64,000 bases of DNA from Pseudomonas sp. S06B 330 (GTDB taxonomy: Bacteria; Pseudomonadota; Gammaproteobacteria; Pseudomonadales; Pseudomonadaceae): the NCBI RefSeq assembly GCF_002845275.2, contig NZ_CP088149.1, forward strand, positions 411,501 to 475,500, written 5' to 3'. Under the pieces are notes generated by a model. The model did not search any database. It was not told the DNA's origin and was given only the letters and a program-made list of their open reading frames with translations. Position 1 is the stretch's first letter, and every line of letters starts with the position of its first letter. Position numbers and translations under genes: made by a program. Positions 1-64,000 of this stretch are shown here, piece by piece.

Positions 1-713
1 CAGCGCCAGCGAATGGTGAACTCCGGCCGGGTGGTATGGGCAAATAGCAGTTTGAGTATCGCCTCGCTTTCCGCCTCGCTCAGCTCGTTTATTCGCGTGG
101 TGAATCCTTCATTGACGAACAGCGACTTGCGCCCGCTGACCGGGTGCGTACGGATCACCGGGTGTGACAGTGGCGGGTTGTTGCGCCGCGTCGCTTCCCA
201 GCGCGCAAGGTCTTCAGGCGTAGTGCCGAAGCGCTCCAACGGAAACGACTTGGTGAAGTCATGGGTTGCGCTCAAACCATCGAGCAACTGTTGCAGCGGT
301 GCCGACAATGCCTCGAAGGCGGCGATACCGCTGGCCCACAAGGTATCGCCACCGTAGGCCGGTAGCTGCTTGGCGCTGAGCACTGCACCCAGTGCCGGGG
401 TCGGCAGGAAGGTGACATCGGTATGCCAGACAGCGTTGTCGCGCACGTCGGTTACCGCCGTGTCGAGAACCAGCACCTGCGGCGTTTCCGGCACATTGGG
501 GTAGATCGGATGGATATGCAGGTCACCAAACCGAGCGGCGAAGTCGGCCTGCTGTTGCGGGTTGATTGGCTGCTCGCGAAAGAACAGCACCTGATGCTTG
601 AGCAAGGCCTGTTCGATGGCATCACGGTGTTCGCTGCTGATCTCACGGCTGAGGTCAACGCCGCTGATCTGTGCGCCGAGGGCAATGCTCAGCGGGGTAA
701 TAGTCAGGCTCAT
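1..713 (-). CDS. tauD: Taurine dioxygenase TauD (3' end cut by window edge)
   Basis: Fe(II)/2-oxoglutarate-dependent dioxygenase that releases sulfite from taurine in the cytoplasm. About 237 residues are visible from an ATG at 713, against about 280 for the family, so the C-terminus with the second iron His and the 2-oxoglutarate Arg lies outside the window. The first part of the iron-binding triad is visible as HTD in the context VWHTDVTF, and the N-terminus ([20 protein letters not shown]) is typical of TauD. It starts 19 bp after tauC and is the last gene of tauABCD. Related alpha-ketoglutarate sulfonate dioxygenases are possible, but the tau context settles the call. Confidence 0.93.
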
Positions 714-732
714 GGTTGTTCTCGCTTAGGCT

Positions 733-1572
733 TCAATGGCTCTGGCCATGCCAGGGCACTAACTTACGCTGCAGGGCACGCAGCCCCATTTCCAGAGCGA
801 AGGCAATCAAGGCGATCACCAGAATGCCCAGCACCACTACATCAGTGACCAGGAACTGCGCAGCCGACTGGACCATGAAACCCAGGCCGCTGGTGGCGGC
901 TATCAATTCGGCAGCCACCAGGGTCGACCAACCGACGCCCAGGCCGATGCGCACACCGGTGAGGATATCGGGCAGGGCGCTGGGCAGAATCACATGGCGA
1001 ATCAACTGTGCCCGCGAAGCACCCAACGATTGCGCCGCACGCAGCTTGGTCGGGTCGACAGTGCGCACGCCGGTGGCGGTCGCAATGGCAATGGGCGCAA
1101 AGATCGCCAGGTAGATCAGCAGTACCTTGGACAGCTCTCCGATGCCGCACCAGATCACGATCAGCGGCAAGTAGGCCAAGGGTGGAATAGGCCGGTAGAA
1201 CTCGATCAGCGGGTCGAGGATGCCGCGGGCGATGCGGTTGTGGCCGATGGCGATGCCGATCGGAATCGCGGTGACAATCGCCGCACCCAGCGCCAGGCCG
1301 ATGCGTCCCAGGCTCGCGCCCAGGTGTTGCCACAGGGTCGATTCCATATAGCCTTGCGTCAGCAGCAACCAGGCCTTGGCCAGTACCGCTTCCGGGGGTG
1401 GCAGGAACAGTGGCTCAATCCATTGAGCGGCGGTCACTGCCCACCACAGCAGGAGCAAGGTGAGAAGGGTCAGGCTGCTGATCCAGCGTGTGCTCAGGCT
1501 GCGACGAGGCTTGGCAACCGGTGTTGTTGGGTTTTTGCGTTTGGCCGCGACCGACACGTCCAGGCTGCTCAT
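733..1572 (-). CDS. tauC: Taurine ABC transporter permease TauC
   Basis: Inner-membrane permease of the taurine importer, 279 residues, the usual length. A cytoplasmic N-terminal tail of about 30 residues is followed by about six hydrophobic segments. The EAA-type loop that contacts the ATPase is visible around [19 protein letters not shown]. Its start codon overlaps the tauB stop by 4 bp, which indicates translational coupling. SsuC at 9110-9904 is a paralogue, but the neighbours here (TauA, TauB, TauD) assign this one to taurine. Confidence 0.93.
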
Positions 1573-2363
1573 GCAAACTCCTGCCGCACGGCGGCGCTGC
1601 GTTGGGAAAACACCCGACTGAGCACGTGCTCGCGGGTTTCGATAAAGCGTGGGTCGGATTTGATCGTCCGGGCCGACTCTCCCGCGGCGTAGCGCTGACC
1701 GAAATCCAGCTGCAGGCGCTCGACGATCTGCCCAGGATTGGGCGCCAGGAGGATCAGGTCAGTGGCGAGGAACACGGCTTCTTCGATGTCGTGAGTAATC
1801 AGGAACACCGGTTTCGCCGTACGTTGCCAGACCTGCAGAAGCAGCTCCTGCATTTGTTCTCGGGTAAAGGCATCCAGGGCGCCGAATGGCTCGTCCATCA
1901 GCAGCACGCGTGGGTCGGCGGCCAATGCGCGGGCCAGGCCCACGCGTTGTTTCTGACCGCCGGACAACTGCCAGATGCGGCGCTTGCCGAAATCGGCCAG
2001 GTCTACCAGGGCGAGCATTTCCTGCGCCTTGCGTTCACGCTCCGGGCGCGCCACGCCCGCCAATTCCAGACCGAAGGCAACGTTGGCCAGAACATCCTGC
2101 CAGGGCAGCAGGGCGTCATCCTGAAACACCACGCCGCGCTCGGCACTTGGCCCTTGCACGGCCACCCCATCAAGGGTGATACGCCCAGCACTGGGCGCAA
2201 CAAAGCCGGCAATCAAGTTGAGCAGTGAAGTTTTGCCGCTACCCGAAGGGCCGAGGGCCACCAGCAGTTGCTGTGGGCCCAGGCTCAGGTTGATGTCGGC
2301 CAGCACCGGTTCGGCTGCGCCGGGGTACTGTGCGCTGATACGCTCCAGTTCAAGCAATGCCAT
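1569..2363 (-). CDS. tauB: Taurine ABC transporter ATPase TauB
   Basis: Cytoplasmic ATPase subunit of the taurine importer, 264 residues. Visible motifs are Walker A (GPSGSGKT, about residue 38), the Q-loop ([11 protein letters not shown]), the ABC signature LSGGQKQR followed by Walker [12 protein letters not shown], and the switch His in LITHDIEEA. The gene starts 12 bp after tauA and overlaps tauC by 4 bp, so it lies within the tauABCD operon. Confidence 0.94.
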
Positions 2364-2375
2364 GACGAGCTCCGA

Positions 2376-3353
2376 TCAATTGGCGATGAACTTGGCGCTG
2401 ACGTAGGGCGCGTAGTCCGGCAGTACTGCCTCGACCTTGCCTTGCTCTTTAAGGAAGGTGGCGGTGTCGGTGATGGCCTGGGTGGTCGGCGCGCCGAGGG
2501 CGGCTACCTGATCAGCGGCCAGCGGGAACACGTTGCCCTGCAGCAAGCCCGGAATATCACTGGCCTTAGCGCCGGAGAGCTTGACCAGCTTGTCGACGTT
2601 GCTTTGATTGGCCAGCCAGGCTTGAGGGTCTTTGCGGTAGTCGGCATAGGCATCCAGGGTGACTTTGGCAAAAGCTTTGACGATTTCAGGGTGCTTGACG
2701 GCGAAGTCCTTGCGCACGATCCAGGCATCGAAGGTCGGTGCGCCTTTCTCGGCCAGTTCACCGGAAGTGATCAGCACCTTGCCGTTTTCCTTGGCGACAC
2801 CCAGTGCAGGGTCCCAGACGTAGGTGGCATCAATATCGCCCCGCTTCCAGGCGGCAATGATCGCCGGTGGCGCCAGGTTGAGGATCTGTACCTTGGCCGG
2901 GTCGATGTTCCACTGTTTAAGTGCAGCCAGCAGGCTGTAATGACCGGTTGAAACGAACGGCACGGCGATTTTCTTGCCGACCAGGTCCTGAGGCGAGTTG
3001 ATCCCGGCGCCATCACGTGCCACCAGGGCTTCGGCCGCGCCGATCTGCGTGGCGATCAGGAAGGTCTCCACGGGCAGCTTGCGGGTGGCGGCGGCGGCCA
3101 GGGGGCTGGAGCCGAGGTAACCGATCTGTACATCGCCGGAGGCGACGGCGGTAATTACATCGGCACCACTGTCAAACTTGCGCCAGTCGATACTGGCTTT
3201 GCTGGCTTTTTCGTAGTCGCCGTTGACCTGGGCGACTTTCGCCGGGTCCACGGTAGTCTGGTAGGCAACAGTCAGGTCGGCCGCCTGGGCAAACCAGCTT
3301 GCACCGGTCAGGGTCAGGGCGGCAAACAGGCGCAGCGGAGCATGCAGGGTCAT
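2376..3353 (-). CDS. tauA: Taurine ABC transporter periplasmic binding protein TauA
   Basis: Periplasmic receptor that delivers taurine to TauBC, 325 residues. An N-terminal signal peptide of about 24 residues ends at a typical AQA-AD cleavage site. The mature start (DLTVAYQTTVDPAKVAQ) and a SsuA/THI5-like fold pattern are characteristic. A good Shine-Dalgarno sequence (AAGGAG, 6 nt before ATG) supports the start. This is the first gene of the operon; its promoter must lie in the AT-rich segment upstream (about 3400-3450). Confidence 0.94.
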   Translation of the reverse strand: MTLHAPLRLFAALTLTGASWFAQAADLTVAYQTTVDPAKVAQVNGDYEKASKASIDWRKFDSGADVITAVASGDVQIGYLGSSPLAAAATRKLPVETFLIATQIGAAEALVARDGAGINSPQDLVGKKIAVPFVSTGHYSLLAALKQWNIDPAKVQILNLAPPAIIAAWKRGDIDATYVWDPALGVAKENGKVLITSGELAEKGAPTFDAWIVRKDFAVKHPEIVKAFAKVTLDAYADYRKDPQAWLANQSNVDKLVKLSGAKASDIPGLLQGNVFPLAADQVAALGAPTTQAITDTATFLKEQGKVEAVLPDYAPYVSAKFIAN

Positions 3354-3904
3354 GGTGAACTCCTTGTCAGGCGGTCGGTGGGAAGCAATGGCTGAAAGGC
3401 TAAATGATCTAAGAAAAGTAAAATAAATAACTTTTTAGCATTAGCTTAGGAGCCAATCGCTTTAAGTGACCGGGCCTGGACAGCAAGCGGTCATCCTCTA
3501 AACCTGACGATGGTCAATGCCAAGGCCTACAGAACACGAAAAGATGCGGGTGAGTTGCAGAAGGGGGCGGTAGGTAAACGCGGGGTCTCAAACGCTGAGC
3601 GATCTAAAAACCTGCAAGCAAATAGCCTTTAGGAATTTGCGCGTGTGCCGACAACGGCAGCGGAGAAAATTTCGGTCCATATTCCGTAATAATCTGAAAA
3701 ATTACGAAATAAGTCTTTTTGGATTTATAGGATTGTCATTATCCTTGACGCCAAGGGTTGACGTATTAGACCAAAGTCGTGAAATGAATCGTTACGATTG
3801 ACTTGACGGTCACGCTTTGGTGCTAATCGCCAATCGACGTCGAGCGGGACACAAAGATCCCGCCGTAAGCGACACACAAAAATTAGAAATGAGAGGAGCA
3901 AAAC
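3354..3904. promoter_or_regulatory. Divergent control region between tauA and the porin gene
   Basis: This 551-bp gap holds no convincing gene. Near tauA, 3405-3450 is very AT-rich (runs such as AAATAAATAACTTTTTA), the expected place for the sulfur-starvation promoter of tauABCD. Nearer the porin, 3685-3706 is an inverted repeat (CGTAAT, 10-nt spacer, ATTACG), spaced like a LysR-type regulator site. CysB control of tau genes is established in related bacteria; assigning these bases to it is inference. Confidence 0.4.
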
Positions 3905-5239
3905 ATGTACAAGTCGACCTTGGCATTCGCCGTGGCCGTGGGGGTTCTGGCCCAACAGGCGAACGCCGCCGGTTTCGTGGAAGACAGCAAGCTGTCGCTC
4001 AGTTCGCGAACCATGTATTTCGATCACGATGACCGTGAGACTGGGAGCAACAGCAGCCGGGAATCTGGTCAAGGTTTCAAGCTCGATTATATCTCGGGTT
4101 TCACCGAGGGTGTCGTTGGTTTTGGTGTGGACGCTCAAGCCCTTTGGGGTATTCACCTGGACGGTGGCAAAGGCCATCACCCGAACAACAGTAGCTTCTT
4201 CCCAAGCGACACTGATGGTTCGGCTGTAAGCCAATGGGGTCGTTTTGGTGCTAACGCTAAAGCGCGCTTCTCCAAGACTGAAGCTCATTTCGGTAGCGCT
4301 CTGGCACCAAACCTACCAATCCTGGTTTCGAACGATGGTCGTCTGCTGCCGCAAACGTTTGAAGGCGGCACCATTCAGACTAAAGAAATCGACAACCTGA
4401 CCATCAATGCGGGTCAATTGACTCACGCTATGGGCCGGGCATCGAGCAACCGTACTGGTTTGTCTGTCGCCGGCATTGGCGCAACTCAGGACAGTAACAA
4501 ATTCCAGTTCGCCGGTGGCGATTGGAAGGTCACCAAAGACCTGACCCTGCAGTACTACTACTCGAACCTGGAAGACTTCTACAAGCAGCACTTCCTGGGT
4601 CTGGTACACGTACTGCCAATTGCTGAAGACCAGTCGTTCAAAACCGACCTGCGCTACTTCGACAGCAGTTCGGATGGTAAGAACGGCGAGGTTGGCTATC
4701 AGTTCAGCAACAACGGCGGTTATGCCAAGAACACTGGCGAGGTCGACAACAAAACCTGGAGCGCCATGTTCACCTACACCCTGGGTGGCCATGCATTCCT
4801 GTTGGGTCATCAGCAAATCGGTGACGACGGTGGTTTCGTCTGGCTGAACCAGGGCAACGTGGTTGACGGTAATGGCCGCAACGAAGGTGCCGGTGGTGCA
4901 AGCTTCTACCTCTTCACCGATAGCATGATCAACCAGTTTGCCCGTGCCGGTGAAAACACCACGTTCGGTCAGTACTCCTATGACTTCGCCCGCTTGGGTG
5001 TTCCAGGTCTGAAGACTTCGATCTCCTACCTGCGTGGTGATGACATCCGTAACAAGAGCGGAGACGGCTCTTACAACGAATGGGAACGCGATGCTCGCAT
5101 CGACTACGTCATTCAGGAAGGTACCTTCAAAGGCCTGGGCACCAGCCTGCGTCACGGTGTCTATCGTGGCAGCGGCGAAGCCGGTGCCGACGTGGACCAA
5201 ACCCGCCTGATCTTCAACTACACTTACAGCTTCATGTAA
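3905..5239 (+). CDS. OprD-family outer-membrane porin
   Basis: Outer-membrane channel of the OprD/OprE family, 444 residues. A signal peptide of about 22 residues (cleavage near ANA-AG) is followed by the family start GFVEDSKLSLSSRTMYF. The protein is rich in alternating aromatic and glycine beta-strand patterns and ends in the Phe-containing C-terminus FNYTYSFM. AGAGGAG lies 8 nt before the ATG and an intrinsic terminator follows. It sits between the tau and ssu/lsfA blocks, so uptake of organosulfur compounds is plausible, but OprD substrates cannot be read from sequence. A second family member is at 48480-49781. Confidence 0.88.
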   Translation: MYKSTLAFAVAVGVLAQQANAAGFVEDSKLSLSSRTMYFDHDDRETGSNSSRESGQGFKLDYISGFTEGVVGFGVDAQALWGIHLDGGKGHHPNNSSFFPSDTDGSAVSQWGRFGANAKARFSKTEAHFGSALAPNLPILVSNDGRLLPQTFEGGTIQTKEIDNLTINAGQLTHAMGRASSNRTGLSVAGIGATQDSNKFQFAGGDWKVTKDLTLQYYYSNLEDFYKQHFLGLVHVLPIAEDQSFKTDLRYFDSSSDGKNGEVGYQFSNNGGYAKNTGEVDNKTWSAMFTYTLGGHAFLLGHQQIGDDGGFVWLNQGNVVDGNGRNEGAGGASFYLFTDSMINQFARAGENTTFGQYSYDFARLGVPGLKTSISYLRGDDIRNKSGDGSYNEWERDARIDYVIQEGTFKGLGTSLRHGVYRGSGEAGADVDQTRLIFNYTYSFM

Positions 5240-5257
5240 GTCCGGTTGAACCAAGAA

Positions 5258-5285
5258 GCCTCGCTCTAACGCGAGGCTTTTTTTT
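5258..5285 (+). terminator. Intrinsic terminator after the porin gene
   Basis: A perfect 7-bp stem (GCCTCGC / GCGAGGC) with a 6-nt loop is followed directly by eight T residues. It lies 18 bp after the porin stop codon. Confidence 0.93.
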
Positions 5286-5398
5286 ACCTATCGATCAATA
5301 GAGTTAAAAGTTATAAACAAATCAATATTTATTCTTTTTGTTTTTATTCCATCGCAGGCACAGTGAACCCATAACGAACCCAGCCAAGGAGCCGCACC
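5286..5398 (+). promoter_or_regulatory. AT-rich promoter region of lsfA
   Basis: An AT-rich tract (about 5290-5350) precedes lsfA and includes ATAAACAAAT, which is also found upstream of ssuE near 6122. This suggests shared control with the ssu operon. A Shine-Dalgarno AAGGAG lies 8 nt before the lsfA start. No exact promoter hexamers are assigned. Confidence 0.4.
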
Positions 5399-6037
5399 AT
5401 GAGCCTCAGACTCGGCGACATCGCCCCCGACTTCGAACAGGAATCCAGCGCCGGCCAGATCCGTTTCCATGAATGGCTGGGCAACAGTTGGGGCGTGTTG
5501 TTCTCGCACCCGGCCGACTTCACCCCGGTGTGCACCACTGAGCTTGGTTTTACCGCCAAGCTCAAGGAGCAGTTCGCTGAACGTGGGGTCAAGGCCATCG
5601 CCTTGTCGGTGGACCCGGTGGACTCCCACCACCGCTGGATCGAAGACATCAACGAAACCCAGAACACCATCGTCAACTTCCCGATCCTGGCCGATGCCGA
5701 TCGCAAGGTGTCTGACCTTTACGACCTGATTCATCCCAATGCCAGCGATACCCTGACCGTACGGTCCTTGTTCGTCATCGACCCGAACAAGAAGATTCGC
5801 CTGACCATCACTTATCCGGCCAGCACCGGGCGCAACTTCCACGAGATTTTGCGCGTGATCGACTCGTTGCAGCTGACCGACAACCACAAGGTCGCCACAC
5901 CGGCCAACTGGCAGGACGGTGATGAGGTGGTAATTGTGCCGTCGCTCAAGGACGAAGACGAAATCAAACAACGCTTTCCTAAAGGTTACCGGACGGTCAA
6001 GCCGTACTTGCGCCTGACCCCGCAACCTAATCGCTGA
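5399..6037 (+). CDS. lsfA: 1-Cys peroxiredoxin LsfA (Prx6 type)
   Basis: Cytoplasmic thiol peroxidase of the 1-Cys (Prx6) class, 212 residues. The catalytic motif HPADFTPVCTTE carries the peroxidatic Cys near residue 46. The extended C-terminal domain ending KPYLRLTPQP is typical of Prx6. In Pseudomonas the family member LsfA is induced under sulfate limitation and is encoded next to the ssu operon, which fits the position here between a porin and ssuE. It has its own terminator, so it may be transcribed separately from ssu. Confidence 0.93.
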   Translation: MSLRLGDIAPDFEQESSAGQIRFHEWLGNSWGVLFSHPADFTPVCTTELGFTAKLKEQFAERGVKAIALSVDPVDSHHRWIEDINETQNTIVNFPILADADRKVSDLYDLIHPNASDTLTVRSLFVIDPNKKIRLTITYPASTGRNFHEILRVIDSLQLTDNHKVATPANWQDGDEVVIVPSLKDEDEIKQRFPKGYRTVKPYLRLTPQPNR

Positions 6038-6061
6038 TCTTTAGCCATAGCAGGGATTTTG

Positions 6062-6086
6062 GGGCCGTTTCGACGGCCCTTTTTTT
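6062..6086 (+). terminator. Intrinsic terminator after lsfA
   Basis: A 7-bp stem (GGGCCGT / ACGGCCC) is closed by a TTCG tetraloop and followed by seven T residues, 25 bp after the lsfA stop. Confidence 0.94.
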
Positions 6087-6239
6087 GTTTTGTTACGAGG
6101 CAAAGCTATAGTTCTTAAAAGAATAAACAAATAAAAAAATATGATTTATTGATATATGTATGTAGCTGTTAAGGTCAATCTATTCCAGCGAGAAACTCAA
6201 CCTCGCGGCCCTCTAGAACACGATCAAGGATGCGTTCCA
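6087..6239 (+). promoter_or_regulatory. Promoter region of the ssu operon
   Basis: Strongly AT-rich DNA (about 6105-6165) precedes ssuE and contains ATAAACAAAT, also seen upstream of lsfA. No sigma-54 -24/-12 pair was recognised. This region is the likely site for sulfate-starvation control of ssuEADCBF. Confidence 0.4.
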
Positions 6240-6833
6240 ATGCTGGTTGTTTCTCTCGGTGGTAGTCCCAGTTTGCGTTCACGCTCCGGCGTGCTGCTTG
6301 AGCGCAGCCGCCAGTGGTTGCAAGGCCAGGGCGTGGAAGTGGTGACCTTCCAGGTCCGCGACTTTCCCGCCGAAGACTTGTTGCATGCACGCTTCGACAG
6401 CCCCAGGGTCCAGCACTTTCTGCAACTGGTAGAGCAGGCTGACGGCTTGATCGTCGCCACCCCGGTATACAAGGCGTCGTTTGCCGGTGCACTGAAAACC
6501 CTGCTCGACCTGCTGCCCGAACGCGCCTTGAGTCACAAGGTGGTGTTGCCGATCGCCACTGGCGGCAGCATCGCTCACATGCTGGCGGTGGATTACGCCC
6601 TCAAGCCAGTGCTGTCTGCACTCAAGGCCCAGGAAACCCTGCAAGGGATCTTCGCCGATGACAGCCAGATCGCCTACGGCCAAGGCAGCGCCGCCGCGCA
6701 GTTGGCACCCGCGCTGGAGCAGCGCCTGTACGAATCGCTGGAACAGTTTCACAGCGCCCTGGCCCGTCGACCCAAGCCGCTCGCGCCAGGTGTATTGAAC
6801 GAACGCTTGCTCAGTGCTCGCTGGAGCATCTGA
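6240..6833 (+). CDS. ssuE: NADPH-dependent FMN reductase SsuE
   Basis: Supplies reduced FMN to the alkanesulfonate monooxygenase SsuD. The chosen ATG at 6240 follows AAGGA and gives 197 residues, the usual SsuE length; an upstream ATG would add an unrelated 28-residue extension. The flavodoxin-like start [11 protein letters not shown] and the FMN-phosphate-binding pattern, then [18 protein letters not shown], are visible. First gene of ssuEADCBF. Confidence 0.95.
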
Positions 6834-6926
6834 GGCGTACAACCCGAACCTCTGTAATTCCCACCTTACTCGCCCGCCAACGGGCAAGCAGGTGCAGCCT
6901 GAACCCAACAGCAAAAGGAGAGCGCT

Positions 6927-7892
6927 ATGCGCACTGTCATTTTGCGTCGTGGTCTGGTCGCTCTGTTTGCTGCGGCTGTGTCCTTCGGCGCCATTACTCA
7001 AGCTCAGGCTGAAAGCCTGCGTATCGGCTATCAGAAATACGGCACCCTGGTGCTGCTCAAAGCCAAGGGCTCGCTGGAAAAGCGTCTGGCTGCCCAGGGC
7101 GTGCAGGTGCAATGGACGGAGTTCCCAGGCGGTCCGCAGCTGCTTGAAGGCTTGAACGTCGGCTCCATCGACTTTGGTGTCACTGGCGAAACCCCGCCAG
7201 TATTTGCCCAGGCTGCTGGCGCTGACTTGCTGTATGTCGCCTATGAACCCCCTGCTCCGCACAGCGAAGCGATTCTGGTGCCCAAGGGCTCGCCGATCCA
7301 GTCAGTGAAGGAACTCAAGGGCAAGAAAGTCGCGCTGAACAAGGGGTCCAACGTGCATTACCTGTTGGTGCGCGCCTTGGAGGATGCCGGCCTCAAATAC
7401 ACCGATATCCAACCGGTGTTCCTGCCGCCTGCTGATGCCCGCGCCGCGTTTGAGCGCGGCAGTGTCGATGCCTGGGTGATCTGGGATCCCTATCAGGCGG
7501 CGGCCGAACAGCAGTTGCAGGCGCGCACCCTGCGCGACGGCAACGGCATCGTCGATAACCACCAGTTTTACCTGGCAACCAAGCCCTACGCGCAAAAACA
7601 CCCTGAAGTGATCAGCACGCTGGTCGAGGAAGTCCGTGCGGTCGGTGAGTGGTCCCAGGCCAATCCGCAGGAGGTCACCGAGCAGGTGGCGCCACTGCTG
7701 GGCTTGTCGGCTGACATCACTCTGACCTCGGTCAAACGCCAGGGCTATGGCGCGCACTTCCTGACCCCGGAAGTGGTCAGCGCCCAGCAGAAAATCGCCG
7801 ACACCTTCCACACGCTCAAGCTGATACCCAAGCCGTTGAGCATCAAGGATGTGATCTGGACTCCCCCGGCCAAGGTCGCTAGCGCGCCTTGA
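6927..7892 (+). CDS. ssuA: Alkanesulfonate-binding protein SsuA
   Basis: Periplasmic receptor for aliphatic sulfonates, 321 residues. A signal peptide of about 28 residues ends AQA-ES, and the mature protein begins LRIGYQKYGTLVLLKAKG, characteristic of SsuA. AAGGAG stands 7 nt before the start codon. It is paralogous to TauA. It feeds the SsuBC transporter encoded two and three genes downstream. Confidence 0.95.
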   Translation: MRTVILRRGLVALFAAAVSFGAITQAQAESLRIGYQKYGTLVLLKAKGSLEKRLAAQGVQVQWTEFPGGPQLLEGLNVGSIDFGVTGETPPVFAQAAGADLLYVAYEPPAPHSEAILVPKGSPIQSVKELKGKKVALNKGSNVHYLLVRALEDAGLKYTDIQPVFLPPADARAAFERGSVDAWVIWDPYQAAAEQQLQARTLRDGNGIVDNHQFYLATKPYAQKHPEVISTLVEEVRAVGEWSQANPQEVTEQVAPLLGLSADITLTSVKRQGYGAHFLTPEVVSAQQKIADTFHTLKLIPKPLSIKDVIWTPPAKVASAP

Positions 7893-7950
7893 CGATTTGC
7901 CCATGCCGGGGCGTTGCCCCGGCTTGCGTTCCCCTTAGGAGACAACTCCG

Positions 7951-9099
7951 ATGAGCCTCAATATTTTCTGGTTTCTTCCTACCCACGGCGACGGCCACTA
8001 CCTGGGCACCGCCGAAGGTGCACGCGCCGTCGATCACGGCTATCTGCAGCAGATAGCCCAGGCTGCCGACCGCTTGGGGTTTGGCGGGGTATTGATCCCG
8101 ACCGGTCGCTCTTGCGAAGACTCCTGGCTGGTCGCGGCATCGCTGATTCCCGTCACCCAGCGCCTGAAGTTCCTCGTTGCCCTGCGTCCCGGGATCATCT
8201 CGCCGACTGTGGCAGCCCGTCAGGCCGCGACCCTGGATCGTCTCTCCGGCGGCCGTGCATTGTTCAACCTGGTCACCGGTGGCGATCCAGAAGAGCTATC
8301 CGGTGACGGTCTGTTCCTCAGCCACGAAGAGCGCTACCAGGCCTCGGTGGAGTTCACCCGTATCTGGCGGCGCGTGCTGGAAGGCGAAACTGTCGATTAC
8401 GACGGCCAGCACATCCAGGTCAAAGGCGCCAAGTTGCTCTACCCTCCGATCCAGCAGCCACGTCCACCGCTGTACTTTGGTGGCTCCTCGGAAGCGGCCC
8501 AGGACCTGGCTGCCGAACAGGTCGAGTTGTACCTGACCTGGGGTGAACCGCCGACCGCGGTTGCGCAAAAGATCGAGGAAGTCCGTGCCAAAGCCGCCAA
8601 GCAAGGACGCACAGTACGTTTCGGTATCCGACTGCACGTGATTGTGCGCGAAACCAATGCTGAGGCCTGGCAGGCTGCCGAGCGGCTGATTTCGCACCTG
8701 GACGACGACACCATCGCGCGTGCTCAAGCGTCGCTGGCGCGCTTTGACTCGGTGGGCCAGCAACGCATGGCCGCGCTGCATGGCGGCAACCGTGACAACC
8801 TGGAAGTCAGCCCCAATCTCTGGGCCGGTGTCGGCCTGGTGCGTGGTGGTGCCGGCACCGCCCTGGTGGGCGATGGCCGGACGGTGGCCGAGCGGGTCAA
8901 GGAATATGCCGCCCTGGGCATCGATACCTTCATCTTCTCTGGTTATCCACACCTTGAAGAGTCATACCGGGTTGCTGAACTGCTCTTTCCGCACCTGGAT
9001 GTGCAGCGTCCAGAGCTGCCGAAAAGCTCAGGTTACGTGAGCCCTTTTGGCGAGATGGTCGCAAACGACATCCTGCCCAAGTCCACGGCGCAGCGCTGA
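7951..9099 (+). CDS. ssuD: FMNH2-dependent alkanesulfonate monooxygenase SsuD
   Basis: Cytoplasmic luciferase-fold monooxygenase that splits C1 and longer alkanesulfonates to aldehyde and sulfite using FMNH2 from SsuE. It has 382 residues, the family length. The start [19 protein letters not shown] and the stretch [12 protein letters not shown] are hallmark SsuD sequences. TTAGGAG precedes the ATG, and ssuC begins 10 nt after its stop. Confidence 0.96.
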
Positions 9100-9109
9100 G
9101 GGTCGGGTT

Positions 9110-9904
9110 ATGAGTCGAGTATCCACTCCTTGGCCCCAGCGCCTGGCACCCTGGGCGCTGCCATTGCTTTTGCTAGCAATCTGGCAACAGGCAGTCAGCG
9201 TCGGCTGGCTGTCGACGCGCATCCTGCCTGCTCCGAGCGCGGTGTTCAGTGCCGGTGTTGAGCTGATTCGCAGCGGTGAAATCTGGACCCACCTGGCCAT
9301 CAGTGGCTGGCGAGCTGGGCTTGGTTTTCTGATTGGTGGCGCGATCGGCTTGGCGCTGGGGTTTATCACCGGACTGTCGAAGTGGGGCGAACGCTTACTC
9401 GACAGCTCGGTACAGATGATCCGTAACGTGCCGCACCTGGCGCTGATCCCATTAGTGATCCTGTGGTTCGGCATTGATGAGTCGGCGAAGATTTTTCTGG
9501 TGGCCCTGGGCACCCTGTTCCCGATTTACCTCAACACCTACCACGGCATCCGCAATGTCGATCCGGCGCTGGTGGAAATGGCGCGCAGTTATGGTCTGTC
9601 CGGCTTCGAGCTGTTTCGCCAGGTGATTCTGCCCGGCGCCTTGCCCTCTATCCTGGTTGGCGTGCGCTTTGCCTTGGGCTTTATGTGGTTGACCTTGATC
9701 GTTGCTGAAACCATTTCGGCCAACGCAGGCATCGGCTATCTGGCGATGAATGCCCGTGAGTTCCTGCAGACCGACGTGGTGGTGCTGGCGATTGTTCTGT
9801 ATGCCGTGCTCGGCAAGCTTGCCGATCTCGCGGCGCGAGGCCTGGAGCGGGTCTGGCTGCGCTGGCATCCGGCTTATCAACCGACCCGGGGAGAGGGCGC
9901 ATGA
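9110..9904 (+). CDS. ssuC: Sulfonate ABC transporter permease SsuC
   Basis: Inner-membrane permease, 264 residues from the ATG at 9110. That start lies 10 nt after ssuD, follows GAGGG and removes an unlikely extension overlapping ssuD. About six membrane spans are visible, with the EAA loop near [20 protein letters not shown]. Its stop overlaps the ssuB start by 4 bp. Paralogue of TauC. Confidence 0.94.
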
Positions 9905-10713
9905 CCATCCTCCAAGAAGCACCCGCGCGGTTACTGCGCGGTATACCGCTGGCGGCCAATAACCTGCAGAAAACCTTTGGCCAGCGCCAGGTCCTGCGTG
10001 ACATCGACCTGCATGTTCCAGCCGGACAATTCGTGGCCATCGTTGGCCGAAGCGGCTGTGGCAAGAGCACGCTGTTGCGTTTGCTTGCGGGGCTCGATCA
10101 GCCCACCGGTGGCGAGCTATTAGCGGGCTCTGCGCCATTGAGTGAGGCACGTGAAGACACCCGGCTGATGTTCCAGGAGGCACGTTTGCTGCCGTGGAAA
10201 AAGGTCATCGACAACGTCGGCCTGGGGTTGTCTGGCAACTGGCGGCCACAGGCATTGCAAGCCCTGGAGGCGGTCGGCCTGGCCGAGCGTGCCAATGAAT
10301 GGCCGGCGGCACTGTCGGGTGGGCAAAAGCAGCGTGTGGCCCTGGCCCGTGCCCTGATCCATCAGCCGCGCCTGCTGTTGCTCGACGAGCCATTAGGTGC
10401 GCTGGATGCCCTGACCCGTATCGAGATGCAGCAACTGATCGAACGGCTCTGGCGCCAGCATGGCTTTACGGTGTTGTTGGTCACTCACGATGTCAGCGAA
10501 GCGGTGGCGGTTGCTGACCGGGTGATCCTCATCGAAGACGGTGAAGTGGGACTGGATTTGATCGTTGACCTGACGCGTCCCCGTGCACGTGGCTCCCATC
10601 GTCTGGCAGCGCTGGAAAGCGAAGTTCTCAACCGTGTGCTCTCGGTGCCGGCGGCACCGCCTGAACCGGAACCCGTAGCACCTTTGCCGACGCAACTGCG
10701 TTGGGCTCTCTAA
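9901..10713 (+). CDS. ssuB: Sulfonate ABC transporter ATPase SsuB
   Basis: ATPase of the sulfonate importer, 270 residues. Walker A is GRSGCGKST, the signature LSGGQKQR, and Walker [12 protein letters not shown]; the switch His is in VTHDVSEA. The C-terminal tail is rich in Pro and Glu. ATGA overlap with ssuC indicates coupled translation. Confidence 0.95.
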
Positions 10714-10731
10714 CCTGAAGGAAGTAAGCAG

Positions 10732-10947
10732 ATGACTATCAAAGCGATCAACGTACGTAACCAGTTCAAAGGCACTGTTAAGGAAATTCTCGAAGGCCCG
10801 GTGTTGTCGGAAATCGACGTGCAGACGGCTTCGGGCATTGTCACCTCGGTGATCACCACCCGGTCGGTACGTGAGCTGGAGCTGACCATTGGCAGTGAGG
10901 TAATTGCCTTTGTGAAATCCACAGAAGTGTCGATTGCCAAGCTTTGA
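10732..10947 (+). CDS. ssuF: Molybdopterin-binding-like protein SsuF (Mop/TOBE domain)
   Basis: A 71-residue single Mop/TOBE-domain protein of the type that binds molybdate or other oxyanions. The Pseudomonas ssu operon characteristically ends with this gene, and it has been reported to be needed for full sulfonate use in P. putida. A Shine-Dalgarno GAAGGAAG precedes the ATG and the gene follows ssuB by 18 bp. How it acts in sulfonate use is not known from the sequence. Confidence 0.9.
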   Translation: MTIKAINVRNQFKGTVKEILEGPVLSEIDVQTASGIVTSVITTRSVRELELTIGSEVIAFVKSTEVSIAKL

Positions 10948-10970
10948 GCCCGTGGCAGGGCACCGGTCTC

Positions 10971-11066
10971 AGGCTGCGATCGAGTGCGAACGGCCGTCTT
11001 CGGGCCCTTCGTGGCGACCGTATGACGACTGCTTCGCAGCCGATCGCAGCCTGGCGGCAGCGGCTA
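10971..11066. repeat. REP-type palindromic element
   Basis: Outer 12-nt arms AGGCTGCGATCG (10971-10982) and CGATCGCAGCCT (11041-11052) are perfect inverted complements, followed by GGCGGCAGCGGCTAC. The same core is found at 45918-46030 and 61977-62022. It sits between the convergent ssuF and tetR genes, a common REP location, and touches the tetR stop codon. Confidence 0.8.
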
Positions 11067-11702
11067 CGGGTTGATCTTGCGCTTAGGCAAAAAAGGCGGC
11101 AGGTACAACCCCAGATACGCATCAAACACGCGCATGCCTTCCTCAGCCATGCGCGGCGTAATCTGCCCATGCAGTTGCACTGAGCGGGCATAGACCCGAT
11201 CCCCCAGCTCCATGGCTAGGGCAAACACATCGACATCTTCCGGTAGTACCGGTAACTGGAAGTGCTGGGCGAACAACGCGTGCATCTGCTCGCCCAGTTC
11301 GAGGTCGTGCTGACGGTCAGCCTGGGTCACTTCGCTCAAGCCATGCTGGGCGAGGATCAATTGACGGGCAGCAGCATCCTCGTTGTAGATGCTCAGCATG
11401 CGCAGTTCTACTAGGCGCGAGAGGTCGTGCCAGGTGTTCAGCGCCGCTGCTTCGACCGGTGCCGCGAGGCACGCGCGAAAGGCGCCGTGCACGTCGGCAG
11501 TCAAGGCTTCGAGCAGTGCTGGGACACTGGCGAAAAAGTGATACACCGATGACGGCGGAATCTGTGCCCGCTCGGCGACACTGTAGATCGACAGGCTGGC
11601 CACGCCTTCGTTGGCCAGCAGGGTTCGCGCCGCCTCAAGGATCGAGTCGATCCGCGCCTGGCTACGGGCGCGGGGTTTGCGCGGGGTGACGGTACGGGTC
11701 AT
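11064..11702 (-). CDS. TetR-family transcriptional regulator
   Basis: A 212-residue TetR-type repressor. The N-terminal helix-turn-helix is visible around RIDSILEAARTLLANEGV and the recognition part SIYSVAERAQIPPSSVYHFF. The ATG at 11702 lies one base after the gshA stop; longer readings would run into gshA. The C-terminal ligand domain is not diagnostic, so the target and inducer are unknown. Tight coupling to gshA on the same strand suggests co-transcription. Confidence 0.85.
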   Translation of the reverse strand: MTRTVTPRKPRARSQARIDSILEAARTLLANEGVASLSIYSVAERAQIPPSSVYHFFASVPALLEALTADVHGAFRACLAAPVEAAALNTWHDLSRLVELRMLSIYNEDAAARQLILAQHGLSEVTQADRQHDLELGEQMHALFAQHFQLPVLPEDVDVFALAMELGDRVYARSVQLHGQITPRMAEEGMRVFDAYLGLYLPPFLPKRKINP

Positions 11703-11703
11703 G

Positions 11704-13290
11704 TCAGTTGCTGATCGCCAGGATGCTGGCCTGGTAAGCGCTGACGAACAGGTCGAAGTCGACCTTGTTCTCTTCGCGCTCCAGTTTGGCCTGGGCTTCC
11801 AGGGACTCACGTGCTGCTGCTTCGAAACGCTGTTGCTCGCCTGCCGGCAAAGCCTTGGCGCGGAAGAACTCAGCATGCGCCTGGCTCTGACGCAGGGCAA
11901 AGCGACTGAAGCTTTCCTTGTGCTCGCTCATGCTCGCCAGTACTTGCGCCGACGGCGTCAGGGACGGGTCGCTGACCTTGGCCCTTTGCAGTTCAAGGGC
12001 TTTGCCGTGCTCGTCGCTGTCCTGGCTGCGGTCAAGCAGTGCGGCCAGCGGCGCAATACGCTCGAGCAGCTCATTGGCCCATTCCTTGAGCTCCACCGGC
12101 TTGCCATGGCGCTCCAGCATCAAGCCTGGGCGACGACCTTGCTTGACCACATTGAGGAAGTTGTCCGTGCAGTTGCCGCACTCCAGGGAGCCCAACAGTG
12201 GACTGCTATCCAGGGCGCAGAACAGCAGGAAGGCATCGAGGAAGCGTGATTCGGGCAGGTCGATGCCGGTCGGCAGGAACGGGTTGATGTCCAGGCAGCG
12301 TACTTCGACGTACTGGATGCCCCGGGCCATCAGCGCCTGGATAGGACGCTCGCCGCTGTAGGTCACACGCTTGGGACGGATGTTGGAGTAGTACTCGTTT
12401 TCGATCTGGAGAATGTTGGTGTTCAACTGCACCCACTCGCCATCCTTGTGCGTACCGATTTCCACATAGGGCGCATACGGGGTGGCGACGGCCTTGCGCA
12501 GGCTGTCGGTGTAGCTGTTCAGATCGTTGTAGCAGGGTGTCAGGCCGGCCTGGGCGTTGCTCTGGTATCCCAGGTCACTCATACGCAGGCTGGTGGCGTA
12601 TGGCAGGTAGAGCGTATCGGCATCGAACTGTTCGAGCTGATGGGCGCGGCCGCGAAGGAAACCGGCATCCAGCGCCGGCGAGGCACCGAACAGGTACATC
12701 AGCAACCAGCTGTAACGGCGGAAGTTACGGATCAGGGCGATGTAGGCAGCCGACTGATAATCGCGGTCATCCAGGCTGCTGCCTTCAGCGTCACGCAGCA
12801 GCGGCCAGAGTTTTTCCGGCAGCGAGAAGTTGTAGTGAATCCCGGCGATGCACTGCATGGTGCGGCCGTAACGCAGGGCCAGGCCCTTGCGGTACACGTA
12901 CTTGAGCTGACCGATGTTGGAGCTGCCGTACCAGGCGATCGGAATGTCTTCCTCCGCGGGCAGCGGGCAAGGCATCGACGGGCTCCACAGGTACTCGGTG
13001 CCCAACTGGGTGTAGGCGAAGCGGTGGATGTTCTCCAGGCTTTCGAGGGTCTGCGCAGGGTCAGCCAGTGCTGGAGTAATGAACTCCAGCAACGACTCGG
13101 AATAGTCGGTGGTGATCTGCTCGTGGGTCAACGCCGCGCCGAGAGCCTCGGGGTGCGGGGTCTGTGCCAGGCGACCTTGTTCGGTCACACGCAAGCATTC
13201 GCGCTCGATGCCGTGCAGGCACTGCTTGAGCAGGGAGAGGTTGTCGCCTTGGCCGAGCAGGCTCAGGCGGCGGTTGAGAAGTTCGCTCAA
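11704..13290 (-). CDS. gshA: Glutamate-cysteine ligase GshA
   Basis: First enzyme of glutathione synthesis. The TTG at 13290 is preferred as start: AAGGA lies 7 nt upstream and the resulting N-terminus ([14 protein letters not shown]) resembles other Pseudomonas GshA proteins, giving 528 residues. A GTG at 13305 would add five residues but overlaps that ribosome site. Hallmarks include [23 protein letters not shown] and the central [18 protein letters not shown] block. The following tetR starts one base after its stop. Confidence 0.93.
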
Positions 13291-13443
13291 GATGGATTCC
13301 TTCACGCATCAGTCGCCCCAATATGGGGGTGGAAATGACGGTCTACAAGGGTGGACAGAGGAACTGGCGTTGTCGCCTGGTTTTGGCCGGCTTTCGGCAG
13401 TGCCTGCGCTCTGCCGAAAGTATCGCAATTTGGTCACTCGCGG

Positions 13444-13827
13444 CTAGAGGACGACGAACGTTCCCTGGGCTTTGGCCACCAGTTTGTCGTCCTGGTGTAC
13501 CTCGGCGTCGACCACCAGGGTTCGACGTCCAGCGTGTAGCACACGGGCGATGCACAACACTTCACCATCGCCCACCGCGCGCAGGTAGTTGATCTTGCAC
13601 TCCAGGGTCACGCTTTGCTGATCGAAACCATGGGCGCTGGAGCAAGCCAGGCCCATGGCGGTATCGACCAGGCTGAAGATTGCCCCGCCATGCAGCTTGC
13701 CGCCGCGGTTACGCAGATGCGGCTCCAGCGCCAGCGTCATCTCTGCAACGCCCGCTTCCAGGCGTTGCAGACGGCAGCCAAGCAACTGGCTGAAGGCGCT
13801 GAGGACCACCTCTTGCTGAGCGTCCAT
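13444..13827 (-). CDS. PaaI-family hotdog thioesterase
   Basis: A 127-residue single hotdog domain. The family motif HGGAIFSLVDTAMGLACSSA is visible near residues 51-70. The ATG at 13827 overlaps the tex stop as TGATG; a GTG one codon earlier is also possible. Acyl-CoA thioester hydrolysis is inferred from the family; the substrate is unknown. It is probably co-transcribed with tex. Confidence 0.85.
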   Translation of the reverse strand: MDAQQEVVLSAFSQLLGCRLQRLEAGVAEMTLALEPHLRNRGGKLHGGAIFSLVDTAMGLACSSAHGFDQQSVTLECKINYLRAVGDGEVLCIARVLHAGRRTLVVDAEVHQDDKLVAKAQGTFVVL

Positions 13828-16145
13828 CACTTCTTCTTCAGTTGCTTGGCGTTGGCAAACAGCGCGGCCATGGCGTTGTTGGCCGGGGCCGGAGTTTCCT
13901 TGGCGCGGGCCGGGGCGCTCTGCTGGCGCGGTGCCGAACCTGGACGGCTGCCACGGGCGCCATCGATTTTCTCACCGGGGGTGTCGCTCATGCGCATCGA
14001 CAGGCCAACGCGTTTGCGCGGGATGTCGATTTCCATGACCTTGACCTTGACCACGTCGCCGGCCTTGACCGCTTCACGCGGGTCTTTGATGAACTTCTCC
14101 GACAGCGCCGAGATGTGCACCAGACCGTCCTGGTGCACGCCGATATCGACGAAGGCACCGAAGTTGGTGACGTTGGTGACCACACCTTCGAGGATCATCC
14201 CCAACTGCAGGTCCTTGAGGTCTTCGACACCTTCCTGGAACTCGGCGGTCTTGAATTCAGGGCGTGGGTCGCGGCCGGGCTTGTCCAGTTCCTGGAGGAT
14301 GTCGGTAACGGTCGGCAGGCCGAAGGTTTCATCGGTGAACTTTTTTGGGTCCAGGCGCTTGAGGAAACCGCTGTCACCAATCAGCGAGCGGATATCGCGG
14401 TCGGTTTCGGCGGCGATGCGCTGTACCAGTGGGTAGGCCTCAGGGTGAACGGCCGAAGCGTCCAGCGGGTTGTCACCGTTCATTACGCGTAGGAAACCGG
14501 CAGCTTGTTCGAAGGTTTTTTCGCCCAAACGACTGACTTTTTTCAGCGCAGCACGAGTTTTGAAAGCGCCGTTGGCGTCACGGTGACTGACAATATTCTG
14601 CGCCAGGGTGCTGTTGAGGCCGGAAATGCGTGCCAGCAACGCCACCGAGGCGGTGTTGACGTCGACGCCGACGGCGTTCACGCAGTCCTCGACCACAGCA
14701 TCCAGGCCGCGCGCCAGCTTGAGCTGGGAGACATCATGCTGGTACTGGCCGACACCGATGGATTTCGGGTCGATCTTCACCAGTTCGGCCAGTGGGTCCT
14801 GCAGGCGGCGAGCGATGGAAACCGCGCCGCGGATCGATACGTCCAGATCAGGAAATTCACGGGCCGCCAGCTCGGAAGCCGAATACACCGAAGCACCGGC
14901 TTCGGAGACCATGATCTTGGTCATTTTCAGAGCTGGGTATTTTTTGATCAGTTCAGCAGCGAGCTTATCGGTTTCACGGCTGGCGGTGCCGTTACCGATG
15001 GCGATCAGCTCGACCGAGTGCTTGGCGCACAGGGCCGCGAGTACAGCGATGGTCTGGTCCCACTGATTTTTCGGCACATGCGGGTAGACGGTGGCAGTGT
15101 CGAGCAGTTTGCCGGTGGCGTCGACGACGGCGACCTTGCAGCCGGTACGCAGGCCCGGGTCAAGGCCCAGGGTGGCGCGTGGGCCCGCCGGCGCAGCCAG
15201 CAGCAGATCGTGCAGGTTGTGGGCAAAGACGTTGATTGCCTCACCTTCGGCGTTGTCGCGCAGTTCACCGAACAGATCGGTTTCCAGGTGGCTGTAGAGT
15301 TTCACCTTCCACGTCCAGCGCACCACCTCGCCCAGCCATTTGTCGGCAGGGCGATTCTGGTTTTGCAGGCCGAAACGTTCGGCAATCATCATTTCGCATG
15401 GGTGCAGGGTACCCGGCAGTTCTTCGCCGACTTTCAGCGACGCGGCCAGCACGCCTTCGTTACGGCCACGGAAAATCGCCAGGGCACGGTGCGACGGTAC
15501 GCTCTTGAGCAGCTCGTCGTGTTCGAAGTAGTCACGGAACTTGGCGCCTTCTTCTTCCTTGCCAGCCACCAGGCGAGCACTGAGCACCGCTTCTTGCTTG
15601 AGGAAGCTGCGCAGCTTGTCGAGCAGGCTGGCGTCTTCGGCGAAGCGCTCCATGAGGATGTACTTGGCGCCTTCGAGGGCGGCCTTGACGTCCGCCACGC
15701 CTTTTTCGGCGTCGACAAAACGTGCGGCTTCGGTTTCCGGGCTCAGCTGCGGGTCATGCAACAGACCATCGGCCAGCTCGCCCAGGCCGGCTTCCAGGGC
15801 GATCTGGCCCTTGGTGCGGCGCTTTTGTTTATACGGCAGGTAAAGGTCTTCAAGACGCGTCTTGGTGTCGGCCAGTTTGATCTCGCGGGCAAGCTCCGGC
15901 GTCAGTTTGCCTTGCTCTTCAATGCTGGCAAGGATACTGGCGCGGCGATCGTCCAGCTCGCGCAGGTAGCGCAAGCGCTCTTCCAGATGACGCAGTTGGG
16001 TGTCGTCCAGGCTGCCGGTCACTTCTTTACGGTAACGGGCAATAAAAGGCACCGTCGAGCCTTCATCAAGCAGAGCGACGGCCGCTTCGACCTGTTGCGG
16101 GCGGACACCGAGTTCCTCGGCGATGCGGCTGTTGATGCTGTCCAT
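13827..16145 (-). CDS. tex: Tex-family RNA-binding protein
   Basis: Cytoplasmic transcription accessory protein, 772 residues from the ATG at 16145, which follows AGGTGG. Visible order: N-terminal helical Tex domain, YqgF/RNase H-like domain ([17 protein letters not shown] near residue 330), helix-hairpin-helix segment ([18 protein letters not shown]), and a C-terminal S1 domain ([20 protein letters not shown], about residue 650) with a low-complexity Lys/Ala tail. The family binds RNA and affects transcription and translation. Confidence 0.94.
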
Positions 16146-16384
16146 AAAACCACCTGACAAATTGTGAAAACAAAGGCCGCGGGCGGGCGCCATGGGGCGC
16201 TTGGATCAATGCGGCACTGGCTGAAAGCGGCGCATTATACCCAGCGCGCCGGGCTTGCGGTGATAGCAGCACGCCAGCCCTGGCCAGGCAGAACTGGCGC
16301 ACAGGGAAAAATCTGCTAACAATGCACACGGCACGGTCAATGGCGGCTAAGCCATAATGCGTGCCGAGATTAGAGGAGTTATCC

Positions 16385-17125
16385 ATGAGCAGCACTGCAC
16401 AAACCGCTGAAGGCGAAAAAATTCTCATCGTCGACGACGACCCGGGCTTGAGCAGCCTGCTGGAACGATTTTTCACCAGCAAGGGCTATCGTGCCCGTGC
16501 GGTGCCCAATACCGAACAGATGGACCGCTTGTTGGCTCGCGAGGTCTTCAACTTGGTGGTCCTCGACCTGATGCTGCCTGGCGAGGATGGTCTGACCGCC
16601 TGTCGCCGGTTGCGCGCCGCGAATAATCAGATCCCGATCATCATGCTCACCGCCAAAGGTGACGAGCTGAGCCGTATCAAAGGCCTGGAGCTGGGCGCTG
16701 ACGACTATCTGGCCAAACCGTTCAACCCCGATGAGTTGATGGCCCGGGTCAAGGCGGTGTTGCGTCGCCAGGCGCCAGCGGTACCGGGCGCGCCGGGCAG
16801 CGAGGACGAAACCGTTACGTTCGGTGACTACGAGCTGTCGCTGGCCACTCGCGAGCTCAAGCGTGGTGAAGAAGTCCACATGCTCACCACCGGTGAGTTT
16901 GCGGTGCTCAAAGCGCTGGTGATGCATGCCCGCGAGCCGCTGACCCGAGACAAACTCATGAACCTGGCCCGTGGCCGTGAATGGGACGCCTTGGAGCGCT
17001 CCATCGATGTACAGATCTCTCGTCTGCGCCGCATGATCGAGCCCGATCCGTCCAAGCCTCGCTATATCCAGACTGTCTGGGGCGTGGGTTATGTGTTCGT
17101 GCCGGATGGCAATGCCAGCAAGTGA
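16385..17125 (+). CDS. ompR: Response regulator OmpR
   Basis: DNA-binding response regulator paired with EnvZ, 246 residues from the ATG at 16385 (GAGGAG upstream). The receiver has acidic DDD residues 17-19, phosphoacceptor Asp61 in VVLDLMLPGEDG and Lys in LAKPF. The winged-helix output domain includes RSIDVQISRLRRMIE and the end YIQTVWGVGYVFVPDG. Osmotic or envelope-linked control is the family role; targets are not visible here. Confidence 0.95.
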   Translation: MSSTAQTAEGEKILIVDDDPGLSSLLERFFTSKGYRARAVPNTEQMDRLLAREVFNLVVLDLMLPGEDGLTACRRLRAANNQIPIIMLTAKGDELSRIKGLELGADDYLAKPFNPDELMARVKAVLRRQAPAVPGAPGSEDETVTFGDYELSLATRELKRGEEVHMLTTGEFAVLKALVMHAREPLTRDKLMNLARGREWDALERSIDVQISRLRRMIEPDPSKPRYIQTVWGVGYVFVPDGNASK

Positions 17126-17132
17126 TGTGTCG

Positions 17133-17235
17133 TTTGTAGGAGCCAGTCACCGCAAGCAGGGCGGACCTTCGGGTTGCCCTGTTTTTGCGTGTGCCGAGAT
17201 CCGCAAAGTCTGCGAGCCATGCTCGCTCCTGCAAA
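17133..17235. repeat. REP-type element between ompR and envZ
   Basis: Arms TTTGTAGGAGC (17133-17143) and GCTCCTGCAAA (17225-17235) pair with one mismatch. This is a second, different Pseudomonas REP class from the one at 10971. It separates two genes that are often directly adjacent and may alter their relative expression. Confidence 0.75.
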
Positions 17236-17252
17236 GTGTGTAGCCGTTGTCG

Positions 17253-18566
17253 ATGAAAACGCCCCTGTGGTTCCCGCAAAGCTTCTTCGCCCGCACCCTC
17301 TGGCTGGTGCTGATCGTCGTTCTGTTTTCAAAGGCCCTGACGCTGGTCTACCTGCTGATGAACGAAGACGTGCTGGTCGACCGCCAGTACAGTCACGGTG
17401 TCGCCCTGACCCTGCGCGCCTATTGGGCGGCCGACGAGTCCAATCGGGACAAAATCGCCGAGGCTGCCGGGTTGATCCGCGTGGTCGGTTCCGGTGTGCC
17501 TGAAGGTGAGCAGCATTGGCCTTACAGCGAGATCTACCAGCGTCAGATGCAAGCTGAGCTGGGGGCTGACACTGAAGTGCGCCTGCGCATACACGCGCCA
17601 CCGGCGTTGTGGGTAAGGGCGCCGAGCCTGGGAGATGGCTGGTTGAAGGTGCCGCTGTATCCGCACCCGTTGCGTGGGCAGAAAATCTGGAGCGTGTTGG
17701 GCTGGTTCCTGGCCATCGGCCTGTTGTCCACAGCGTCGGCGTGGATCTTTGTCCGCCAGCTCAACCAGCCGCTCAAACGTCTGGTGTTCGCTGCTCGACA
17801 GCTGGGTCAGGGGCGCAGTGTCAGGTTGCCAATCAGCGATACACCCAGCGAAATGACCGAGGTCTACCGGGCGTTCAACCAGATGGCTGAAGACGTCGAG
17901 CAGGCCGGGCGCGAGCGGGAATTGATGCTCGCCGGTGTCTCCCATGACTTGCGCACGCCGCTCACGCGTTTGCGTTTGTCGTTGTCGTTGCTGGCCAACG
18001 AGAGCGACCTGACTGACGACATGGTGCGCGATATTGAAGATATGGACGCGATCCTTGACCAGTTTCTCGCATTCATCCGTGACGGGCGGGATGAGCCGGT
18101 AGAAGAGGTCGACCTGAGCGATCTGGTGCGCGAGGTGGTGGCGCCCTTCAACCAGCCAGAGGAGCGGGTACGCCTGTGTCTTGAGCCCATTCCGCCCTTC
18201 CCGTTGCGTAGGGTATCGCTCAAGCGCTTGTTGAATAATCTGATTGGTAACGCCTTGTATCACGCCGGAAAGGGCGTTGAAGTGGCGGCCTATGTGTCTG
18301 GCGACAGCAGCGCCCCTTACGTGGTGCTCAGCGTGCTGGACCGGGGGGCGGGCATCGACCCGAACGAGCTGGAGGGTATCTTCAACCCGTTCATTCGTGG
18401 CGACCGCGCCCGCAGTGGCAAGGGCACGGGGCTGGGGCTGGCGATCGTCAAGCGGATCGCCGCCCAGCATGGCGGCAATGTTGAGCTGCGCAACCGCTCC
18501 GGCGGTGGGCTCGAAGCCCGAGTGCGCCTGCCGCTAGGGCTGTTGCTGCCGCGCGACGCAGTCTAG
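17253..18566 (+). CDS. envZ: Sensor histidine kinase EnvZ
   Basis: Inner-membrane sensor kinase for OmpR, about 437 residues. Membrane spans are near residues 16-36 and 146-167, with a periplasmic loop between. A HAMP linker follows, then the H-box [12 protein letters not shown] with His231, and an ATPase domain with [15 protein letters not shown] and GTGLGLAI. The start is uncertain because no strong Shine-Dalgarno is present: TTG at 17247 is an alternative to ATG 17253. Its last four bases overlap the end of rimK. Confidence 0.93.
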
Positions 18567-19468
18567 CCTTTGCCTTTGGTGCGGGTCAGGTTTGGCCCGC
18601 CGTTCTTCTCCAGATGTTCGATGATCATCCCGGCAACGTCTTTGGTGGTGGTGACTTCAATGCCTTCCAGGCCGGGCGAGGAATTCACTTCCATCACCAG
18701 TGGGCCGTGATTCGAACGCAGAATATCCACACCGGCGACGCTTAAACCCATGACCTTGGCGGCACGAATTGCAGTCATGCGCTCCTCGGGGGTGATCTTG
18801 ATCAGGCTGGCGCTGCCGCCGCGGTGCAGGTTGGAGCGAAACTCGCCGGGCTTGGCCTGGCGTTTCATCGAGGCAATCACCTTGTCGCCGACCACGAAGC
18901 AACGAATGTCGGCGCCTCCGGCCTCCTTGATGTATTCCTGAACCATGATGTTCTGTTTCAGGCCCATGAAGGCCTCAATCACCGATTCGGCTGCCTTGGT
19001 GGTTTCACACAGGACCACGCCGATACCCTGGGTGCCTTCCAGCACCTTGATCACCAGCGGCGCGCCGTTGACCATCTGGATCAGGTCGGGGATATCGTCG
19101 GGGGAGTGCGCAAAGCCAGTGACCGGCAGGCCAATGCCGCGTCGCGACAGCAACTGCAGCGAGCGCAATTTGTCCCGCGAGCGGGCGATGGCGACCGACT
19201 CGTTCAACGGGAACACGCCCATCATCTCGAATTGGCGCAGTACCGCGCAGCCATAGAACGTCACTGAGGCACCGATGCGCGGAATGACTGCATCAAAGCC
19301 TTCGAGGGGCTTGCCGCGGTAGTGGATCTGCGGCTTGTGGCTGGCGATGTTCATATAGGCGCGCAGGGTATCGATCACGACCATCTCATGGCCTCGTGCA
19401 GTACCGGCTTCAACCAGACGACGAGTGGAATACAGACGCGGGTTACGCGACAGCACGGCGATCTTCAT
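18563..19468 (-). CDS. rimK: Ribosomal protein S6 glutamate ligase RimK
   Basis: ATP-grasp ligase that adds glutamate residues to the C-terminus of ribosomal protein S6, 301 residues as in E. coli. The start [20 protein letters not shown] and the metal and ATP site [14 protein letters not shown] are diagnostic. It overlaps the upstream rimB by 4 bp, so the two are translationally coupled. Confidence 0.94.
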
Positions 19469-19947
19469 GCAACACCTGTGGAAGGAGAAATAGTGGCCGG
19501 AAATGCCGGCTTGTCCTGAACGTACTTGAGACCCGGATTGACCACCAACTGGCCATGGATCAGGGCTTTGGAACCTAGTAACAGGCGATAACGCATGGCC
19601 TTGCGACAGGCCAGGGTGAACTCCACTTCCCAGACCCGGTCACCGAGTGCCAGTGGCGTGCGGATCACGTAACGGATCTGGGCGTGGCCGTTGGAGCTCT
19701 TGATAGTTTTCATGGTCACCAGCGGCGCTTCGCAGCGGCGGTGACGCAATTGCACGACTGAGCCCAGGTGCGCGTTGAAGCGTACCCAGGGTTCGCCATT
19801 GCGCTCGAAGGTCTCGACCTCGGTGGCGTGCAGGCTTGAGGTACTGGCGCCGGTGTCGATCTTGGCGCGCAGGCCTGCTACCCCGAGGTCGGGCAAGGCT
19901 ACCCACTCGCGCAGGCCGATCACAGTCAAATGGTCAAATGTCTTCAA
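19465..19947 (-). CDS. rimB: RimB-like retropepsin-type protease (often called ATP-dependent zinc protease)
   Basis: A 160-residue protein if it starts at TTG 19947 (start reads [19 protein letters not shown]). The aspartic-protease motif DTGAS near residue 31 marks a retropepsin-like fold; no zinc-binding His motif was seen, so the usual database name is misleading. In P. fluorescens RimB works with RimK in modifying S6. The start is inferred from the family N-terminus because the Shine-Dalgarno is poor and the frame stays open upstream to 20097. Confidence 0.82.
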
Positions 19948-20088
19948 ATTGCTCAACCAGCGTAGAAAGTCGCAAGGCCAGAATCGGCATGCGCGACAGG
20001 TCGGTGAACTGTAAGCACGCCGCGGTTTTTTTGCATCCGCCAGATACGGTAGTACAGTTCCGTTTACGAAATTAAGCGGGGAAATGTC

Positions 20089-20490
20089 ATGGCACAAAAG
20101 TCGGAAGAGGACGATAAGGTCCGCCTGGACAAATGGCTATGGGCAGCACGTTTCTACAAGACCCGGGCGCTGGCCAAGGCGGCCATCGAAAGTGGCAAGG
20201 TGCACTGTCGGGGGGAGCGATGCAAGCCGGGCAAAGAGCCACGGGTCGGTGACGAATTTGTCTTGCGCACCGGCTTTGACGAGCGCACGGTGGTGGTCAA
20301 GGCCCTTTCGGTGGTGCGCCGTGGCGCGCCCGAGGCCCAGACGCTGTACGAAGAAACCACCGAGAGTATCGAGCGGCGCGAGAAGGCAGCCGCCATGCGC
20401 AAGGCTGGCGCCTTGGGCGTGACGACCGATGGTCGGCCGACCAAGAAACAGCGGCGCCAACTCCATCAGCTTCACGACAGCGCCGGTTAA
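20089..20490 (+). CDS. hslR: Heat-shock ribosome-associated protein HslR (S4 domain)
   Basis: S4-type RNA-binding protein, 133 residues. The S4 domain runs from [20 protein letters not shown] through [16 protein letters not shown]. The family recycles stalled 50S subunits carrying peptidyl-tRNA after heat shock. It is divergent from rimB and followed 62 bp later by hslO, its usual partner. The C-terminus is rich in Lys and Arg. Confidence 0.93.
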
Positions 20491-20552
20491 CGGGCGCGGA
20501 GCGCACTGATAAACTAAGTGCCATTAACTCATTTACGCGAATAGCCGAACCC

Positions 20553-21455
20553 ATGTCTGAATTGCCGGATACCGATTACACCCAACGCTTCATCTTCGAC
20601 GACCGCGATGTTCGCGGTGAAATGGTCGGGCTGGAGCGCAGCTACGCCGAAGTGCTGGCCAAGCATCCTTACCCGCTGCCTGTCGCGCAGTTGCTCGGCG
20701 AGCTGATGGCGGCTGCCGCGCTGCTGGTCGGCACCCTTAAATTCGATGGCCTGTTGATCCTTCAGGCGCAGTCGAGCGGGCCGGTGCCCCTGCTGGCCAT
20801 CGAATGCACCAGCGAGCACGAAATTCGCGGCCTGGCACGCTATGTGGCCGAGCAGGTCAAGGACGATGCAACCCTTGCCGACCTGATGCCCGGCGGCCAT
20901 CTGGTCCTGACCATCATTCCGGTCAACGGTCAGCGCTACCAGGGCACGGTGGATCTGGACGGCAAGGACCTTTCGGAGTGTTTCACCAACTATTTCGTCA
21001 TGTCCCAGCAGGTTAACACCTGTATTTCCCTCGCCGCCGACGGCCAGCGCGCCCGTGGCCTGCTGGTGCAGCAGTTGCCTGCTGATCGCCACAAGGACAT
21101 CGAGGAGCGTGAGGAAAGCTGGAACCATGTGAAAGCGCTGGCCAATACAGTGAAAGCCGAGGAGCTGCTTGGTCTGGACAATGAGACCGTGCTGCATCGC
21201 CTGTATCACGAGGATGCCGTGCGCCTGTTCGATATCCAGCCACTGCATTTCCGCTGCAGCTGCTCGCGGGAGCGCTCCGGTAATGCCCTGGTCAGCCTGG
21301 GTAAACCTGATGCGCTGGCCTTGATCGACGAGCATGGCGGCAAGATCGAAGTCGATTGCCAGTTCTGTAATCAGAGCTACCAATTCGACGCGGCCGATAT
21401 CGAGCAATTGTTCGCCGGTGGCGGTGTAGACACGCCGTCAGATACTCGTCACTAA
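20553..21455 (+). CDS. hslO: Redox-regulated chaperone Hsp33
   Basis: Cytoplasmic holdase activated by oxidation, 300 residues. The zinc-binding redox switch is complete: CSC near residue 230 and CQFC near residue 268. The N-terminal domain shows the family pattern [20 protein letters not shown]. Pairing with hslR matches the heat-shock hslRO arrangement. Confidence 0.95.
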
Positions 21456-21542
21456 AACGTTTCAGCACAGGTAAATCTCCTGTCTAACGCCGGAAACTCG
21501 CCGTTCTGACAGGAGGGCCCTACTTTTTTTGGGCGTTTCTGG

Positions 21543-21634
21543 CATAATCCGGCCACTTTTTTCGCTGTAGTAGTTTTCAAAGCTCTACTACAAAACGTTT
21601 GGAGCACTCGGCCGCAGGCCGGATGGGGAATCTC
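21543..21634 (+). promoter_or_regulatory. pckA promoter and structured leader
   Basis: A plausible -10 (CATAAT, 21543-21548) is followed by an 8-bp inverted repeat, TGTAGTAG (21566-21573) and CTACTACA (21585-21592), with an 11-nt loop. A small CGGCC/GGCCG hairpin then lies just before the Shine-Dalgarno GGGGAA. The repeat could be an operator or a leader hairpin of pckA. Confidence 0.4.
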
Positions 21635-23176
21635 ATGACGCAAGCCAACAACACCGTGTACACCGACCTGAGCGTCGATGAGCTGGTAAAAGAAGCGCTG
21701 AACCGCGGTGAAGGCGAGCTGGCCGATACTGGCGCGCTGGTTGTGAAAACTGGTCATCGTACTGGTCGTTCGCCGGTCGACCGTTTCATCGTCGAAGAGC
21801 CGTCCACTCAGGACGCCATCGCCTGGGGTCCGATCAACCGCAAGTTCCCGGCCGACAAGTTCGATGCCCTGTGGGACCGCGTTGAGGCCTTCAACAATGC
21901 TCAAGAGCATTTCGTTTCGCACGTTCACGTAGGCGCTGCTTCCGAGCACTACCTGGCCGTCAAAATGACCACCCAGACCGCCTGGCAGAACCTGTTCGGC
22001 CGTTGCCTGTTCATCAACCCGCAGCAGTACAACCCTGCTGGCCGTGATGAATGGCAGGTTCTCAACGTTGCCAACTTCGAGTGCGTGCCTGAACGTGACG
22101 GCACCAATTCCGACGGCTGCGTGATCCTCAACTTCGCCCAGAAGAAAGTGCTGATCGCTGGTATGCGTTACGCCGGTGAAATGAAGAAAGCCATGTTCTC
22201 GGTGCAGAATTTCCTGCTGCCGGCTGCCGACGTGCTGCCAATGCACTGCGCCGCCAACATCGGCGAAGCGGGTGATGTCACCCTGTTCTTCGGCCTGTCC
22301 GGCACTGGCAAGACCACCCTGTCCGCCGACGAAAGCCGTTACCTGATCGGTGACGACGAGCACGGCTGGGGCGAAGGCGTTGTGTTCAACATCGAAGGCG
22401 GTTGCTATGCCAAGTGCATCGACCTGTCCGAGAAGAACGAGCCGGTTATCTGGAAAGCCATCAAGCACGGCGCGGTACTGGAAAACGTCGTGATCGACGA
22501 TGCCAAGCACGCTGACTACGCTGATGTCAGCCTGACCCAGAACAGCCGCGCAGCTTACCCGCTGGAGCACGTTGCCAAGCGTTCGGAAAAGAACCTCGGT
22601 GGCGAGCCAAACGCGGTGATCTTCCTGACTTGCGACCTGACCGGCGTGCTGCCGCCAGTGTCGATCCTCAACGAAGAACAAGCGGCCTACCACTTCCTGT
22701 CCGGCTACACCGCACTGGTGGGCTCGACCGAAATGGGTTCGGGCAGCGGCATCAAGTCGACCTTCTCGACCTGCTTCGGCGCACCGTTTTTCCCGCGTCC
22801 TGCTGGCGAATATGCAGAGCTGCTGATCAAGCGCATCCGCGGCTTCGGCTCCAAGGTCTACCTGGTCAACACAGGCTGGACCGGTGGTGGCTACGGCGTT
22901 GGCCAACGCTTCAACATCCCGACCACCCGTGCAGTGATCGCCGCGATCCAGAGCGGCGCGCTGGTCGGTGCCGAGACCGAGCACCTGGACATCATCAACC
23001 TGGACGTGCCAAAAGCCGTTGCTGGTGTTGAAACCAACCTGCTCAACCCGCGCAACACCTGGGCTGACAAAGCTGCCTACGATGAAGCAGCCAAAGGCCT
23101 GGCCAAGCTGTTCACCGAAAACTTCACGAAGTTTGAAGTTTCCGACGCCATCAAGGCTGCTGGTCCACAGCTGTAA
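21635..23176 (+). CDS. pckA: Phosphoenolpyruvate carboxykinase (ATP)
   Basis: Gluconeogenic enzyme converting oxaloacetate and ATP to phosphoenolpyruvate, 513 residues from the ATG at 21635. Signatures are the kinase-1a P-loop [11 protein letters not shown], the metal-binding [11 protein letters not shown], and [10 protein letters not shown] for substrate binding. An intrinsic terminator follows. The window shows a long open frame on the opposite strand, which is a codon-bias shadow. Confidence 0.96.
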
Positions 23177-23197
23177 GCTGAAACCGGTGTGAAACAG

Positions 23198-23226
23198 AAA
23201 AAGCCGCCCTTATGGGCGGCTTTTTC
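23198..23226 (+). terminator. Intrinsic terminator after pckA
   Basis: A 12-bp inverted repeat (AAAAAGCCGCCC / GGGCGGCTTTTT) with a TTAT loop begins 21 bp after the pckA stop. The A-run and T-run flanks could make it work in both directions. Confidence 0.93.
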
Positions 23227-23292
23227 GTTCTCGGTATTTCTTCGTGATTGTGGGAAGCTTCGGTATTCCCCTATTAACACGCTAGGCCAGTC

Positions 23293-23721
23293 ATGTCCGA
23301 AATGCCCCAACGCCACGACTATCCCCACCTGCAGCCGGTTCTTACGCGCTGGCAAGACAGCGACCCCAATGGCCATATCGCCGGTGCCACGGTGTACAGC
23401 TATTTCGACACGACCATTCAGGCATTCCTTCAGCAGCAGGCCAACCTGGACCCACAGGAGGGCGAAGTAGTGGGGTTTGTGGTCAGTTCGGCGGCGGACT
23501 TTTTTGCCTTGCCGGTGTTCCCGGATACCCTTGAAGTCGGGCTGCGTGTGGCGCGCCTCGCCGGCAGTTCGGTGGAGTATCAGTTGGGGCTGTTTCGGCT
23601 CGGCGAGACGCAACCGTGCGCGGCTGGCAAGGTCGTTCAGGTTTTCGTCGAGCGCGCCTCGGGACGGCCGGCTGCGCTGCCAGCTGAGTTGCAGGAGGCG
23701 TTCTTACGCTTGCAGGGCTGA
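23293..23721 (+). CDS. 4-hydroxybenzoyl-CoA-type acyl-CoA thioesterase
   Basis: A 142-residue hotdog-fold protein. The YbgC/4HBT pattern is visible in RWQDSDPNGHIAGATVYSYFD, with the catalytic Asp region near residues 22-24. The substrate is unknown. It is a single gene between pckA and a convergent LuxR-type regulator. Confidence 0.82.
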   Translation: MSEMPQRHDYPHLQPVLTRWQDSDPNGHIAGATVYSYFDTTIQAFLQQQANLDPQEGEVVGFVVSSAADFFALPVFPDTLEVGLRVARLAGSSVEYQLGLFRLGETQPCAAGKVVQVFVERASGRPAALPAELQEAFLRLQG

Positions 23722-23728
23722 TTCGCGC

Positions 23729-24385
23729 TCAGTCGTTCAGGCGAATGATGCCTTCACGTACTGCAAACAACACCAACCCCGGGACATCGTGAATCTGCAG
23801 GCGGTGCATGATCTGTGAGCGATGTGCCTCGATGGTTTTCACGCTTAGGCCCAGACCATCGGCAATTGAACGGGTGCTTTCGCCGCGGGCGATCAGGCGC
23901 AGAATTTCCAGCTGACGGACTGTCAGTTGCATGGCGTTACTGCCGGGCAGGCGCTTGCTGCTGTGTTTCACCGCTTGACTGATGACCATCGGCAGTACTG
24001 CTGAGGACAGGTATTGGCCACCATTTTTCAGCGCCTGCAGTGCCTGCTCCAGTTCTTGTACCGTAGCGCTGTTGAGCAAGAAGCCATGAGCGCCTAGCTG
24101 CAGGCAGCGCATAACGAAATCCAGCTCTGAACGCGATGAGAGCATTAGCACATGACTGGCTGGCGCACGCAGACACAACTCGCGCAGGATTTGCTCACTG
24201 TCTTGGGTGTCGGCGGTCATACCCAACAGAATCACATCGGGCTTGAGCTTTTCCGCCAAAGCAACTGCGGTCAGGCCATCGCCTGCATCACCGACTACGG
24301 CGTAATGTTTCTTTTGTTCGAGCAGCGCGCGCAGGCCAGCTCGAAAGAGCGGCGAGTCATCGGCAAGTAGAATTCGGCAGAGCAT
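23729..24385 (-). CDS. LuxR/NarL-type regulator with degenerate receiver
   Basis: A 218-residue protein with an N-terminal receiver (1-120) and a C-terminal LuxR helix-turn-helix (LTVRQLEILRLIARGESTRSIA, about residues 150-210). The phosphoacceptor position is Gly55 (DVILLGM where family members have an Asp), and the conserved Lys is Asn105 (GFLLNSA). The acidic pair D9/D10 is kept. Phosphorylation in the usual way is therefore unlikely. It lies downstream of cheR on the same strand. No partner kinase is adjacent. Confidence 0.87.
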   Translation of the reverse strand: MLCRILLADDSPLFRAGLRALLEQKKHYAVVGDAGDGLTAVALAEKLKPDVILLGMTADTQDSEQILRELCLRAPASHVLMLSSRSELDFVMRCLQLGAHGFLLNSATVQELEQALQALKNGGQYLSSAVLPMVISQAVKHSSKRLPGSNAMQLTVRQLEILRLIARGESTRSIADGLGLSVKTIEAHRSQIMHRLQIHDVPGLVLFAVREGIIRLND

Positions 24386-24503
24386 GGGTTCGAGCCTGTT
24401 TCGCAAGGGTTGGAAGGCGGCAGGTTTGCTCGGTCCGTATGAGCGCTGCCGCGACGGAGCATGATCAGTATCGAAAGTCTGCCGTCGGTGTCGGCAGCGC
24501 AGG

Positions 24504-25319
24504 TCAACATAGACGCTCGAACACCGATGGCAGTATCGGACGAATTGGTAGATCAAGCCCGTGTATGCTTTCACTGTGACCGATCAACAACAGTCCGCCC
24601 GGGCGTAATCGAGTCAGCAGTCGCTGTACGACTTGTTGCTTGTCGTCCTGACTGAAATAGCTGAGCAGATTACGTAGAACGATGACATCGAATACCCCGA
24701 GGTCATCGGGTAACGGCCGGATCAGGTTGATCTGCCGCACACTGACTCGCTCCCGCAGACTTGTCTGTACCTGCAGGCGCCCGGCCATTTCGCCAATGCC
24801 CCATTGGCAATAGCGTTGCAGCCAGCCCTCAGGAAAGTACCGTGCCTGGGCAATGTCGTAGATGCCGTGGCGGGTACGTTCGAGCATATCTGGGCTTATA
24901 TCACTGGCCAGGACGTGCCAGTTGTCGTTACGGGCGTGTTCGCTGGCAACCATGGCCAGGCTGTAGGCTTCTTCGCCAGACGCGCAGGCAGCGCTCCACA
25001 GTTGCACAGGGCCGGTCTTGGTCGCCAGCCAGTGGGCGAGGAATTCGAAATGCGGGTGTTCGCGGAAGAAGTAGGTCTCTTTGGCAACAAGCAGTTCGAT
25101 CACGCGCTGACGCTCAACACCCTGGTCTGGCCGTGCGAGTAGGAGCAGGTAATCGGAGAAGGTCGCCAATTTATAATGGCGCAGGCGCCTTGCCAGACGG
25201 GCAGCAATGACTGCGCGGCGCTCAGAAAGCAGAATCACCCCTGATGCGCGTTCCACCAGCGACTGCAGCTCAAGAAACTGAGCATCGTTGAGCGCAGGTA
25301 AGCGCTTGCCTGCCGGCAT
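24504..25319 (-). CDS. CheR-family protein-glutamate methyltransferase
   Basis: SAM-dependent methyltransferase of the CheR type, 271 residues from ATG 25319 (AGAGG upstream; a TTG six codons earlier is less likely). The N-terminal helical domain precedes the SAM fold: WSAACASGEEAYSLAM, VLASDISPDMLERTRHGIY and VLRNLLSYFSQDDKQ. No chemoreceptor, cheB or flagellar genes are nearby, so its target (an MCP or a signalling protein elsewhere) is unknown. Confidence 0.88.
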   Translation of the reverse strand: MPAGKRLPALNDAQFLELQSLVERASGVILLSERRAVIAARLARRLRHYKLATFSDYLLLLARPDQGVERQRVIELLVAKETYFFREHPHFEFLAHWLATKTGPVQLWSAACASGEEAYSLAMVASEHARNDNWHVLASDISPDMLERTRHGIYDIAQARYFPEGWLQRYCQWGIGEMAGRLQVQTSLRERVSVRQINLIRPLPDDLGVFDVIVLRNLLSYFSQDDKQQVVQRLLTRLRPGGLLLIGHSESIHGLDLPIRPILPSVFERLC

Positions 25320-25608
25320 ATCAGCCTCTGCGGACAACGGGCAATAGGGGCGGCGGTGCAGAATCGATGCGCATTCCCTGCGTCCATTGGCTGATTGGGG
25401 AATGTTCGATGATAGCTACTGGCTATTTGGGCCAGAATCGGGGTGGCCCCTAAGCCATAGATAAGATAGGGGTATTGCGCCGGTGCGAAATTTCGCCAGA
25501 TTGACAGGCGGTTTTGCCTGAACGGCTTGATCGGTAACGCGGGGGGATCATTCGTAATCCCTGCCCGTGAGGGCAGGGACTAAGAGATTGGCTTAAGCCC
25601 GGACGTGG
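25320..25608. other. Non-coding gap with a perfect 8-bp hairpin
   Basis: About 290 bp without a gene. A perfect stem CCCTGCCC (25559-25566) / GGGCAGGG (25571-25578) with a GTGA loop sits 31 bp beyond the 3' end of the glycine-zipper gene. No T-run follows on either strand, so it is a weak terminator candidate at best. The rest should hold the cheR promoter. Confidence 0.4.
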
Positions 25609-26082
25609 TTAGCGGTGACGCCAGTGCTTCTTGTGCTTGCGATGGCCATAGTGATGGCCACGGTCGTGGCGGTAGCCGCGGTCGTCGTAGTCACGGCTGC
25701 TGTAGTGACGATCTTCCTTGTCACTTTCCTTGCCCATGTAGTTACCCAGTGCGCCACCGGCACCACCGCCTGCAGCTGCACCGATGTAGCCACCGTTGAC
25801 ACCACCCACGCTGCGACCAATTGCATTACCGCCAGCTGCGCCCAATGCGCCACCGATGGCCGCTTCGCCACGGCTGTGTTTGTTGGCACCGACAGCACTG
25901 CCGGCTGCGCCGCCAAGGCCTGCACCGATTGTCGAACCGGTGCTGCCGCCGATCGACTGACCGACTGCAGACCCCAGTACCCCACCCAATGCGCCGCCGA
26001 TACCGGCTTCGGTGGTGCCACCTGCCGAGGCAACGCCACTGAGCAGGCCGAGAGACAACAACAGAATCGAGGAGTACTTCAT
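25609..26082 (-). CDS. Glycine-zipper exported protein
   Basis: A 157-residue protein from ATG 26082. A signal peptide of about 20 residues ends ASA-GG. Residues 21-115 are a long run of GxxxG glycine-zipper repeats (for example IGGALGGVLGSAVGQSIGG), and the C-terminus is a highly charged His/Arg/Asp/Tyr tail (RGYRHDRGHHYGHRKHKKHW). The family is envelope-associated and may insert in membranes; function unknown. The His-rich tail might bind metal, which is inference. Confidence 0.8.
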   Translation of the reverse strand: MKYSSILLLSLGLLSGVASAGGTTEAGIGGALGGVLGSAVGQSIGGSTGSTIGAGLGGAAGSAVGANKHSRGEAAIGGALGAAGGNAIGRSVGGVNGGYIGAAAGGGAGGALGNYMGKESDKEDRHYSSRDYDDRGYRHDRGHHYGHRKHKKHWRHR

Positions 26083-26240
26083 CAAGAGAGCCTCATAAGG
26101 ATGACGAGGCGATCCTGAGGCTGACGGAGGGGGCTGGCAATGGAAATCCGACGAGTAACACGAGTTGTACACAATTCTCTAAGTTACTGTTTTAACTATG
26201 AAACTTTCTTGATTTTTGGCTGTCTGAGCTTACTTGAGAC

Positions 26241-26272
26241 AAGGCCCCGGCATCGCTGCCAGGGCCTTTTTT
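26241..26272 (+). terminator. Plus-oriented intrinsic terminator without an evident plus-strand gene
   Basis: AAGGCCC (26241-26247) pairs with GGGCCTT (26262-26268) and is followed by a run of T on the plus strand. Both flanking genes are on the minus strand. In the minus direction only two T residues follow, so it would be a poor terminator for the fdh gene that ends at 26297. Confidence 0.6.
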
Positions 26273-26296
26273 GTGCGTGTTGAGCGGTGGATTCTG

Positions 26297-28635
<2,339 letters not shown>

Positions 28636-28639
<4 letters not shown>

Positions 28640-29466
28640 TTCTCCAGCACGGGGCTGAAGACCCGTGGCGCGCTGTGTTTAGGCAAATGGATCAGGTTCA
28701 GGTTGTGACGGCGCGCCCACTGCAGGGCCAGGCCGGTGGGTGAGGACAAGCTGACCAGGGTCTGGATGCCGGCACGCAGGACCTTCTGGATCAACTCCAG
28801 GCTACAGCGGCTTGTAACAATCGCCAGCCCGCCGTCGAGGCTGATGTGCTGGCGCAACAGGGCACCAATCAACTTGTCCAGGGCGTTGTGACGGCCAATG
28901 TCTTCGCGGCCCAACAGCAGTTCACCCTGGTTGTTCATGTACAAGGCCGCATGTACCGCCCCGCAGTGCTGGCCCAGGGGCTGGAAGGCGTCGATGCGCT
29001 GGCGCAGGCCGTCGAGCCAGTGCGCGGGCGGCAGCGGAGTGCCAGGCAATACCTTCAGCTCCGGCAGGGCTTGTTCCAGGGCTTCAACCCCACACAGTCC
29101 GCAACCGCTGGTGCCCGCCAGTTGTCGGCGCTGGTTTTTCAGGTTCCAGAAAGCGCGACTGGCGATCTCGACCTCAGCGCTGATCGCCGAACCGCGGCCC
29201 GTGAGCTTGAGGTCATAGATGTCGTCTGGTGAGGCGATGATGCCGCTGCCGAGGCTGAAACCAACGATGAAATCTTCAAGGTCAGTCGGGCTGACCAGCA
29301 TGACTGCCTGGTTGATACCGTTGTAGGCAATGGCCAATGCGACTTCTTCGGCCAGCGCAGTGCTGGCCTGGCTGTGGTCGGTCAGGTGGCTGTAGTCATA
29401 GTGATTGCTGGCCGCGGGCGCAGTCAGGGGGGCGGACGCCGCGCAGGCCGGAGGTTTTGTAGGCAT
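28636..29466 (-). CDS. fdhD: Formate dehydrogenase accessory sulfurtransferase FdhD
   Basis: Sulfur carrier that transfers sulfur to the molybdenum cofactor of formate dehydrogenases, 276 residues. The conserved loop is visible as TSGCGLCGVEAL, with the CxxC pair near residues 121-124. Other family motifs include EDIGRHNALDKLIGALL. It is translationally coupled to the downstream YdeP-type enzyme, its presumed client. Confidence 0.92.
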
Positions 29467-29558
29467 TAGAGATACCGGCGACTAGTCTGGATTAAGCCTA
29501 GGCTTGCGCTCGGTTATCGTCTAATCGCTAATGCTGATGCATTGATAGGTGGCGTCGA

Positions 29559-30446
29559 TCAGACACCACTTTGCAGGGCTTGAAATTCAGCCAGGCAAGC
29601 TTCGGCCAAGGCCGAGCGCGGCGCTGTGCGGCGCATGATCAGGCCCAGTGGCGCCAGGGTGCAGGCCTGCTCTATTGGTTGCAGGCGCAGCTTTTCGGTC
29701 AGCACTTCCAAACCTGCAGCCAGTGGCATGATCGCGCAACACAGGCCACCGCGAACCGCTTGGACCAACTGATGGACGGCATCAGTCTGCAACAGCAAGC
29801 GCGGTTGCAGGCCACGGCTGTGGAAGTTGTGATCGATCGACTGGCGAAAGTGCATGCCGGCGGTCAGCAGGCCCAGTGGCAGTTCGGTCAATGCTTGCCA
29901 GCTTAAGGGCTGCTCGTCGAAGCGAAAATGATCTGGGTCATACATCAGTCCCATGCGCGTCTCGCCCAGGGGCAGCGACAGAAAGCGGTCGTGGTCCAGG
30001 CGCTCTAGGTAGGAGACTCCCAGATCCAGACGATTGCTGGTCAGCTGCTCGAGAATCTGCTCGGAGCTCAGCGCGCTGAGTTCGAAGTTCAGGTCCGGGT
30101 GATGCTGGTGCAAGCGTTGCAGCAATGGCAAGGGATCGAAGCTCGACAGGGGCACCACTCCCAACCGCAGGTTACCGACCAAGTGACCGCGACAGGCAGC
30201 GGCTTCGGCATGCAGGCCGTCATAGGCAGCAATCACCGTGCGTGCCCAAGCCAATACGCGCTCTCCTTGGGCGGTAAAGCCTTCGAAGCGCTGACCGCGG
30301 TTAACCAGGGCCAGATCCAGTTCCTGCTCCAGATTGCGCAAGCGCATGGACAGCGTGGGTTGGGTCACATGACAGCGGGCGGCGGCTTGACCGAAGTGGC
30401 GGGTTTCATCCAGGGCGATGAGGAATTTGAGTTGTTTGATGTCCAT
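29559..30446 (-). CDS. LysR-type transcriptional regulator
   Basis: A 295-residue LysR regulator from ATG 30446 (AAGGAG 6 nt upstream). The N-terminal winged helix reads KQLKFLIALDETRHFGQAA and ARCHVTQPTLSMRLRNLEQE. The C-terminal effector domain follows from about residue 90. It lies upstream of fdhD on the same strand and divergent from the kbp-like gene, so either could be its target; the ligand is unknown. Confidence 0.86.
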   Translation of the reverse strand: MDIKQLKFLIALDETRHFGQAAARCHVTQPTLSMRLRNLEQELDLALVNRGQRFEGFTAQGERVLAWARTVIAAYDGLHAEAAACRGHLVGNLRLGVVPLSSFDPLPLLQRLHQHHPDLNFELSALSSEQILEQLTSNRLDLGVSYLERLDHDRFLSLPLGETRMGLMYDPDHFRFDEQPLSWQALTELPLGLLTAGMHFRQSIDHNFHSRGLQPRLLLQTDAVHQLVQAVRGGLCCAIMPLAAGLEVLTEKLRLQPIEQACTLAPLGLIMRRTAPRSALAEACLAEFQALQSGV

Positions 30447-30530
30447 CGTCGCTCCTTGGCGCAAAGCAGGCGAAGCATTCTAACCTGTCCTAGACTGCAG
30501 GCTCCGAGATTCATAACCAAGGAGAGCGGT

Positions 30531-30971
30531 ATGAGCATTTTCAGTTTCATCAAAGAGGCCGGCGAGAAAATCATCGACCTGCTGACGCCGGGTAATGCCA
30601 ATGCCAGCGAGCAGTTGAAGGACCATGTGGCCAAAGTCGGACTGGGTAACCCGAACGTTCAGACGACGGTGGAGGGCGACAAGGTTATCGTCACCGGTGA
30701 GGTCTCCAGTCAGGAAGAAAAAGAGAAGATCCTTCTGGCGCTGGGTAACATTGCTGGGGTTGCTGAGGTCGATGACCAGATTACCGTCACTGGGCCGGTG
30801 GCCACTGCCGCGCGCTTTGTGGTGGTGAAAAAAGGCGACACACTGAGCGCCATATCTCTGACCGTTTACGGTAATGCCAACCTGTACAACAAAATCTTCG
30901 AAGCCAACAAGCCGATGCTCAGTCATCCGGACAAGATTTATCCCGGCCAGACCCTGCGTATCCCCGAGTAA
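30531..30971 (+). CDS. BON-LysM protein, Kbp/YgaU-like
   Basis: A 146-residue protein from ATG 30531 (AAGGAGAG upstream). A BON domain (about 20-88) is followed by a LysM domain (about 95-145, VVKKGDTLSAISLTVYGN). Length and domain order match E. coli Kbp (YgaU), a cytoplasmic potassium-binding protein, though the family is usually labelled peptidoglycan-binding. No signal peptide is visible, which favours the Kbp reading. Confidence 0.86.
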   Translation: MSIFSFIKEAGEKIIDLLTPGNANASEQLKDHVAKVGLGNPNVQTTVEGDKVIVTGEVSSQEEKEKILLALGNIAGVAEVDDQITVTGPVATAARFVVVKKGDTLSAISLTVYGNANLYNKIFEANKPMLSHPDKIYPGQTLRIPE

Positions 30972-30974
30972 ACC

Positions 30975-31637
30975 TCAAAGCCCTTCGAGCAGCGTCCGGT
31001 AGTCCTCCACGGCGGCGAACTCTTCGGTATCACGTGGCCCTTTGCGACTGTCCGGCTGGCGCACCGCAAGCAGGTGCGCCACGCCAAAGTCGCGGGCACT
31101 GCGCAAGATCGACAAGGTGTCATCGATAAACAGGCTGCGCTGCGGAGCAAAGCCGATATCGGCCTGCAATGCATCCCAGAACTGTGGATTTTCCTTGGGG
31201 TAGCCATAGTCGTGGGAACTGATCAGGCGTTCGAAGTAAGGTGCAAGCTCTACTCTTTCCAATTTCAATGACAGCGAGTCGCGGTGGGCGTTGGTGATCA
31301 GGATCACCCGTTTGCCGGCCTGCTTGATTGCCTGCAAAAAGGTGTCAGCGTCCGGACGTAGGGCAATCAGATGGGCGGTCTCGAGCTTGAGGTCGCGTAC
31401 TGAAAGATTCAGCTCGCGGCTCCAGAAGTCCAGGCAGTACCAGTTCAACGAGCCTGCGTGCTGCTCGAACAACGGCTGCATTTCCAATTCAGCCATTGCC
31501 CGGCTGATGCCGTGCAGCTCGGCATAGCGCTGGGGCAGGTGTTCGAGCCAGAAGTGGTTGTCGAAGTGCAGGTCCAGCAGGGTGCCGTCCATGTCCAGCA
31601 GTACAGTGTCGATGGTGGACCAGGCTAAAACGGGCAT
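30975..31637 (-). CDS. yrfG: GMP/IMP nucleotidase YrfG (HAD family)
   Basis: HAD-superfamily 5'-nucleotidase, 220 residues from ATG 31637. Motif I is LLDMDGTLLDL, motif II ITNAHRDS, and motif IV FIDDTLSIL. The gene is divergent from nudE, its usual neighbour in gammaproteobacteria, and converges with the kbp-like gene leaving 3 bp between them. Purine monophosphate turnover is the family role. Confidence 0.88.
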   Translation of the reverse strand: MPVLAWSTIDTVLLDMDGTLLDLHFDNHFWLEHLPQRYAELHGISRAMAELEMQPLFEQHAGSLNWYCLDFWSRELNLSVRDLKLETAHLIALRPDADTFLQAIKQAGKRVILITNAHRDSLSLKLERVELAPYFERLISSHDYGYPKENPQFWDALQADIGFAPQRSLFIDDTLSILRSARDFGVAHLLAVRQPDSRKGPRDTEEFAAVEDYRTLLEGL

Positions 31638-31717
31638 ATGAAATTCTCGGACAGTCAGGGCAACAGTGGCCGGGCAAGCCACGGTATAGTAACCCGTTCA
31701 CGCCCAGGAGCCGCCCC

Positions 31718-32284
31718 ATGCGCCAGAAACCTACCGTACTCTCCCGCGAGATTGTCGCCAGCAGCCGCCTGTTTCGGGTCGAAGCTGTGCAGTTGCGCTT
31801 TGCCAATGGTAACGAGCGCACCTACGAACGGCTTGTGGGGCGTGGTAACGGTTATGGCGCGGTGATGATCGTGGCCATGCTCGATGCCGAGCATGCGGTG
31901 CTGGTTGAAGAGTACTGCGGTGGTACCGATGAATACGAGCTGTCCTTGCCCAAAGGCCTGATCGAGCCGGGTGAAGATGTGCTGGCAGCAGCCGACCGCG
32001 AGCTCAAGGAAGAGGCGGGCTATGGTGCTCATCAACTTGAGCACCTGACCGAGTTGTCGCTGTCGCCGGGCTACATGAGCCAGAAGATTCAGGTGGTGTT
32101 GGCCACCGATCTGTATGAGGAGCGCCTGGAAGGTGATGAGCCAGAGCCAATGCGCGTCGACAAGATCAACCTGCGCGAGCTTTCGGCCTTGGCCCAGCAC
32201 CCGCAGTTTTCCGAAGGCCGCGCGCTGGCGGCGTTGTATCTGGTGCGTGATCTGCTGACCCAGCGTGGGGCGTTCAGCGCATGA
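31718..32284 (+). CDS. nudE: ADP-sugar/dinucleotide hydrolase NudE
   Basis: Nudix hydrolase acting on ADP-ribose, Ap3A and NADH type compounds, 188 residues. The Nudix box is visible as GLIEPGEDVLAAADRELKEE followed by AGYG. AGGAG precedes the ATG and the stop overlaps cysQ by 4 bp, so nudE-cysQ form a coupled pair. Confidence 0.92.
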   Translation: MRQKPTVLSREIVASSRLFRVEAVQLRFANGNERTYERLVGRGNGYGAVMIVAMLDAEHAVLVEEYCGGTDEYELSLPKGLIEPGEDVLAAADRELKEEAGYGAHQLEHLTELSLSPGYMSQKIQVVLATDLYEERLEGDEPEPMRVDKINLRELSALAQHPQFSEGRALAALYLVRDLLTQRGAFSA

Positions 32285-33108
32285 ATGATCAACAGTTGAT
32301 GCATCAGGTGGTTGAGTTGGCACGGCAGGCGGGCCAGGCCATCCTGCCGTTCTGGCGCGTCGATGTGGCGGTGACGACCAAACTCGATGAGTCGCCGGTC
32401 ACTGCTGCCGACCTGGCTGCCCATGAGGTGATTGCCAAGGGCCTGCAGGCGTTGGCCCCGCAGATCCCGGTGCTGTCTGAAGAGGACTGCGATATTCCCT
32501 TGAGTGAGCGTCAGCGGTGGCAGCGCTGGTGGCTGGTCGACCCGCTCGACGGCACCAAGGAGTTCATTGCCGGTTCTGAAGAGTTCACGGTCAATATCGC
32601 CCTGATCGAGCAGGGCCGTGTGGTGTTTGGCGTCGTGGCAATTCCCACCAATGGACGTTGCTACTTTGGTGGCCAGGGTATTGGTGCCTGGTGTGCCGAG
32701 GCTAATGCCGCGCCACAGGCAATCCAGGTGCGTCTGGCGCCACCTGCGGGGGCGGGGTTTACCGTGGTCGCCAGCCGACGGCATTCAAGCCCGCAGCAGG
32801 AAGCCTTGTTGGCGGGCTTGAGTACTGCGGTCGGTGAATTGCAGCTTGCCAATATCGGCAGTTCGTTGAAATTCTGCCTGCTGGCCGAGGGGGCCGCCGA
32901 CTGCTATCCGCGTCTGGCGCCGACGTCCCAGTGGGATACCGCTGCCGCCCAGGGTGTTCTGGAGGGCGCGGGCGGTGAAGTGCTTAGTCTGAATGGCCAA
33001 GCCTTTACCTACCCGCCGCGTGAGTCATTGCTCAATGCCCACTTCCTGGCCTTGCCGGCCGCTGCGCCGTGGCGTGAGCGCCTACTGCAGCTGGCTTCAA
33101 CGGTGTAG
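32281..33108 (+). CDS. cysQ: 3'(2'),5'-bisphosphate nucleotidase CysQ
   Basis: Inositol-monophosphatase-fold enzyme that removes PAP made during sulfate assimilation, 275 residues. The metal-binding motif DPLDGTKEF and the second motif WDTAAAQGVLEGAGG are present. Coupled to nudE by a 4-bp overlap. Its 3' end overlaps the convergent thioesterase gene by 12 bp. Confidence 0.93.
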   Translation: MNDQQLMHQVVELARQAGQAILPFWRVDVAVTTKLDESPVTAADLAAHEVIAKGLQALAPQIPVLSEEDCDIPLSERQRWQRWWLVDPLDGTKEFIAGSEEFTVNIALIEQGRVVFGVVAIPTNGRCYFGGQGIGAWCAEANAAPQAIQVRLAPPAGAGFTVVASRRHSSPQQEALLAGLSTAVGELQLANIGSSLKFCLLAEGAADCYPRLAPTSQWDTAAAQGVLEGAGGEVLSLNGQAFTYPPRESLLNAHFLALPAAAPWRERLLQLASTV

Positions 33109-33552
33109 CACGTACTGGCCGCTAAACAGCACGGCGGCCTCATCACTACCGGCGTTGGTGACTTGTGTATGCAGGTTCAGGCGCGCACGACCACGGCGCT
33201 GGTAGGTGGCAACGAAGCGTTCCCAAACCTTCTCCTCCGGCGCTTGGCAGGCGGCGATAGCTACTCCGGTCACTGGCAGCGGATAGCTGATGTGCCCTTC
33301 CTGAATGACGATATGACCGTCGTCGATCCCTGCCTCACGCAGGCGCAAGTGCAACCAGCCCCAGCCAACCAGTACGGCCGCGCAGTACAAGCTGCCACCG
33401 AACATAGTGCTCTTGTGGTTGACGTTAGCGGCCAACGGCAGCTGCAGGCGCAGTTGGTGCTGTTGCCAGTCGAGTACCTGCAAACCCATCTCGCGGGTCA
33501 GGGGGATGTCGCTGTGTAGCACTGACTCCAGGTAGTGGCTGTCTGTGGTCAT
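33097..33552 (-). CDS. YiiD C-terminal-type thioesterase
   Basis: A 151-residue hotdog-fold protein matching the thioesterase domain found at the C-terminus of YiiD. Visible family features are NHKSTMFGGSLYCAAVLVGWGW. It overlaps the dctD-like gene by 4 bp and ends inside cysQ on the opposite strand. The substrate is unknown; being the last gene of the operon suggests co-expression with the two-component system. Confidence 0.8.
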   Translation of the reverse strand: MTTDSHYLESVLHSDIPLTREMGLQVLDWQQHQLRLQLPLAANVNHKSTMFGGSLYCAAVLVGWGWLHLRLREAGIDDGHIVIQEGHISYPLPVTGVAIAACQAPEEKVWERFVATYQRRGRARLNLHTQVTNAGSDEAAVLFSGQYVLHR

Positions 33553-34961
33553 GGGCGGTTGTCCTCCAGATCGTCAGTGCTGCTGTTGCTGTCAGCGAAG
33601 CTCAGGCCGTGCTTGCGCAGCTTGTCATGCAGGGTCTTGCGTGGAATCCCGAGTGCTTCGGCAAGGCTGCGCATGGAGCTGTGCGGCTGGGTCAGTTCGG
33701 CGGCAATCAGCGAACGCTCGAAGTGCTCGACCTGCTCACTGAGGTTACCACTGCCAGGTATTGCAGGGTGTTCCTGGAAATGTGGTGGTGCTTCGCCATC
33801 GAGCGCCAGCTCCAGCCCTAGGGCGAAGCGTTCAGCGGCATTTTGCAGTTCACGTACGTTGCCTGGCCAATTGTGGCGCAGTAACAGCGCACGCTGCGCC
33901 GGTTGCAACGCGTGAGCCGATAGGCCATGACGCGCGCTGGCAGCATCGGCGAAATGCTGGAACAGCACGAGGATGTCATCACCGCGTTCGCGCAGCGGCG
34001 GAATACGCAGGGGGGCGACATTCAGGCGGTAGTAAAGGTCGGCACGGAAGCGGCCTTGGTCGGCAGCCTGTCGCAAGTCTTCCTTGGTAGCGGCAATGAT
34101 GCGGATATCCAGCGGAATCTGCTGGTTGCCACCCAGGCGCTCGACCACCCGTTCCTGCAGCAAACGCAGTAGTTTGACCTGTACATCCAGGCTCATGCTT
34201 TCGATTTCATCGAGAAACAGCGTGCCGCCATTGGCGAACTCGAACTTGCCGATTCGGCGTTTCTGCGCACCAGTGAACGCACCGGGTTCGTGGCCGAACA
34301 GTTCACTTTCGACCACCGATTCGGCCAGGGCGCCGGCATTGATAGCGACAAAAGGACCGTCGCGTCGGCTCGACAGGTCATGCAGCGCTCGGGCTACCAC
34401 TTCCTTGCCTGCGCCCGTCTCGCCGAGGATCAGTACATCGGCGCGGGTGCCGGCCAGCGCGCCGATTTGCTCGCGCAGGCGCTGTATAGGCGACGAGTGG
34501 CCAACCAGCCGCGTACTCAGTTCCTGGCGGTCGCTCAGGGCCAGGCGCAGACTGCGGTTGTCCAGTACCAGGCGACGCAGGGCCAGGGCGCGGCGCACGC
34601 TGTCGAGCAGGGCATCGCTGGCGAAGGGTTTCTCGAGAAAATCATAGGCCCCAGCGCGCATGGCCTGTACCGCCAGGGGCACGTCGCCATGACCGGTAAT
34701 CAGCAACACCGGCAGATCGGGGTCCTGGGCATGCACCTGTTGCAGCAGCTCCAGGCCATCGATGCCAGGCATGCGGATATCGCTGACCAGCACGCCTGGC
34801 CAGTCCGGTTCGATGCGTCCGGCCAGGTTCTGGGCATCGCTCAGGGACAAGACTTTAAGGCCGGCAAGATCCAGGGTCTGGCTCAGTGCCTGGCGCAGGT
34901 GTGGGTCGTCGTCGACCAGGATCACCTGTACCTGACTGTCAATGAGCGGCTCGGTTGTCAT
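33549..34961 (-). CDS. dctD: Sigma-54-dependent response regulator, DctD-like
   Basis: NtrC-class activator, 470 residues. Domains: receiver with Asp61 in VLVSDIRMPG; AAA+ domain with Walker A GETGAGKE, the sigma-54 contact loop GAFTGA and FLDEIESM; C-terminal Fis-type helix-turn-helix (LAEALGIPRKTLHDKLRKHG). It overlaps its kinase gene by 4 bp. The DctD name rests on similarity and on the rml-dctBD neighbourhood known in P. aeruginosa; an amino-acid-responsive paralogue cannot be excluded. Confidence 0.82.
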   Translation of the reverse strand: MTTEPLIDSQVQVILVDDDPHLRQALSQTLDLAGLKVLSLSDAQNLAGRIEPDWPGVLVSDIRMPGIDGLELLQQVHAQDPDLPVLLITGHGDVPLAVQAMRAGAYDFLEKPFASDALLDSVRRALALRRLVLDNRSLRLALSDRQELSTRLVGHSSPIQRLREQIGALAGTRADVLILGETGAGKEVVARALHDLSSRRDGPFVAINAGALAESVVESELFGHEPGAFTGAQKRRIGKFEFANGGTLFLDEIESMSLDVQVKLLRLLQERVVERLGGNQQIPLDIRIIAATKEDLRQAADQGRFRADLYYRLNVAPLRIPPLRERGDDILVLFQHFADAASARHGLSAHALQPAQRALLLRHNWPGNVRELQNAAERFALGLELALDGEAPPHFQEHPAIPGSGNLSEQVEHFERSLIAAELTQPHSSMRSLAEALGIPRKTLHDKLRKHGLSFADSNSSTDDLEDNRP

Positions 34962-36772
34962 GCCGATGGGTCCTCCGAGGTTTGCAGGTTGGCGCCGGGT
35001 TTGGCCATGCGCAGTTGCAGGGTAAGCAGGGCGCCACCTTCGGGGTGGTTGCCAAGCAGCAACTCGCCGCCTAGCGCGCGCATCAAGGTATCGCAGATCG
35101 CCAGGCCCAGCCCAAGACCTTGGGTACGTGTCTTGGTGGTGAAAAAGGGCTCACGGGCACGGGCCAGCGCTTCGCTGGTGAAACCGGGACCGTTGTCGCG
35201 AATGTAGAGGTAGACGTTGCCGTCGCGCTGTTCGGCACTGAGCATGAGCCTGCGCGGGTTGGCTTTTTCGGTCAGGGCATCGAGGGCGTTGGCTAACAGA
35301 TTTCCCAGTACCTGACGTAAGCGGGTCTCACCCGCCTGGACCCATAGCGTCGCGTCCGGCAGATCGCGCACCAACTCCACGGCCATGGCCCGGCGACGTT
35401 TGGCCAGCAGGGCCAAGGCGTCATCCAGCGCTGGCTGCAGTGCCACGCTTTCCGGCGCATGACGGTCACGACGAGCGAACGCACGCAGGTGGGCAATGAT
35501 CGAGGCCATGCGCCCGGTCAGTTCGCTGATCAGCTTGAGGTTGCTGCGTGCGTCATCGGTGCGCTGATGGTCGAGGAGGATCTCGGCATTTTCTGCATAG
35601 CTGCGGATTGCCGCCAGCGGCTGATTGAGTTCGTGACTGATGCTTGCCGACATGGTCCCCAGTACCGACAGTTTGCCGGCCTGGACCAACTCGTCCTGGG
35701 CTCGCACCAATTCCTGCTGGGCTTGCTCACGCTCCAGTACTTCACTTTTCAGGCGGCTGTTCAGGCCTTCGAGGTCGGCGGTGCGTTCAATCACCCGCTT
35801 CTCCAGTTCCTGGCGTGCGTGAGCCTCGAAGTCGATGCGGTCCATGTAGTGACGTCGACGTTGCATGATCAAACCAAGCAACAGCATCAGTACCAGCAAG
35901 GCGGCGGCACCGATTGCGACCACGGTGTTTACCGAACGGTCGATCAAGGTTCTCGGTGCGAGGATGCTGACCTGCCAACCGGTTTCCTCGATAGCCTGGG
36001 TCTGGATCAACCAGGCTTGCTCGTTGAGGTTCAGGGGCTGAGGCGTCTGGGTCGGGTAGGGCTGGATGGCGGTAATCGCCTCGCGTTCAGCGTCGGTCAG
36101 CGGCCGGGTGGCACGGAAGCGCCAGTCTGGGCGGGAGGTCAGGATCACCACGCCGTTGTGGTCAGTCAGAAGTAACTGCTCGGGGGTTTTACCCCACAGG
36201 GTTTCGGTGTGATCCAGATCGACCTTAACTACCAATGCACCGATGATCTCGTCGCCGTCACGCACGGCGGCGGCGAAGAAATAGCCGCGTTTGGCCGATG
36301 TCGTGCCCTGGCCAAAGAAGCGTCCCAGGCGTCCGGCAACGGCTTCAGTGTAATAAGGACGAAATGCGAAATTTCGGCCAATGAAACTATCGTGCTTGTC
36401 CCAATTGGAGGCCGCCAATGTGTTGCCCTTGGCATCCATCAAGTACATGACTTCGGCGCCCGTCTGGGTGGCGATGTTCTTGAGCAGGCGGTTGGCGTTG
36501 GTCAGGGTTTCCAGGCGGATTGGATCGGCCAGCACCGCACGCAAGGCGGGCAGGTCACCGAGGATCTGCGGCAGGGTTTCATAGCGGTGCAGGGTGCCGA
36601 GCAAGTTGGCGACGTACAGGTCCAGGATCTGGCGGTTCTGGCCGGCCAGTTCGCCCTGGTAGTAGTGCTTGGCCAAGTGCTGCAAGGGCCAGAGCAAAGG
36701 CGCCAGGCATATCGCCAGTAGTGCCAGGCTGCGCCATCGAGGACGGCGGGGAAGAGGTGGAGTCTTGGTCAT
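34958..36772 (-). CDS. dctB: Sensor histidine kinase, DctB-like
   Basis: Membrane sensor kinase, 604 residues. TM1 is near residues 15-31 and TM2 near 284-303, enclosing a large periplasmic double-PAS/Cache sensor domain. A coiled coil (about 310-365) leads to the HisKA box SASISHELNQPLAAIR with His380 and a C-terminal ATPase domain (NLLANALDAL, RDNGPGF, GLGLGLAI). In DctB the Cache domain binds C4-dicarboxylates. No dctA or dctPQM transporter gene lies in the window, so the ligand is inferred. Confidence 0.83.
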   Translation of the reverse strand: MTKTPPLPRRPRWRSLALLAICLAPLLWPLQHLAKHYYQGELAGQNRQILDLYVANLLGTLHRYETLPQILGDLPALRAVLADPIRLETLTNANRLLKNIATQTGAEVMYLMDAKGNTLAASNWDKHDSFIGRNFAFRPYYTEAVAGRLGRFFGQGTTSAKRGYFFAAAVRDGDEIIGALVVKVDLDHTETLWGKTPEQLLLTDHNGVVILTSRPDWRFRATRPLTDAEREAITAIQPYPTQTPQPLNLNEQAWLIQTQAIEETGWQVSILAPRTLIDRSVNTVVAIGAAALLVLMLLLGLIMQRRRHYMDRIDFEAHARQELEKRVIERTADLEGLNSRLKSEVLEREQAQQELVRAQDELVQAGKLSVLGTMSASISHELNQPLAAIRSYAENAEILLDHQRTDDARSNLKLISELTGRMASIIAHLRAFARRDRHAPESVALQPALDDALALLAKRRRAMAVELVRDLPDATLWVQAGETRLRQVLGNLLANALDALTEKANPRRLMLSAEQRDGNVYLYIRDNGPGFTSEALARAREPFFTTKTRTQGLGLGLAICDTLMRALGGELLLGNHPEGGALLTLQLRMAKPGANLQTSEDPSA

Positions 36773-36807
36773 CGTAACTGCGCCAGAATGATCTGGCGCA
36801 TTATGCG

Positions 36808-37683
36808 CTACTTCAGGCAGTCAATCAGCGCTTGCTGCCAGTGCGGTTGGCTGACATTCCACTCGCGTTGCAGGCGGCCACAATCGAGGCGCGAGTTCAG
36901 CGGACGACGTGCAGGCGTTGGGTACTCGCTCGACGCAATCGGCAGCAACTCGGCACAAGGCAAGCCTTGGGCCTTGAGGTGTTCGCCAATGGCCTGGGCG
37001 AAACCGAACCAGGACGTCTCGCCCTGAGCGGTCAAGTGATAGGTGCCCCAAGCGCCGGCTTGGCCCGCCAGCCAGCGTTCGATCAGAGCGCGGGTACTCT
37101 GGGCAATGGTGCCCGCCCAGGTCGGTGCCCCGAACTGGTCGGCAACTATGCGCAGTTGTGGTTTTTCCTGCAGCAGGCGCTGCATGGTTAACAGAAAATT
37201 GCGCCCGTGCTGCGAGTACACCCAACTCGTGCGTAGGATCAAATGCTCACCACCAACAGCGGCAATGGCCTGTTCGCCGGCCAGTTTGCTACGCCCGTAG
37301 ACGCCCAACGGGTTGGGTTGGTCGTCTTCGCTATAAGCGCCAGCCTTGCTCCCGTCGAACACGTAGTCGGTGGAGTAATGGATCAGCGGGATGCCCAGCT
37401 TGGCGGCTTCCTCGGCGAAGATGCCGGGAGCCTGGGCATTGATTGCAAAGGCCAGTTCCGGCTCGCTTTCGGCCTGATCTACCGCGGTATGGGCGGCGGC
37501 GTTGATGATCAGGTCAGGCTTGAGTGCCTGCACGTGTTCACGGATGCCTTCGGGCTTGGCCAGGTCGAGCTGATCACGACCCAGCACATGCAACTGGCCA
37601 AGGTCGCCCAAGCGCTGTTGCAGCGCTTGGGAAACCTGGCCGTGCTGGCCGCTGATGAGGATGTTCAGTCGGCGTGCGGTCAT
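36808..37683 (-). CDS. rfbD: dTDP-4-dehydrorhamnose reductase
   Basis: Last step of dTDP-L-rhamnose synthesis, 291 residues from ATG 37683. NAD(P)-binding start NILISGQHGQVSQALQQ and the SDR catalytic YGRSKLAGE are visible, with THR..STDYVFDG pattern (HYSTDYVFDG). It overlaps rfbC by 4 bp and is the last of rfbBACD; dctB follows after 35 bp. Confidence 0.94.
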   Translation of the reverse strand: MTARRLNILISGQHGQVSQALQQRLGDLGQLHVLGRDQLDLAKPEGIREHVQALKPDLIINAAAHTAVDQAESEPELAFAINAQAPGIFAEEAAKLGIPLIHYSTDYVFDGSKAGAYSEDDQPNPLGVYGRSKLAGEQAIAAVGGEHLILRTSWVYSQHGRNFLLTMQRLLQEKPQLRIVADQFGAPTWAGTIAQSTRALIERWLAGQAGAWGTYHLTAQGETSWFGFAQAIGEHLKAQGLPCAELLPIASSEYPTPARRPLNSRLDCGRLQREWNVSQPHWQQALIDCLK

Positions 37684-38225
37684 GGGAACAGATCCGCCTC
37701 TTTCAGCCATTTACCGGCCTGGTCCTTGGCGGACAGTTGCGGCGCAGCATCCAGTTGCCAGTCGATGGCCAGGTCCGGATCGTCCCAGCGAATGCAGCGT
37801 TCGGCCGCCGGGTTGTAGTAGTCGGTGGTCTTGTAGAGGAACTCGGCACTGTCACTGAGCACGACAAAACCATGGGCAAAGCCTTCCGGCACCCACAGCT
37901 GGCGATGGTTGTCGGCGGACAGCCTTACCGCAACCCATTGGCCGAAGTGTGGCGAGCTGCGCCGGATATCGACAGCCACATCCAGCACTTCACCGTGGGT
38001 GACACGCACCAGCTTGCCCTGGGTGTTTTCCAGTTGATAGTGCAGCCCGCGCAGCACACCCTTCTGCGAGCGCGAATGGTTGTCCTGGACAAAGGTCGTG
38101 GTGACGCCGGTTTTGTCTTTGAACGCCTCGGCGTTGAAGCTCTCATAGAAAAAACCGCGGCTATCACCGAACACGTTTGGTTCGATGATCAGCACGCCTG
38201 GCAGGTCGGTAGTGATGACGTTCAT
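37680..38225 (-). CDS. rfbC: dTDP-4-dehydrorhamnose 3,5-epimerase
   Basis: Cupin-fold epimerase, 181 residues, the family length. The catalytic His segment [10 protein letters not shown] and the substrate-binding [14 protein letters not shown] are present. Both ends overlap neighbouring rfb genes by 4 bp. Confidence 0.95.
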
Positions 38226-39097
38226 TGATGCTCTTCCGCCAGACCGTAGAGGTATTGTCCGTAGCCGGTCTTGCCGAAAATCCTGGCGCGTTCCAGCAAT
38301 TGCGGGCGATCGATCCAGCCCTGCTGGAAGGATATTTCTTCAAGGCAGGCAACCTTCAGGCCTTGACGGTGCTCAATGGTCTGCACGTACTGCGAAGCTT
38401 CGAGCAGGCTGTCGTGGGTACCGGTATCGAGCCAGGCGAAGCCACGGCCGAAACGCTCGACGCGCAAGTCACCGCGTTGCAGGTAGGCATTGTTGACGTC
38501 GGTGATTTCCAGCTCGCCACGTGGCGACGGCTTGACGTTCTTGGCGATGTTCACCACATCGTTGTCGTAGAAGTACAGGCCGGTCACTGCATAAGGCGAC
38601 TTGGGTTTGGCGGGTTTTTCTTCGATCGACAGGGCGCGACCGTCCTGATCGAAGTCGACCACACCGAAACGCTCCGGGTCTTTGACCCAGTAGCCGAACA
38701 CCGTTGCGCCTGTGGGTTGCTTGATGGCGCGCAATAACTGCTCGCTGAAACCCTGGCCATGGAAAATGTTGTCGCCCAGAATCAGGCAGACCGAATCGTC
38801 TCCGATGAACTCTTCACCGATCAGGAAAGCCTGGGCCAGTCCGTCGGGAGAGGGCTGTTCGGCGTAGCTGATTTCGATGCCGAACTGGCTGCCGTCGCCC
38901 AGCAGTTGCTTGTACTGCGGCAAGTCATGAGGCGTGGAAATCAGCAAGATCTCCCGAATACCGGCCAGCATCAGCACCGAAATCGGGTAGTAGATCATCG
39001 GTTTGTCGTAGATTGGCAACAGTTGCTTGGAAACACCCAGGGTGATGGGGTGCAGGCGGGTGCCGGAGCCCCCTGCCAGAACGATACCTTTGGTCAT
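38222..39097 (-). CDS. rfbA: Glucose-1-phosphate thymidylyltransferase
   Basis: First enzyme of dTDP-L-rhamnose synthesis, 291 residues. Nucleotide-binding motif [13 protein letters not shown] (7-19) and [15 protein letters not shown] follow at once. Active-site segments [10 protein letters not shown] and [10 protein letters not shown] are present. It overlaps rfbB and rfbC by 4 bp each. Confidence 0.96.
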
Positions 39098-40176
39098 GCA
39101 ATAAGATCCTTGAAGTCACTGGCGCCCAAGCGCTGTCCTTGGTAGCTACCGTCTTGTACGCGCTGGCACCATGGCAGGTTGTCCAGGTACCACTGCACAG
39201 TCTTGCGCAGGCCGGTTTCGAATGTCTCTTCCGGGACCCAGCCCAGCTCGCGCTCAATCTTGCTGGCATCGATGGCGTAACGCTGGTCGTGGCCTGGGCG
39301 ATCCTGGACGAAGGTGATCAGGTCGGCATAGTTGGCGACACCGGCGGGGCGTTCGGGCGCGAGCTCTTCAAGCAGCGCACAGATGCCACGGACTACGTCG
39401 ATGTTCTTCTGCTCGTTGTGCCCGCCGATGTTGTAGGTCTCGCCGACCTTGCCTTCGGTCACAACTTTGAACAGGGCACGGGCGTGATCCTCGACGTACA
39501 ACCAGTCGCGAACCTGCAGGCCGTTGCCATAGACCGGCAGCGGTTTGCCCGCCAGGGCGTTGAGAATCACCAGTGGAATCAGCTTCTCCGGGAAGTGGAA
39601 CGGCCCGTAGTTGTTTGAGCAGTTGGTGATCAGTACCGGCAGGCCATAGGTACGTTGCCAGGCGCGGACCAGGTGGTCGGACGCCGCCTTACTTGCAGAG
39701 TAAGGGGAGCTTGGTGCATACGGCGTCGTTTCGGTAAACAGGTCATCGACGCCATGCAGGTCGCCATACACTTCGTCAGTGGAAATGTGATGGAAGCGAA
39801 ATGCCGCACGCTCTTGCGCCGGCAGGGTCAGCCAGTAGGCGCGAGTGGCCTCTAGCAGGCTGTAGGTCCCGACGATGTTGGTCTGGATGAAATCAGACGG
39901 GCCGTCGATCGAGCGGTCGACATGCGACTCAGCCGCCAGATGCATGATGGCATGTGGCTGGAATCGTGCCAGTACAGCGCTGACAGTCGCTTGATCAGCA
40001 ATATCGGCCTGAACAAACTCATAGCGGGTATTGGTCGCGATGCTGGTCAGCGACTCAAGGTTGCCGGCATACGTCAGCTTATCGAGGTTGAGCACTTCGT
40101 GTTCGGTATTGGTGATCAAGTGACGCACCAGCGCCGAACCGATAAAGCCGGCTCCGCCGGTGATGAGAATTCGCAT
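39094..40176 (-). CDS. rfbB: dTDP-glucose 4,6-dehydratase
   Basis: SDR-family dehydratase, 360 residues from ATG 40176. Rossmann motif TGGAGFIGS (6-14) and catalytic YSASKAASD are visible. First gene of the rhamnose operon, in the order B-A-C-D rather than the B-D-A-C order of P. aeruginosa. The promoter should lie in the 210 bp shared with the divergent aminotransferase fusion gene. Confidence 0.95.
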
Positions 40177-40386
40177 GTCGGACTGCCTTTCTTCCATAAC
40201 GGACATTGAACATTAAGCGCATAGCTTGTGGTGGGGAGCGGACTGGAGCAAGCAAAAAGCGCTGAGCAGTCGAGTTTTCCCTGAAAGCATTGAGCAGTTG
40301 AGCAAAATTTGCGCGATTTTAGCGGTTAATCTTGCTTCTCGGCAAAAGCAGTGGCGATATAAGCAACAAAAAAATGAGGTCCCGTC
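40177..40386. promoter_or_regulatory. Divergent promoter region, rfbB and aminotransferase fusion
   Basis: A 210-bp spacer between divergent genes. It contains imperfect GAGCAGT repeats (two near 40262-40300: GAGCAGTCGAG and GAGCAGTTGAG) and an AT-richer stretch around 40300-40375. No defined promoter hexamers are claimed. Confidence 0.35.
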
Positions 40387-43293
40387 ATGCCGCTCAGTAC
40401 CTTGCTCCACCGCTCCAGCCAACCGTGCCCTGATGTCAGCGAGCAGCAAGCGCTGCGGATATTGCAGGAGCACTATGGGCTCAGTGGTTCATTGCAGCCT
40501 TTGGGTAGCCAGCAGGATCTGAACTTTCGCGTTGACAGCGCGCAAGGGCGGTATGTGCTGAAAATCTGCCATGGCGATTATAGCGCCGCTGAACTGCAAG
40601 CCCAGCATGCGGCCCTCAGTTACTTGCGCGAGCGTGAGTTGCCGGTACCCGCAGTGATTACTGCAAATTCCGGTGCACAGTTACTGGCACTGGAGGTGGA
40701 GGGCCAGGCCTTGCGCGTGCGTCTGCTTGAGTACATCGAAGGTCAGCCACTGACCCGGCTCAAGTACATGGAACCAACGCTGGTCGCTGAACTGGGCAGG
40801 CTCTGCGCACGTATCGATCAGGCCTTGGTGCAATTCAGTCACCCAGGGCTTGAGCGCACATTGCAATGGGACCCGCAGCATGCCCAAGCCCTGATCGCGC
40901 ACCTGTCACCTGTGCTCAACGACGGACCGCGCAAGGCGCAACTGCTCGAAGCCACCCTTAAGGCCGAACAGCGTTTGCAACCGTTGATCGAACAATTGCC
41001 GATGCAAGCGGTGCACTTGGACATCACCGATGACAACGCCGTCTGGCAACGGGACGCACAACGGCAATGGCAACTGTGCGGCGTGATCGATTTCGGCGAC
41101 TTGTTGCGCACCTGGCGTATTGCCGACCTGTCGGTGACCTGCGCGGCCTTGCTCCATCATGCCGAGGGCGATCCGCTACGCATCTTGCCAGCCGTTCAGG
41201 CCTACCATGCGCTGAATCCGCTGAGCCAAGTTGAACTCCAGGCGCTATGGCCGATGATCGTGGCGCGCGCCGCTGTGCTGGTGCTCAGCAGTGAGCAGCA
41301 ACTGAGTGTCGATCCAGGCAATAACTACATTCGTGACAACCTTAGACACGAATGGGAAATCTTTGATGTTGCCACCAGCGTCCCATTCGAACTGATGGAA
41401 GCTGCGATTCTGCAAATCACCGGCTTCGACCTACCCCTGTCGCCCTTGCAGGCAAGCCCGTTGCTGCCTGGCGTGCAGGCCAACAGGGTCACGTCGGTGG
41501 ATCTGGGGGTGTTGAGCAACCACTTCCATGCCGGTAACTGGGAGCAACCCGGTATCGACCAGCAGCTGTTGCGTGAGCAGGCCAGTGCACAAGGGGCCGC
41601 TTGCTCGCTCTATGCGCAGTACCGTCTGTCGCAAACCCATATCGACAATCCGCAAGAGCCGAAGACCTTTGCCTTGCACGTTGAGCTGCAGCTGCCTACG
41701 GGGACTGCGTTGCAAGCCCCCTGGCCGGGGGTTTGGCAAAACACGGCCGATGGCGAGGGGTATTTGCAAGGCGCGCAGTGCAGCCTGTGGTTGCGTGGGC
41801 TGGTCGATGCCCCCGAATCCGGGTCGCAGTTGACCAACGGTCAGTGCCTGGGGCACATCGATGGGCTGTTGAGCGTCCAGCTCTGCCGCGTTGCTGGCCT
41901 GTGCCCGCCCTCCTTTGTGGTGCCTTCGCGGGCCGTTGCCTGGCAAGCCCTATGCCCATCGCCGCAAGCCGTGCTTGGGTTCGCCTGTGACGCTGAGCCG
42001 CTGGTTGATGCACAGCAATTGCTTGAGCGTCGCGACGCCAGTTTTGCCCGCTCGCAGAAGCACTACTATGAACAGCCACCCCATATCGAACGTGGCTGGC
42101 GCAATTACCTCTACGACATGCAGGGGCGTGCGTACCTGGACATGCTCAACAATGTCGCGGTACTTGGCCATGGTCATCCGCGGATGGCCAGTGAAGCGGC
42201 TCGGCAGTGGTCCTTGCTCAACACCAACTCACGCTTTCATTACGCGGCCATTGCCGAGTTTTCCGAACGCTTGCTGGAGCTGGCGCCCGATACCATGGAC
42301 CGGGTGTTCCTGGTCAACAGTGGCACCGAGGCAAACGACCTGGCCATTCGTTTGGCATGGGCCTACAGCGGTGGCCGGGACATGCTCAGCGTGCTGGAGG
42401 CCTACCACGGCTGGTCAGTGGCGACCGACGCGATTTCCACCTCGATTGCCGACAACCCCCAGGCGCTGAGCACTCGGCCTGACTGGGTGCATCCGGTGAT
42501 TGCGCCGAACACCTACCGCGGTGCCTATCGCGGTGACGACAGCAGCACCGACTATCTGCGTGACGTCGATGCCAAGCTGGCAGCCGTGGCTGCCGATCAG
42601 CGGCAACTGGCCGGCTTCATTTGCGAGCCGGTGTATGGCAATGCTGGTGGCATTTCATTGCCGTCGGGTTACCTGCAACAGGCCTATGCCAAGGTACGTG
42701 CCGCCGGTGGCGTGTGCATCGCCGATGAAGTACAGGTCGGCTATGGCCGGCTTGGTGAGTATTTCTGGGGCTTTGAACAACAAGGCGTGGTGCCGGACAT
42801 CATCACCATGGCCAAGGGTATGGGCAATGGCCAGCCGCTGGGGGCGGTGATCACCCGTCGGGAGATAGCCGAAGCGCTGGAAGCTGAGGGCTACTTTTTC
42901 TCATCTGCCGGCGGCAGCCCGGTCAGTTGCCGGATCGGCATTGCCGTGCTGGATGTCATGGGCGAGGAAGGTTTGTGGGACAACGCCCGAGATGTGGGCA
43001 GGTACTTCAAGGCGCGCCTGCAAGGTTTAGTCGATAAACATCCGCTAGCGGGTGCCGTCCATGGTTCGGGCTTCTACTTGGGCCTGGAGCTGGTCCGCGA
43101 CCGCACCAGCCTGGAGCCGGCCAGCGAAGAAACCACCACCTTATGTAACCGTCTGCGTGACCTGGGAATTTTCATGCAGCCAACTGGCGATTACTTGAAC
43201 ATCCTCAAGATCAAGCCGCCGATGTGCACCACTCGGGAGAGCGTGGACTTCTTCGTAGACAGCATCGACAGGGTGCTCTCAGAAGCCCTCTAG
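40387..43293 (+). CDS. Kinase-aminotransferase fusion (APH-like + lipoyl/M23-like + class III aminotransferase)
   Basis: A 968-residue three-part protein. Residues 1-345 are an APH/choline-kinase-like domain with the Brenner motif HLDITDDN (H210, D212, N217) and IDFGD (234-238). Residues about 390-545 resemble the beta-rich M23/biotinyl-lipoyl-like insert of such fusions, without convincing metallopeptidase His residues. Residues about 565-968 are a class III PLP aminotransferase with DEVQVGYGR (Asp780) and the PLP Lys810 in MAKGMGNG. It lies upstream of aguBA but has its own terminator. A small aminoalcohol or amine phosphate substrate is inferred. Confidence 0.86.
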   Translation: MPLSTLLHRSSQPCPDVSEQQALRILQEHYGLSGSLQPLGSQQDLNFRVDSAQGRYVLKICHGDYSAAELQAQHAALSYLRERELPVPAVITANSGAQLLALEVEGQALRVRLLEYIEGQPLTRLKYMEPTLVAELGRLCARIDQALVQFSHPGLERTLQWDPQHAQALIAHLSPVLNDGPRKAQLLEATLKAEQRLQPLIEQLPMQAVHLDITDDNAVWQRDAQRQWQLCGVIDFGDLLRTWRIADLSVTCAALLHHAEGDPLRILPAVQAYHALNPLSQVELQALWPMIVARAAVLVLSSEQQLSVDPGNNYIRDNLRHEWEIFDVATSVPFELMEAAILQITGFDLPLSPLQASPLLPGVQANRVTSVDLGVLSNHFHAGNWEQPGIDQQLLREQASAQGAACSLYAQYRLSQTHIDNPQEPKTFALHVELQLPTGTALQAPWPGVWQNTADGEGYLQGAQCSLWLRGLVDAPESGSQLTNGQCLGHIDGLLSVQLCRVAGLCPPSFVVPSRAVAWQALCPSPQAVLGFACDAEPLVDAQQLLERRDASFARSQKHYYEQPPHIERGWRNYLYDMQGRAYLDMLNNVAVLGHGHPRMASEAARQWSLLNTNSRFHYAAIAEFSERLLELAPDTMDRVFLVNSGTEANDLAIRLAWAYSGGRDMLSVLEAYHGWSVATDAISTSIADNPQALSTRPDWVHPVIAPNTYRGAYRGDDSSTDYLRDVDAKLAAVAADQRQLAGFICEPVYGNAGGISLPSGYLQQAYAKVRAAGGVCIADEVQVGYGRLGEYFWGFEQQGVVPDIITMAKGMGNGQPLGAVITRREIAEALEAEGYFFSSAGGSPVSCRIGIAVLDVMGEEGLWDNARDVGRYFKARLQGLVDKHPLAGAVHGSGFYLGLELVRDRTSLEPASEETTTLCNRLRDLGIFMQPTGDYLNILKIKPPMCTTRESVDFFVDSIDRVLSEAL

Positions 43294-43304
43294 CTCGCGA
43301 GCTG

Positions 43305-43347
43305 AAAGCCGGTTAACTCGATTGTTATCGGGTTAACCGGCTTTTTT
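43305..43347 (+). terminator. Intrinsic terminator after the aminotransferase fusion
   Basis: AAAGCCGGTTAAC (43305-43317) pairs with GTTAACCGGCTTT (43332-43344), followed by T residues. It starts 12 bp after the stop codon and separates the fusion gene from aguBA. Confidence 0.93.
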
Positions 43348-43479
43348 GTGCCTGTTATTTTTATATCTCAGCTTTCAAAGCCGATATTTATCGGATATAA
43401 AGTCGTCCGTCCACCCCTGCAATCTGTTTTCGGTCGTCTGCACGGTCAGCCGGCCCAGTCATCCTTCGAGGAGGTTTTC

Positions 43480-44358
43480 ATGAGCCGCACCGTTACTGTC
43501 GCCGCCACCCAGATGGCGTGTTCCTGGGATCGTCAGGACAATCTGGCCACTGCCGAAAAGCTGGTCCGCGAAGCGGCAGCAAAAGGCGCGCAGATCATCC
43601 TGATTCAGGAGCTGTTCGAAACCCCGTACTTCTGCCAGAAGCCGAATCCGGATTACCTGCAACTGGCCACGCCGGTTGAAACCAACGCCGCAATCGCCCA
43701 CTTCCAGAAGCTCGCCAAAGAGCTGCAGGTGGTGCTGCCGATCAGCTTCTTCGAACTGGCCGGTCGTGCGCGTTTCAACAGCATCGCGATCATTGATGCC
43801 GATGGCAGCAACCTGGGCTTGTACCGCAAGACCCACATCCCGGATGGCCCTGGCTACCACGAAAAGTATTATTTCAATCCGGGCGATACCGGTTTTAAGG
43901 TCTGGCAGACCCGTTACGCCAAGATCGGCGTAGGCATCTGCTGGGACCAGTGGTTCCCGGAGTGCGCGCGTAGCATGGCGCTGCTCGGTGCCGAAGTGCT
44001 GTTCTACCCGACAGCCATTGGCAGCGAGCCGCACGACAAGACCATCTCCTCGCGAGATCACTGGCAGCGTGTGCAGCAGGGCCATGCGGGCGCCAACCTG
44101 ATGCCGCTGATCGCCAGCAACCGCATCGGTACCGAAGAACAGGACGGCTACGACATCACCTTCTACGGCTCGTCGTTCATCGCCAACCAGTTTGGTGAGA
44201 AAGTCCAAGCGCTCAACGAGACCGAAGAGGGCGTGCTGGTGCATACTTTCGACCTCGACAAACTGGAGCACATCCGCAGCGCCTGGGGCACTTTCCGTGA
44301 CCGTCGTCCAAACCTGTACGGCCCGGTGAAAACCCTCGACGGCGCGCTGGAATCCTGA
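43480..44358 (+). CDS. aguB: N-carbamoylputrescine amidase AguB
   Basis: Nitrilase-family enzyme that hydrolyses N-carbamoylputrescine to putrescine, 292 residues from ATG 43480 (GAGGAGG upstream; longer upstream frames lack support). The Glu-Lys-Cys triad is visible in LIQELFETPYF, YRKTHIPDG and GICWDQWFPE. It is followed by aguA. Confidence 0.95.
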   Translation: MSRTVTVAATQMACSWDRQDNLATAEKLVREAAAKGAQIILIQELFETPYFCQKPNPDYLQLATPVETNAAIAHFQKLAKELQVVLPISFFELAGRARFNSIAIIDADGSNLGLYRKTHIPDGPGYHEKYYFNPGDTGFKVWQTRYAKIGVGICWDQWFPECARSMALLGAEVLFYPTAIGSEPHDKTISSRDHWQRVQQGHAGANLMPLIASNRIGTEEQDGYDITFYGSSFIANQFGEKVQALNETEEGVLVHTFDLDKLEHIRSAWGTFRDRRPNLYGPVKTLDGALES

Positions 44359-44418
44359 TCATTCAATGACCTCGACGTGGGTTACCAGGCCTGCGTCGAA
44401 TACTGCAAAGGTTTACTC

Positions 44419-45525
44419 ATGAAGACCCTGACCAGCACCCCACGCGCCGACGGCTTTTACATGCCAGCCGAATGGGCACCGCAAACCCAGGTATGGATGG
44501 TCTGGCCTGAGCGTCCAGACAACTGGCGCCTGGGCGGCAAACCAGTACAAGCTGCACACGTGGCGCTGGCCCAGGCCATCGCCCGTTTTCAGCCGGTGAC
44601 CGTAGCCGTCTCGGCCGGCCAGTACGACAACGTCCGCGCCCGTCTGGATGCCCCGAACATTCGCGTGGTGGAAATCAGCAACGACGACGCTTGGGTGCGT
44701 GATACCGGTCCGACCTTTGTCATCAACAACAGCGGTGAAGTGCGCGGAGTTGACTGGGGCTTCAACGCCTGGGGTGGCTTCGAGGGCGGGCTGTACTCGC
44801 CCTGGAACCGTGACGAGCAAGTGGCCAGCAAGGTCCTCGAGATGGAACGCTGCCAGCGTTATCACACCGAGGGCTTTGTGCTCGAAGGTGGCTCTATTCA
44901 CGTCGATGGTGAAGGCACCCTGATCACCACCGAAGAATGCTTGCTCAACCACAACCGCAATCCTCACCTCAACCGTGAGCAGATCGAAGCCATCCTGCGC
45001 GATCACTTGGCGGTAGACGCCATCATCTGGCTGCCCGATGGCCTGTACAACGACGAGACCGATGGTCACGTCGACAACTTCTGTTGTTACGTGCGCCCAG
45101 GTGAAGTGTTACTGGCCTGGACAGATGATCCACAAGACCCCAACTACGCGCGCTGCCACGCCGCACTTGAGGTCTTGCAGAACAGCCGTGACGCCAAAGG
45201 TCGCACCTTTACCGTGCACAAGATGCCGATTCCGGGTCCGTTGTTTGCCACTGAAGAAGAGTGTGCCGGCGTCGATCCGGTGGCCGGTAGCCAGGAGCGA
45301 AACCCATCCGTGCGCTTGGCCGGTTCCTACGTCAACTTCCTGATCGTCAATGGCGGCATCATTGCCCCGAGCTTCGACGATCCGGCAGATGCCGAGGCTA
45401 GAGCGATTCTCGCTCGGGTTTTCCCGGACCACGAAGTGGTGATGATCCCCGGTCGCGAAATGCTGTTGGGTGGGGGCAACATCCACTGCCTGACCCAGCA
45501 ACAACCGGCACCGTTCAAAGGCTGA
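44419..45525 (+). CDS. aguA: Agmatine deiminase AguA
   Basis: Converts agmatine to N-carbamoylputrescine, 368 residues from ATG 44419. The peptidylarginine-deiminase fold is recognisable from [27 protein letters not shown] and the catalytic Cys in [17 protein letters not shown] near the C-terminus. With AguB it completes the arginine decarboxylase route to putrescine. Confidence 0.96.
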
Positions 45526-45530
45526 GTTTG

Positions 45531-45574
45531 CGCCCATAAAAAAACCCGTCTTCGGACGGGTTTTTTTATGGGCG
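45531..45574. terminator. Strong, symmetric terminator after aguA
   Basis: Two 20-nt arms form a perfect inverted repeat around a TTCG loop (45551-45554), with an A7 tract on the left and a T7 tract on the right. This can terminate transcription from both strands. Confidence 0.94.
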
Positions 45575-45708
45575 GCGACAATCGGCGCTGCTATCTGGCA
45601 CACCTCTTGTATTTGTTTTGCATTGTATTTCAAGCAGATAGGACAGCATTGTTCTGTCACAAAGTTTGAGTAGGTTAGCCACTCACGGCCCAGGGAGTAC
45701 GTGTCGAA

Positions 45709-45894
45709 ATGAATGCAGTAAGTGAGTCGGCTTCGTCCGTACTGAATGGCGCGGCCCTGCGAAGGGTGGCGCAGTGGTTGAAAAGTAATGGAGCCATCCG
45801 GGGCAGGAAGTCCGATCACCGCCGCTCGTTGCTGGAGCGCTATCCGCGAGGGTTGATTACAGAAGCAGAGCTTGAAGCCCTGCTGGGTGAGTGA
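45709..45894 (+). CDS. Small hypothetical protein
   Basis: A 61-residue basic protein beginning MNAVSESASSVLNGAALRR and ending EAELEALLGE. It is cytoplasmic by appearance (no signal or membrane segment) and has a predicted helical pattern. It is isolated between the aguA terminator and a REP element, with only a weak ribosome site. I do not recognise the family. Confidence 0.5.
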   Translation: MNAVSESASSVLNGAALRRVAQWLKSNGAIRGRKSDHRRSLLERYPRGLITEAELEALLGE

Positions 45895-45917
45895 ATCGCA
45901 ACCCTGCTGGATCTGTC

Positions 45918-46030
45918 GTAGCCGCTGCCGCCAGGCTGCGATCGGCCGCCAAGCGGCCGTAGTTACCCATCACCGAGTTGGTTGGGTTGCGACTGCTACG
46001 CAGTCGATCACAGCCTGCGGCAGCGGCTAC
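45918..46030. repeat. Paired REP element (BIME-like)
   Basis: GTAGCCGCTGCCGCCAGGCT begins at 45918 and its near-complement AGCCTGCGGCAGCGGCTAC ends at 46030, a large inverted repeat with a spacer. The core matches the elements at 10971 and 61977. It lies just beyond the 3' end of the TonB receptor gene. Confidence 0.82.
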
Positions 46031-46040
46031 CGTTCTAGCA

Positions 46041-48134
46041 TCAGAAGCTATAGGTGCCGGTAACTACCAGGCTGCGTGGATCACCGAACTGGATCTGCGC
46101 GGCACTGGTGGCCGAGCTGTAGTAGGTCTTGTCGGTAATGTTGGTCAACGCCGCACGCAGGTCCCAGTCCTTGGTACGGAAACCGGCCAAGGCATCCCAA
46201 CTACCATAGCCAGGCAGTACTGCAGTGTTCTGGTTGTCGGCATAACGTTCACCGACCAGGGTCAGACCGGTCTCGCCATACCAGCCCATCTCGGGTTTCC
46301 AGGTCACGAACACGCTGCCATTGCGTTTGGCGACGTTGCTCACCCGATTGCCTTCCTGGTTGTTGTTGTCTTCGACGATGGTTGCATCCTGAATGCCGAT
46401 GCCGCCCCGGACGTACCAGTTGCCGACGATGTTGCCGGTGGCGGTCAGTTCCACCCCGCGCGAACGCTGCAGGCCGGTCAGCAAGGTAACGCCAGGATCG
46501 TTCGGGTCGCTGGTGCGGCGGTTGTAGAGCTCAAGTTCGTAGATCGCCAAGGTAGTGCTCAGGCGTTCGTCGAGCCAGTCGCTCTTGACCCCGATTTCCT
46601 TCTGCCGGGTTTCTTCAGGGCTGGTTTCATTGCTGTTGCCAGGTGCACCCGGGGTAATGCCGATCAGACCGCCACCCACTGGGGAGAAGGTTTTGCTCCA
46701 GGAGGCGTAGAAGGAGTGTTCTTTCCATGGCGAATAGACCACGCCCAGGCGAGGGCTGGTGCTGGTGCTGTCCTGCTTCTCGGAAATATTCTTGAGCTTG
46801 TTGGTGGTTTCGACTTCGAACTGGTCGAAGCGTACCCCTGCCAGTATTTGCCACTGATCGTTCAGGCGCAGTTGGTCCTGGATGTACAGGCCACGGCTAT
46901 CGACCACGGTGTGGTTGTTGCTCGAAGGCACCATCAGGCCATTGTATTGCGCGTCGCTGTCGGGATTGTCTAGGTCTACGCTCGGCACTTCTGTCGCTGA
47001 TTTGTAGAGCAACGGATCGCGCCGCTGATTACCGACCTCCAGGCCGGTCAACAAGGTGTGCTGCAGGCCGAAGGTGTCGAAGTTGCCTTCCAGTTCTAGG
47101 TTATTGAACAGGTTGCGGGTATTGAGGTCTTGCTGCCAGCGCTGGCGAGTGACCTGATTGGTGCTGGCCTTGTAGCCGTTCTGGTAGGTGTTGTCGAAGT
47201 CGCTGTTGAGCTTGAACAGGCCAAGGGTGTGACGCACCTGCCAGTTTTCACTGAGTTGGTAGTTCAGACGTGAGCGCAGCGATTGTGCCTTGTCGTCGAT
47301 GAAGTCGCGTTGGGTATCGCCATACGTAGTGTCACGGTCAACATCGGCCGGGCGACCATTGACGCTCGGAATGCCACGATCAGGCGTGCGGTTGTAACGG
47401 CTGTATTCGTATTGCACCAGCCAGTTGAGTTCCGGAGTCAGTTGCCAGCTCATGGATGGGGCGAACAGCTGGCGGCTGCCGTCGATGCCGTGGCGGAAGC
47501 TGTTGTTGTCCTGGTTGCCCAGGTTCAGGCGCAGGCTGATGTTATCCGACGGATCGGCGCTGAGGTCGGCGTACAGGCTGCGCAGGTCTTCGCTGCCCCC
47601 TTGAGCTTCAATACTTGAGCGTCGGCCGGCTTCTGGCAGTTTGCTCACGCGGTTGACGATCCCGCCTTGACTGCCGCGCCCGTACAACACGGCAGCCGGG
47701 CCTTTGAGTACCTCGATACGTTCGATGTTGTGCAAGTCGCGCACGTACTGACTGTCGTCGCGGATGCCGTCCAGGTAGAAGTCATTGCTGGCGTCGAAGC
47801 CACGGATACGCACGCTGTCGAAGCGGGTATCGGCGCCGTTGCTGACGTTGGGAATGCCGTTCAGCGCCTTGCCCAGGTCGTTAGTGCCGTAGTCCATTAC
47901 GTTGCTGGTCTTCACCGCGTCGATAGCCTGGGGAACATAACGGGCAGGTGTTGAGGTGCGGGTGGCGGTGCTGACTTCCTTGACTCGCGGATCATCTTGG
48001 TCGGGATCACTTTCGGCGGTAACCGAAAGCTCAGGCAGGGTAGTACTGGCGGCCATCGCCATGGCGGAACCGAGAAACAGGGAGACACCCAAGGTCAGGG
48101 GTGACAGGCGGCAGGGGGCAGGCATTAAGAGCAT
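46041..48134 (-). CDS. TonB-dependent siderophore receptor
   Basis: Outer-membrane receptor, 697 residues. A signal peptide of about 28 residues (ending MAMAAS) is followed by a TonB-box-like LPELSVTAESD, a plug domain (about 60-190, with SVRIRGFDASNDFYLDGIRD and RIEVLKGPAAVLYGRGSQGG) and a 22-strand barrel ending in Phe. No FecA-type signalling extension is present. It belongs to the Fiu/FhuE-like siderophore receptor group; the ligand is unknown. A Fur-box candidate lies upstream. ATG 48125 is an alternative start. Confidence 0.92.
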   Translation of the reverse strand: MLLMPAPCRLSPLTLGVSLFLGSAMAMAASTTLPELSVTAESDPDQDDPRVKEVSTATRTSTPARYVPQAIDAVKTSNVMDYGTNDLGKALNGIPNVSNGADTRFDSVRIRGFDASNDFYLDGIRDDSQYVRDLHNIERIEVLKGPAAVLYGRGSQGGIVNRVSKLPEAGRRSSIEAQGGSEDLRSLYADLSADPSDNISLRLNLGNQDNNSFRHGIDGSRQLFAPSMSWQLTPELNWLVQYEYSRYNRTPDRGIPSVNGRPADVDRDTTYGDTQRDFIDDKAQSLRSRLNYQLSENWQVRHTLGLFKLNSDFDNTYQNGYKASTNQVTRQRWQQDLNTRNLFNNLELEGNFDTFGLQHTLLTGLEVGNQRRDPLLYKSATEVPSVDLDNPDSDAQYNGLMVPSSNNHTVVDSRGLYIQDQLRLNDQWQILAGVRFDQFEVETTNKLKNISEKQDSTSTSPRLGVVYSPWKEHSFYASWSKTFSPVGGGLIGITPGAPGNSNETSPEETRQKEIGVKSDWLDERLSTTLAIYELELYNRRTSDPNDPGVTLLTGLQRSRGVELTATGNIVGNWYVRGGIGIQDATIVEDNNNQEGNRVSNVAKRNGSVFVTWKPEMGWYGETGLTLVGERYADNQNTAVLPGYGSWDALAGFRTKDWDLRAALTNITDKTYYSSATSAAQIQFGDPRSLVVTGTYSF

Positions 48135-48179
48135 CCGAAGGGGAGAGCGAGTTAGACGAAAGAGGTATTGAAATTCGGC

Positions 48180-48198
48180 GCGAATGATAATGCTTGCT
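48180..48198 (-). promoter_or_regulatory. Candidate Fur box upstream of the TonB receptor
   Basis: GCGAATGATAATGCTTGCT matches the central ATGATAAT of the 19-bp Fur consensus, about 12 of 19 positions by eye, 46 bp before the receptor start. Iron repression of such receptors is established; this site is a candidate. Confidence 0.55.
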
Positions 48199-48280
48199 AT
48201 TTACTTATGTTAATCGTTTCTCGACTGCGCCCGCGTGTTTATGTATCTAATTGTTTCGCAGGGTTATTTTTCACGAATTT

Positions 48281-48393
48281 TTGACACGCTGATCCGCACG
48301 CGGATAGGATTCGGTCAACGCCTGTAGGCCCATGAGCCAAGAGTCCAGAATAAAAGGCCCGCTGCGATCACTCGCATGCGGGCTTTTTATTTT
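48281..48393 (+). ncRNA. Candidate small RNA or attenuated leader upstream of the oprQ-like gene
   Basis: TTGACA (48281-48286) and TAGGAT (48305-48310), 18 nt apart, form a sigma-70-like promoter. About 40 nt later a hairpin (GCCCGC at 48357, GCGGGC with tail of T to 48393) forms a plus-strand terminator. No plus-strand gene lies upstream, so a transcript of about 75-80 nt is predicted. It also contains a 21-codon frame (ATG 48331) running through the terminator, so attenuation of the downstream porin gene is an alternative. Confidence 0.5.
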
Positions 48394-48479
48394 CTGACCC
48401 GCGAGCGTCAACCCACGCAGGGGGCGTGGTTTCTGGCGTAGGTCGCAGAGCGTATTTGACTCGTAATAAGGAAAATAAA

Positions 48480-49781
48480 ATGTTGAAAACCAGGATCAGC
48501 TTGATCGCGCTGGGGCTTATGGCGGCGACTCAAGCTTCGGCCAATGATCAGGCCAGCGCTAACGGCTTCGTCGAAGACAGCACTGCCAGCGTTCTGCTGC
48601 GCAACGCATTCATCAACCGTGACAAGAAACACGGCACCAAAGATCAGAGCGAGTGGGGCCAGGCCTTCATCGGCAAGTTCTCCTCCGGTTTCACCCAGGG
48701 CACCGTCGGTGTCGGTGTGGATGCTTTCGGACTGTACGCTGTGCGTCTGGACGGTGGTAAAGGTCGCAACGGTGGCGCCGGTATCGACTTCTTCAAACCG
48801 GCCGATGGCGACTCAGCGACCAACCAGCAGAATTCCCCGCATAACCTTGCTCGTGGCGGCGCCGCGGTCAAATTCCGTGTCTCCAATACAGTACTGAAGT
48901 ACGGCGACCAAATGCCGGAGCTGCCAGTGCTGCAGTACGACGACGGTCGCCTGTTGCCTGAGAGTTACACCGGTACCCTGATCACCTCTAAAGAGATCAA
49001 GGGCCTGGAGCTGAACGCCGGTCGCTTCACCCAGGAAGCGCGCAAGAGTGCTGAAGGTCGTGACAGCGGTGGCCTGAAGTCGATCAACGTGCTCGGCGGT
49101 AGCTACAAGTTCACCGAAAACTTGTCGGCTTCGGTATACGGCTCCGATGTTGAAGACGTACTGAAGAAGTACTACCTGGGCGTGAACTACGTTCACCCGA
49201 TCTCGGACGACCAGTCCCTGACCTTGGATTTCAACGGCTACAAGTCTGATATCGACAAGAAGTACGTCGCTGCCGCAGATCTGACCGGCGACTCCAACAC
49301 CATCTGGAGCCTGGCGGCTACTTATGCCTTCGGCCCACACTCGATCACCCTTGCTCACCAGCGCAGTACTGGCGACACCGGTTATCAATACGGCTTCTAC
49401 CAGAACGCCGGTGGCGTGGGTGACGGTGGTTCGACCATCTACCTGGCCAACTCCTACTGGTCCGACTTCAACGCTGAAGACGAGCGTTCCTGGCAGATCG
49501 GCTATGGCCTGGACTTCGGCGCCTTCGGCGTGCCGGGCCTGACCTACAAAGTAGCCTACGTGCGTGGTGACAACATCAACACCCACGGCTTCGGTGAAGG
49601 TAAAGAGCGCGAAATCTTCAACCAGTTCAAGTATGTGGTTCAGGAAGGTCCAGCTAAGGACCTATCCGTCAAACTGCGTAGTTCGTTCCTGCGTACTTCC
49701 GAAAGCGTTCGCCTGAACGGCTACAACGACGACGGTAACGAAGTTCGTGTGTTCGTTGAGTACCCAGTCAACCTGTTCTGA
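48480..49781 (+). CDS. oprQ: OprD-family porin, OprQ-like
   Basis: Outer-membrane porin, 433 residues from ATG 48480. A signal peptide of about 21 residues ends ASAN; the mature start NGFVEDSTASVLLRNAFIN is typical of the OprD family. The protein ends VRVFVEYPVNLF with the C-terminal Phe needed for assembly. It shares the family with 3905-5239. In P. putida OprQ is encoded beside a siderophore receptor, matching this context; the exact subfamily is inferred. Confidence 0.85.
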   Translation: MLKTRISLIALGLMAATQASANDQASANGFVEDSTASVLLRNAFINRDKKHGTKDQSEWGQAFIGKFSSGFTQGTVGVGVDAFGLYAVRLDGGKGRNGGAGIDFFKPADGDSATNQQNSPHNLARGGAAVKFRVSNTVLKYGDQMPELPVLQYDDGRLLPESYTGTLITSKEIKGLELNAGRFTQEARKSAEGRDSGGLKSINVLGGSYKFTENLSASVYGSDVEDVLKKYYLGVNYVHPISDDQSLTLDFNGYKSDIDKKYVAAADLTGDSNTIWSLAATYAFGPHSITLAHQRSTGDTGYQYGFYQNAGGVGDGGSTIYLANSYWSDFNAEDERSWQIGYGLDFGAFGVPGLTYKVAYVRGDNINTHGFGEGKEREIFNQFKYVVQEGPAKDLSVKLRSSFLRTSESVRLNGYNDDGNEVRVFVEYPVNLF

Positions 49782-49801
49782 TAGTTGTCTGGCGTCTCCA
49801 G

Positions 49802-49833
49802 CAACCCCGGCTCAGGCCGGGGTTGTTTGTTTT
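49802..49833 (+). terminator. Intrinsic terminator after the oprQ-like gene
   Basis: CAACCCCGG (49802-49810) pairs with CCGGGGTTG (49817-49825), then TTTGTTTT. The stem overlaps the last codons and stop of the convergent glutamate-synthase-like gene. Confidence 0.9.
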
Positions 49834-51476
49834 CGACGTACAGCGGGCGAGTTCGCCAGCACCTCGCCAGTCTCCGGCTCAAAGCTGTCACTTCGAGCCA
49901 TCCGCCACATCCGCGCGTAGAACTCACTGTTGATCGAGCCGCTGAGCAACTCACCGGGCTTGAGGAACACGTGCAGCTGGGAAAACTGACGAATCTCGCT
50001 GGTGCTGATACGCCGCACCAGGTGTTTGGGCTTGAGCTGTGAGGGATGTTCAAGCCCGGCGGCCGCGAGCATCTCGGCCAGGGCATGCAGGGTATTGCGG
50101 TGGAAGCTGTAGACCCGCTCGGCTTTATCCGGCACCACCAGTGCACGTTGTCGCAGCGGGTCTTGAGTCGCCACGCCGGTAGGGCACTTGTTGGTATGAC
50201 AACTCTGCGACTGAATGCAGCCGATGGCGAACATGAAGCCGCGCGCCGAGTTGACCCAGTCGGCGCCGATGGCCAGCACGCTGGCGATGTCGAAGGCGCT
50301 GACGATCTTGCCGCCTGCACCGATGCGTACCTTGTCGCGCAGGTTCAGGCCGACCAGGGTGTTGTGCACGAACATCAGGCCTTCACGCATGGGCACGCCA
50401 ATGTTGTCGCTGAACTCGCGCGGCGCAGCGCCGGTGCCACCTTCCTTGCCGTCGACGACGATAAAATCCGGGACGATATCGGTTGCCAGCATCGCCTTGG
50501 CAATACCCATGAACTCCCATGGGTGGCCCAGGCAGAACTTGAAACCCACAGGCTTGCCGCCAGACAGCTCACGCAATTGTGCGATGAACTGCAACAACTC
50601 GACAGGGGTGCGAAAGGCACTGTGCGCTGCAGGTGAGATGCAATCTTCACCGACCATCACGCCACGCGTGGTCGCGATTTCAGCGCTGACCTTGTGCCCG
50701 GGCAAAATCCCACCATGCCCGGGTTTTGCGCCCTGGCTGAGCTTGATTTCGATCATCTTCACCTGTGGATCGCGCGCTTGATCGGCAAAGCGTTCGGGAT
50801 CAAAGCGGCCAGCGGCAGTGCGGCAACCGAAGTAACCACTGCCAATTTCCCAGATCAGGTCGCCGCCATGTTCACGGTGATACGGGCTGATGCTGCCTTC
50901 ACCGGTGTCATGGGCAAAGCGCCCCTGTTTCGCCCCTTGGTTGAGTGCAGCAATGGCGTTGGCGCTGAGGGCGCCGAAGCTCATGGCCGAAATGTTGAAG
51001 ATCGAGGCTGAGTAAGGCTGGCGACACTGCGGGCCACCGATGGCGATGCGAAACGAGGCGGGGTCGGGCGTGTCGGCCGGCAGCATTGAATGGCTGATGA
51101 ACTCAAAGCCTGGTCGATAAACATCGTTGAGCGTACCAAAGGCCTTCTCGGCGCTTTCATTCTTGGCCCGGGCATACACCAGTGAGCGTTGGGCACGGGA
51201 GAAGGGCAGTTTGTCGTCATCACCTTCGAGCAGGTACTGACGGATTTCCGGGCGGATGGTTTCGATCAGGTAACGGATATTGCCCAGGATCGGGTAGTTG
51301 CGCCGAACCGCGTGGTGGCTTTGTCGCAGATCGTTAAGGCCAACCAGGCTAAGTACCGCGCAGATCAGGCTGAAGGGCCAGAGCCAAGCATGGGTCGCAA
51401 GGTAGGGCAGGCTGATACAAGTGAAGAGCAGGCAGCCGGCCAGAACGGCGTAGCGGCTGGGAAGCGAAGCTTTCAT
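49812..51476 (-). CDS. FMN-binding glutamate synthase-family protein
   Basis: A 554-residue stand-alone GltS-type domain anchored by two N-terminal membrane segments (about 8-25 and 30-47). Visible features are ISAMSFGALSANAIAALNQG, the FMN-binding SQGAKPGHGGILPG, and Cys residues GCIQSQSCHTNKCPTGVAT that in glutamate synthases bind a 3Fe-4S cluster. No glutaminase domain is present, so ordinary glutamate synthesis from glutamine is unlikely; function unknown. Confidence 0.87.
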   Translation of the reverse strand: MKASLPSRYAVLAGCLLFTCISLPYLATHAWLWPFSLICAVLSLVGLNDLRQSHHAVRRNYPILGNIRYLIETIRPEIRQYLLEGDDDKLPFSRAQRSLVYARAKNESAEKAFGTLNDVYRPGFEFISHSMLPADTPDPASFRIAIGGPQCRQPYSASIFNISAMSFGALSANAIAALNQGAKQGRFAHDTGEGSISPYHREHGGDLIWEIGSGYFGCRTAAGRFDPERFADQARDPQVKMIEIKLSQGAKPGHGGILPGHKVSAEIATTRGVMVGEDCISPAAHSAFRTPVELLQFIAQLRELSGGKPVGFKFCLGHPWEFMGIAKAMLATDIVPDFIVVDGKEGGTGAAPREFSDNIGVPMREGLMFVHNTLVGLNLRDKVRIGAGGKIVSAFDIASVLAIGADWVNSARGFMFAIGCIQSQSCHTNKCPTGVATQDPLRQRALVVPDKAERVYSFHRNTLHALAEMLAAAGLEHPSQLKPKHLVRRISTSEIRQFSQLHVFLKPGELLSGSINSEFYARMWRMARSDSFEPETGEVLANSPAVRRKQTTPA

Positions 51477-51693
51477 GAATCTTCCACTGATATGAGAGAT
51501 CCTGCCAAGGATAGGGCAAGCGTGCCGGTGGAAAACCCGTGAAATCGGTAAAAGACTTTTATCCCCCAGGTGCTTGACCCGGTTGGCGTGGCGATAGTTT
51601 GTTGTTGACTGAACTCAACTCCAGCATGTGCATAACTGCCGTCACCCGTCGTCGTGCTACAAGGCAACTTCAGTTTTTTGCGAGTGAAGCCTT

Positions 51694-52887
51694 GTGACTT
51701 CCGCTACCCATACTGAACCGGCTAATCGTGGTTTCGGCCTGCTGTGCCTGGCCAGCTATCTGCTGTCGTTGTCTTATGGCTCGACCTTTCTTTTGTCTTT
51801 GCTGGTCAGTACCCGCGCAGGCAACGAGCAGGATGCCGGGCAGATCATCTCCCTGGCGATGCTTAGCACTGTTGTCGCTGTACTCGGCAGTGGCCATCTG
51901 GCTGATCGCTCGGGATCGGCGCGAGCCATCGCGTTCTCAGCGGTATGCCTGGTGGTTACCTGTCTAGGTTTTGCCCTGATGCCGGGCATCGGTTTCGGCC
52001 TGATGCTCTGTGGTCTGACCCTTGGCCTTGGCTGGGGCTCGTTCTATACCCTCGGGCCGATCCTGGTCGCTGAGCGAGTAGAGCCCTCACGCCGCACTCA
52101 CTGCTTCGCCCTGCTGTCGGGCAGCATGATGAGTGGTATCGGCTCGGGACCGCTGGCGGGCAAGCTCGCCAGTGTGTTCGCCATGCCGGTGCAAACGGCA
52201 TTCTATGCGGCGGCCCTGGCGGCATTCATCGGTTTGCTGATCTTCAATCATCTGGCACGTCAGCCTCGCCACGCGTGCAACCCCGTCGGTATCAGCCGCC
52301 GGGCCAGTGCACAGGTGCTGGGCTCGGCGGCGCGCTGGCCGATTCTCATGGTTGGCCTGGGCGGGGCAATTTTCGGTGGTTTGGGCAGCTTTCAAACCTC
52401 CTACGCCGCGGCGCGAGGTCTGGACTATTCGCTGTTTTTCATCGGTTTCATGAGCGCCGCAATTGGCTGTCGCTTGTTGATTGCCGGCTGGGTGGTCAAG
52501 CGCGATGCCTATCGTGCGTCCTGCCTGCTCTCGGGCTTTATCGTCCTGGCGGTCGTGGCATTGGGCTGGTGGGTGCAGGGCAACCTCAGTTACCTGCTGG
52601 CTGCGGCATTGTTGGGCGTCGGCTATGGCCTGAACTACTCGGTGATCAACGGCCTGGCGGCTAATCAGGCGCCGACCGGCTACACCCCGCAAGCCCTGCT
52701 GTTGTTCAGCCTGGCGTACTTTCTCGGGGTGTTCGGCTTTCCGTGGCTGGCGGGCAATCTGATTGTCAGTGGCGGCACCGAAGCCATGATGTTCAGCCTG
52801 CTAGCGGTAGCCCTGATCAACTGGGCTGTCAGCATTGGTCGTCTGTACGGACGCCGACGTACTGCTACGCTGTCGGCGCTGGGCTGA
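51694..52887 (+). CDS. MFS transporter
   Basis: A 397-residue major facilitator protein with about 12 hydrophobic segments. The loop 2-3 motif is visible as GSGHLADRSGSARAI. The start is GTG at 51694 with a weak ribosome site. It is divergent from the glutamate-synthase-like gene and ends 4 bp from the convergent lprI-like gene. Substrate unknown. Confidence 0.83.
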   Translation: MTSATHTEPANRGFGLLCLASYLLSLSYGSTFLLSLLVSTRAGNEQDAGQIISLAMLSTVVAVLGSGHLADRSGSARAIAFSAVCLVVTCLGFALMPGIGFGLMLCGLTLGLGWGSFYTLGPILVAERVEPSRRTHCFALLSGSMMSGIGSGPLAGKLASVFAMPVQTAFYAAALAAFIGLLIFNHLARQPRHACNPVGISRRASAQVLGSAARWPILMVGLGGAIFGGLGSFQTSYAAARGLDYSLFFIGFMSAAIGCRLLIAGWVVKRDAYRASCLLSGFIVLAVVALGWWVQGNLSYLLAAALLGVGYGLNYSVINGLAANQAPTGYTPQALLLFSLAYFLGVFGFPWLAGNLIVSGGTEAMMFSLLAVALINWAVSIGRLYGRRRTATLSALG

Positions 52888-52891
52888 ACTC

Positions 52892-54043
52892 TCAAGGTCC
52901 AGGGGCGATGGCGAATTTCAGTTGATTGGCCTCGAGGTAAACGACGGCCTCGTGGCCCAAGGCGTCGGCCGGAAACGCGGCAACCGCTTCATGCTCAGGG
53001 ACGATCTTCTCCAGCGTCTTGTTCTCCAGATCAACCCGCCAGACACAGGCGAAGTCGCCGTTGTTATCGAAGTACAACACCGGCCGGGTTGGACTCCAGA
53101 TCGGGTTCATCAGGCTCCAGCCCTTGTCATCTGAGCTCATCACCCGATCGTAGACGTTGTCGTCCTGCAGGAAGGGGTAAATCAACAGCAGCCCAGTGTT
53201 ATCGACGTTCAGGTCACTGGCAATGATGGCTTTGGAAAAGCGTTTGCTGCTGGATTCAGTGGCGTAGAGCTGTGTCGACGGTTGCGGCACAGTCCTGGAA
53301 CCCAAGGTATAGGCCATGCTTTGCTCGGCCTCGCCACGCATGCGTTGGCGATAGTAGAACACCCCGTCAATGATGCCAGCGTACCGTTCGCCTTGATCGT
53401 TGGCGCCGGTCCGGCCCCAACCGCTGAAGCGAATGTCGCGGGCAATGGGATGGAGCCCTGGGCGCGCATCGGAATACTCGTAGAGCGAGCCGAAGTAGCG
53501 ACGCTCATAGACACTGCTAGGGCTGCTGACCGTGAGGTCTGCCTGTTCGCCGACAAAAATTACCACATTCAGCACGCCGTCCACGGTCGTCACATCGACC
53601 ACCCGAGCATAGGCGTTGGTCTTGATCTCGGGGATTGTTGCCAGGGCAAAGCGTTGCCACGGTGCGTCCTCAATTCTCCTGTAGGGCTCTTGGCCAGGCG
53701 TAGGGGTCAGTGGCGGCGCCGCAACGCGTGGGCGCTCCGGTGGCGGCGTCAGCCGTGCTATCTGCTGGTCGTAAGCGGACTCAATACACGCTGTCGAGTC
53801 GCAATGATTGCGTACATCGCGCAGCCATTGCCGCTGCAGCTCACGGTAAATTTTCTGGTGCTTGAGCGGCAGGTAAAGTTCGCTGAGCTGCTCGTCCTTG
53901 GTCGACAGTGTTGGTGTGTTGCAGATGGCTGTTTCCACCAGCGTGCCGGCCTTACTGCAATCGAAGCTGGCGGCGAAGGTTGTGTGGCCGGGCAGACAGG
54001 CGGCGAGCAGGGCGATAGGTAGCAGGCGCGTGAAGGCTTTCAT
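52892..54043 (-). CDS. Exported protein with LprI-like (DUF1311) N-terminus
   Basis: A 383-residue exported protein from ATG 54043. Signal peptide of about 25 residues (ending TFAAS) is followed by the Cys-rich LprI-type module (FDCSKAGTLVETAICNTPTL to NHCDSTACIESAYDQQIARL, about 26-98). Members of the module can inhibit lysozyme or be uncharacterised. The rest, after a Pro-rich linker near residues 100-120, is a large beta-rich domain I do not recognise. Confidence 0.72.
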   Translation of the reverse strand: MKAFTRLLPIALLAACLPGHTTFAASFDCSKAGTLVETAICNTPTLSTKDEQLSELYLPLKHQKIYRELQRQWLRDVRNHCDSTACIESAYDQQIARLTPPPERPRVAAPPLTPTPGQEPYRRIEDAPWQRFALATIPEIKTNAYARVVDVTTVDGVLNVVIFVGEQADLTVSSPSSVYERRYFGSLYEYSDARPGLHPIARDIRFSGWGRTGANDQGERYAGIIDGVFYYRQRMRGEAEQSMAYTLGSRTVPQPSTQLYATESSSKRFSKAIIASDLNVDNTGLLLIYPFLQDDNVYDRVMSSDDKGWSLMNPIWSPTRPVLYFDNNGDFACVWRVDLENKTLEKIVPEHEAVAAFPADALGHEAVVYLEANQLKFAIAPGP

Positions 54044-54219
54044 CAGACATCCATGTGCACAAGAACGGGGGCTGGATGATAAGGCAGTGCTGGCCATAAC
54101 CGCAAAAGCACAAGCTGACGAGCGTCATGGTTATCCGCAAAACTATTGATCCTGGTTAATTTTTGCACAGTTCACCCTGCCTAAACTGAGCGCTCTGCAC
54201 CCTCAAAGGGGGACAAGGC

Positions 54220-55251
54220 ATGACCATTATCGTCACCGGCGCCGCCGGTTTCATCGGTAGCAACCTGGTCCAGGCCCTCAATCGACGCAATGAAACCGAG
54301 ATTATTGCGGTCGACGACCTGACTGATGGAGACAAGTTTCGCAACCTCGCCGATGGCGAGATTGCCGACTACCTGGACAAGGACGACTTTCTCGAGCGCT
54401 TTGCCCGTGGCCAGTTCGGCAAGGTCCGCGCTGTGCTGCATCAGGGCGCTTGTTCCAGCACCGTCGAAGGCGACGGGCGCTTTATGATGGACAACAACTA
54501 CCGCTTCAGCCGCGACCTGCTCGACGCTGCCCAAGGCCTGCAGGTGCCGATGCTGTATGCCTCATCGGCGGCGGTGTATGGCGCAGGCAGGTACTTTCGC
54601 GAGCAACGCGAGAACGAGCGGCCGTTGAATGTTTACGGCTACTCCAAATTCCTTTTCGATCAACGTGTGCGTCGGCAACTGTCCGCAGCACGCAGCCAGA
54701 TCGTTGGCCTGCGTTACTTCAACGTCTACGGCCCGCACGAACAGCACAAAGGTGCGATGGCGTCGGTAGCCTTGCACTGCTTCAACCAATACCAGGCGCA
54801 TGGCAAGGTCAGCCTGTTCGGCAGCTACGGTGACTACCCCAGTGGGGGGCATCTACGCGACTTCGTCTCGGTGGAAGATGTGGTCAAGGTCAACCTGTTC
54901 TTCCTTGACCGCCCACACCTGAGCGGGATTTTCAATGTTGGCAGTGGCCGTGCCCAGCCGTTCAACGACGTGGCCATGGCGGTGATCAATCGTCTGCGCG
55001 CGCAGCAGGACCAGCCCCCGCTTTCACGGGAGATGGCCTTGCTGGAAGGCATTCTTGAGTACAGCGAATTTCCTGATCACCTGCGCGGCAAGTACCAGTG
55101 CTACACCTGCGCCGATCTGGAGCAGCTGCGCGAGGTGGGTTATCGCGAGCCGACCCTGACGGTGGAGCAGGGTGTGGCCCGCTACTGCGACTGGTTGCTG
55201 GGGCTTGAAAGCCCGCCGCCTGCACCCAGTCGGCAGGCGGCGGCTGCTTAG
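54220..55251 (+). CDS. hldD: ADP-L-glycero-D-manno-heptose 6-epimerase
   Basis: SDR-family epimerase that makes ADP-L-glycero-D-manno-heptose for the LPS inner core, 343 residues. Rossmann motif GAAGFIGSN (7-15), the catalytic [10 protein letters not shown], and [17 protein letters not shown] are diagnostic. It converges with the FMO gene, overlapping by 4 bp. The Ala-rich C-terminal tail is longer than usual. Confidence 0.94.
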
Positions 55252-56627
55252 TGCTGGCGTAGGGTTTTCACATCACCCTTGGCTGAGGTTTCGCGCAGGT
55301 ACTCAAGGAGCGAGTCGTCCATGGCCTGCATCCATCGGGTATGGTGCGGTACAGCGGTGGTACCGGTGATAACTGAGCGGTAGGATTTGTCGCGGTAGCC
55401 CATGATGTCCTGCTTTTTATCCGACTTCCATTTAAGGAAGATCCGGTTAACCGCGTCGATATCGAAGCTTGGGTAGTCGGTTTGCCCGATCAGGTGCTTG
55501 ATATAGCGGCCCTGGAATTCGTACATCGACGCGGTGGTTTCCAGTGCCTCTTCTTCAGCGCGCCAGCGTGCGCTATCGGCCTGCATCTGGGCCTTTGATG
55601 GCAGCGTGTGGCGACCAAGCATGTAGTCGCGGGCGAACCAGGCCTGGGCGTCGAACAGGTTGAAGCTGTACCAGAGGTCTTGCATACCGAGGTAGATCAA
55701 CTGCGGGTTATCTTCCCAGACCACGCCCTGATACAGCCCCAGTGGCCATAGGCGGTTGCCGGTCTTGAGCGTCAGCTCATCAGGCAGGAACGGGAAGTGA
55801 TGCTGATAGCCGGTGCACAGAATGATCGCGTCCACGCGCTTGCTTGAACCGTCGGCAAAGAACGCCAGGTCGCCTTCAACGCGTTGCAGTTGCGGGCGCT
55901 CTTCCCAGCCTTTGGGCCATTTGTAGCCCATTGGCTGAGTACGCCAGGCGGTGGTAATCGAGCGTGCGCCGTACTTGAAGCACTGCGAGCCGATGTCTTC
56001 GGCCGAATAGCTGCTGCCGACGATCAGCACATCCTTACCCTTGAACTCCAGCGCATCACGGAAATCGTGGGCATGCAGGATACGTCCGGAGAAACGCTCG
56101 AACCCGGCAAAGTCCGGCACATGCGGCGTGGAGAAATGCCCGCTGGCGACCACCACATAATCGAACACCTGCTCAACGCCCTGGCCGATTGCGTAGTCGT
56201 AGGCGTTGACCGTAAAGGTACGGCTGGCTTGATCAAAGCTCACGGCTTTGACCGCCGTGTTGAAGCGAATGTAATCGCGCACACCGGCCTTTTTCACCCG
56301 GCCCTGAATATAGTCCCAGAGCACCTCACGCGGCGGATACGACGAAATTGGCCGCCCGAAATGCTCATCGAAACTGTAGTCGGCGAACTCCAGGCACTCC
56401 TTCGGCCCGTTTGACCACAGGTAGCGATACATACTGCCGTGCACCGGCTCACCGTGCTCATCCAGCCCGGTGCGCCAGGTGTAATTCCACATCCCGCCCC
56501 AGTCGGACTGCTTCTCGAAACAGACCACCTCAGGCATCGGAGCGCCCTGGGCATGAGCGGATTGAAAGGCACGCAACTGCGCCAGGCCAGACGGGCCGGC
56601 GCCGATAATGGCAACACGAATACTCAT
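55248..56627 (-). CDS. Flavin-containing monooxygenase, trimethylamine monooxygenase-like
   Basis: A 459-residue flavin monooxygenase from ATG 56627. FAD motif GAGPSG (9-14), NADPH motif GSSYSAED and the FMO identifying sequence [11 protein letters not shown] are present. The segments [20 protein letters not shown] and [20 protein letters not shown] and the length fit bacterial trimethylamine monooxygenase (Tmm). N-oxidation of a small methylamine is likely from the family; other N- or S-oxidations remain possible. Confidence 0.85.
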
Positions 56628-56721
56628 AAGACTTCCTGACAGAAAACACTGAAAAAAATGCAAAGTATCTCCAGCCCTGAACGGCAGAGCCGAGGGCAAT
56701 GGAAAGCGGAAAATTCAGGCG

Positions 56722-56922
56722 TCAGCTGGCAGGTGGGGGGACAGGGCGTTTGCGTTTGTGCGCGAGCAGGGCGTCGCGGGGTGGAATCGACAAAGCGTGG
56801 AACAGTGTCGAGAGGGGCGAGCTGGACAGCGATTGGTCAGCGGCGAGGGTGGGCCCGTAAGGCTTGCCGAACAGCGCGGCAAACGGGCCTTGGGGGCGAA
56901 AGATGCGTGTGGTCTCGTTCAT
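56722..56922 (-). CDS. Possible small hypothetical protein
   Basis: A 66-residue open frame starting MNETTRIFRPQGPFAALFGK with a basic, Pro-rich C-terminus. It is the only reasonable frame between the FMO gene and the repeated region. There is no clear ribosome site and I recognise no family, so it may not be real. Confidence 0.3.
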   Translation of the reverse strand: MNETTRIFRPQGPFAALFGKPYGPTLAADQSLSSSPLSTLFHALSIPPRDALLAHKRKRPVPPPAS

Positions 56923-57033
56923 GATGGGCTGATTCTGCCTCTTCTCGTTATGGATGCCTTTTTAGCTATAACGGATGGGGGTGGGGATTACAAGGTTCGA
57001 TACACCTGGCGGCGCACCTCAACTTGCCTGCTA

Positions 57034-57240
57034 ACCCGATGAACGTTAGGCTTCACCGGTCGCTGCAAAATCAGCGATCGGGTTTGGTCGCCCGTCTGAA
57101 CGATAGACGCTACAGCGTCCTACAACGAATACTTACGTTTGCTCGTCGGTATCTTCGTTCTATGGCAGCTGTGCGTGGGAGGCATTCGTGCCTGCCGGGT
57201 TTGTCTATTGTCCTGGTCGACCAACCTGCGTACAGCTGCC
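57034..57240 (+). promoter_or_regulatory. Structured leader upstream of DUF3077 gene, left copy
   Basis: ACCCGAT (57034-57040) and ATCGGGT (57077-57083) enclose a CGCTG/CAGCG hairpin. Farther on, GGCAGCTGT (57164-57172) and ACAGCTGCC (57232-57240) form a 9-bp closing stem around a hairpin AGGCA-TTCG-TGCCT (57180-57193). The copy at 60002-60207 keeps all these pairings. Confidence 0.6.
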
Positions 57241-57296
57241 ACCCAACTTGTTTGGTCGCAAGCGGTGACGGCTCCACCACAATAGAGACGTTCACG

Positions 57297-57617
57297 ATGA
57301 CAAAAATAGTTCCAGATCCCCCGCAATCCCTCTTCGGCAAGACTGCCACAACCACCTTCGGCTCGTGTGATGCCGGACACCCGCCTTTGTTCACCGTACG
57401 CGATGGCATTGAAGCTGAAGACGCATTGGTCCATGCCTCGCAGCTTTTGGAGGGTATCTACGATACGGCTCAGCAGGCTTGCGAGCATATTCATGGGCTG
57501 CCCAGGAAGGGCCTGCTCTGGTCCACCCTGCACTCGGCTGAGATGGCCAAGGGCTTGGTCGATGCCGTGCTGGATGGGATTGATAGTGAGGCGTTGAGGC
57601 GTAAAGGGCTCGAATAG
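57297..57617 (+). CDS. DUF3077-type small protein, left copy
   Basis: A 106-residue protein of the Pseudomonas DUF3077 type (FGSCDAGHPPLFTVRDGI, then EDALVHASQLLEGIYDTAQQ). It has no signal or membrane segment; function unknown. Start ATG 57297 is set by comparison with the right copy, from which it differs at one residue (Arg for Lys in GLPRKG). The ribosome site is weaker here (AATAGAGACG in place of AAAAGGAGCG). Confidence 0.82.
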   Translation: MTKIVPDPPQSLFGKTATTTFGSCDAGHPPLFTVRDGIEAEDALVHASQLLEGIYDTAQQACEHIHGLPRKGLLWSTLHSAEMAKGLVDAVLDGIDSEALRRKGLE

Positions 57618-57699
57618 TTCGCTTCGAGTGAGTCGGCGATGCGAGGTTGGGATTTACTCGCCCCGGGGCTGCCTGGCAGCCCGTCGTCTTGATTGGTTT

Positions 57700-57870
57700 G
57701 GTGTTACGCCTTCCGAGCTGATGTGCCAAGCGCTGCAATACGCAGCAGAGCGCGGTCAGTTGCCGTTCAAGCCGATATTGATGACTGAAGATGATGAGGC
57801 CCTGCTTGCCACGGTGCGCGAACGTCTTGCTGCACCTCAGCGGGTAAAGGTTTCGCTGGATGACCTATAG
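57700..57870 (+). pseudogene. relB antitoxin remnant lacking its N-terminus
   Basis: Codes for the C-terminal 56 residues of RelB (GVTPSELMCQALQY to VSLDDL), matching the right copy with a few changes (for example Met-Cys for Met-Arg). The ribbon-helix-helix N-terminus, promoter and ribosome site are deleted. The frame remains open from an ATG at 57628, so a chimeric peptide carrying the toxin-binding part could still be made. Confidence 0.85.
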
Positions 57871-57934
57871 CCTTGAATTCGATGCGCGGGCACTTAAGGA
57901 ATGGCACACGCTCGGCGACAAGGAGCGCTGGTAA
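57860..57934 (+). pseudogene. relE toxin remnant, 24 codons
   Basis: Begins MTYSLEFDARALKEWHTLGD like the intact RelE at 61037 and stops after 24 codons. The RNA-contacting and catalytic half is missing, so no toxin is made. It overlaps relB' just as in the intact pair. Confidence 0.88.
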
Positions 57935-57994
57935 TTTGAGCGCAGATTCAGTTAGTGTTTTCTTATTCGACTTTGAGAAAAGCAGGGAGCTTCT

Positions 57995-58489
57995 ATGTCG
58001 TTTGATGCGTTTATGAAGGTGGATGGCGTTGAGGGCGAGTCGCTTGACGATGGGCACAAAGGTTGGATCGAGCTGCTTTCCTATCACTACGATGCCGTGC
58101 AGTCTATCAGTCAAACTGCCAGTTCCAGTGGTGGTGCATCTGCTGGGGGCGTTTCCCTCGGGGATTTCCAGATCAGCAAATATGTGGATAGAGCGACCCC
58201 GAAGTTGTTTGAGCTTTGCTGCAGGGGCGCCCATATCAAAAACGTGACCATTCGAATCCATCGAGCGGGGACTGAAAAGTTCAAGTATCTGGACATCGTG
58301 CTTGAAGAGGTGCTGATTGCATTAGTGAGCGGGCAGGGCGCAGAACAATCTGGCTTTCCTGTCGAAGTCGTGACCCTAAATTACGGACGTATTAAATTCG
58401 AGTATTCACAACAGCGGCGTGCCGATGGGGGGAGTGCTGGTATCGTTTCTGGTGGCTGGGACAGGACCGCTAACAAGCCATTTGCGTAA
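57995..58489 (+). CDS. hcp: Type VI secretion tube protein Hcp
   Basis: A 164-residue Hcp-family protein: start MSFDAFMKVDGVEGESLDDG, then the family pattern GDFQISKYVDRATPKLFELC and VTIRIHRAG..KYLDIVLEEVLI. Hcp hexamers form the secreted tube and can carry effectors in their lumen. No other T6SS gene is in the window, so this is an orphan hcp tied to the effector that starts 11 nt after its stop. GGGAG precedes the ATG. Confidence 0.92.
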   Translation: MSFDAFMKVDGVEGESLDDGHKGWIELLSYHYDAVQSISQTASSSGGASAGGVSLGDFQISKYVDRATPKLFELCCRGAHIKNVTIRIHRAGTEKFKYLDIVLEEVLIALVSGQGAEQSGFPVEVVTLNYGRIKFEYSQQRRADGGSAGIVSGGWDRTANKPFA

Positions 58490-58500
58490 GGAAACCCATT

Positions 58501-59346
58501 ATGTCTGATGATGGAAGTTTTCGCGCCATCCTCAATTTTGCCCAAATGGCGGCGGTACTCACGCATGAGTCTCTTACTCCTGCCGAGATGATGTCTAACC
58601 GTATATTTGGCAGTCTTCGTCTCGTTGGCGGCATCATTGAACTTGCTGGTTCGGGTGTCTTATGTGCGATACCTGAGCCAACGATGATTTCAAAGGTCGG
58701 TTGTGTTGCAATGGGAGTTCATGCATCTGACCAACTCTCAGCTGCCTCCACGCAAATTGTGACAGGCAAGCAAACCGATTCTTACGCATTTAAAGCAGGA
58801 GCAACAGCGGCTGAGGCTTTAGGTGCCTCTCGAGCGACTGGTCAGGTCATAGGGTTAGCTACCGAATTCGTAGTGCCTTTAACTACTGCATCTATGTACA
58901 ACGCATTTCGAGTTTCCTCGGTTCGTGCTGGAAGAATGAGTATTGCTACAAGCGAGAAGCCGTTACATGCACCGAATAACAGCGTCGGTGGGCATACTGA
59001 AAAACTCCACTTCCAAAAAGATATTGCAGCATTACAGTGGCGTTTGAAAAAGGTGAAATCAGCTGCTGTAATGTCCACATTTGAAAAAATGGATATCGCA
59101 GAATTGGCTATTAGCCAAGCACTGAAAGCAAACAAACTTAGAATTCTGATGTACTCCAAAACTCAGTTTATTCGTAAGAGCAATCGCCTAGTCTTGGAGT
59201 TCGATGCGAAACAGAATGTAGGCTGGGGTATCTATCGTTCAGCTCCGAATGTTCCAGTTCCTATGACAAAGGTGAGGGTTGTTATAGAATTCGTTGAGTT
59301 CAATTATATGCCAAGATACATCCTTACTGCCTTTCCAATACCTTGA
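58501..59346 (+). CDS. T6SS effector with CdiA-CT RNase A-like toxin domain
   Basis: A 281-residue protein. Residues 30-135 form a hydrophobic, Gly/Ala-rich pre-toxin region of the kind found after hcp in Pseudomonas. Residues about 162-281 match the bacterial RNase A-like CdiA-CT domain: GGHTEKLH (His165), Arg181, the MSTF segment (191-194) and the C-terminal ILTAFP. By recalled comparison with the Y. kristensenii toxin, His165, Arg181 and Thr276 fit catalytic positions, while the Tyr position is Phe278. An AAGGAA site precedes the ATG. The gene is visibly AT-richer than the chromosome around it. Confidence 0.8.
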   Translation: MSDDGSFRAILNFAQMAAVLTHESLTPAEMMSNRIFGSLRLVGGIIELAGSGVLCAIPEPTMISKVGCVAMGVHASDQLSAASTQIVTGKQTDSYAFKAGATAAEALGASRATGQVIGLATEFVVPLTTASMYNAFRVSSVRAGRMSIATSEKPLHAPNNSVGGHTEKLHFQKDIAALQWRLKKVKSAAVMSTFEKMDIAELAISQALKANKLRILMYSKTQFIRKSNRLVLEFDAKQNVGWGIYRSAPNVPVPMTKVRVVIEFVEFNYMPRYILTAFPIP

Positions 59347-59356
59347 GATTTTTGTA

Positions 59357-59728
59357 ATGCGCGGATATATGGAGTTGATAGGCTTTATGAAGGATTTGGG
59401 TGATGGGATACTCGATTATCTACCTGAAGATCAACGGGCTGGACAGCTTAGCGTCGAAGAGATAATCGAACGATGGATGGTGAAAAAAACGTATTGCTCT
59501 GCCCTTTCGCTAAGGAAGGATATAACCACTTATATAAAGCTTCAACGGTCAGGTGATTTTTCAGTTGATGAGATTCTGTCCTGGTACGACCTTTGCTTCA
59601 TTCCTGAAAGATTGGGTGTTGAAGAGCATGTTTTTTTTACCGGTATCCTTGATTTAATCGACTTTCATATTGAAAAAAAGAGGAAAGCTATTTTTGTTAA
59701 ATATTTTGGTTGGATCGGTTACAGATGA
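59357..59728 (+). CDS. Putative immunity protein for the RNase A-like effector
   Basis: A 123-residue protein if it starts at ATG 59357 (119 residues from ATG 59369). No signal peptide or membrane span is visible, as expected for protection against a cytoplasmic RNase. It begins 10 nt after the effector stop and is markedly AT-rich. I do not recognise its sequence as a named family; the call rests on position next to the toxin. The ribosome site is weak, suggesting coupling to the effector. Confidence 0.65.
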   Translation: MRGYMELIGFMKDLGDGILDYLPEDQRAGQLSVEEIIERWMVKKTYCSALSLRKDITTYIKLQRSGDFSVDEILSWYDLCFIPERLGVEEHVFFTGILDLIDFHIEKKRKAIFVKYFGWIGYR

Positions 59729-59952
59729 AGACTTGGGTGTGTGCTAAGGGGGCTAACGGCTTCTGTGGTGACTAAAGCGGTGACAAAAGCTATTGAAACA
59801 AAGCTGTTTATGTTGAATTTTTGTGTCGCCAGAGGCTTTCCACCCAGACATTTGGCCAAGGGATGTTTCTGTGCGACAGGCGGTGTTTGTAAGCGGGGCA
59901 GTGGTGCGGGCCACAAGGGTAGCCTCCAATATCGAAACGGACCTCTATCCTT
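59729..59952. other. Spacer between immunity gene and right repeat
   Basis: About 220 bp with no convincing gene. A plus-strand frame from 59741 continues into the repeat but has no family resemblance or ribosome site. It may be a remnant of the tail of another cassette. Confidence 0.35.
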
Positions 59953-60001
59953 GGATTACAAGGTTCGATACACCTGGCGGCGCACCTCAACTTGCCTGCT
60001 A

Positions 60002-60207
60002 ACCCGATGAACGTTAGGCTTCACCGGTCGCTGCAAAATCAGCGATCGGGTTTGGTCGCCCGAACTAGCAAAATGCAAAAGCTCTCATCCACGAATGCTG
60101 ACGTTTTTTTCGTCCGCATCTTCGTGCTATGGCGGCTGTGCGCGGGAGGCATTCGTGCCTGCCGGGTTTGCCTTTTGCCCCGGTCGACCAACCTGCGTAC
60201 AGCTGTC
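60002..60207 (+). promoter_or_regulatory. Structured leader upstream of DUF3077 gene, right copy
   Basis: ACCCGAT/ATCGGGT pairing at 60002-60051 is identical to the left copy. The long-range stem is GGCGGCTGT (60131-60139) with ACAGCTGTC (60199-60207): both changed positions keep pairing as G-U. The enclosed AGGCA-TTCG-TGCCT hairpin is unchanged. Retained pairing despite substitutions supports an RNA structure. Confidence 0.6.
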
Positions 60208-60263
60208 ACCCAATTTGTTTGGTCGCAAGGCGGTGGCAGCTCCACAGCAAAAGGAGCGTCACA

Positions 60264-60584
60264 ATGACAAAAATAGTTCCCGATCCCCCGCAATCCCTCT
60301 TCGGCAAGACTGCCACAACCACCTTCGGCTCGTGTGATGCCGGACACCCGCCTTTGTTCACCGTACGCGATGGCATTGAAGCTGAAGACGCATTGGTCCA
60401 TGCCTCGCAGCTTTTGGAGGGTATCTACGATACGGCTCAGCAGGCTTGCGAGCATATTCATGGGCTGCCCAAGAAGGGCCTGCTCTGGTCCACCCTGCAC
60501 TCGGCTGAGATGGCCAAGGGCTTGGTCGATGCCGTGCTGGATGGGATTGATAGTGAGGCGTTGAGGCGTAAAGGGCTCGAATAG
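60264..60584 (+). CDS. DUF3077-type small protein, right copy
   Basis: A 106-residue protein nearly identical to the left copy, from ATG 60264 with a good AAGGAG site. Same features (FGSCDAGHPPLFTVRDGI). DUF3077 genes are widespread in Pseudomonas with unknown function. It precedes relBE by about 220 bp and is probably transcribed from its own leader. Confidence 0.84.
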   Translation: MTKIVPDPPQSLFGKTATTTFGSCDAGHPPLFTVRDGIEAEDALVHASQLLEGIYDTAQQACEHIHGLPKKGLLWSTLHSAEMAKGLVDAVLDGIDSEALRRKGLE

Positions 60585-60771
60585 TTCGCTTCGAGTGAGT
60601 CGGCGATGCGAGGTTGGGATTTACTCGCCCCGGGGCTGCCTGGCAGCCCGTCGTCTTGATTGCTTTGGTGGGTGCGAGAGGCTCGAGTGAAACGCGCGGT
60701 GGGTATATGAAGCGATGGCGCTCCGTCGGTAGGTCAGCAGGGCTACTTGCCCATCGAGCCACATTAGGTCA

Positions 60772-60799
60772 CTGTAAAGACTATTGTCATTACAGGAGG
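60772..60799 (+). promoter_or_regulatory. Candidate RelB operator overlapping the relB ribosome site
   Basis: CTGTAA (60772-60777) and TTACAG (60790-60795) form a 6-bp inverted repeat with a 12-nt spacer. The right arm runs into the Shine-Dalgarno AGGAGG (60794-60799), 8 nt before the relB ATG. Autoregulation through such sites is usual for relBE; this assignment is inferred. Confidence 0.5.
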
Positions 60800-60807
60800 C
60801 CGATGCC

Positions 60808-61047
60808 ATGGCGTCTATCAATGTTCGTATCGACGACGATCTCAAAGCACGCGCCTATCGTGAGCTTGAAAAGCTGGGTGTTACGCCTTCCGAGCTGATG
60901 CGCCAAGCGCTGCAATACGTAGCAGAGCGCGGTCAGTTGCCTTTCAAGCCGGTATTGATGACTGAGGATGATGAGGCCCTGCTTGCCAAGGTGCGCGAAC
61001 GTCTTGCTGCACCTCAGCGGGTAAAGGTTTCGCTGGATGACCTATAG
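60808..61047 (+). CDS. relB: RelB/DinJ-family antitoxin
   Basis: A 79-residue antitoxin from ATG 60808. The N-terminal ribbon-helix-helix reads ASINVRIDDDLKARAYRELE and LGVTPSELMRQALQYVAE; the acidic C-terminal half should wrap the toxin. It overlaps relE by 11 bp, the typical antitoxin-first coupling. Confidence 0.92.
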   Translation: MASINVRIDDDLKARAYRELEKLGVTPSELMRQALQYVAERGQLPFKPVLMTEDDEALLAKVRERLAAPQRVKVSLDDL

Positions 61048-61327
61048 TCTTGAATTCGATGCGCGGGCACTTAAGGAATGGCACAAGCTCGGCGACACGG
61101 TGCGCCAGCAATTCAAGAAAAAACTGACTGCGGTTTTGCTCAATCCCCGTATTGAAGCGAATCGGCTGCATAGCTTGCCGGATTGCTACAAGATCAAGTT
61201 GCGCAGCAGCGGGTATAGGTTGGTCTACCAGGTCATCGATCAGGAGATCGTGGTGTTTGTGGTCGCGGTGGATAAATGGGAAAGGGAGCAGGTTTATCGC
61301 AAGGCGGCTGAGCGGTTGAGCGAGTGA
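61037..61327 (+). CDS. relE: RelE-family mRNA interferase toxin
   Basis: A 96-residue RelE-type toxin that cleaves mRNA in the ribosome. Family features are MTYSLEFDARALKEWHKLGD, YKIKLRSSGYRLVYQVID and the C-terminal AVDKWEREQVYRKA, with the basic and aromatic residues expected at the active site. It is intact, unlike the 24-codon remnant at 57860. The tRNA-Thr gene lies beyond on the opposite strand. Confidence 0.92.
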   Translation: MTYSLEFDARALKEWHKLGDTVRQQFKKKLTAVLLNPRIEANRLHSLPDCYKIKLRSSGYRLVYQVIDQEIVVFVVAVDKWEREQVYRKAAERLSE

Positions 61328-61407
61328 ACCTGGCTTTCGCTGATATCCATTCCAGCGGGGCAGAGGCTAGTTCGGACTTTGTATCGCAACCCTCAACGCG
61401 TGAATAC

Positions 61408-61441
61408 AAAAAAGGCCCACCTTTCGGTGAGCCTCTTTTTT
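61408..61441 (-). terminator. Terminator downstream of tRNA-Thr
   Basis: A hairpin GGC-CCACC / GGTGA-GCC with a short loop is flanked by runs of A and T, giving a T-run on both strands. It can stop the tRNA transcript and also relBE. One internal mismatch weakens the stem. Confidence 0.7.
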
Positions 61442-61449
61442 ACTGCGTA

Positions 61450-61525
<76 letters not shown>

Positions 61526-61622
61526 ACAGGGTCGCCATTATAGCGATCAGTTTGCATCTGTAAACTACTTCTGCAAGATTCCTTGCAAAGCCTTTATTCA
61601 ACAGGCTTTGCAAGGCGTTTTC

Positions 61623-61865
61623 TTACCAGCCGCGGTGCAATGTCGTGGCGTCGGGTTCGCTTTGGCTTGGGTCGAAAAGCATCGGCTTGTGCTCGTGGCA
61701 ACCGCGCTTGTTGCAGTGCGTGGAAGGCTGAGCTGGCAGGCCGTTATCGCCCAGCACTTGCATCTGTGGCATGTCCCAGTCAGACGTTGGGGTGTAGCTT
61801 GTGCCGCTGCAACCGGCCAGGGCCAGGAGGAAGGTGAGCAAGGCGAGGGAGGAAGGTTTGTTCAC
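61623..61865 (-). CDS. Small lipoprotein
   Basis: An 80-residue putative lipoprotein from GTG 61865 (GGAA upstream). Signal peptide with lipobox LALAGC places the lipidated Cys at residue 19; +2 Ser suggests outer-membrane sorting. The mature part contains CNKRGCHEHK, a possible disulfide or metal motif. I do not recognise the family. Confidence 0.7.
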   Translation of the reverse strand: MNKPSSLALLTFLLALAGCSGTSYTPTSDWDMPQMQVLGDNGLPAQPSTHCNKRGCHEHKPMLFDPSQSEPDATTLHRGW

Positions 61866-61976
61866 GGTGAATTCCGTTTTCTAAAGGTCGGTCTTTGATG
61901 AGGATGCTCGGGTTGGTGCGCCAGTCGTAACCCAGGTACCTCAGGGGGGGCTGATGAACAGGGCAGATCAGTTTAT

Positions 61977-62022
61977 ACGACCGCTTCGCAGTCGATCGCA
62001 GCCTGGCGGCAGCGGCTACAGC
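61977..62022. repeat. REP element, single unit
   Basis: ACGACCGCTTCGCAGTCGAT begins the unit, followed by CGCAGCCTGGCGGCAGCGGC and TAC. It matches the right half of the REP at 10971-11066 almost base for base. It lies upstream of both the lipoprotein gene and mdtJI. Confidence 0.75.
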
Positions 62023-62163
62023 GTGATGAATAATATAATTTACGAACCTTTCTGCAGCCTTTAAGGGCTTTCACCTAAATACGGGCTGAAAGACGCGAAA
62101 TTTAATTAGTCATTTTCTATCGATTTGACTTTTACGATGCCTTGAGTTAATTTGTTGTTCATT

Positions 62164-62241
62164 ATGTTGAACACTAAAGCGTACCTGCTCCCCACCTCTC
62201 GTTTGGTCTCCCGTGAAAATCACTGGACCGGCGGTCTGTAG
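62164..62241 (+). CDS. Possible leader peptide of mdtJI, 25 codons
   Basis: A 25-codon frame ending RENHWTGGL precedes mdtJ by 92 bp. It lacks a clear Shine-Dalgarno. In E. coli the mdtJI operon is preceded by the short regulatory frame mdtU, so a leader peptide is plausible. Sequence similarity to MdtU is not claimed. Confidence 0.35.
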   Translation: MLNTKAYLLPTSRLVSRENHWTGGL

Positions 62242-62333
62242 CGCCTCCCCCGACAATCAGCTTTTTTCTCTGTTTTTGTCTGTAGCCGTCGCCGATTACG
62301 TGCCCGGTTTTGTGTCGCCCGTGGGAGGGCATC

Positions 62334-62693
62334 ATGCGTTCCTGGATCTATTTGTTTATCGCCATCACCGCTGAGGTGATCGGTACGGCGTCGATGAAAT
62401 TCGCCGCCACTCACTCCCCACTCCTCGGACATGGCTTGATGTACGCCATGATCGGTCTGTCGTACTTCTTCCTGGCGCTGGCAGTAAAGCGTGTGCCGGT
62501 AGGCGTGGCCTACGCGCTGTGGGAAGGCATTGGCATCGTGCTGATCACCCTGATCAGTGTCACCTGGTTGGGTGAAAGCCTGGGGCTGCTCAAGGCTGCC
62601 GGCCTGGGTGTGATGATCGCCGGTATTCTGCTGATCAAGGCCGGCACTCGCCCAGCACCTGCCGAGCGCAACATGGAGGCCTTGCCATGCTAA
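62334..62693 (+). CDS. mdtJ: Spermidine exporter subunit MdtJ (SMR family)
   Basis: Four-helix small multidrug-resistance protein, 119 residues from ATG 62334 (GGGAGGG upstream). The conserved Glu is in [14 protein letters not shown] (about residue 15). [20 protein letters not shown] and the ending [11 protein letters not shown] closely resemble E. coli MdtJ. It overlaps mdtI by 7 bp; SMR pairs of this type form heterodimers exporting spermidine. Confidence 0.9.
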
Positions 62694-63016
62694 GCATGAA
62701 CTGGATTCCATTTGCCTGGCTGGGCCTGGCTATCGTGCTGGAAGTCATCGCCAACTTGCTGCTCAAGTACTCCGATGGTTTTCGCAAACGTGGCCTGGGC
62801 GTTATCTCGATTCTCTGTGTGCTGGCGGCCTTTACCGCCCTGGCCCAAGCTGTTCGCGATATTGAACTGTCGCTGGCGTACGCCATCTGGGGTGGCTTCG
62901 GCATCCTCGCTACAGTGGCTATGGGGTGGGCGCTATTTGGCCAGCGATTGGCCGGGCGGGGCTGGCTGGGCCTGGTGCTGTTGCTGGTAGGCATGAGCTT
63001 GCTGAAACTGGCCTGA
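62687..63016 (+). CDS. mdtI: Spermidine exporter subunit MdtI (SMR family)
   Basis: Partner SMR subunit, 109 residues, the same length as E. coli Mdt[21 protein letters not shown] carries the conserved Glu; [12 protein letters not shown] and [17 protein letters not shown] match the family. Exports spermidine together with MdtJ; fits the putrescine-producing aguBA genes elsewhere in the window. Confidence 0.92.
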
Positions 63017-63257
63017 TATACCTGCTTAGAACATTTTGCTGAAAAGCTTATGCACAAGGCGCGTGCCAGCCGTGTGGTGCGCACATCGGACCAACGCTCG
63101 CCGTTGGTCTTTGCGCAAATGGCTGTTTTTGTTGGCGATAAACCGCTGAGCAAAAAACCATCAATCGTTGAAAGCGCTTGGATCCAAGGTTTTTGAGGGT
63201 TTTTTCAAAAGGTTTCCCACAGACTTATCCACAGGCTGCACACATGTCAGCGAATGA
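63017..63257. other. Spacer with two DnaA-box sequences
   Basis: The 241-bp spacer between convergent genes contains TTATGCACA (63048-63056) and TTATCCACA (63225-63233), both fitting the DnaA-box consensus TTATNCACA in the same orientation. There is also TTTTGA/TCAAAA pairing near 63191-63210. No origin genes (dnaA, gidA, rpmH) are near. Confidence 0.45.
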
Positions 63258-64000
63258 CTATCGCTCGGCCAGCAGCATGAGGTTGCGCGGCGTCAGCGGT
63301 TGCTGACAAAACACCCCTAGCTGTACCCGGTAGCCTTGCTCTTGCAGGTACAAGGCGCGGTCCAGCACCAGCCACAACTCCAGCGGGCGCCGGAACAGGT
63401 TACGCAGCAGCTCCAGGTTGCGCACCTGGCCCAGCCGTTGCCAGCCTGCGGTCTGCAACGCGTCCCAGTCGGGAGTCTGGTCAATCTGCAGACCCTTGAG
63501 GGCAGCCAGTTCCCGACAGTAGTCGGCAAACGGCTTGTGCAGCCAGCTGACCGGCAGTGACGGTGTGGGCAAATAGTCATCCTTGCCGCGCAAATGACGC
63601 TGCAGCAGATCGAAGCCAAGGCGTCTGGCCATCGACTCGTCACGCTGGCGACGAACCCGAGCACCTGCGGTGACGGTTTCACTGAGCGGCAGCCCCAGAT
63701 CATCAATGGACAATTGCAGTCCGGAGACCCTAGCGGCAGTGGATAACGGTTGATACTCCTGAGCCTGAATGCGGTTGTAGCAGCACGGGGCTATGGCCAA
63801 TTGCCGGCAGCCCTGACGGCTGGCCAGTTGCATCAAGCGCACATGCAGGTCGCCGCAGGCATGCAGGGCCACTGCGGTATGTTCGCTAGCCAGGTGTCGA
63901 CCGGCGTCTTCGGCCAGTACGTCCTGCAGTAGGTGCTCGGCGTTCAGTCCATGGTGTTGGCTGAGCGTATGACCTGCTTCGACCAACACCCGGTCATATT
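63258..64000 (-). CDS. SAM-dependent methyltransferase (5' end beyond window)
   Basis: At least 247 residues of the C-terminal part of a class I methyltransferase; the frame stays open through the window edge. The segment VALHACGDLHVRLM and APCCYNRIQ matches the GSTCD/METTL25-like Methyltransf_32 group. The SAM-binding glycine motif lies outside the window. Substrate unknown; RNA or protein are possible. Confidence 0.75.
   Translation of the reverse strand, partial: YDRVLVEAGHTLSQHHGLNAEHLLQDVLAEDAGRHLASEHTAVALHACGDLHVRLMQLASRQGCRQLAIAPCCYNRIQAQEYQPLSTAARVSGLQLSIDDLGLPLSETVTAGARVRRQRDESMARRLGFDLLQRHLRGKDDYLPTPSLPVSWLHKPFADYCRELAALKGLQIDQTPDWDALQTAGWQRLGQVRNLELLRNLFRRPLELWLVLDRALYLQEQGYRVQLGVFCQQPLTPRNLMLLAER

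Follow-up and report, generated by a model that had tools for sequence, protein, structure and literature searches.

Genes and repeats of the locus

Within the window, that is the whole stretch of 64,000 nt that was analysed, two direct repeats at positions 56985-57938 and 59953-61114 enclose a cassette of three genes, and a tRNA-Thr gene follows the second repeat. Alignment bore out the two repeats that a preliminary description of the sequence had named; the copies share blocks of 110 nt (100% identity), 125 nt (90%), 300 nt (99%) and 249 nt (93%), and a chance origin was rejected. They are mosaic, with 110/110 and 388/390 positions identical on the two sides of a specificity segment and 159/204 (78%) inside it. 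The structured leader and DUF3077-type gene ascribed earlier to each copy were likewise found, the leader consisting of a C4 RNA with a c4-a1b1 element and the gene belonging to DUF3077/DUF6124. The preliminary description also placed relBE in each copy, which proved wrong: the RelBE/ParDE type II toxin-antitoxin genes are intact in copy 2 only (relB at 60808-61047 and relE at 61037-61327, + strand), where both exceed the NCBIfam cut-offs (PRK11235.1, 118.8 bits; RelE_StbE, 34.6 bits). Comparison with copy 2 showed that copy 1 (57688-57936, + strand) retains a relB without its 5' part, below cut-off, and about the first 24 codons of a relE, which is broken off by the edge of the cassette. As no relBE was found at any other C4 locus of this genome, it was rejected as a constant partner of C4-DUF3077; it is probably an extra toxin-antitoxin pair at the tRNA end.

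The DUF3077/DUF6124 genes encode 106 aa each. Copy 1 (57297-57617, + strand) matched PF19619 with 34.0 bits and PF11275 with 33.8 bits, and copy 2 (60264-60584, + strand) matched the same families with 30.4 and 33.2 bits, respectively. The genome contains 15 DUF3077 protein matches, three of which are fragments without C4. For P. putida KT2440, PMC9630843 mentions a pseudogene of this family. Purifying selection on the family was evident from dN/dS values of 0.02-0.15 across eight comparisons. The predicted structure is that of a soluble-looking two-helix protein, for which a Foldseek search of PDB and viral models returned nothing at E <= 0.001; the best match of the DUF3077 profile among PDB sequences had an E-value of 0.095, and tblastn against phage records returned nothing at E 0.01.

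Between the repeats lie, as had been read before, an orphan hcp, an RNase effector and a small ORF, and this cassette is indeed AT-richer than the repeats (GC 0.39-0.53 compared to about 0.55-0.58). The T6SS tube protein gene hcp (57995-58489, + strand) matched T6SS_HCP (PF05638, 125.3 bits) as well as Hcp structures. The adjacent gene (58501-59346, + strand) encodes a 281-aa effector with a C-terminal RNase A-like CdiA-CT domain (RNAse_A_bac, PF18431, 91.7 bits), whose sequence resembles that of the solved CdiA domain (PDB 5e3e) only weakly (E 0.022). The third, a putative immunity gene of 123 aa (59357-59728, + strand), matched no Pfam family above cut-off, and its relatives adjoin the effector or an effector fragment in six other genomes. 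The secretion and immunity roles of this set are putative assignments from sequence; T6SS core genes are located elsewhere in the genome, at two VipB loci.

C4-type RNAs, their pairing and their copy number

C4 is a phage immunity RNA with which phages P1 and P7 silence icd-ant; it is a processed small RNA that represses translation, and the CI RNA of P4 is a parallel case. The repeats are real, but their first reading was mistaken: each has a predicted off-switch of the phage antisense-RNA kind ahead of its small DUF3077 gene. Both leaders matched the C4 antisense RNA (RF01695) and c4-a1b1 (RF03163), and each of the four matches exceeded its gathering score. All of the following elements lie on the + strand. 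In copy 1 the c4-a1b1 target mimic (57046-57098; 58.8 bits, gathering score 46.7) contains the a1 core TTGGTCG at 57084-57090 and is followed by C4 at 57158-57246 (72.6 bits, gathering score 45), whose loops a' (CGACCAA, 57218-57224) and b' (TCTATTGT, 57204-57211) are complementary to a2 (57252-57258) and b2 (57279-57286) upstream of the DUF3077 start. In copy 2 the corresponding elements are c4-a1b1 at 60014-60066 (60.4 bits; a1 core TTGGTCG at 60052-60058), C4 at 60125-60213 (73.7 bits), loops a' (CGACCAA, 60185-60191) and b' (CCTTTTGC, 60171-60178), a2 at 60219-60225 and b2 at 60247-60254, the latter overlapping the ribosome-binding site. The DUF3077 start codon lies 51 nt past the end of the Rfam C4 match in both copies. 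A promoter-like sequence, TTGCCT-17 nt-TAGGCT, can be read at 57024-57052 (copy 2 equivalent at 59992-60020), and similar TTG(C)..TAGNCT boxes, predicted as promoters by eye, precede most of the leaders compared in this genome and in the related genome G015.

The genome has 16 C4 loci, all matching RF01695 over its curated score and each with an M.K.VPDPP-type ORF, and at all 16 an upstream target mimic in the same orientation is present whose a1 core measures 6 nt or more. By an automatic criterion neither window copy has an intrinsic terminator in the b1-C4 spacer, and a terminator-like hairpin before C4 was rejected as a general feature (4/16 loci of this genome, 0/9 in G015, 4/30 in G097 and 17/29 in the genus sample). 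At L013, one of the four loci counted in this genome, the hairpin lies upstream of a1-b1 and thus outside the spacer.

Pairing between loops and targets was compared across loci of this genome, G015, G097 (30 of its 43 C4 loci sampled, L170 being left out as no ORF was found) and the genus sample (without L060, on a short contig). For a'-a2, 119 of 119 cells were paired over the 16 loci of this genome and P1, and six of the seven pairs had changed on both sides. The a'-a2 covariation was 0.777 compared to 0.234 in shuffles (reached in 0/500); two weaker measures, both-side pair changes and pair types, were matched by 31/500 and 201/500 shuffles, respectively. Cognate 7-bp pairing was found at 16/16 loci of this genome, 9/9 in G015, 25/29 in G097 and 29/29 in the genus sample, the non-cognate counts being 16/240, 8/72, 89/812 and 196/812. 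In narrow windows the cognate energies were lower than permuted ones for all four contacts (0/20000 each), and a locus's own target ranked first by energy in 12/16 cases for a'-a2, 10/16 for a'-a1, 6/16 for b'-b2 and 5/16 for b'-b1, or in 12/16 when the a2 and b2 energies were summed; the copy 2 C4 favours the target of L010 over its own by 0.5 kcal/mol. The longest perfect b'-b2 run averaged 6.7 for cognate and 4.4 for non-cognate combinations, and a perfect run of at least 5 nt was absent in L002. In wide windows, for which L171 and nine more G097 loci and L205 of G015 were also omitted (start too distant or loop pattern missing), the own target was best for a'-a2 in 1/16 cases only, b'-b1 was weak in this genome (65/10000) and b'-b1 had no significance in G015 or G097. 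At one syntenic locus compared between two species, loop and target had changed in a coordinated manner.

Most of the 16 switches of this genome have different loop specificities. C4 was carried by at least 110 of the 119 genomes of the genus sample (above the family cut-off in at least 109), with at least 10 copies in at least 73 of the 119 and 43 in one of them, G097, and in this sample it is located upstream of other ORF types as well. Only 3 of the 16 C4 sites of this genome had a syntenic partner among the nine G015 loci at 1.5 kb resolution, with one more being one-sided. In most of the Pseudomonas genomes sampled, C4 hereby emerges as a control device with many chromosomal copies and many specificities, providing a natural collection of antisense pairs of differing specificity inside one cell. 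No description of a connection between C4 and DUF3077/DUF6124 was found in the open-access literature searched.

The FMO to tRNA-Thr interval in related genomes

The interval from a flavin monooxygenase (FMO) gene to tRNA-Thr was compared with the three closest relatives recovered, and it is variable. In G414 (FMO 94% identical) it is empty, with the flanks 65 nt apart; in G015 (FMO 93%) it holds one C4-DUF3077 module with a truncated relB and neither hcp nor relE; and in Pseudomonas sp. H9 (FMO 92%) it holds a 664-aa chemoreceptor and one C4-DUF3077-relB module. G428 has the same match pattern as Pseudomonas sp. H9. The comparison across genomes called for in the preliminary description thus recovered empty and single-copy sites, and the shared arrangement in all relatives that would have marked a stable region was not what these three genomes displayed; since the interval differs among them, the locus is not a stable region. 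Of the cassette exchange site that had been postulated, the variability stood, and an exchange between the DUF3077-relBE copies was not demonstrated.

The tRNA-Thr gene (TGT; 61450-61525, - strand), about 120 nt past relE, is the island integration site in the relative G507. Contrary to the earlier statement that no integrase is seen, an 82-nt remnant of a P4-type integrase gene (gene start and upstream flank) is located at 59871-59952 on the - strand, 95% identical over 82 nt to positions 9758-9839 of L213, where the gene encodes an Arm-DNA-bind_3/Phage_integrase protein. The remnant corresponds to codons 1-14 and the preceding 38 nt of the integrase gene that stands beside tRNA-Thr in G507 as part of a whole island with a partial tRNA 3' end. 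The presence of this debris where the cassette ends suggests that the cassette derives from an island. It is plausible, at a little under even chances, that the cassette arrived as the part of a tRNA-Thr island nearest to its integrase and that the integrase then decayed, the block now lying at the junction of a local C4-DUF3077-relBE duplication. In keeping with this, copy 2 starts with GGATTACAAGGTT, which belongs to the FMO side and recurs at the empty site of G414, and the effector and immunity genes adjoin tRNA-Leu in G068. An intact island is not what the window holds, however: beside the 82-nt remnant there is a single tRNA 3' end, with no second copy in the window, and relative to the native tRNA-flank terminator the remnant is positioned towards FMO, unlike the integrase of G507. 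Furthermore, with no more than 78% identity between the two specificity segments, a simple recent duplication is insufficient as an explanation.

The cassette is flanked exactly by the repeats, and the homogenised tracts in the copies as well as the empty, single-module and otherwise filled intervals of G414, G015 and H9 would also suit the original proposal, in which homologous recombination between the DUF3077-relBE repeats brought the cassette in or exchanges it, with relBE stabilising the island. This we consider unlikely, given that the modules of G015 and H9 are single, that copy 1 has no intact relBE and that the integrase debris sits at the cassette end. In addition, where four further genomes carry an hcp-effector-immunity cassette, the 14 kb scanned with Rfam had no C4 (0/4 loci; L081 omitted), and C4 modules as a general vehicle for the hcp cassette were rejected on these grounds; none of the relatives examined had two modules with another cassette in between. 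A tRNA was near only 1 of 23 other C4 loci, namely the G015 ortholog of the window site. At this locus the simple repeat-exchange story is therefore replaced by one in which repeats, island debris and T6SS cassette are separable within a variable interval on the tRNA side.

Proposed control of DUF3077 and comparison with known systems

The two repeats are probably operons under the control of a C4-type antisense RNA, each with DUF3077 as its target gene. A single transcript would carry, in this order, a1-b1, C4, a2-b2 and DUF3077; the C4 RNA, possibly after processing, would fold and bind with its loops a' and b' to a2 and to b2 at the ribosome-binding site, and translation of DUF3077 is hence proposed to be off by default. 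By competing for C4, the a1-b1 copy further upstream could lift the block. As most loci have loop sequences of their own, mainly self-control is proposed, although an a' common to some loci makes self-specificity incomplete. The unit would have multiplied across the Pseudomonas chromosome and come to stand twice beside tRNA-Thr, in an interval that may also have received the hcp-RNase-immunity cassette and a decayed integrase-island end. DUF3077/DUF6124 hereby gains a regulatory context and an expectation, namely that it is silent by default and RNA-switched.

Regarding the action of DUF3077, a type I-like pair of toxin and RNA antitoxin, in which DUF3077 is harmful once C4 is lost, would account for the differing specificities kept by the copies and would fit the default-off design, the many copies with few of them syntenic between species, and the label of cell-division inhibitor that icd has in the P1 record; as DUF3077 is unrelated to Icd by profile comparison, and its modelled two-helix protein looks soluble and has no confident structural match, we regard it as improbable. 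More doubtful still is that the 10-40 switches derived from phage immunity act as phage sensors, an invader's a1-b1/a2-b2 titrating the matching C4 and the released DUF3077/DUF6124 halting cell or phage; this draws on the a' 7-mer of P1 (CTGTCAA), which is shared with four loci of this genome, and on the presence of C4 in Pseudomonas phages, and under it the conversion tracts, which leave out precisely the specificity segment, would suggest an arms race over specificities. That the leaders are inert relics or functionless dispersed repeats, as their dispersed positions and the three DUF3077 fragments without C4 among 15 matches might suggest, is highly improbable in view of the compensatory change, the kept spacing, the purifying selection on the gene and the above-chance a'-a2 covariation.

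Among known systems, the C-terminal domain of the effector resembles the CdiA-CT RNase A-like toxins (PF18431), with the difference that here it lies outside CdiA, preceded by hcp and by 160 residues of N-terminal sequence. The antisense switch resembles Salmonella Gifsy-1 isrK-orf45-anrP in that the isrK model falls on a1-b1 of both copies, though with 44.2 and 35.5 bits it stays short of its gathering score of 50; isrK is a short RNA affecting a downstream leader ORF according to passages of PMC4825925 in which C4 does not appear. It differs in that Gifsy-1 isrK belongs to a prophage locus with an antirepressor, and no intrinsic terminator was detected in the b1-C4 spacer of the window copies.

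Closer likeness is found in the Pseudomonas phages and satellite-like elements PAJU2, vB_Pae_U10, phiAH14b and DVM-2008 and in plasmid pHS87b, RF01695 exceeding the gathering score in six of six fetched records. DVM-2008 has C4 upstream of a DUF6124 gene, whereas in PAJU2 a Bro-N protein gene follows and in U10 and pHS87b C4 shares its operon with genes for an integrase and of primase type; in all of these elements C4 is single-copy.

The c4-icd-ant region (immI) of P1 and P7 has the same RNA families in the annotated order a1-b1-c4-a2-b2-gene; P1 matches both Rfam families, and its start codon lies 51 nt past the annotated c4 end (48 nt past the Rfam match end) compared to 51 nt in the window. 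No antirepressor (ant) gene was found among the ORFs after either window copy, and DUF3077 is unrelated to Icd, so that the icd/antirepressor pair of P1 has no equivalent there. Unlike in P1, DUF3077 here occupies the position of icd, and the unit is present in many chromosomal copies of different specificities.

C4 leaders of the repeats and their copy number

The two direct repeats (copy 1, 56985-57938; copy 2, 59953-61114) each carry a 106-aa gene matching both DUF3077 (PF11275) and DUF6124 (PF19619), and they enclose hcp, an effector gene encoding a CdiA-CT RNase A-like domain and, last, a 123-aa ORF; the GC content of this DNA drops to 0.39-0.53. The preliminary description placed relBE in both repeats, which holds for copy 2, where relB and relE are intact, but not for copy 1, where they are not; tRNA-Thr lies ~120 nt beyond relE. 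Rfam models identified, above the curated score, a C4 antisense RNA (RF01695) at 57158-57246 in copy 1 and 60125-60213 in copy 2, and upstream of it the target mimic c4-a1b1 (RF03163) at 57046-57098 and 60014-60066, respectively. Phage P1 served as the yardstick for both families (C4, 68.8 bits; c4-a1b1, 51.0 bits), and the order annotated in its record (a1, b1, c4, a2, b2, icd) matches that of the window copies, with DUF3077 in the place of icd. The C4 end is separated from the start codon by 51 nt in both copies and in P1 by 51 nt (annotated c4 end) or 48 nt (Rfam match end).

This genome contains 16 C4 RNAs, all over the cut-off, each followed after 44-54 nt by the ATG of an ORF starting M.K.VPDPP; a protein search with the window DUF3077 recovered 12 of the 16 loci and three fragments without C4. 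In the genus sample C4 was matched in 110 of 119 genomes (109 over the cut-off) at a median of at least 13 per genome, with at least 10 in 73 genomes, at least 20 in 45 and at least 33 in 16. Full counts gave 43 C4 RNAs (42 over the cut-off) in genome G097 and nine in genome G015. Any C4 was found in 20 of 145 genomes of the order-wide sample, where the top count, the own genome aside, was six.

The ORFs following C4 were sorted by eye. Of 30 loci fetched from G097, 23 had ORFs of the [VT]P[DNH]PP type, four were FNVRAG-like, two were of other types and one had no ORF found; G015 had VPDPP in eight of nine and VPDLP in one, one ORF being only 30 aa long. From the genus sample 29 loci were usable, a set biased towards the top-scoring C4s; they comprised [VT]P[DN]PP (6), FNVRAG (3), NPSK-like short ORFs (12), HIFTRHKL-like ORFs (7) and one other. 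In the own genome C4 was thus found only with DUF3077/DUF6124-type ORFs; across the genus these are one partner type among several, and the small NPSK-like and HIFTRHKL-like ORFs indicate that C4 control extends beyond them. Among genus loci L033-L059 the NPSK-like ORFs span 31-57 aa and the HIFTRHKL-like ones are mostly 172-175 aa. At 1997-2483 the record of phage DVM-2008 holds a C4 followed by a DUF6124 gene, adjoining a PrtR-type repressor, a segment that may belong to a chromosomal part of that record.

Cognate pairing of C4 loops with their targets

At each of the 16 own loci, as in P1, loop a' forms seven Watson-Crick pairs with site a2 (119/119 alignment cells), and six of the seven have changed on both sides. 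Covariation reached 0.777 as against 0.234 +/- 0.042 in shuffled alignments (0/500 reached it), and pairing fell to 29-48% when the columns were slid by 1-3; on weaker measures, shuffles matched the number of pairs changed on both sides in 31/500 cases and the pair types in 201/500. In the a'-a2 search complementary 7-mers were present in 16/16 cognate combinations of the own genome, 9/9 of G015, 25/29 of G097 and 29/29 of the genus sample, as against 16/240, 8/72, 89/812 and 196/812, respectively, when C4 was combined with the downstream region of another locus.

RNAduplex energies calculated in narrow windows favored the own target for a'-a2, b'-b2, a'-a1 and b'-b1 (0/20000 permutations each). 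By the a2+b2 energy sum the own target was best for 12 of 16 C4s, copy 2 being among the other four, and the own C4 was best for 14 of 16 targets. In wide windows a'-a2, b'-b2 and a'-a1 lay under the permuted values (<=12/10000) in the own genome, G015 and G097; b'-b1 was weak in the own genome (65/10000) and failed to reach significance in the other two. One locus syntenic between the own genome and G015 showed one coordinated change across a1, a' and a2, with one extra base difference in a1.

Mosaic copies and the FMO/tRNA-Thr interval

Aligned against G015 and Pseudomonas sp. H9, the copies were identical in the leader through a1 (110/110; 67-70% to G015/H9) and nearly so in DUF3077 and its 3' region (388/390; 71-73%), and only 159/204 positions (78%) agreed in the b1-C4-b2 segment, which in copy 1 is nearer to G015 (171/204, 84%) and in copy 2 nearer to H9 (177/201, 88%). 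Loop a' is common to both copies; b' differs, with matching changes in b2. Recent duplication or gene conversion thus took in both sides, with the specificity segment spared or replaced afterwards. Copy 2 begins with GGATTACAAGGTT, a sequence of the flavin monooxygenase (FMO) side also found in genome G414, which indicates that its leader derived from the copy 1 position.

The insert is absent from G414, where 65 nt separate sequence of the FMO side (matching up to window 57000) from that of the tRNA-Thr side (matching from 61406 on). The interval of G015 holds a single module, which agrees with copy 1 in relB truncation and b-type, and that of H9 a chemoreceptor with MCPsignal and dCache_1 domains plus one module in which relB is present and relE missing. 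The preliminary description saw no integrase here; 59871-59952 is the beginning of a P4-type integrase gene, found whole in genome G507 adjoining tRNA-Thr, with a partial tRNA 3' end marking the far side. The tRNA-Thr 3' flank (window 61400-61530; L209-L215) occurs with a native terminator (window, H9, G414) or as an island type (G015). The G015 flank equals that beside the G507 integrase island, which suggests loss of the island from G015. In genome G106 the FMO gene forms an inverted pair (3299-4666 and 15485-16852 of its locus), ~11 kb apart.

The effector search matched nine of 144 genomes, own included, G056 having a fragment (with the ORF) and G019 and G088 the toxin domain only. In G037, G077, G026 and G086 all three cassette genes (hcp, effector, 123-aa ORF) have relatives that lie together, the ORF relative in G086 being distant (27% identity); G068 has effector and ORF, with no hcp match and a stop within the effector frame. 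Window homology starts at 57927, coinciding with the relE break-off of copy 1, in three cassette loci and further on in the others. An Rfam scan of cassette loci L077-L080 of other genomes detected no C4. In G026 (5042-6427 of its locus) one effector precedes two immunity relatives (61% and 74% identity), with a third, distant one between. Two T6SS loci, judged by VipB, lie outside the window in the own genome.

Proposed control and comparison with known systems

The most likely mechanism was modeled on the mode of action of C4 in P1, with target sites from the P1 record annotation, and on work on the Gifsy-1 RNA isrK (PMC4825925). C4 would pair with a2-b2 and block the ribosome-binding site of DUF3077, and a1-b1 would compete for C4. 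In the b1-C4 spacer, leaders L001, L007 and L014 of the own genome and many genus loci contain GGCGC-GCGCC-GGCGC together with a T run; this resembles an attenuator, one that could be switched when C4 binds b1.

Purifying selection acts on DUF3077-family genes (eight comparisons gave dN/dS of 0.02-0.15); the window copies, with dN/dS 0.31 at dS 0.013, are too similar for a verdict. The proteins of own paralogs L004 and L006 are 99% identical at dS 0.27 (dN/dS 0.02), an unusually strong constraint. The predicted DUF3077 model (pLDDT 86.3, pTM 0.74) shows a pair of long helices and two short strands, and a structural search with it gave no confident match.

One paper on DUF3077 was found, dealing with a P. 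putida mutation (PMC9630843); the open-access literature yielded no paper on DUF6124 and none joining C4 with DUF3077 or DUF6124. The C4 RNA family itself was known already: PMC2864571 lists it for Proteobacteria and phages. We call the RNA family and the order of elements already known, and the target family, the chromosomal multiplication and the many specificities new.
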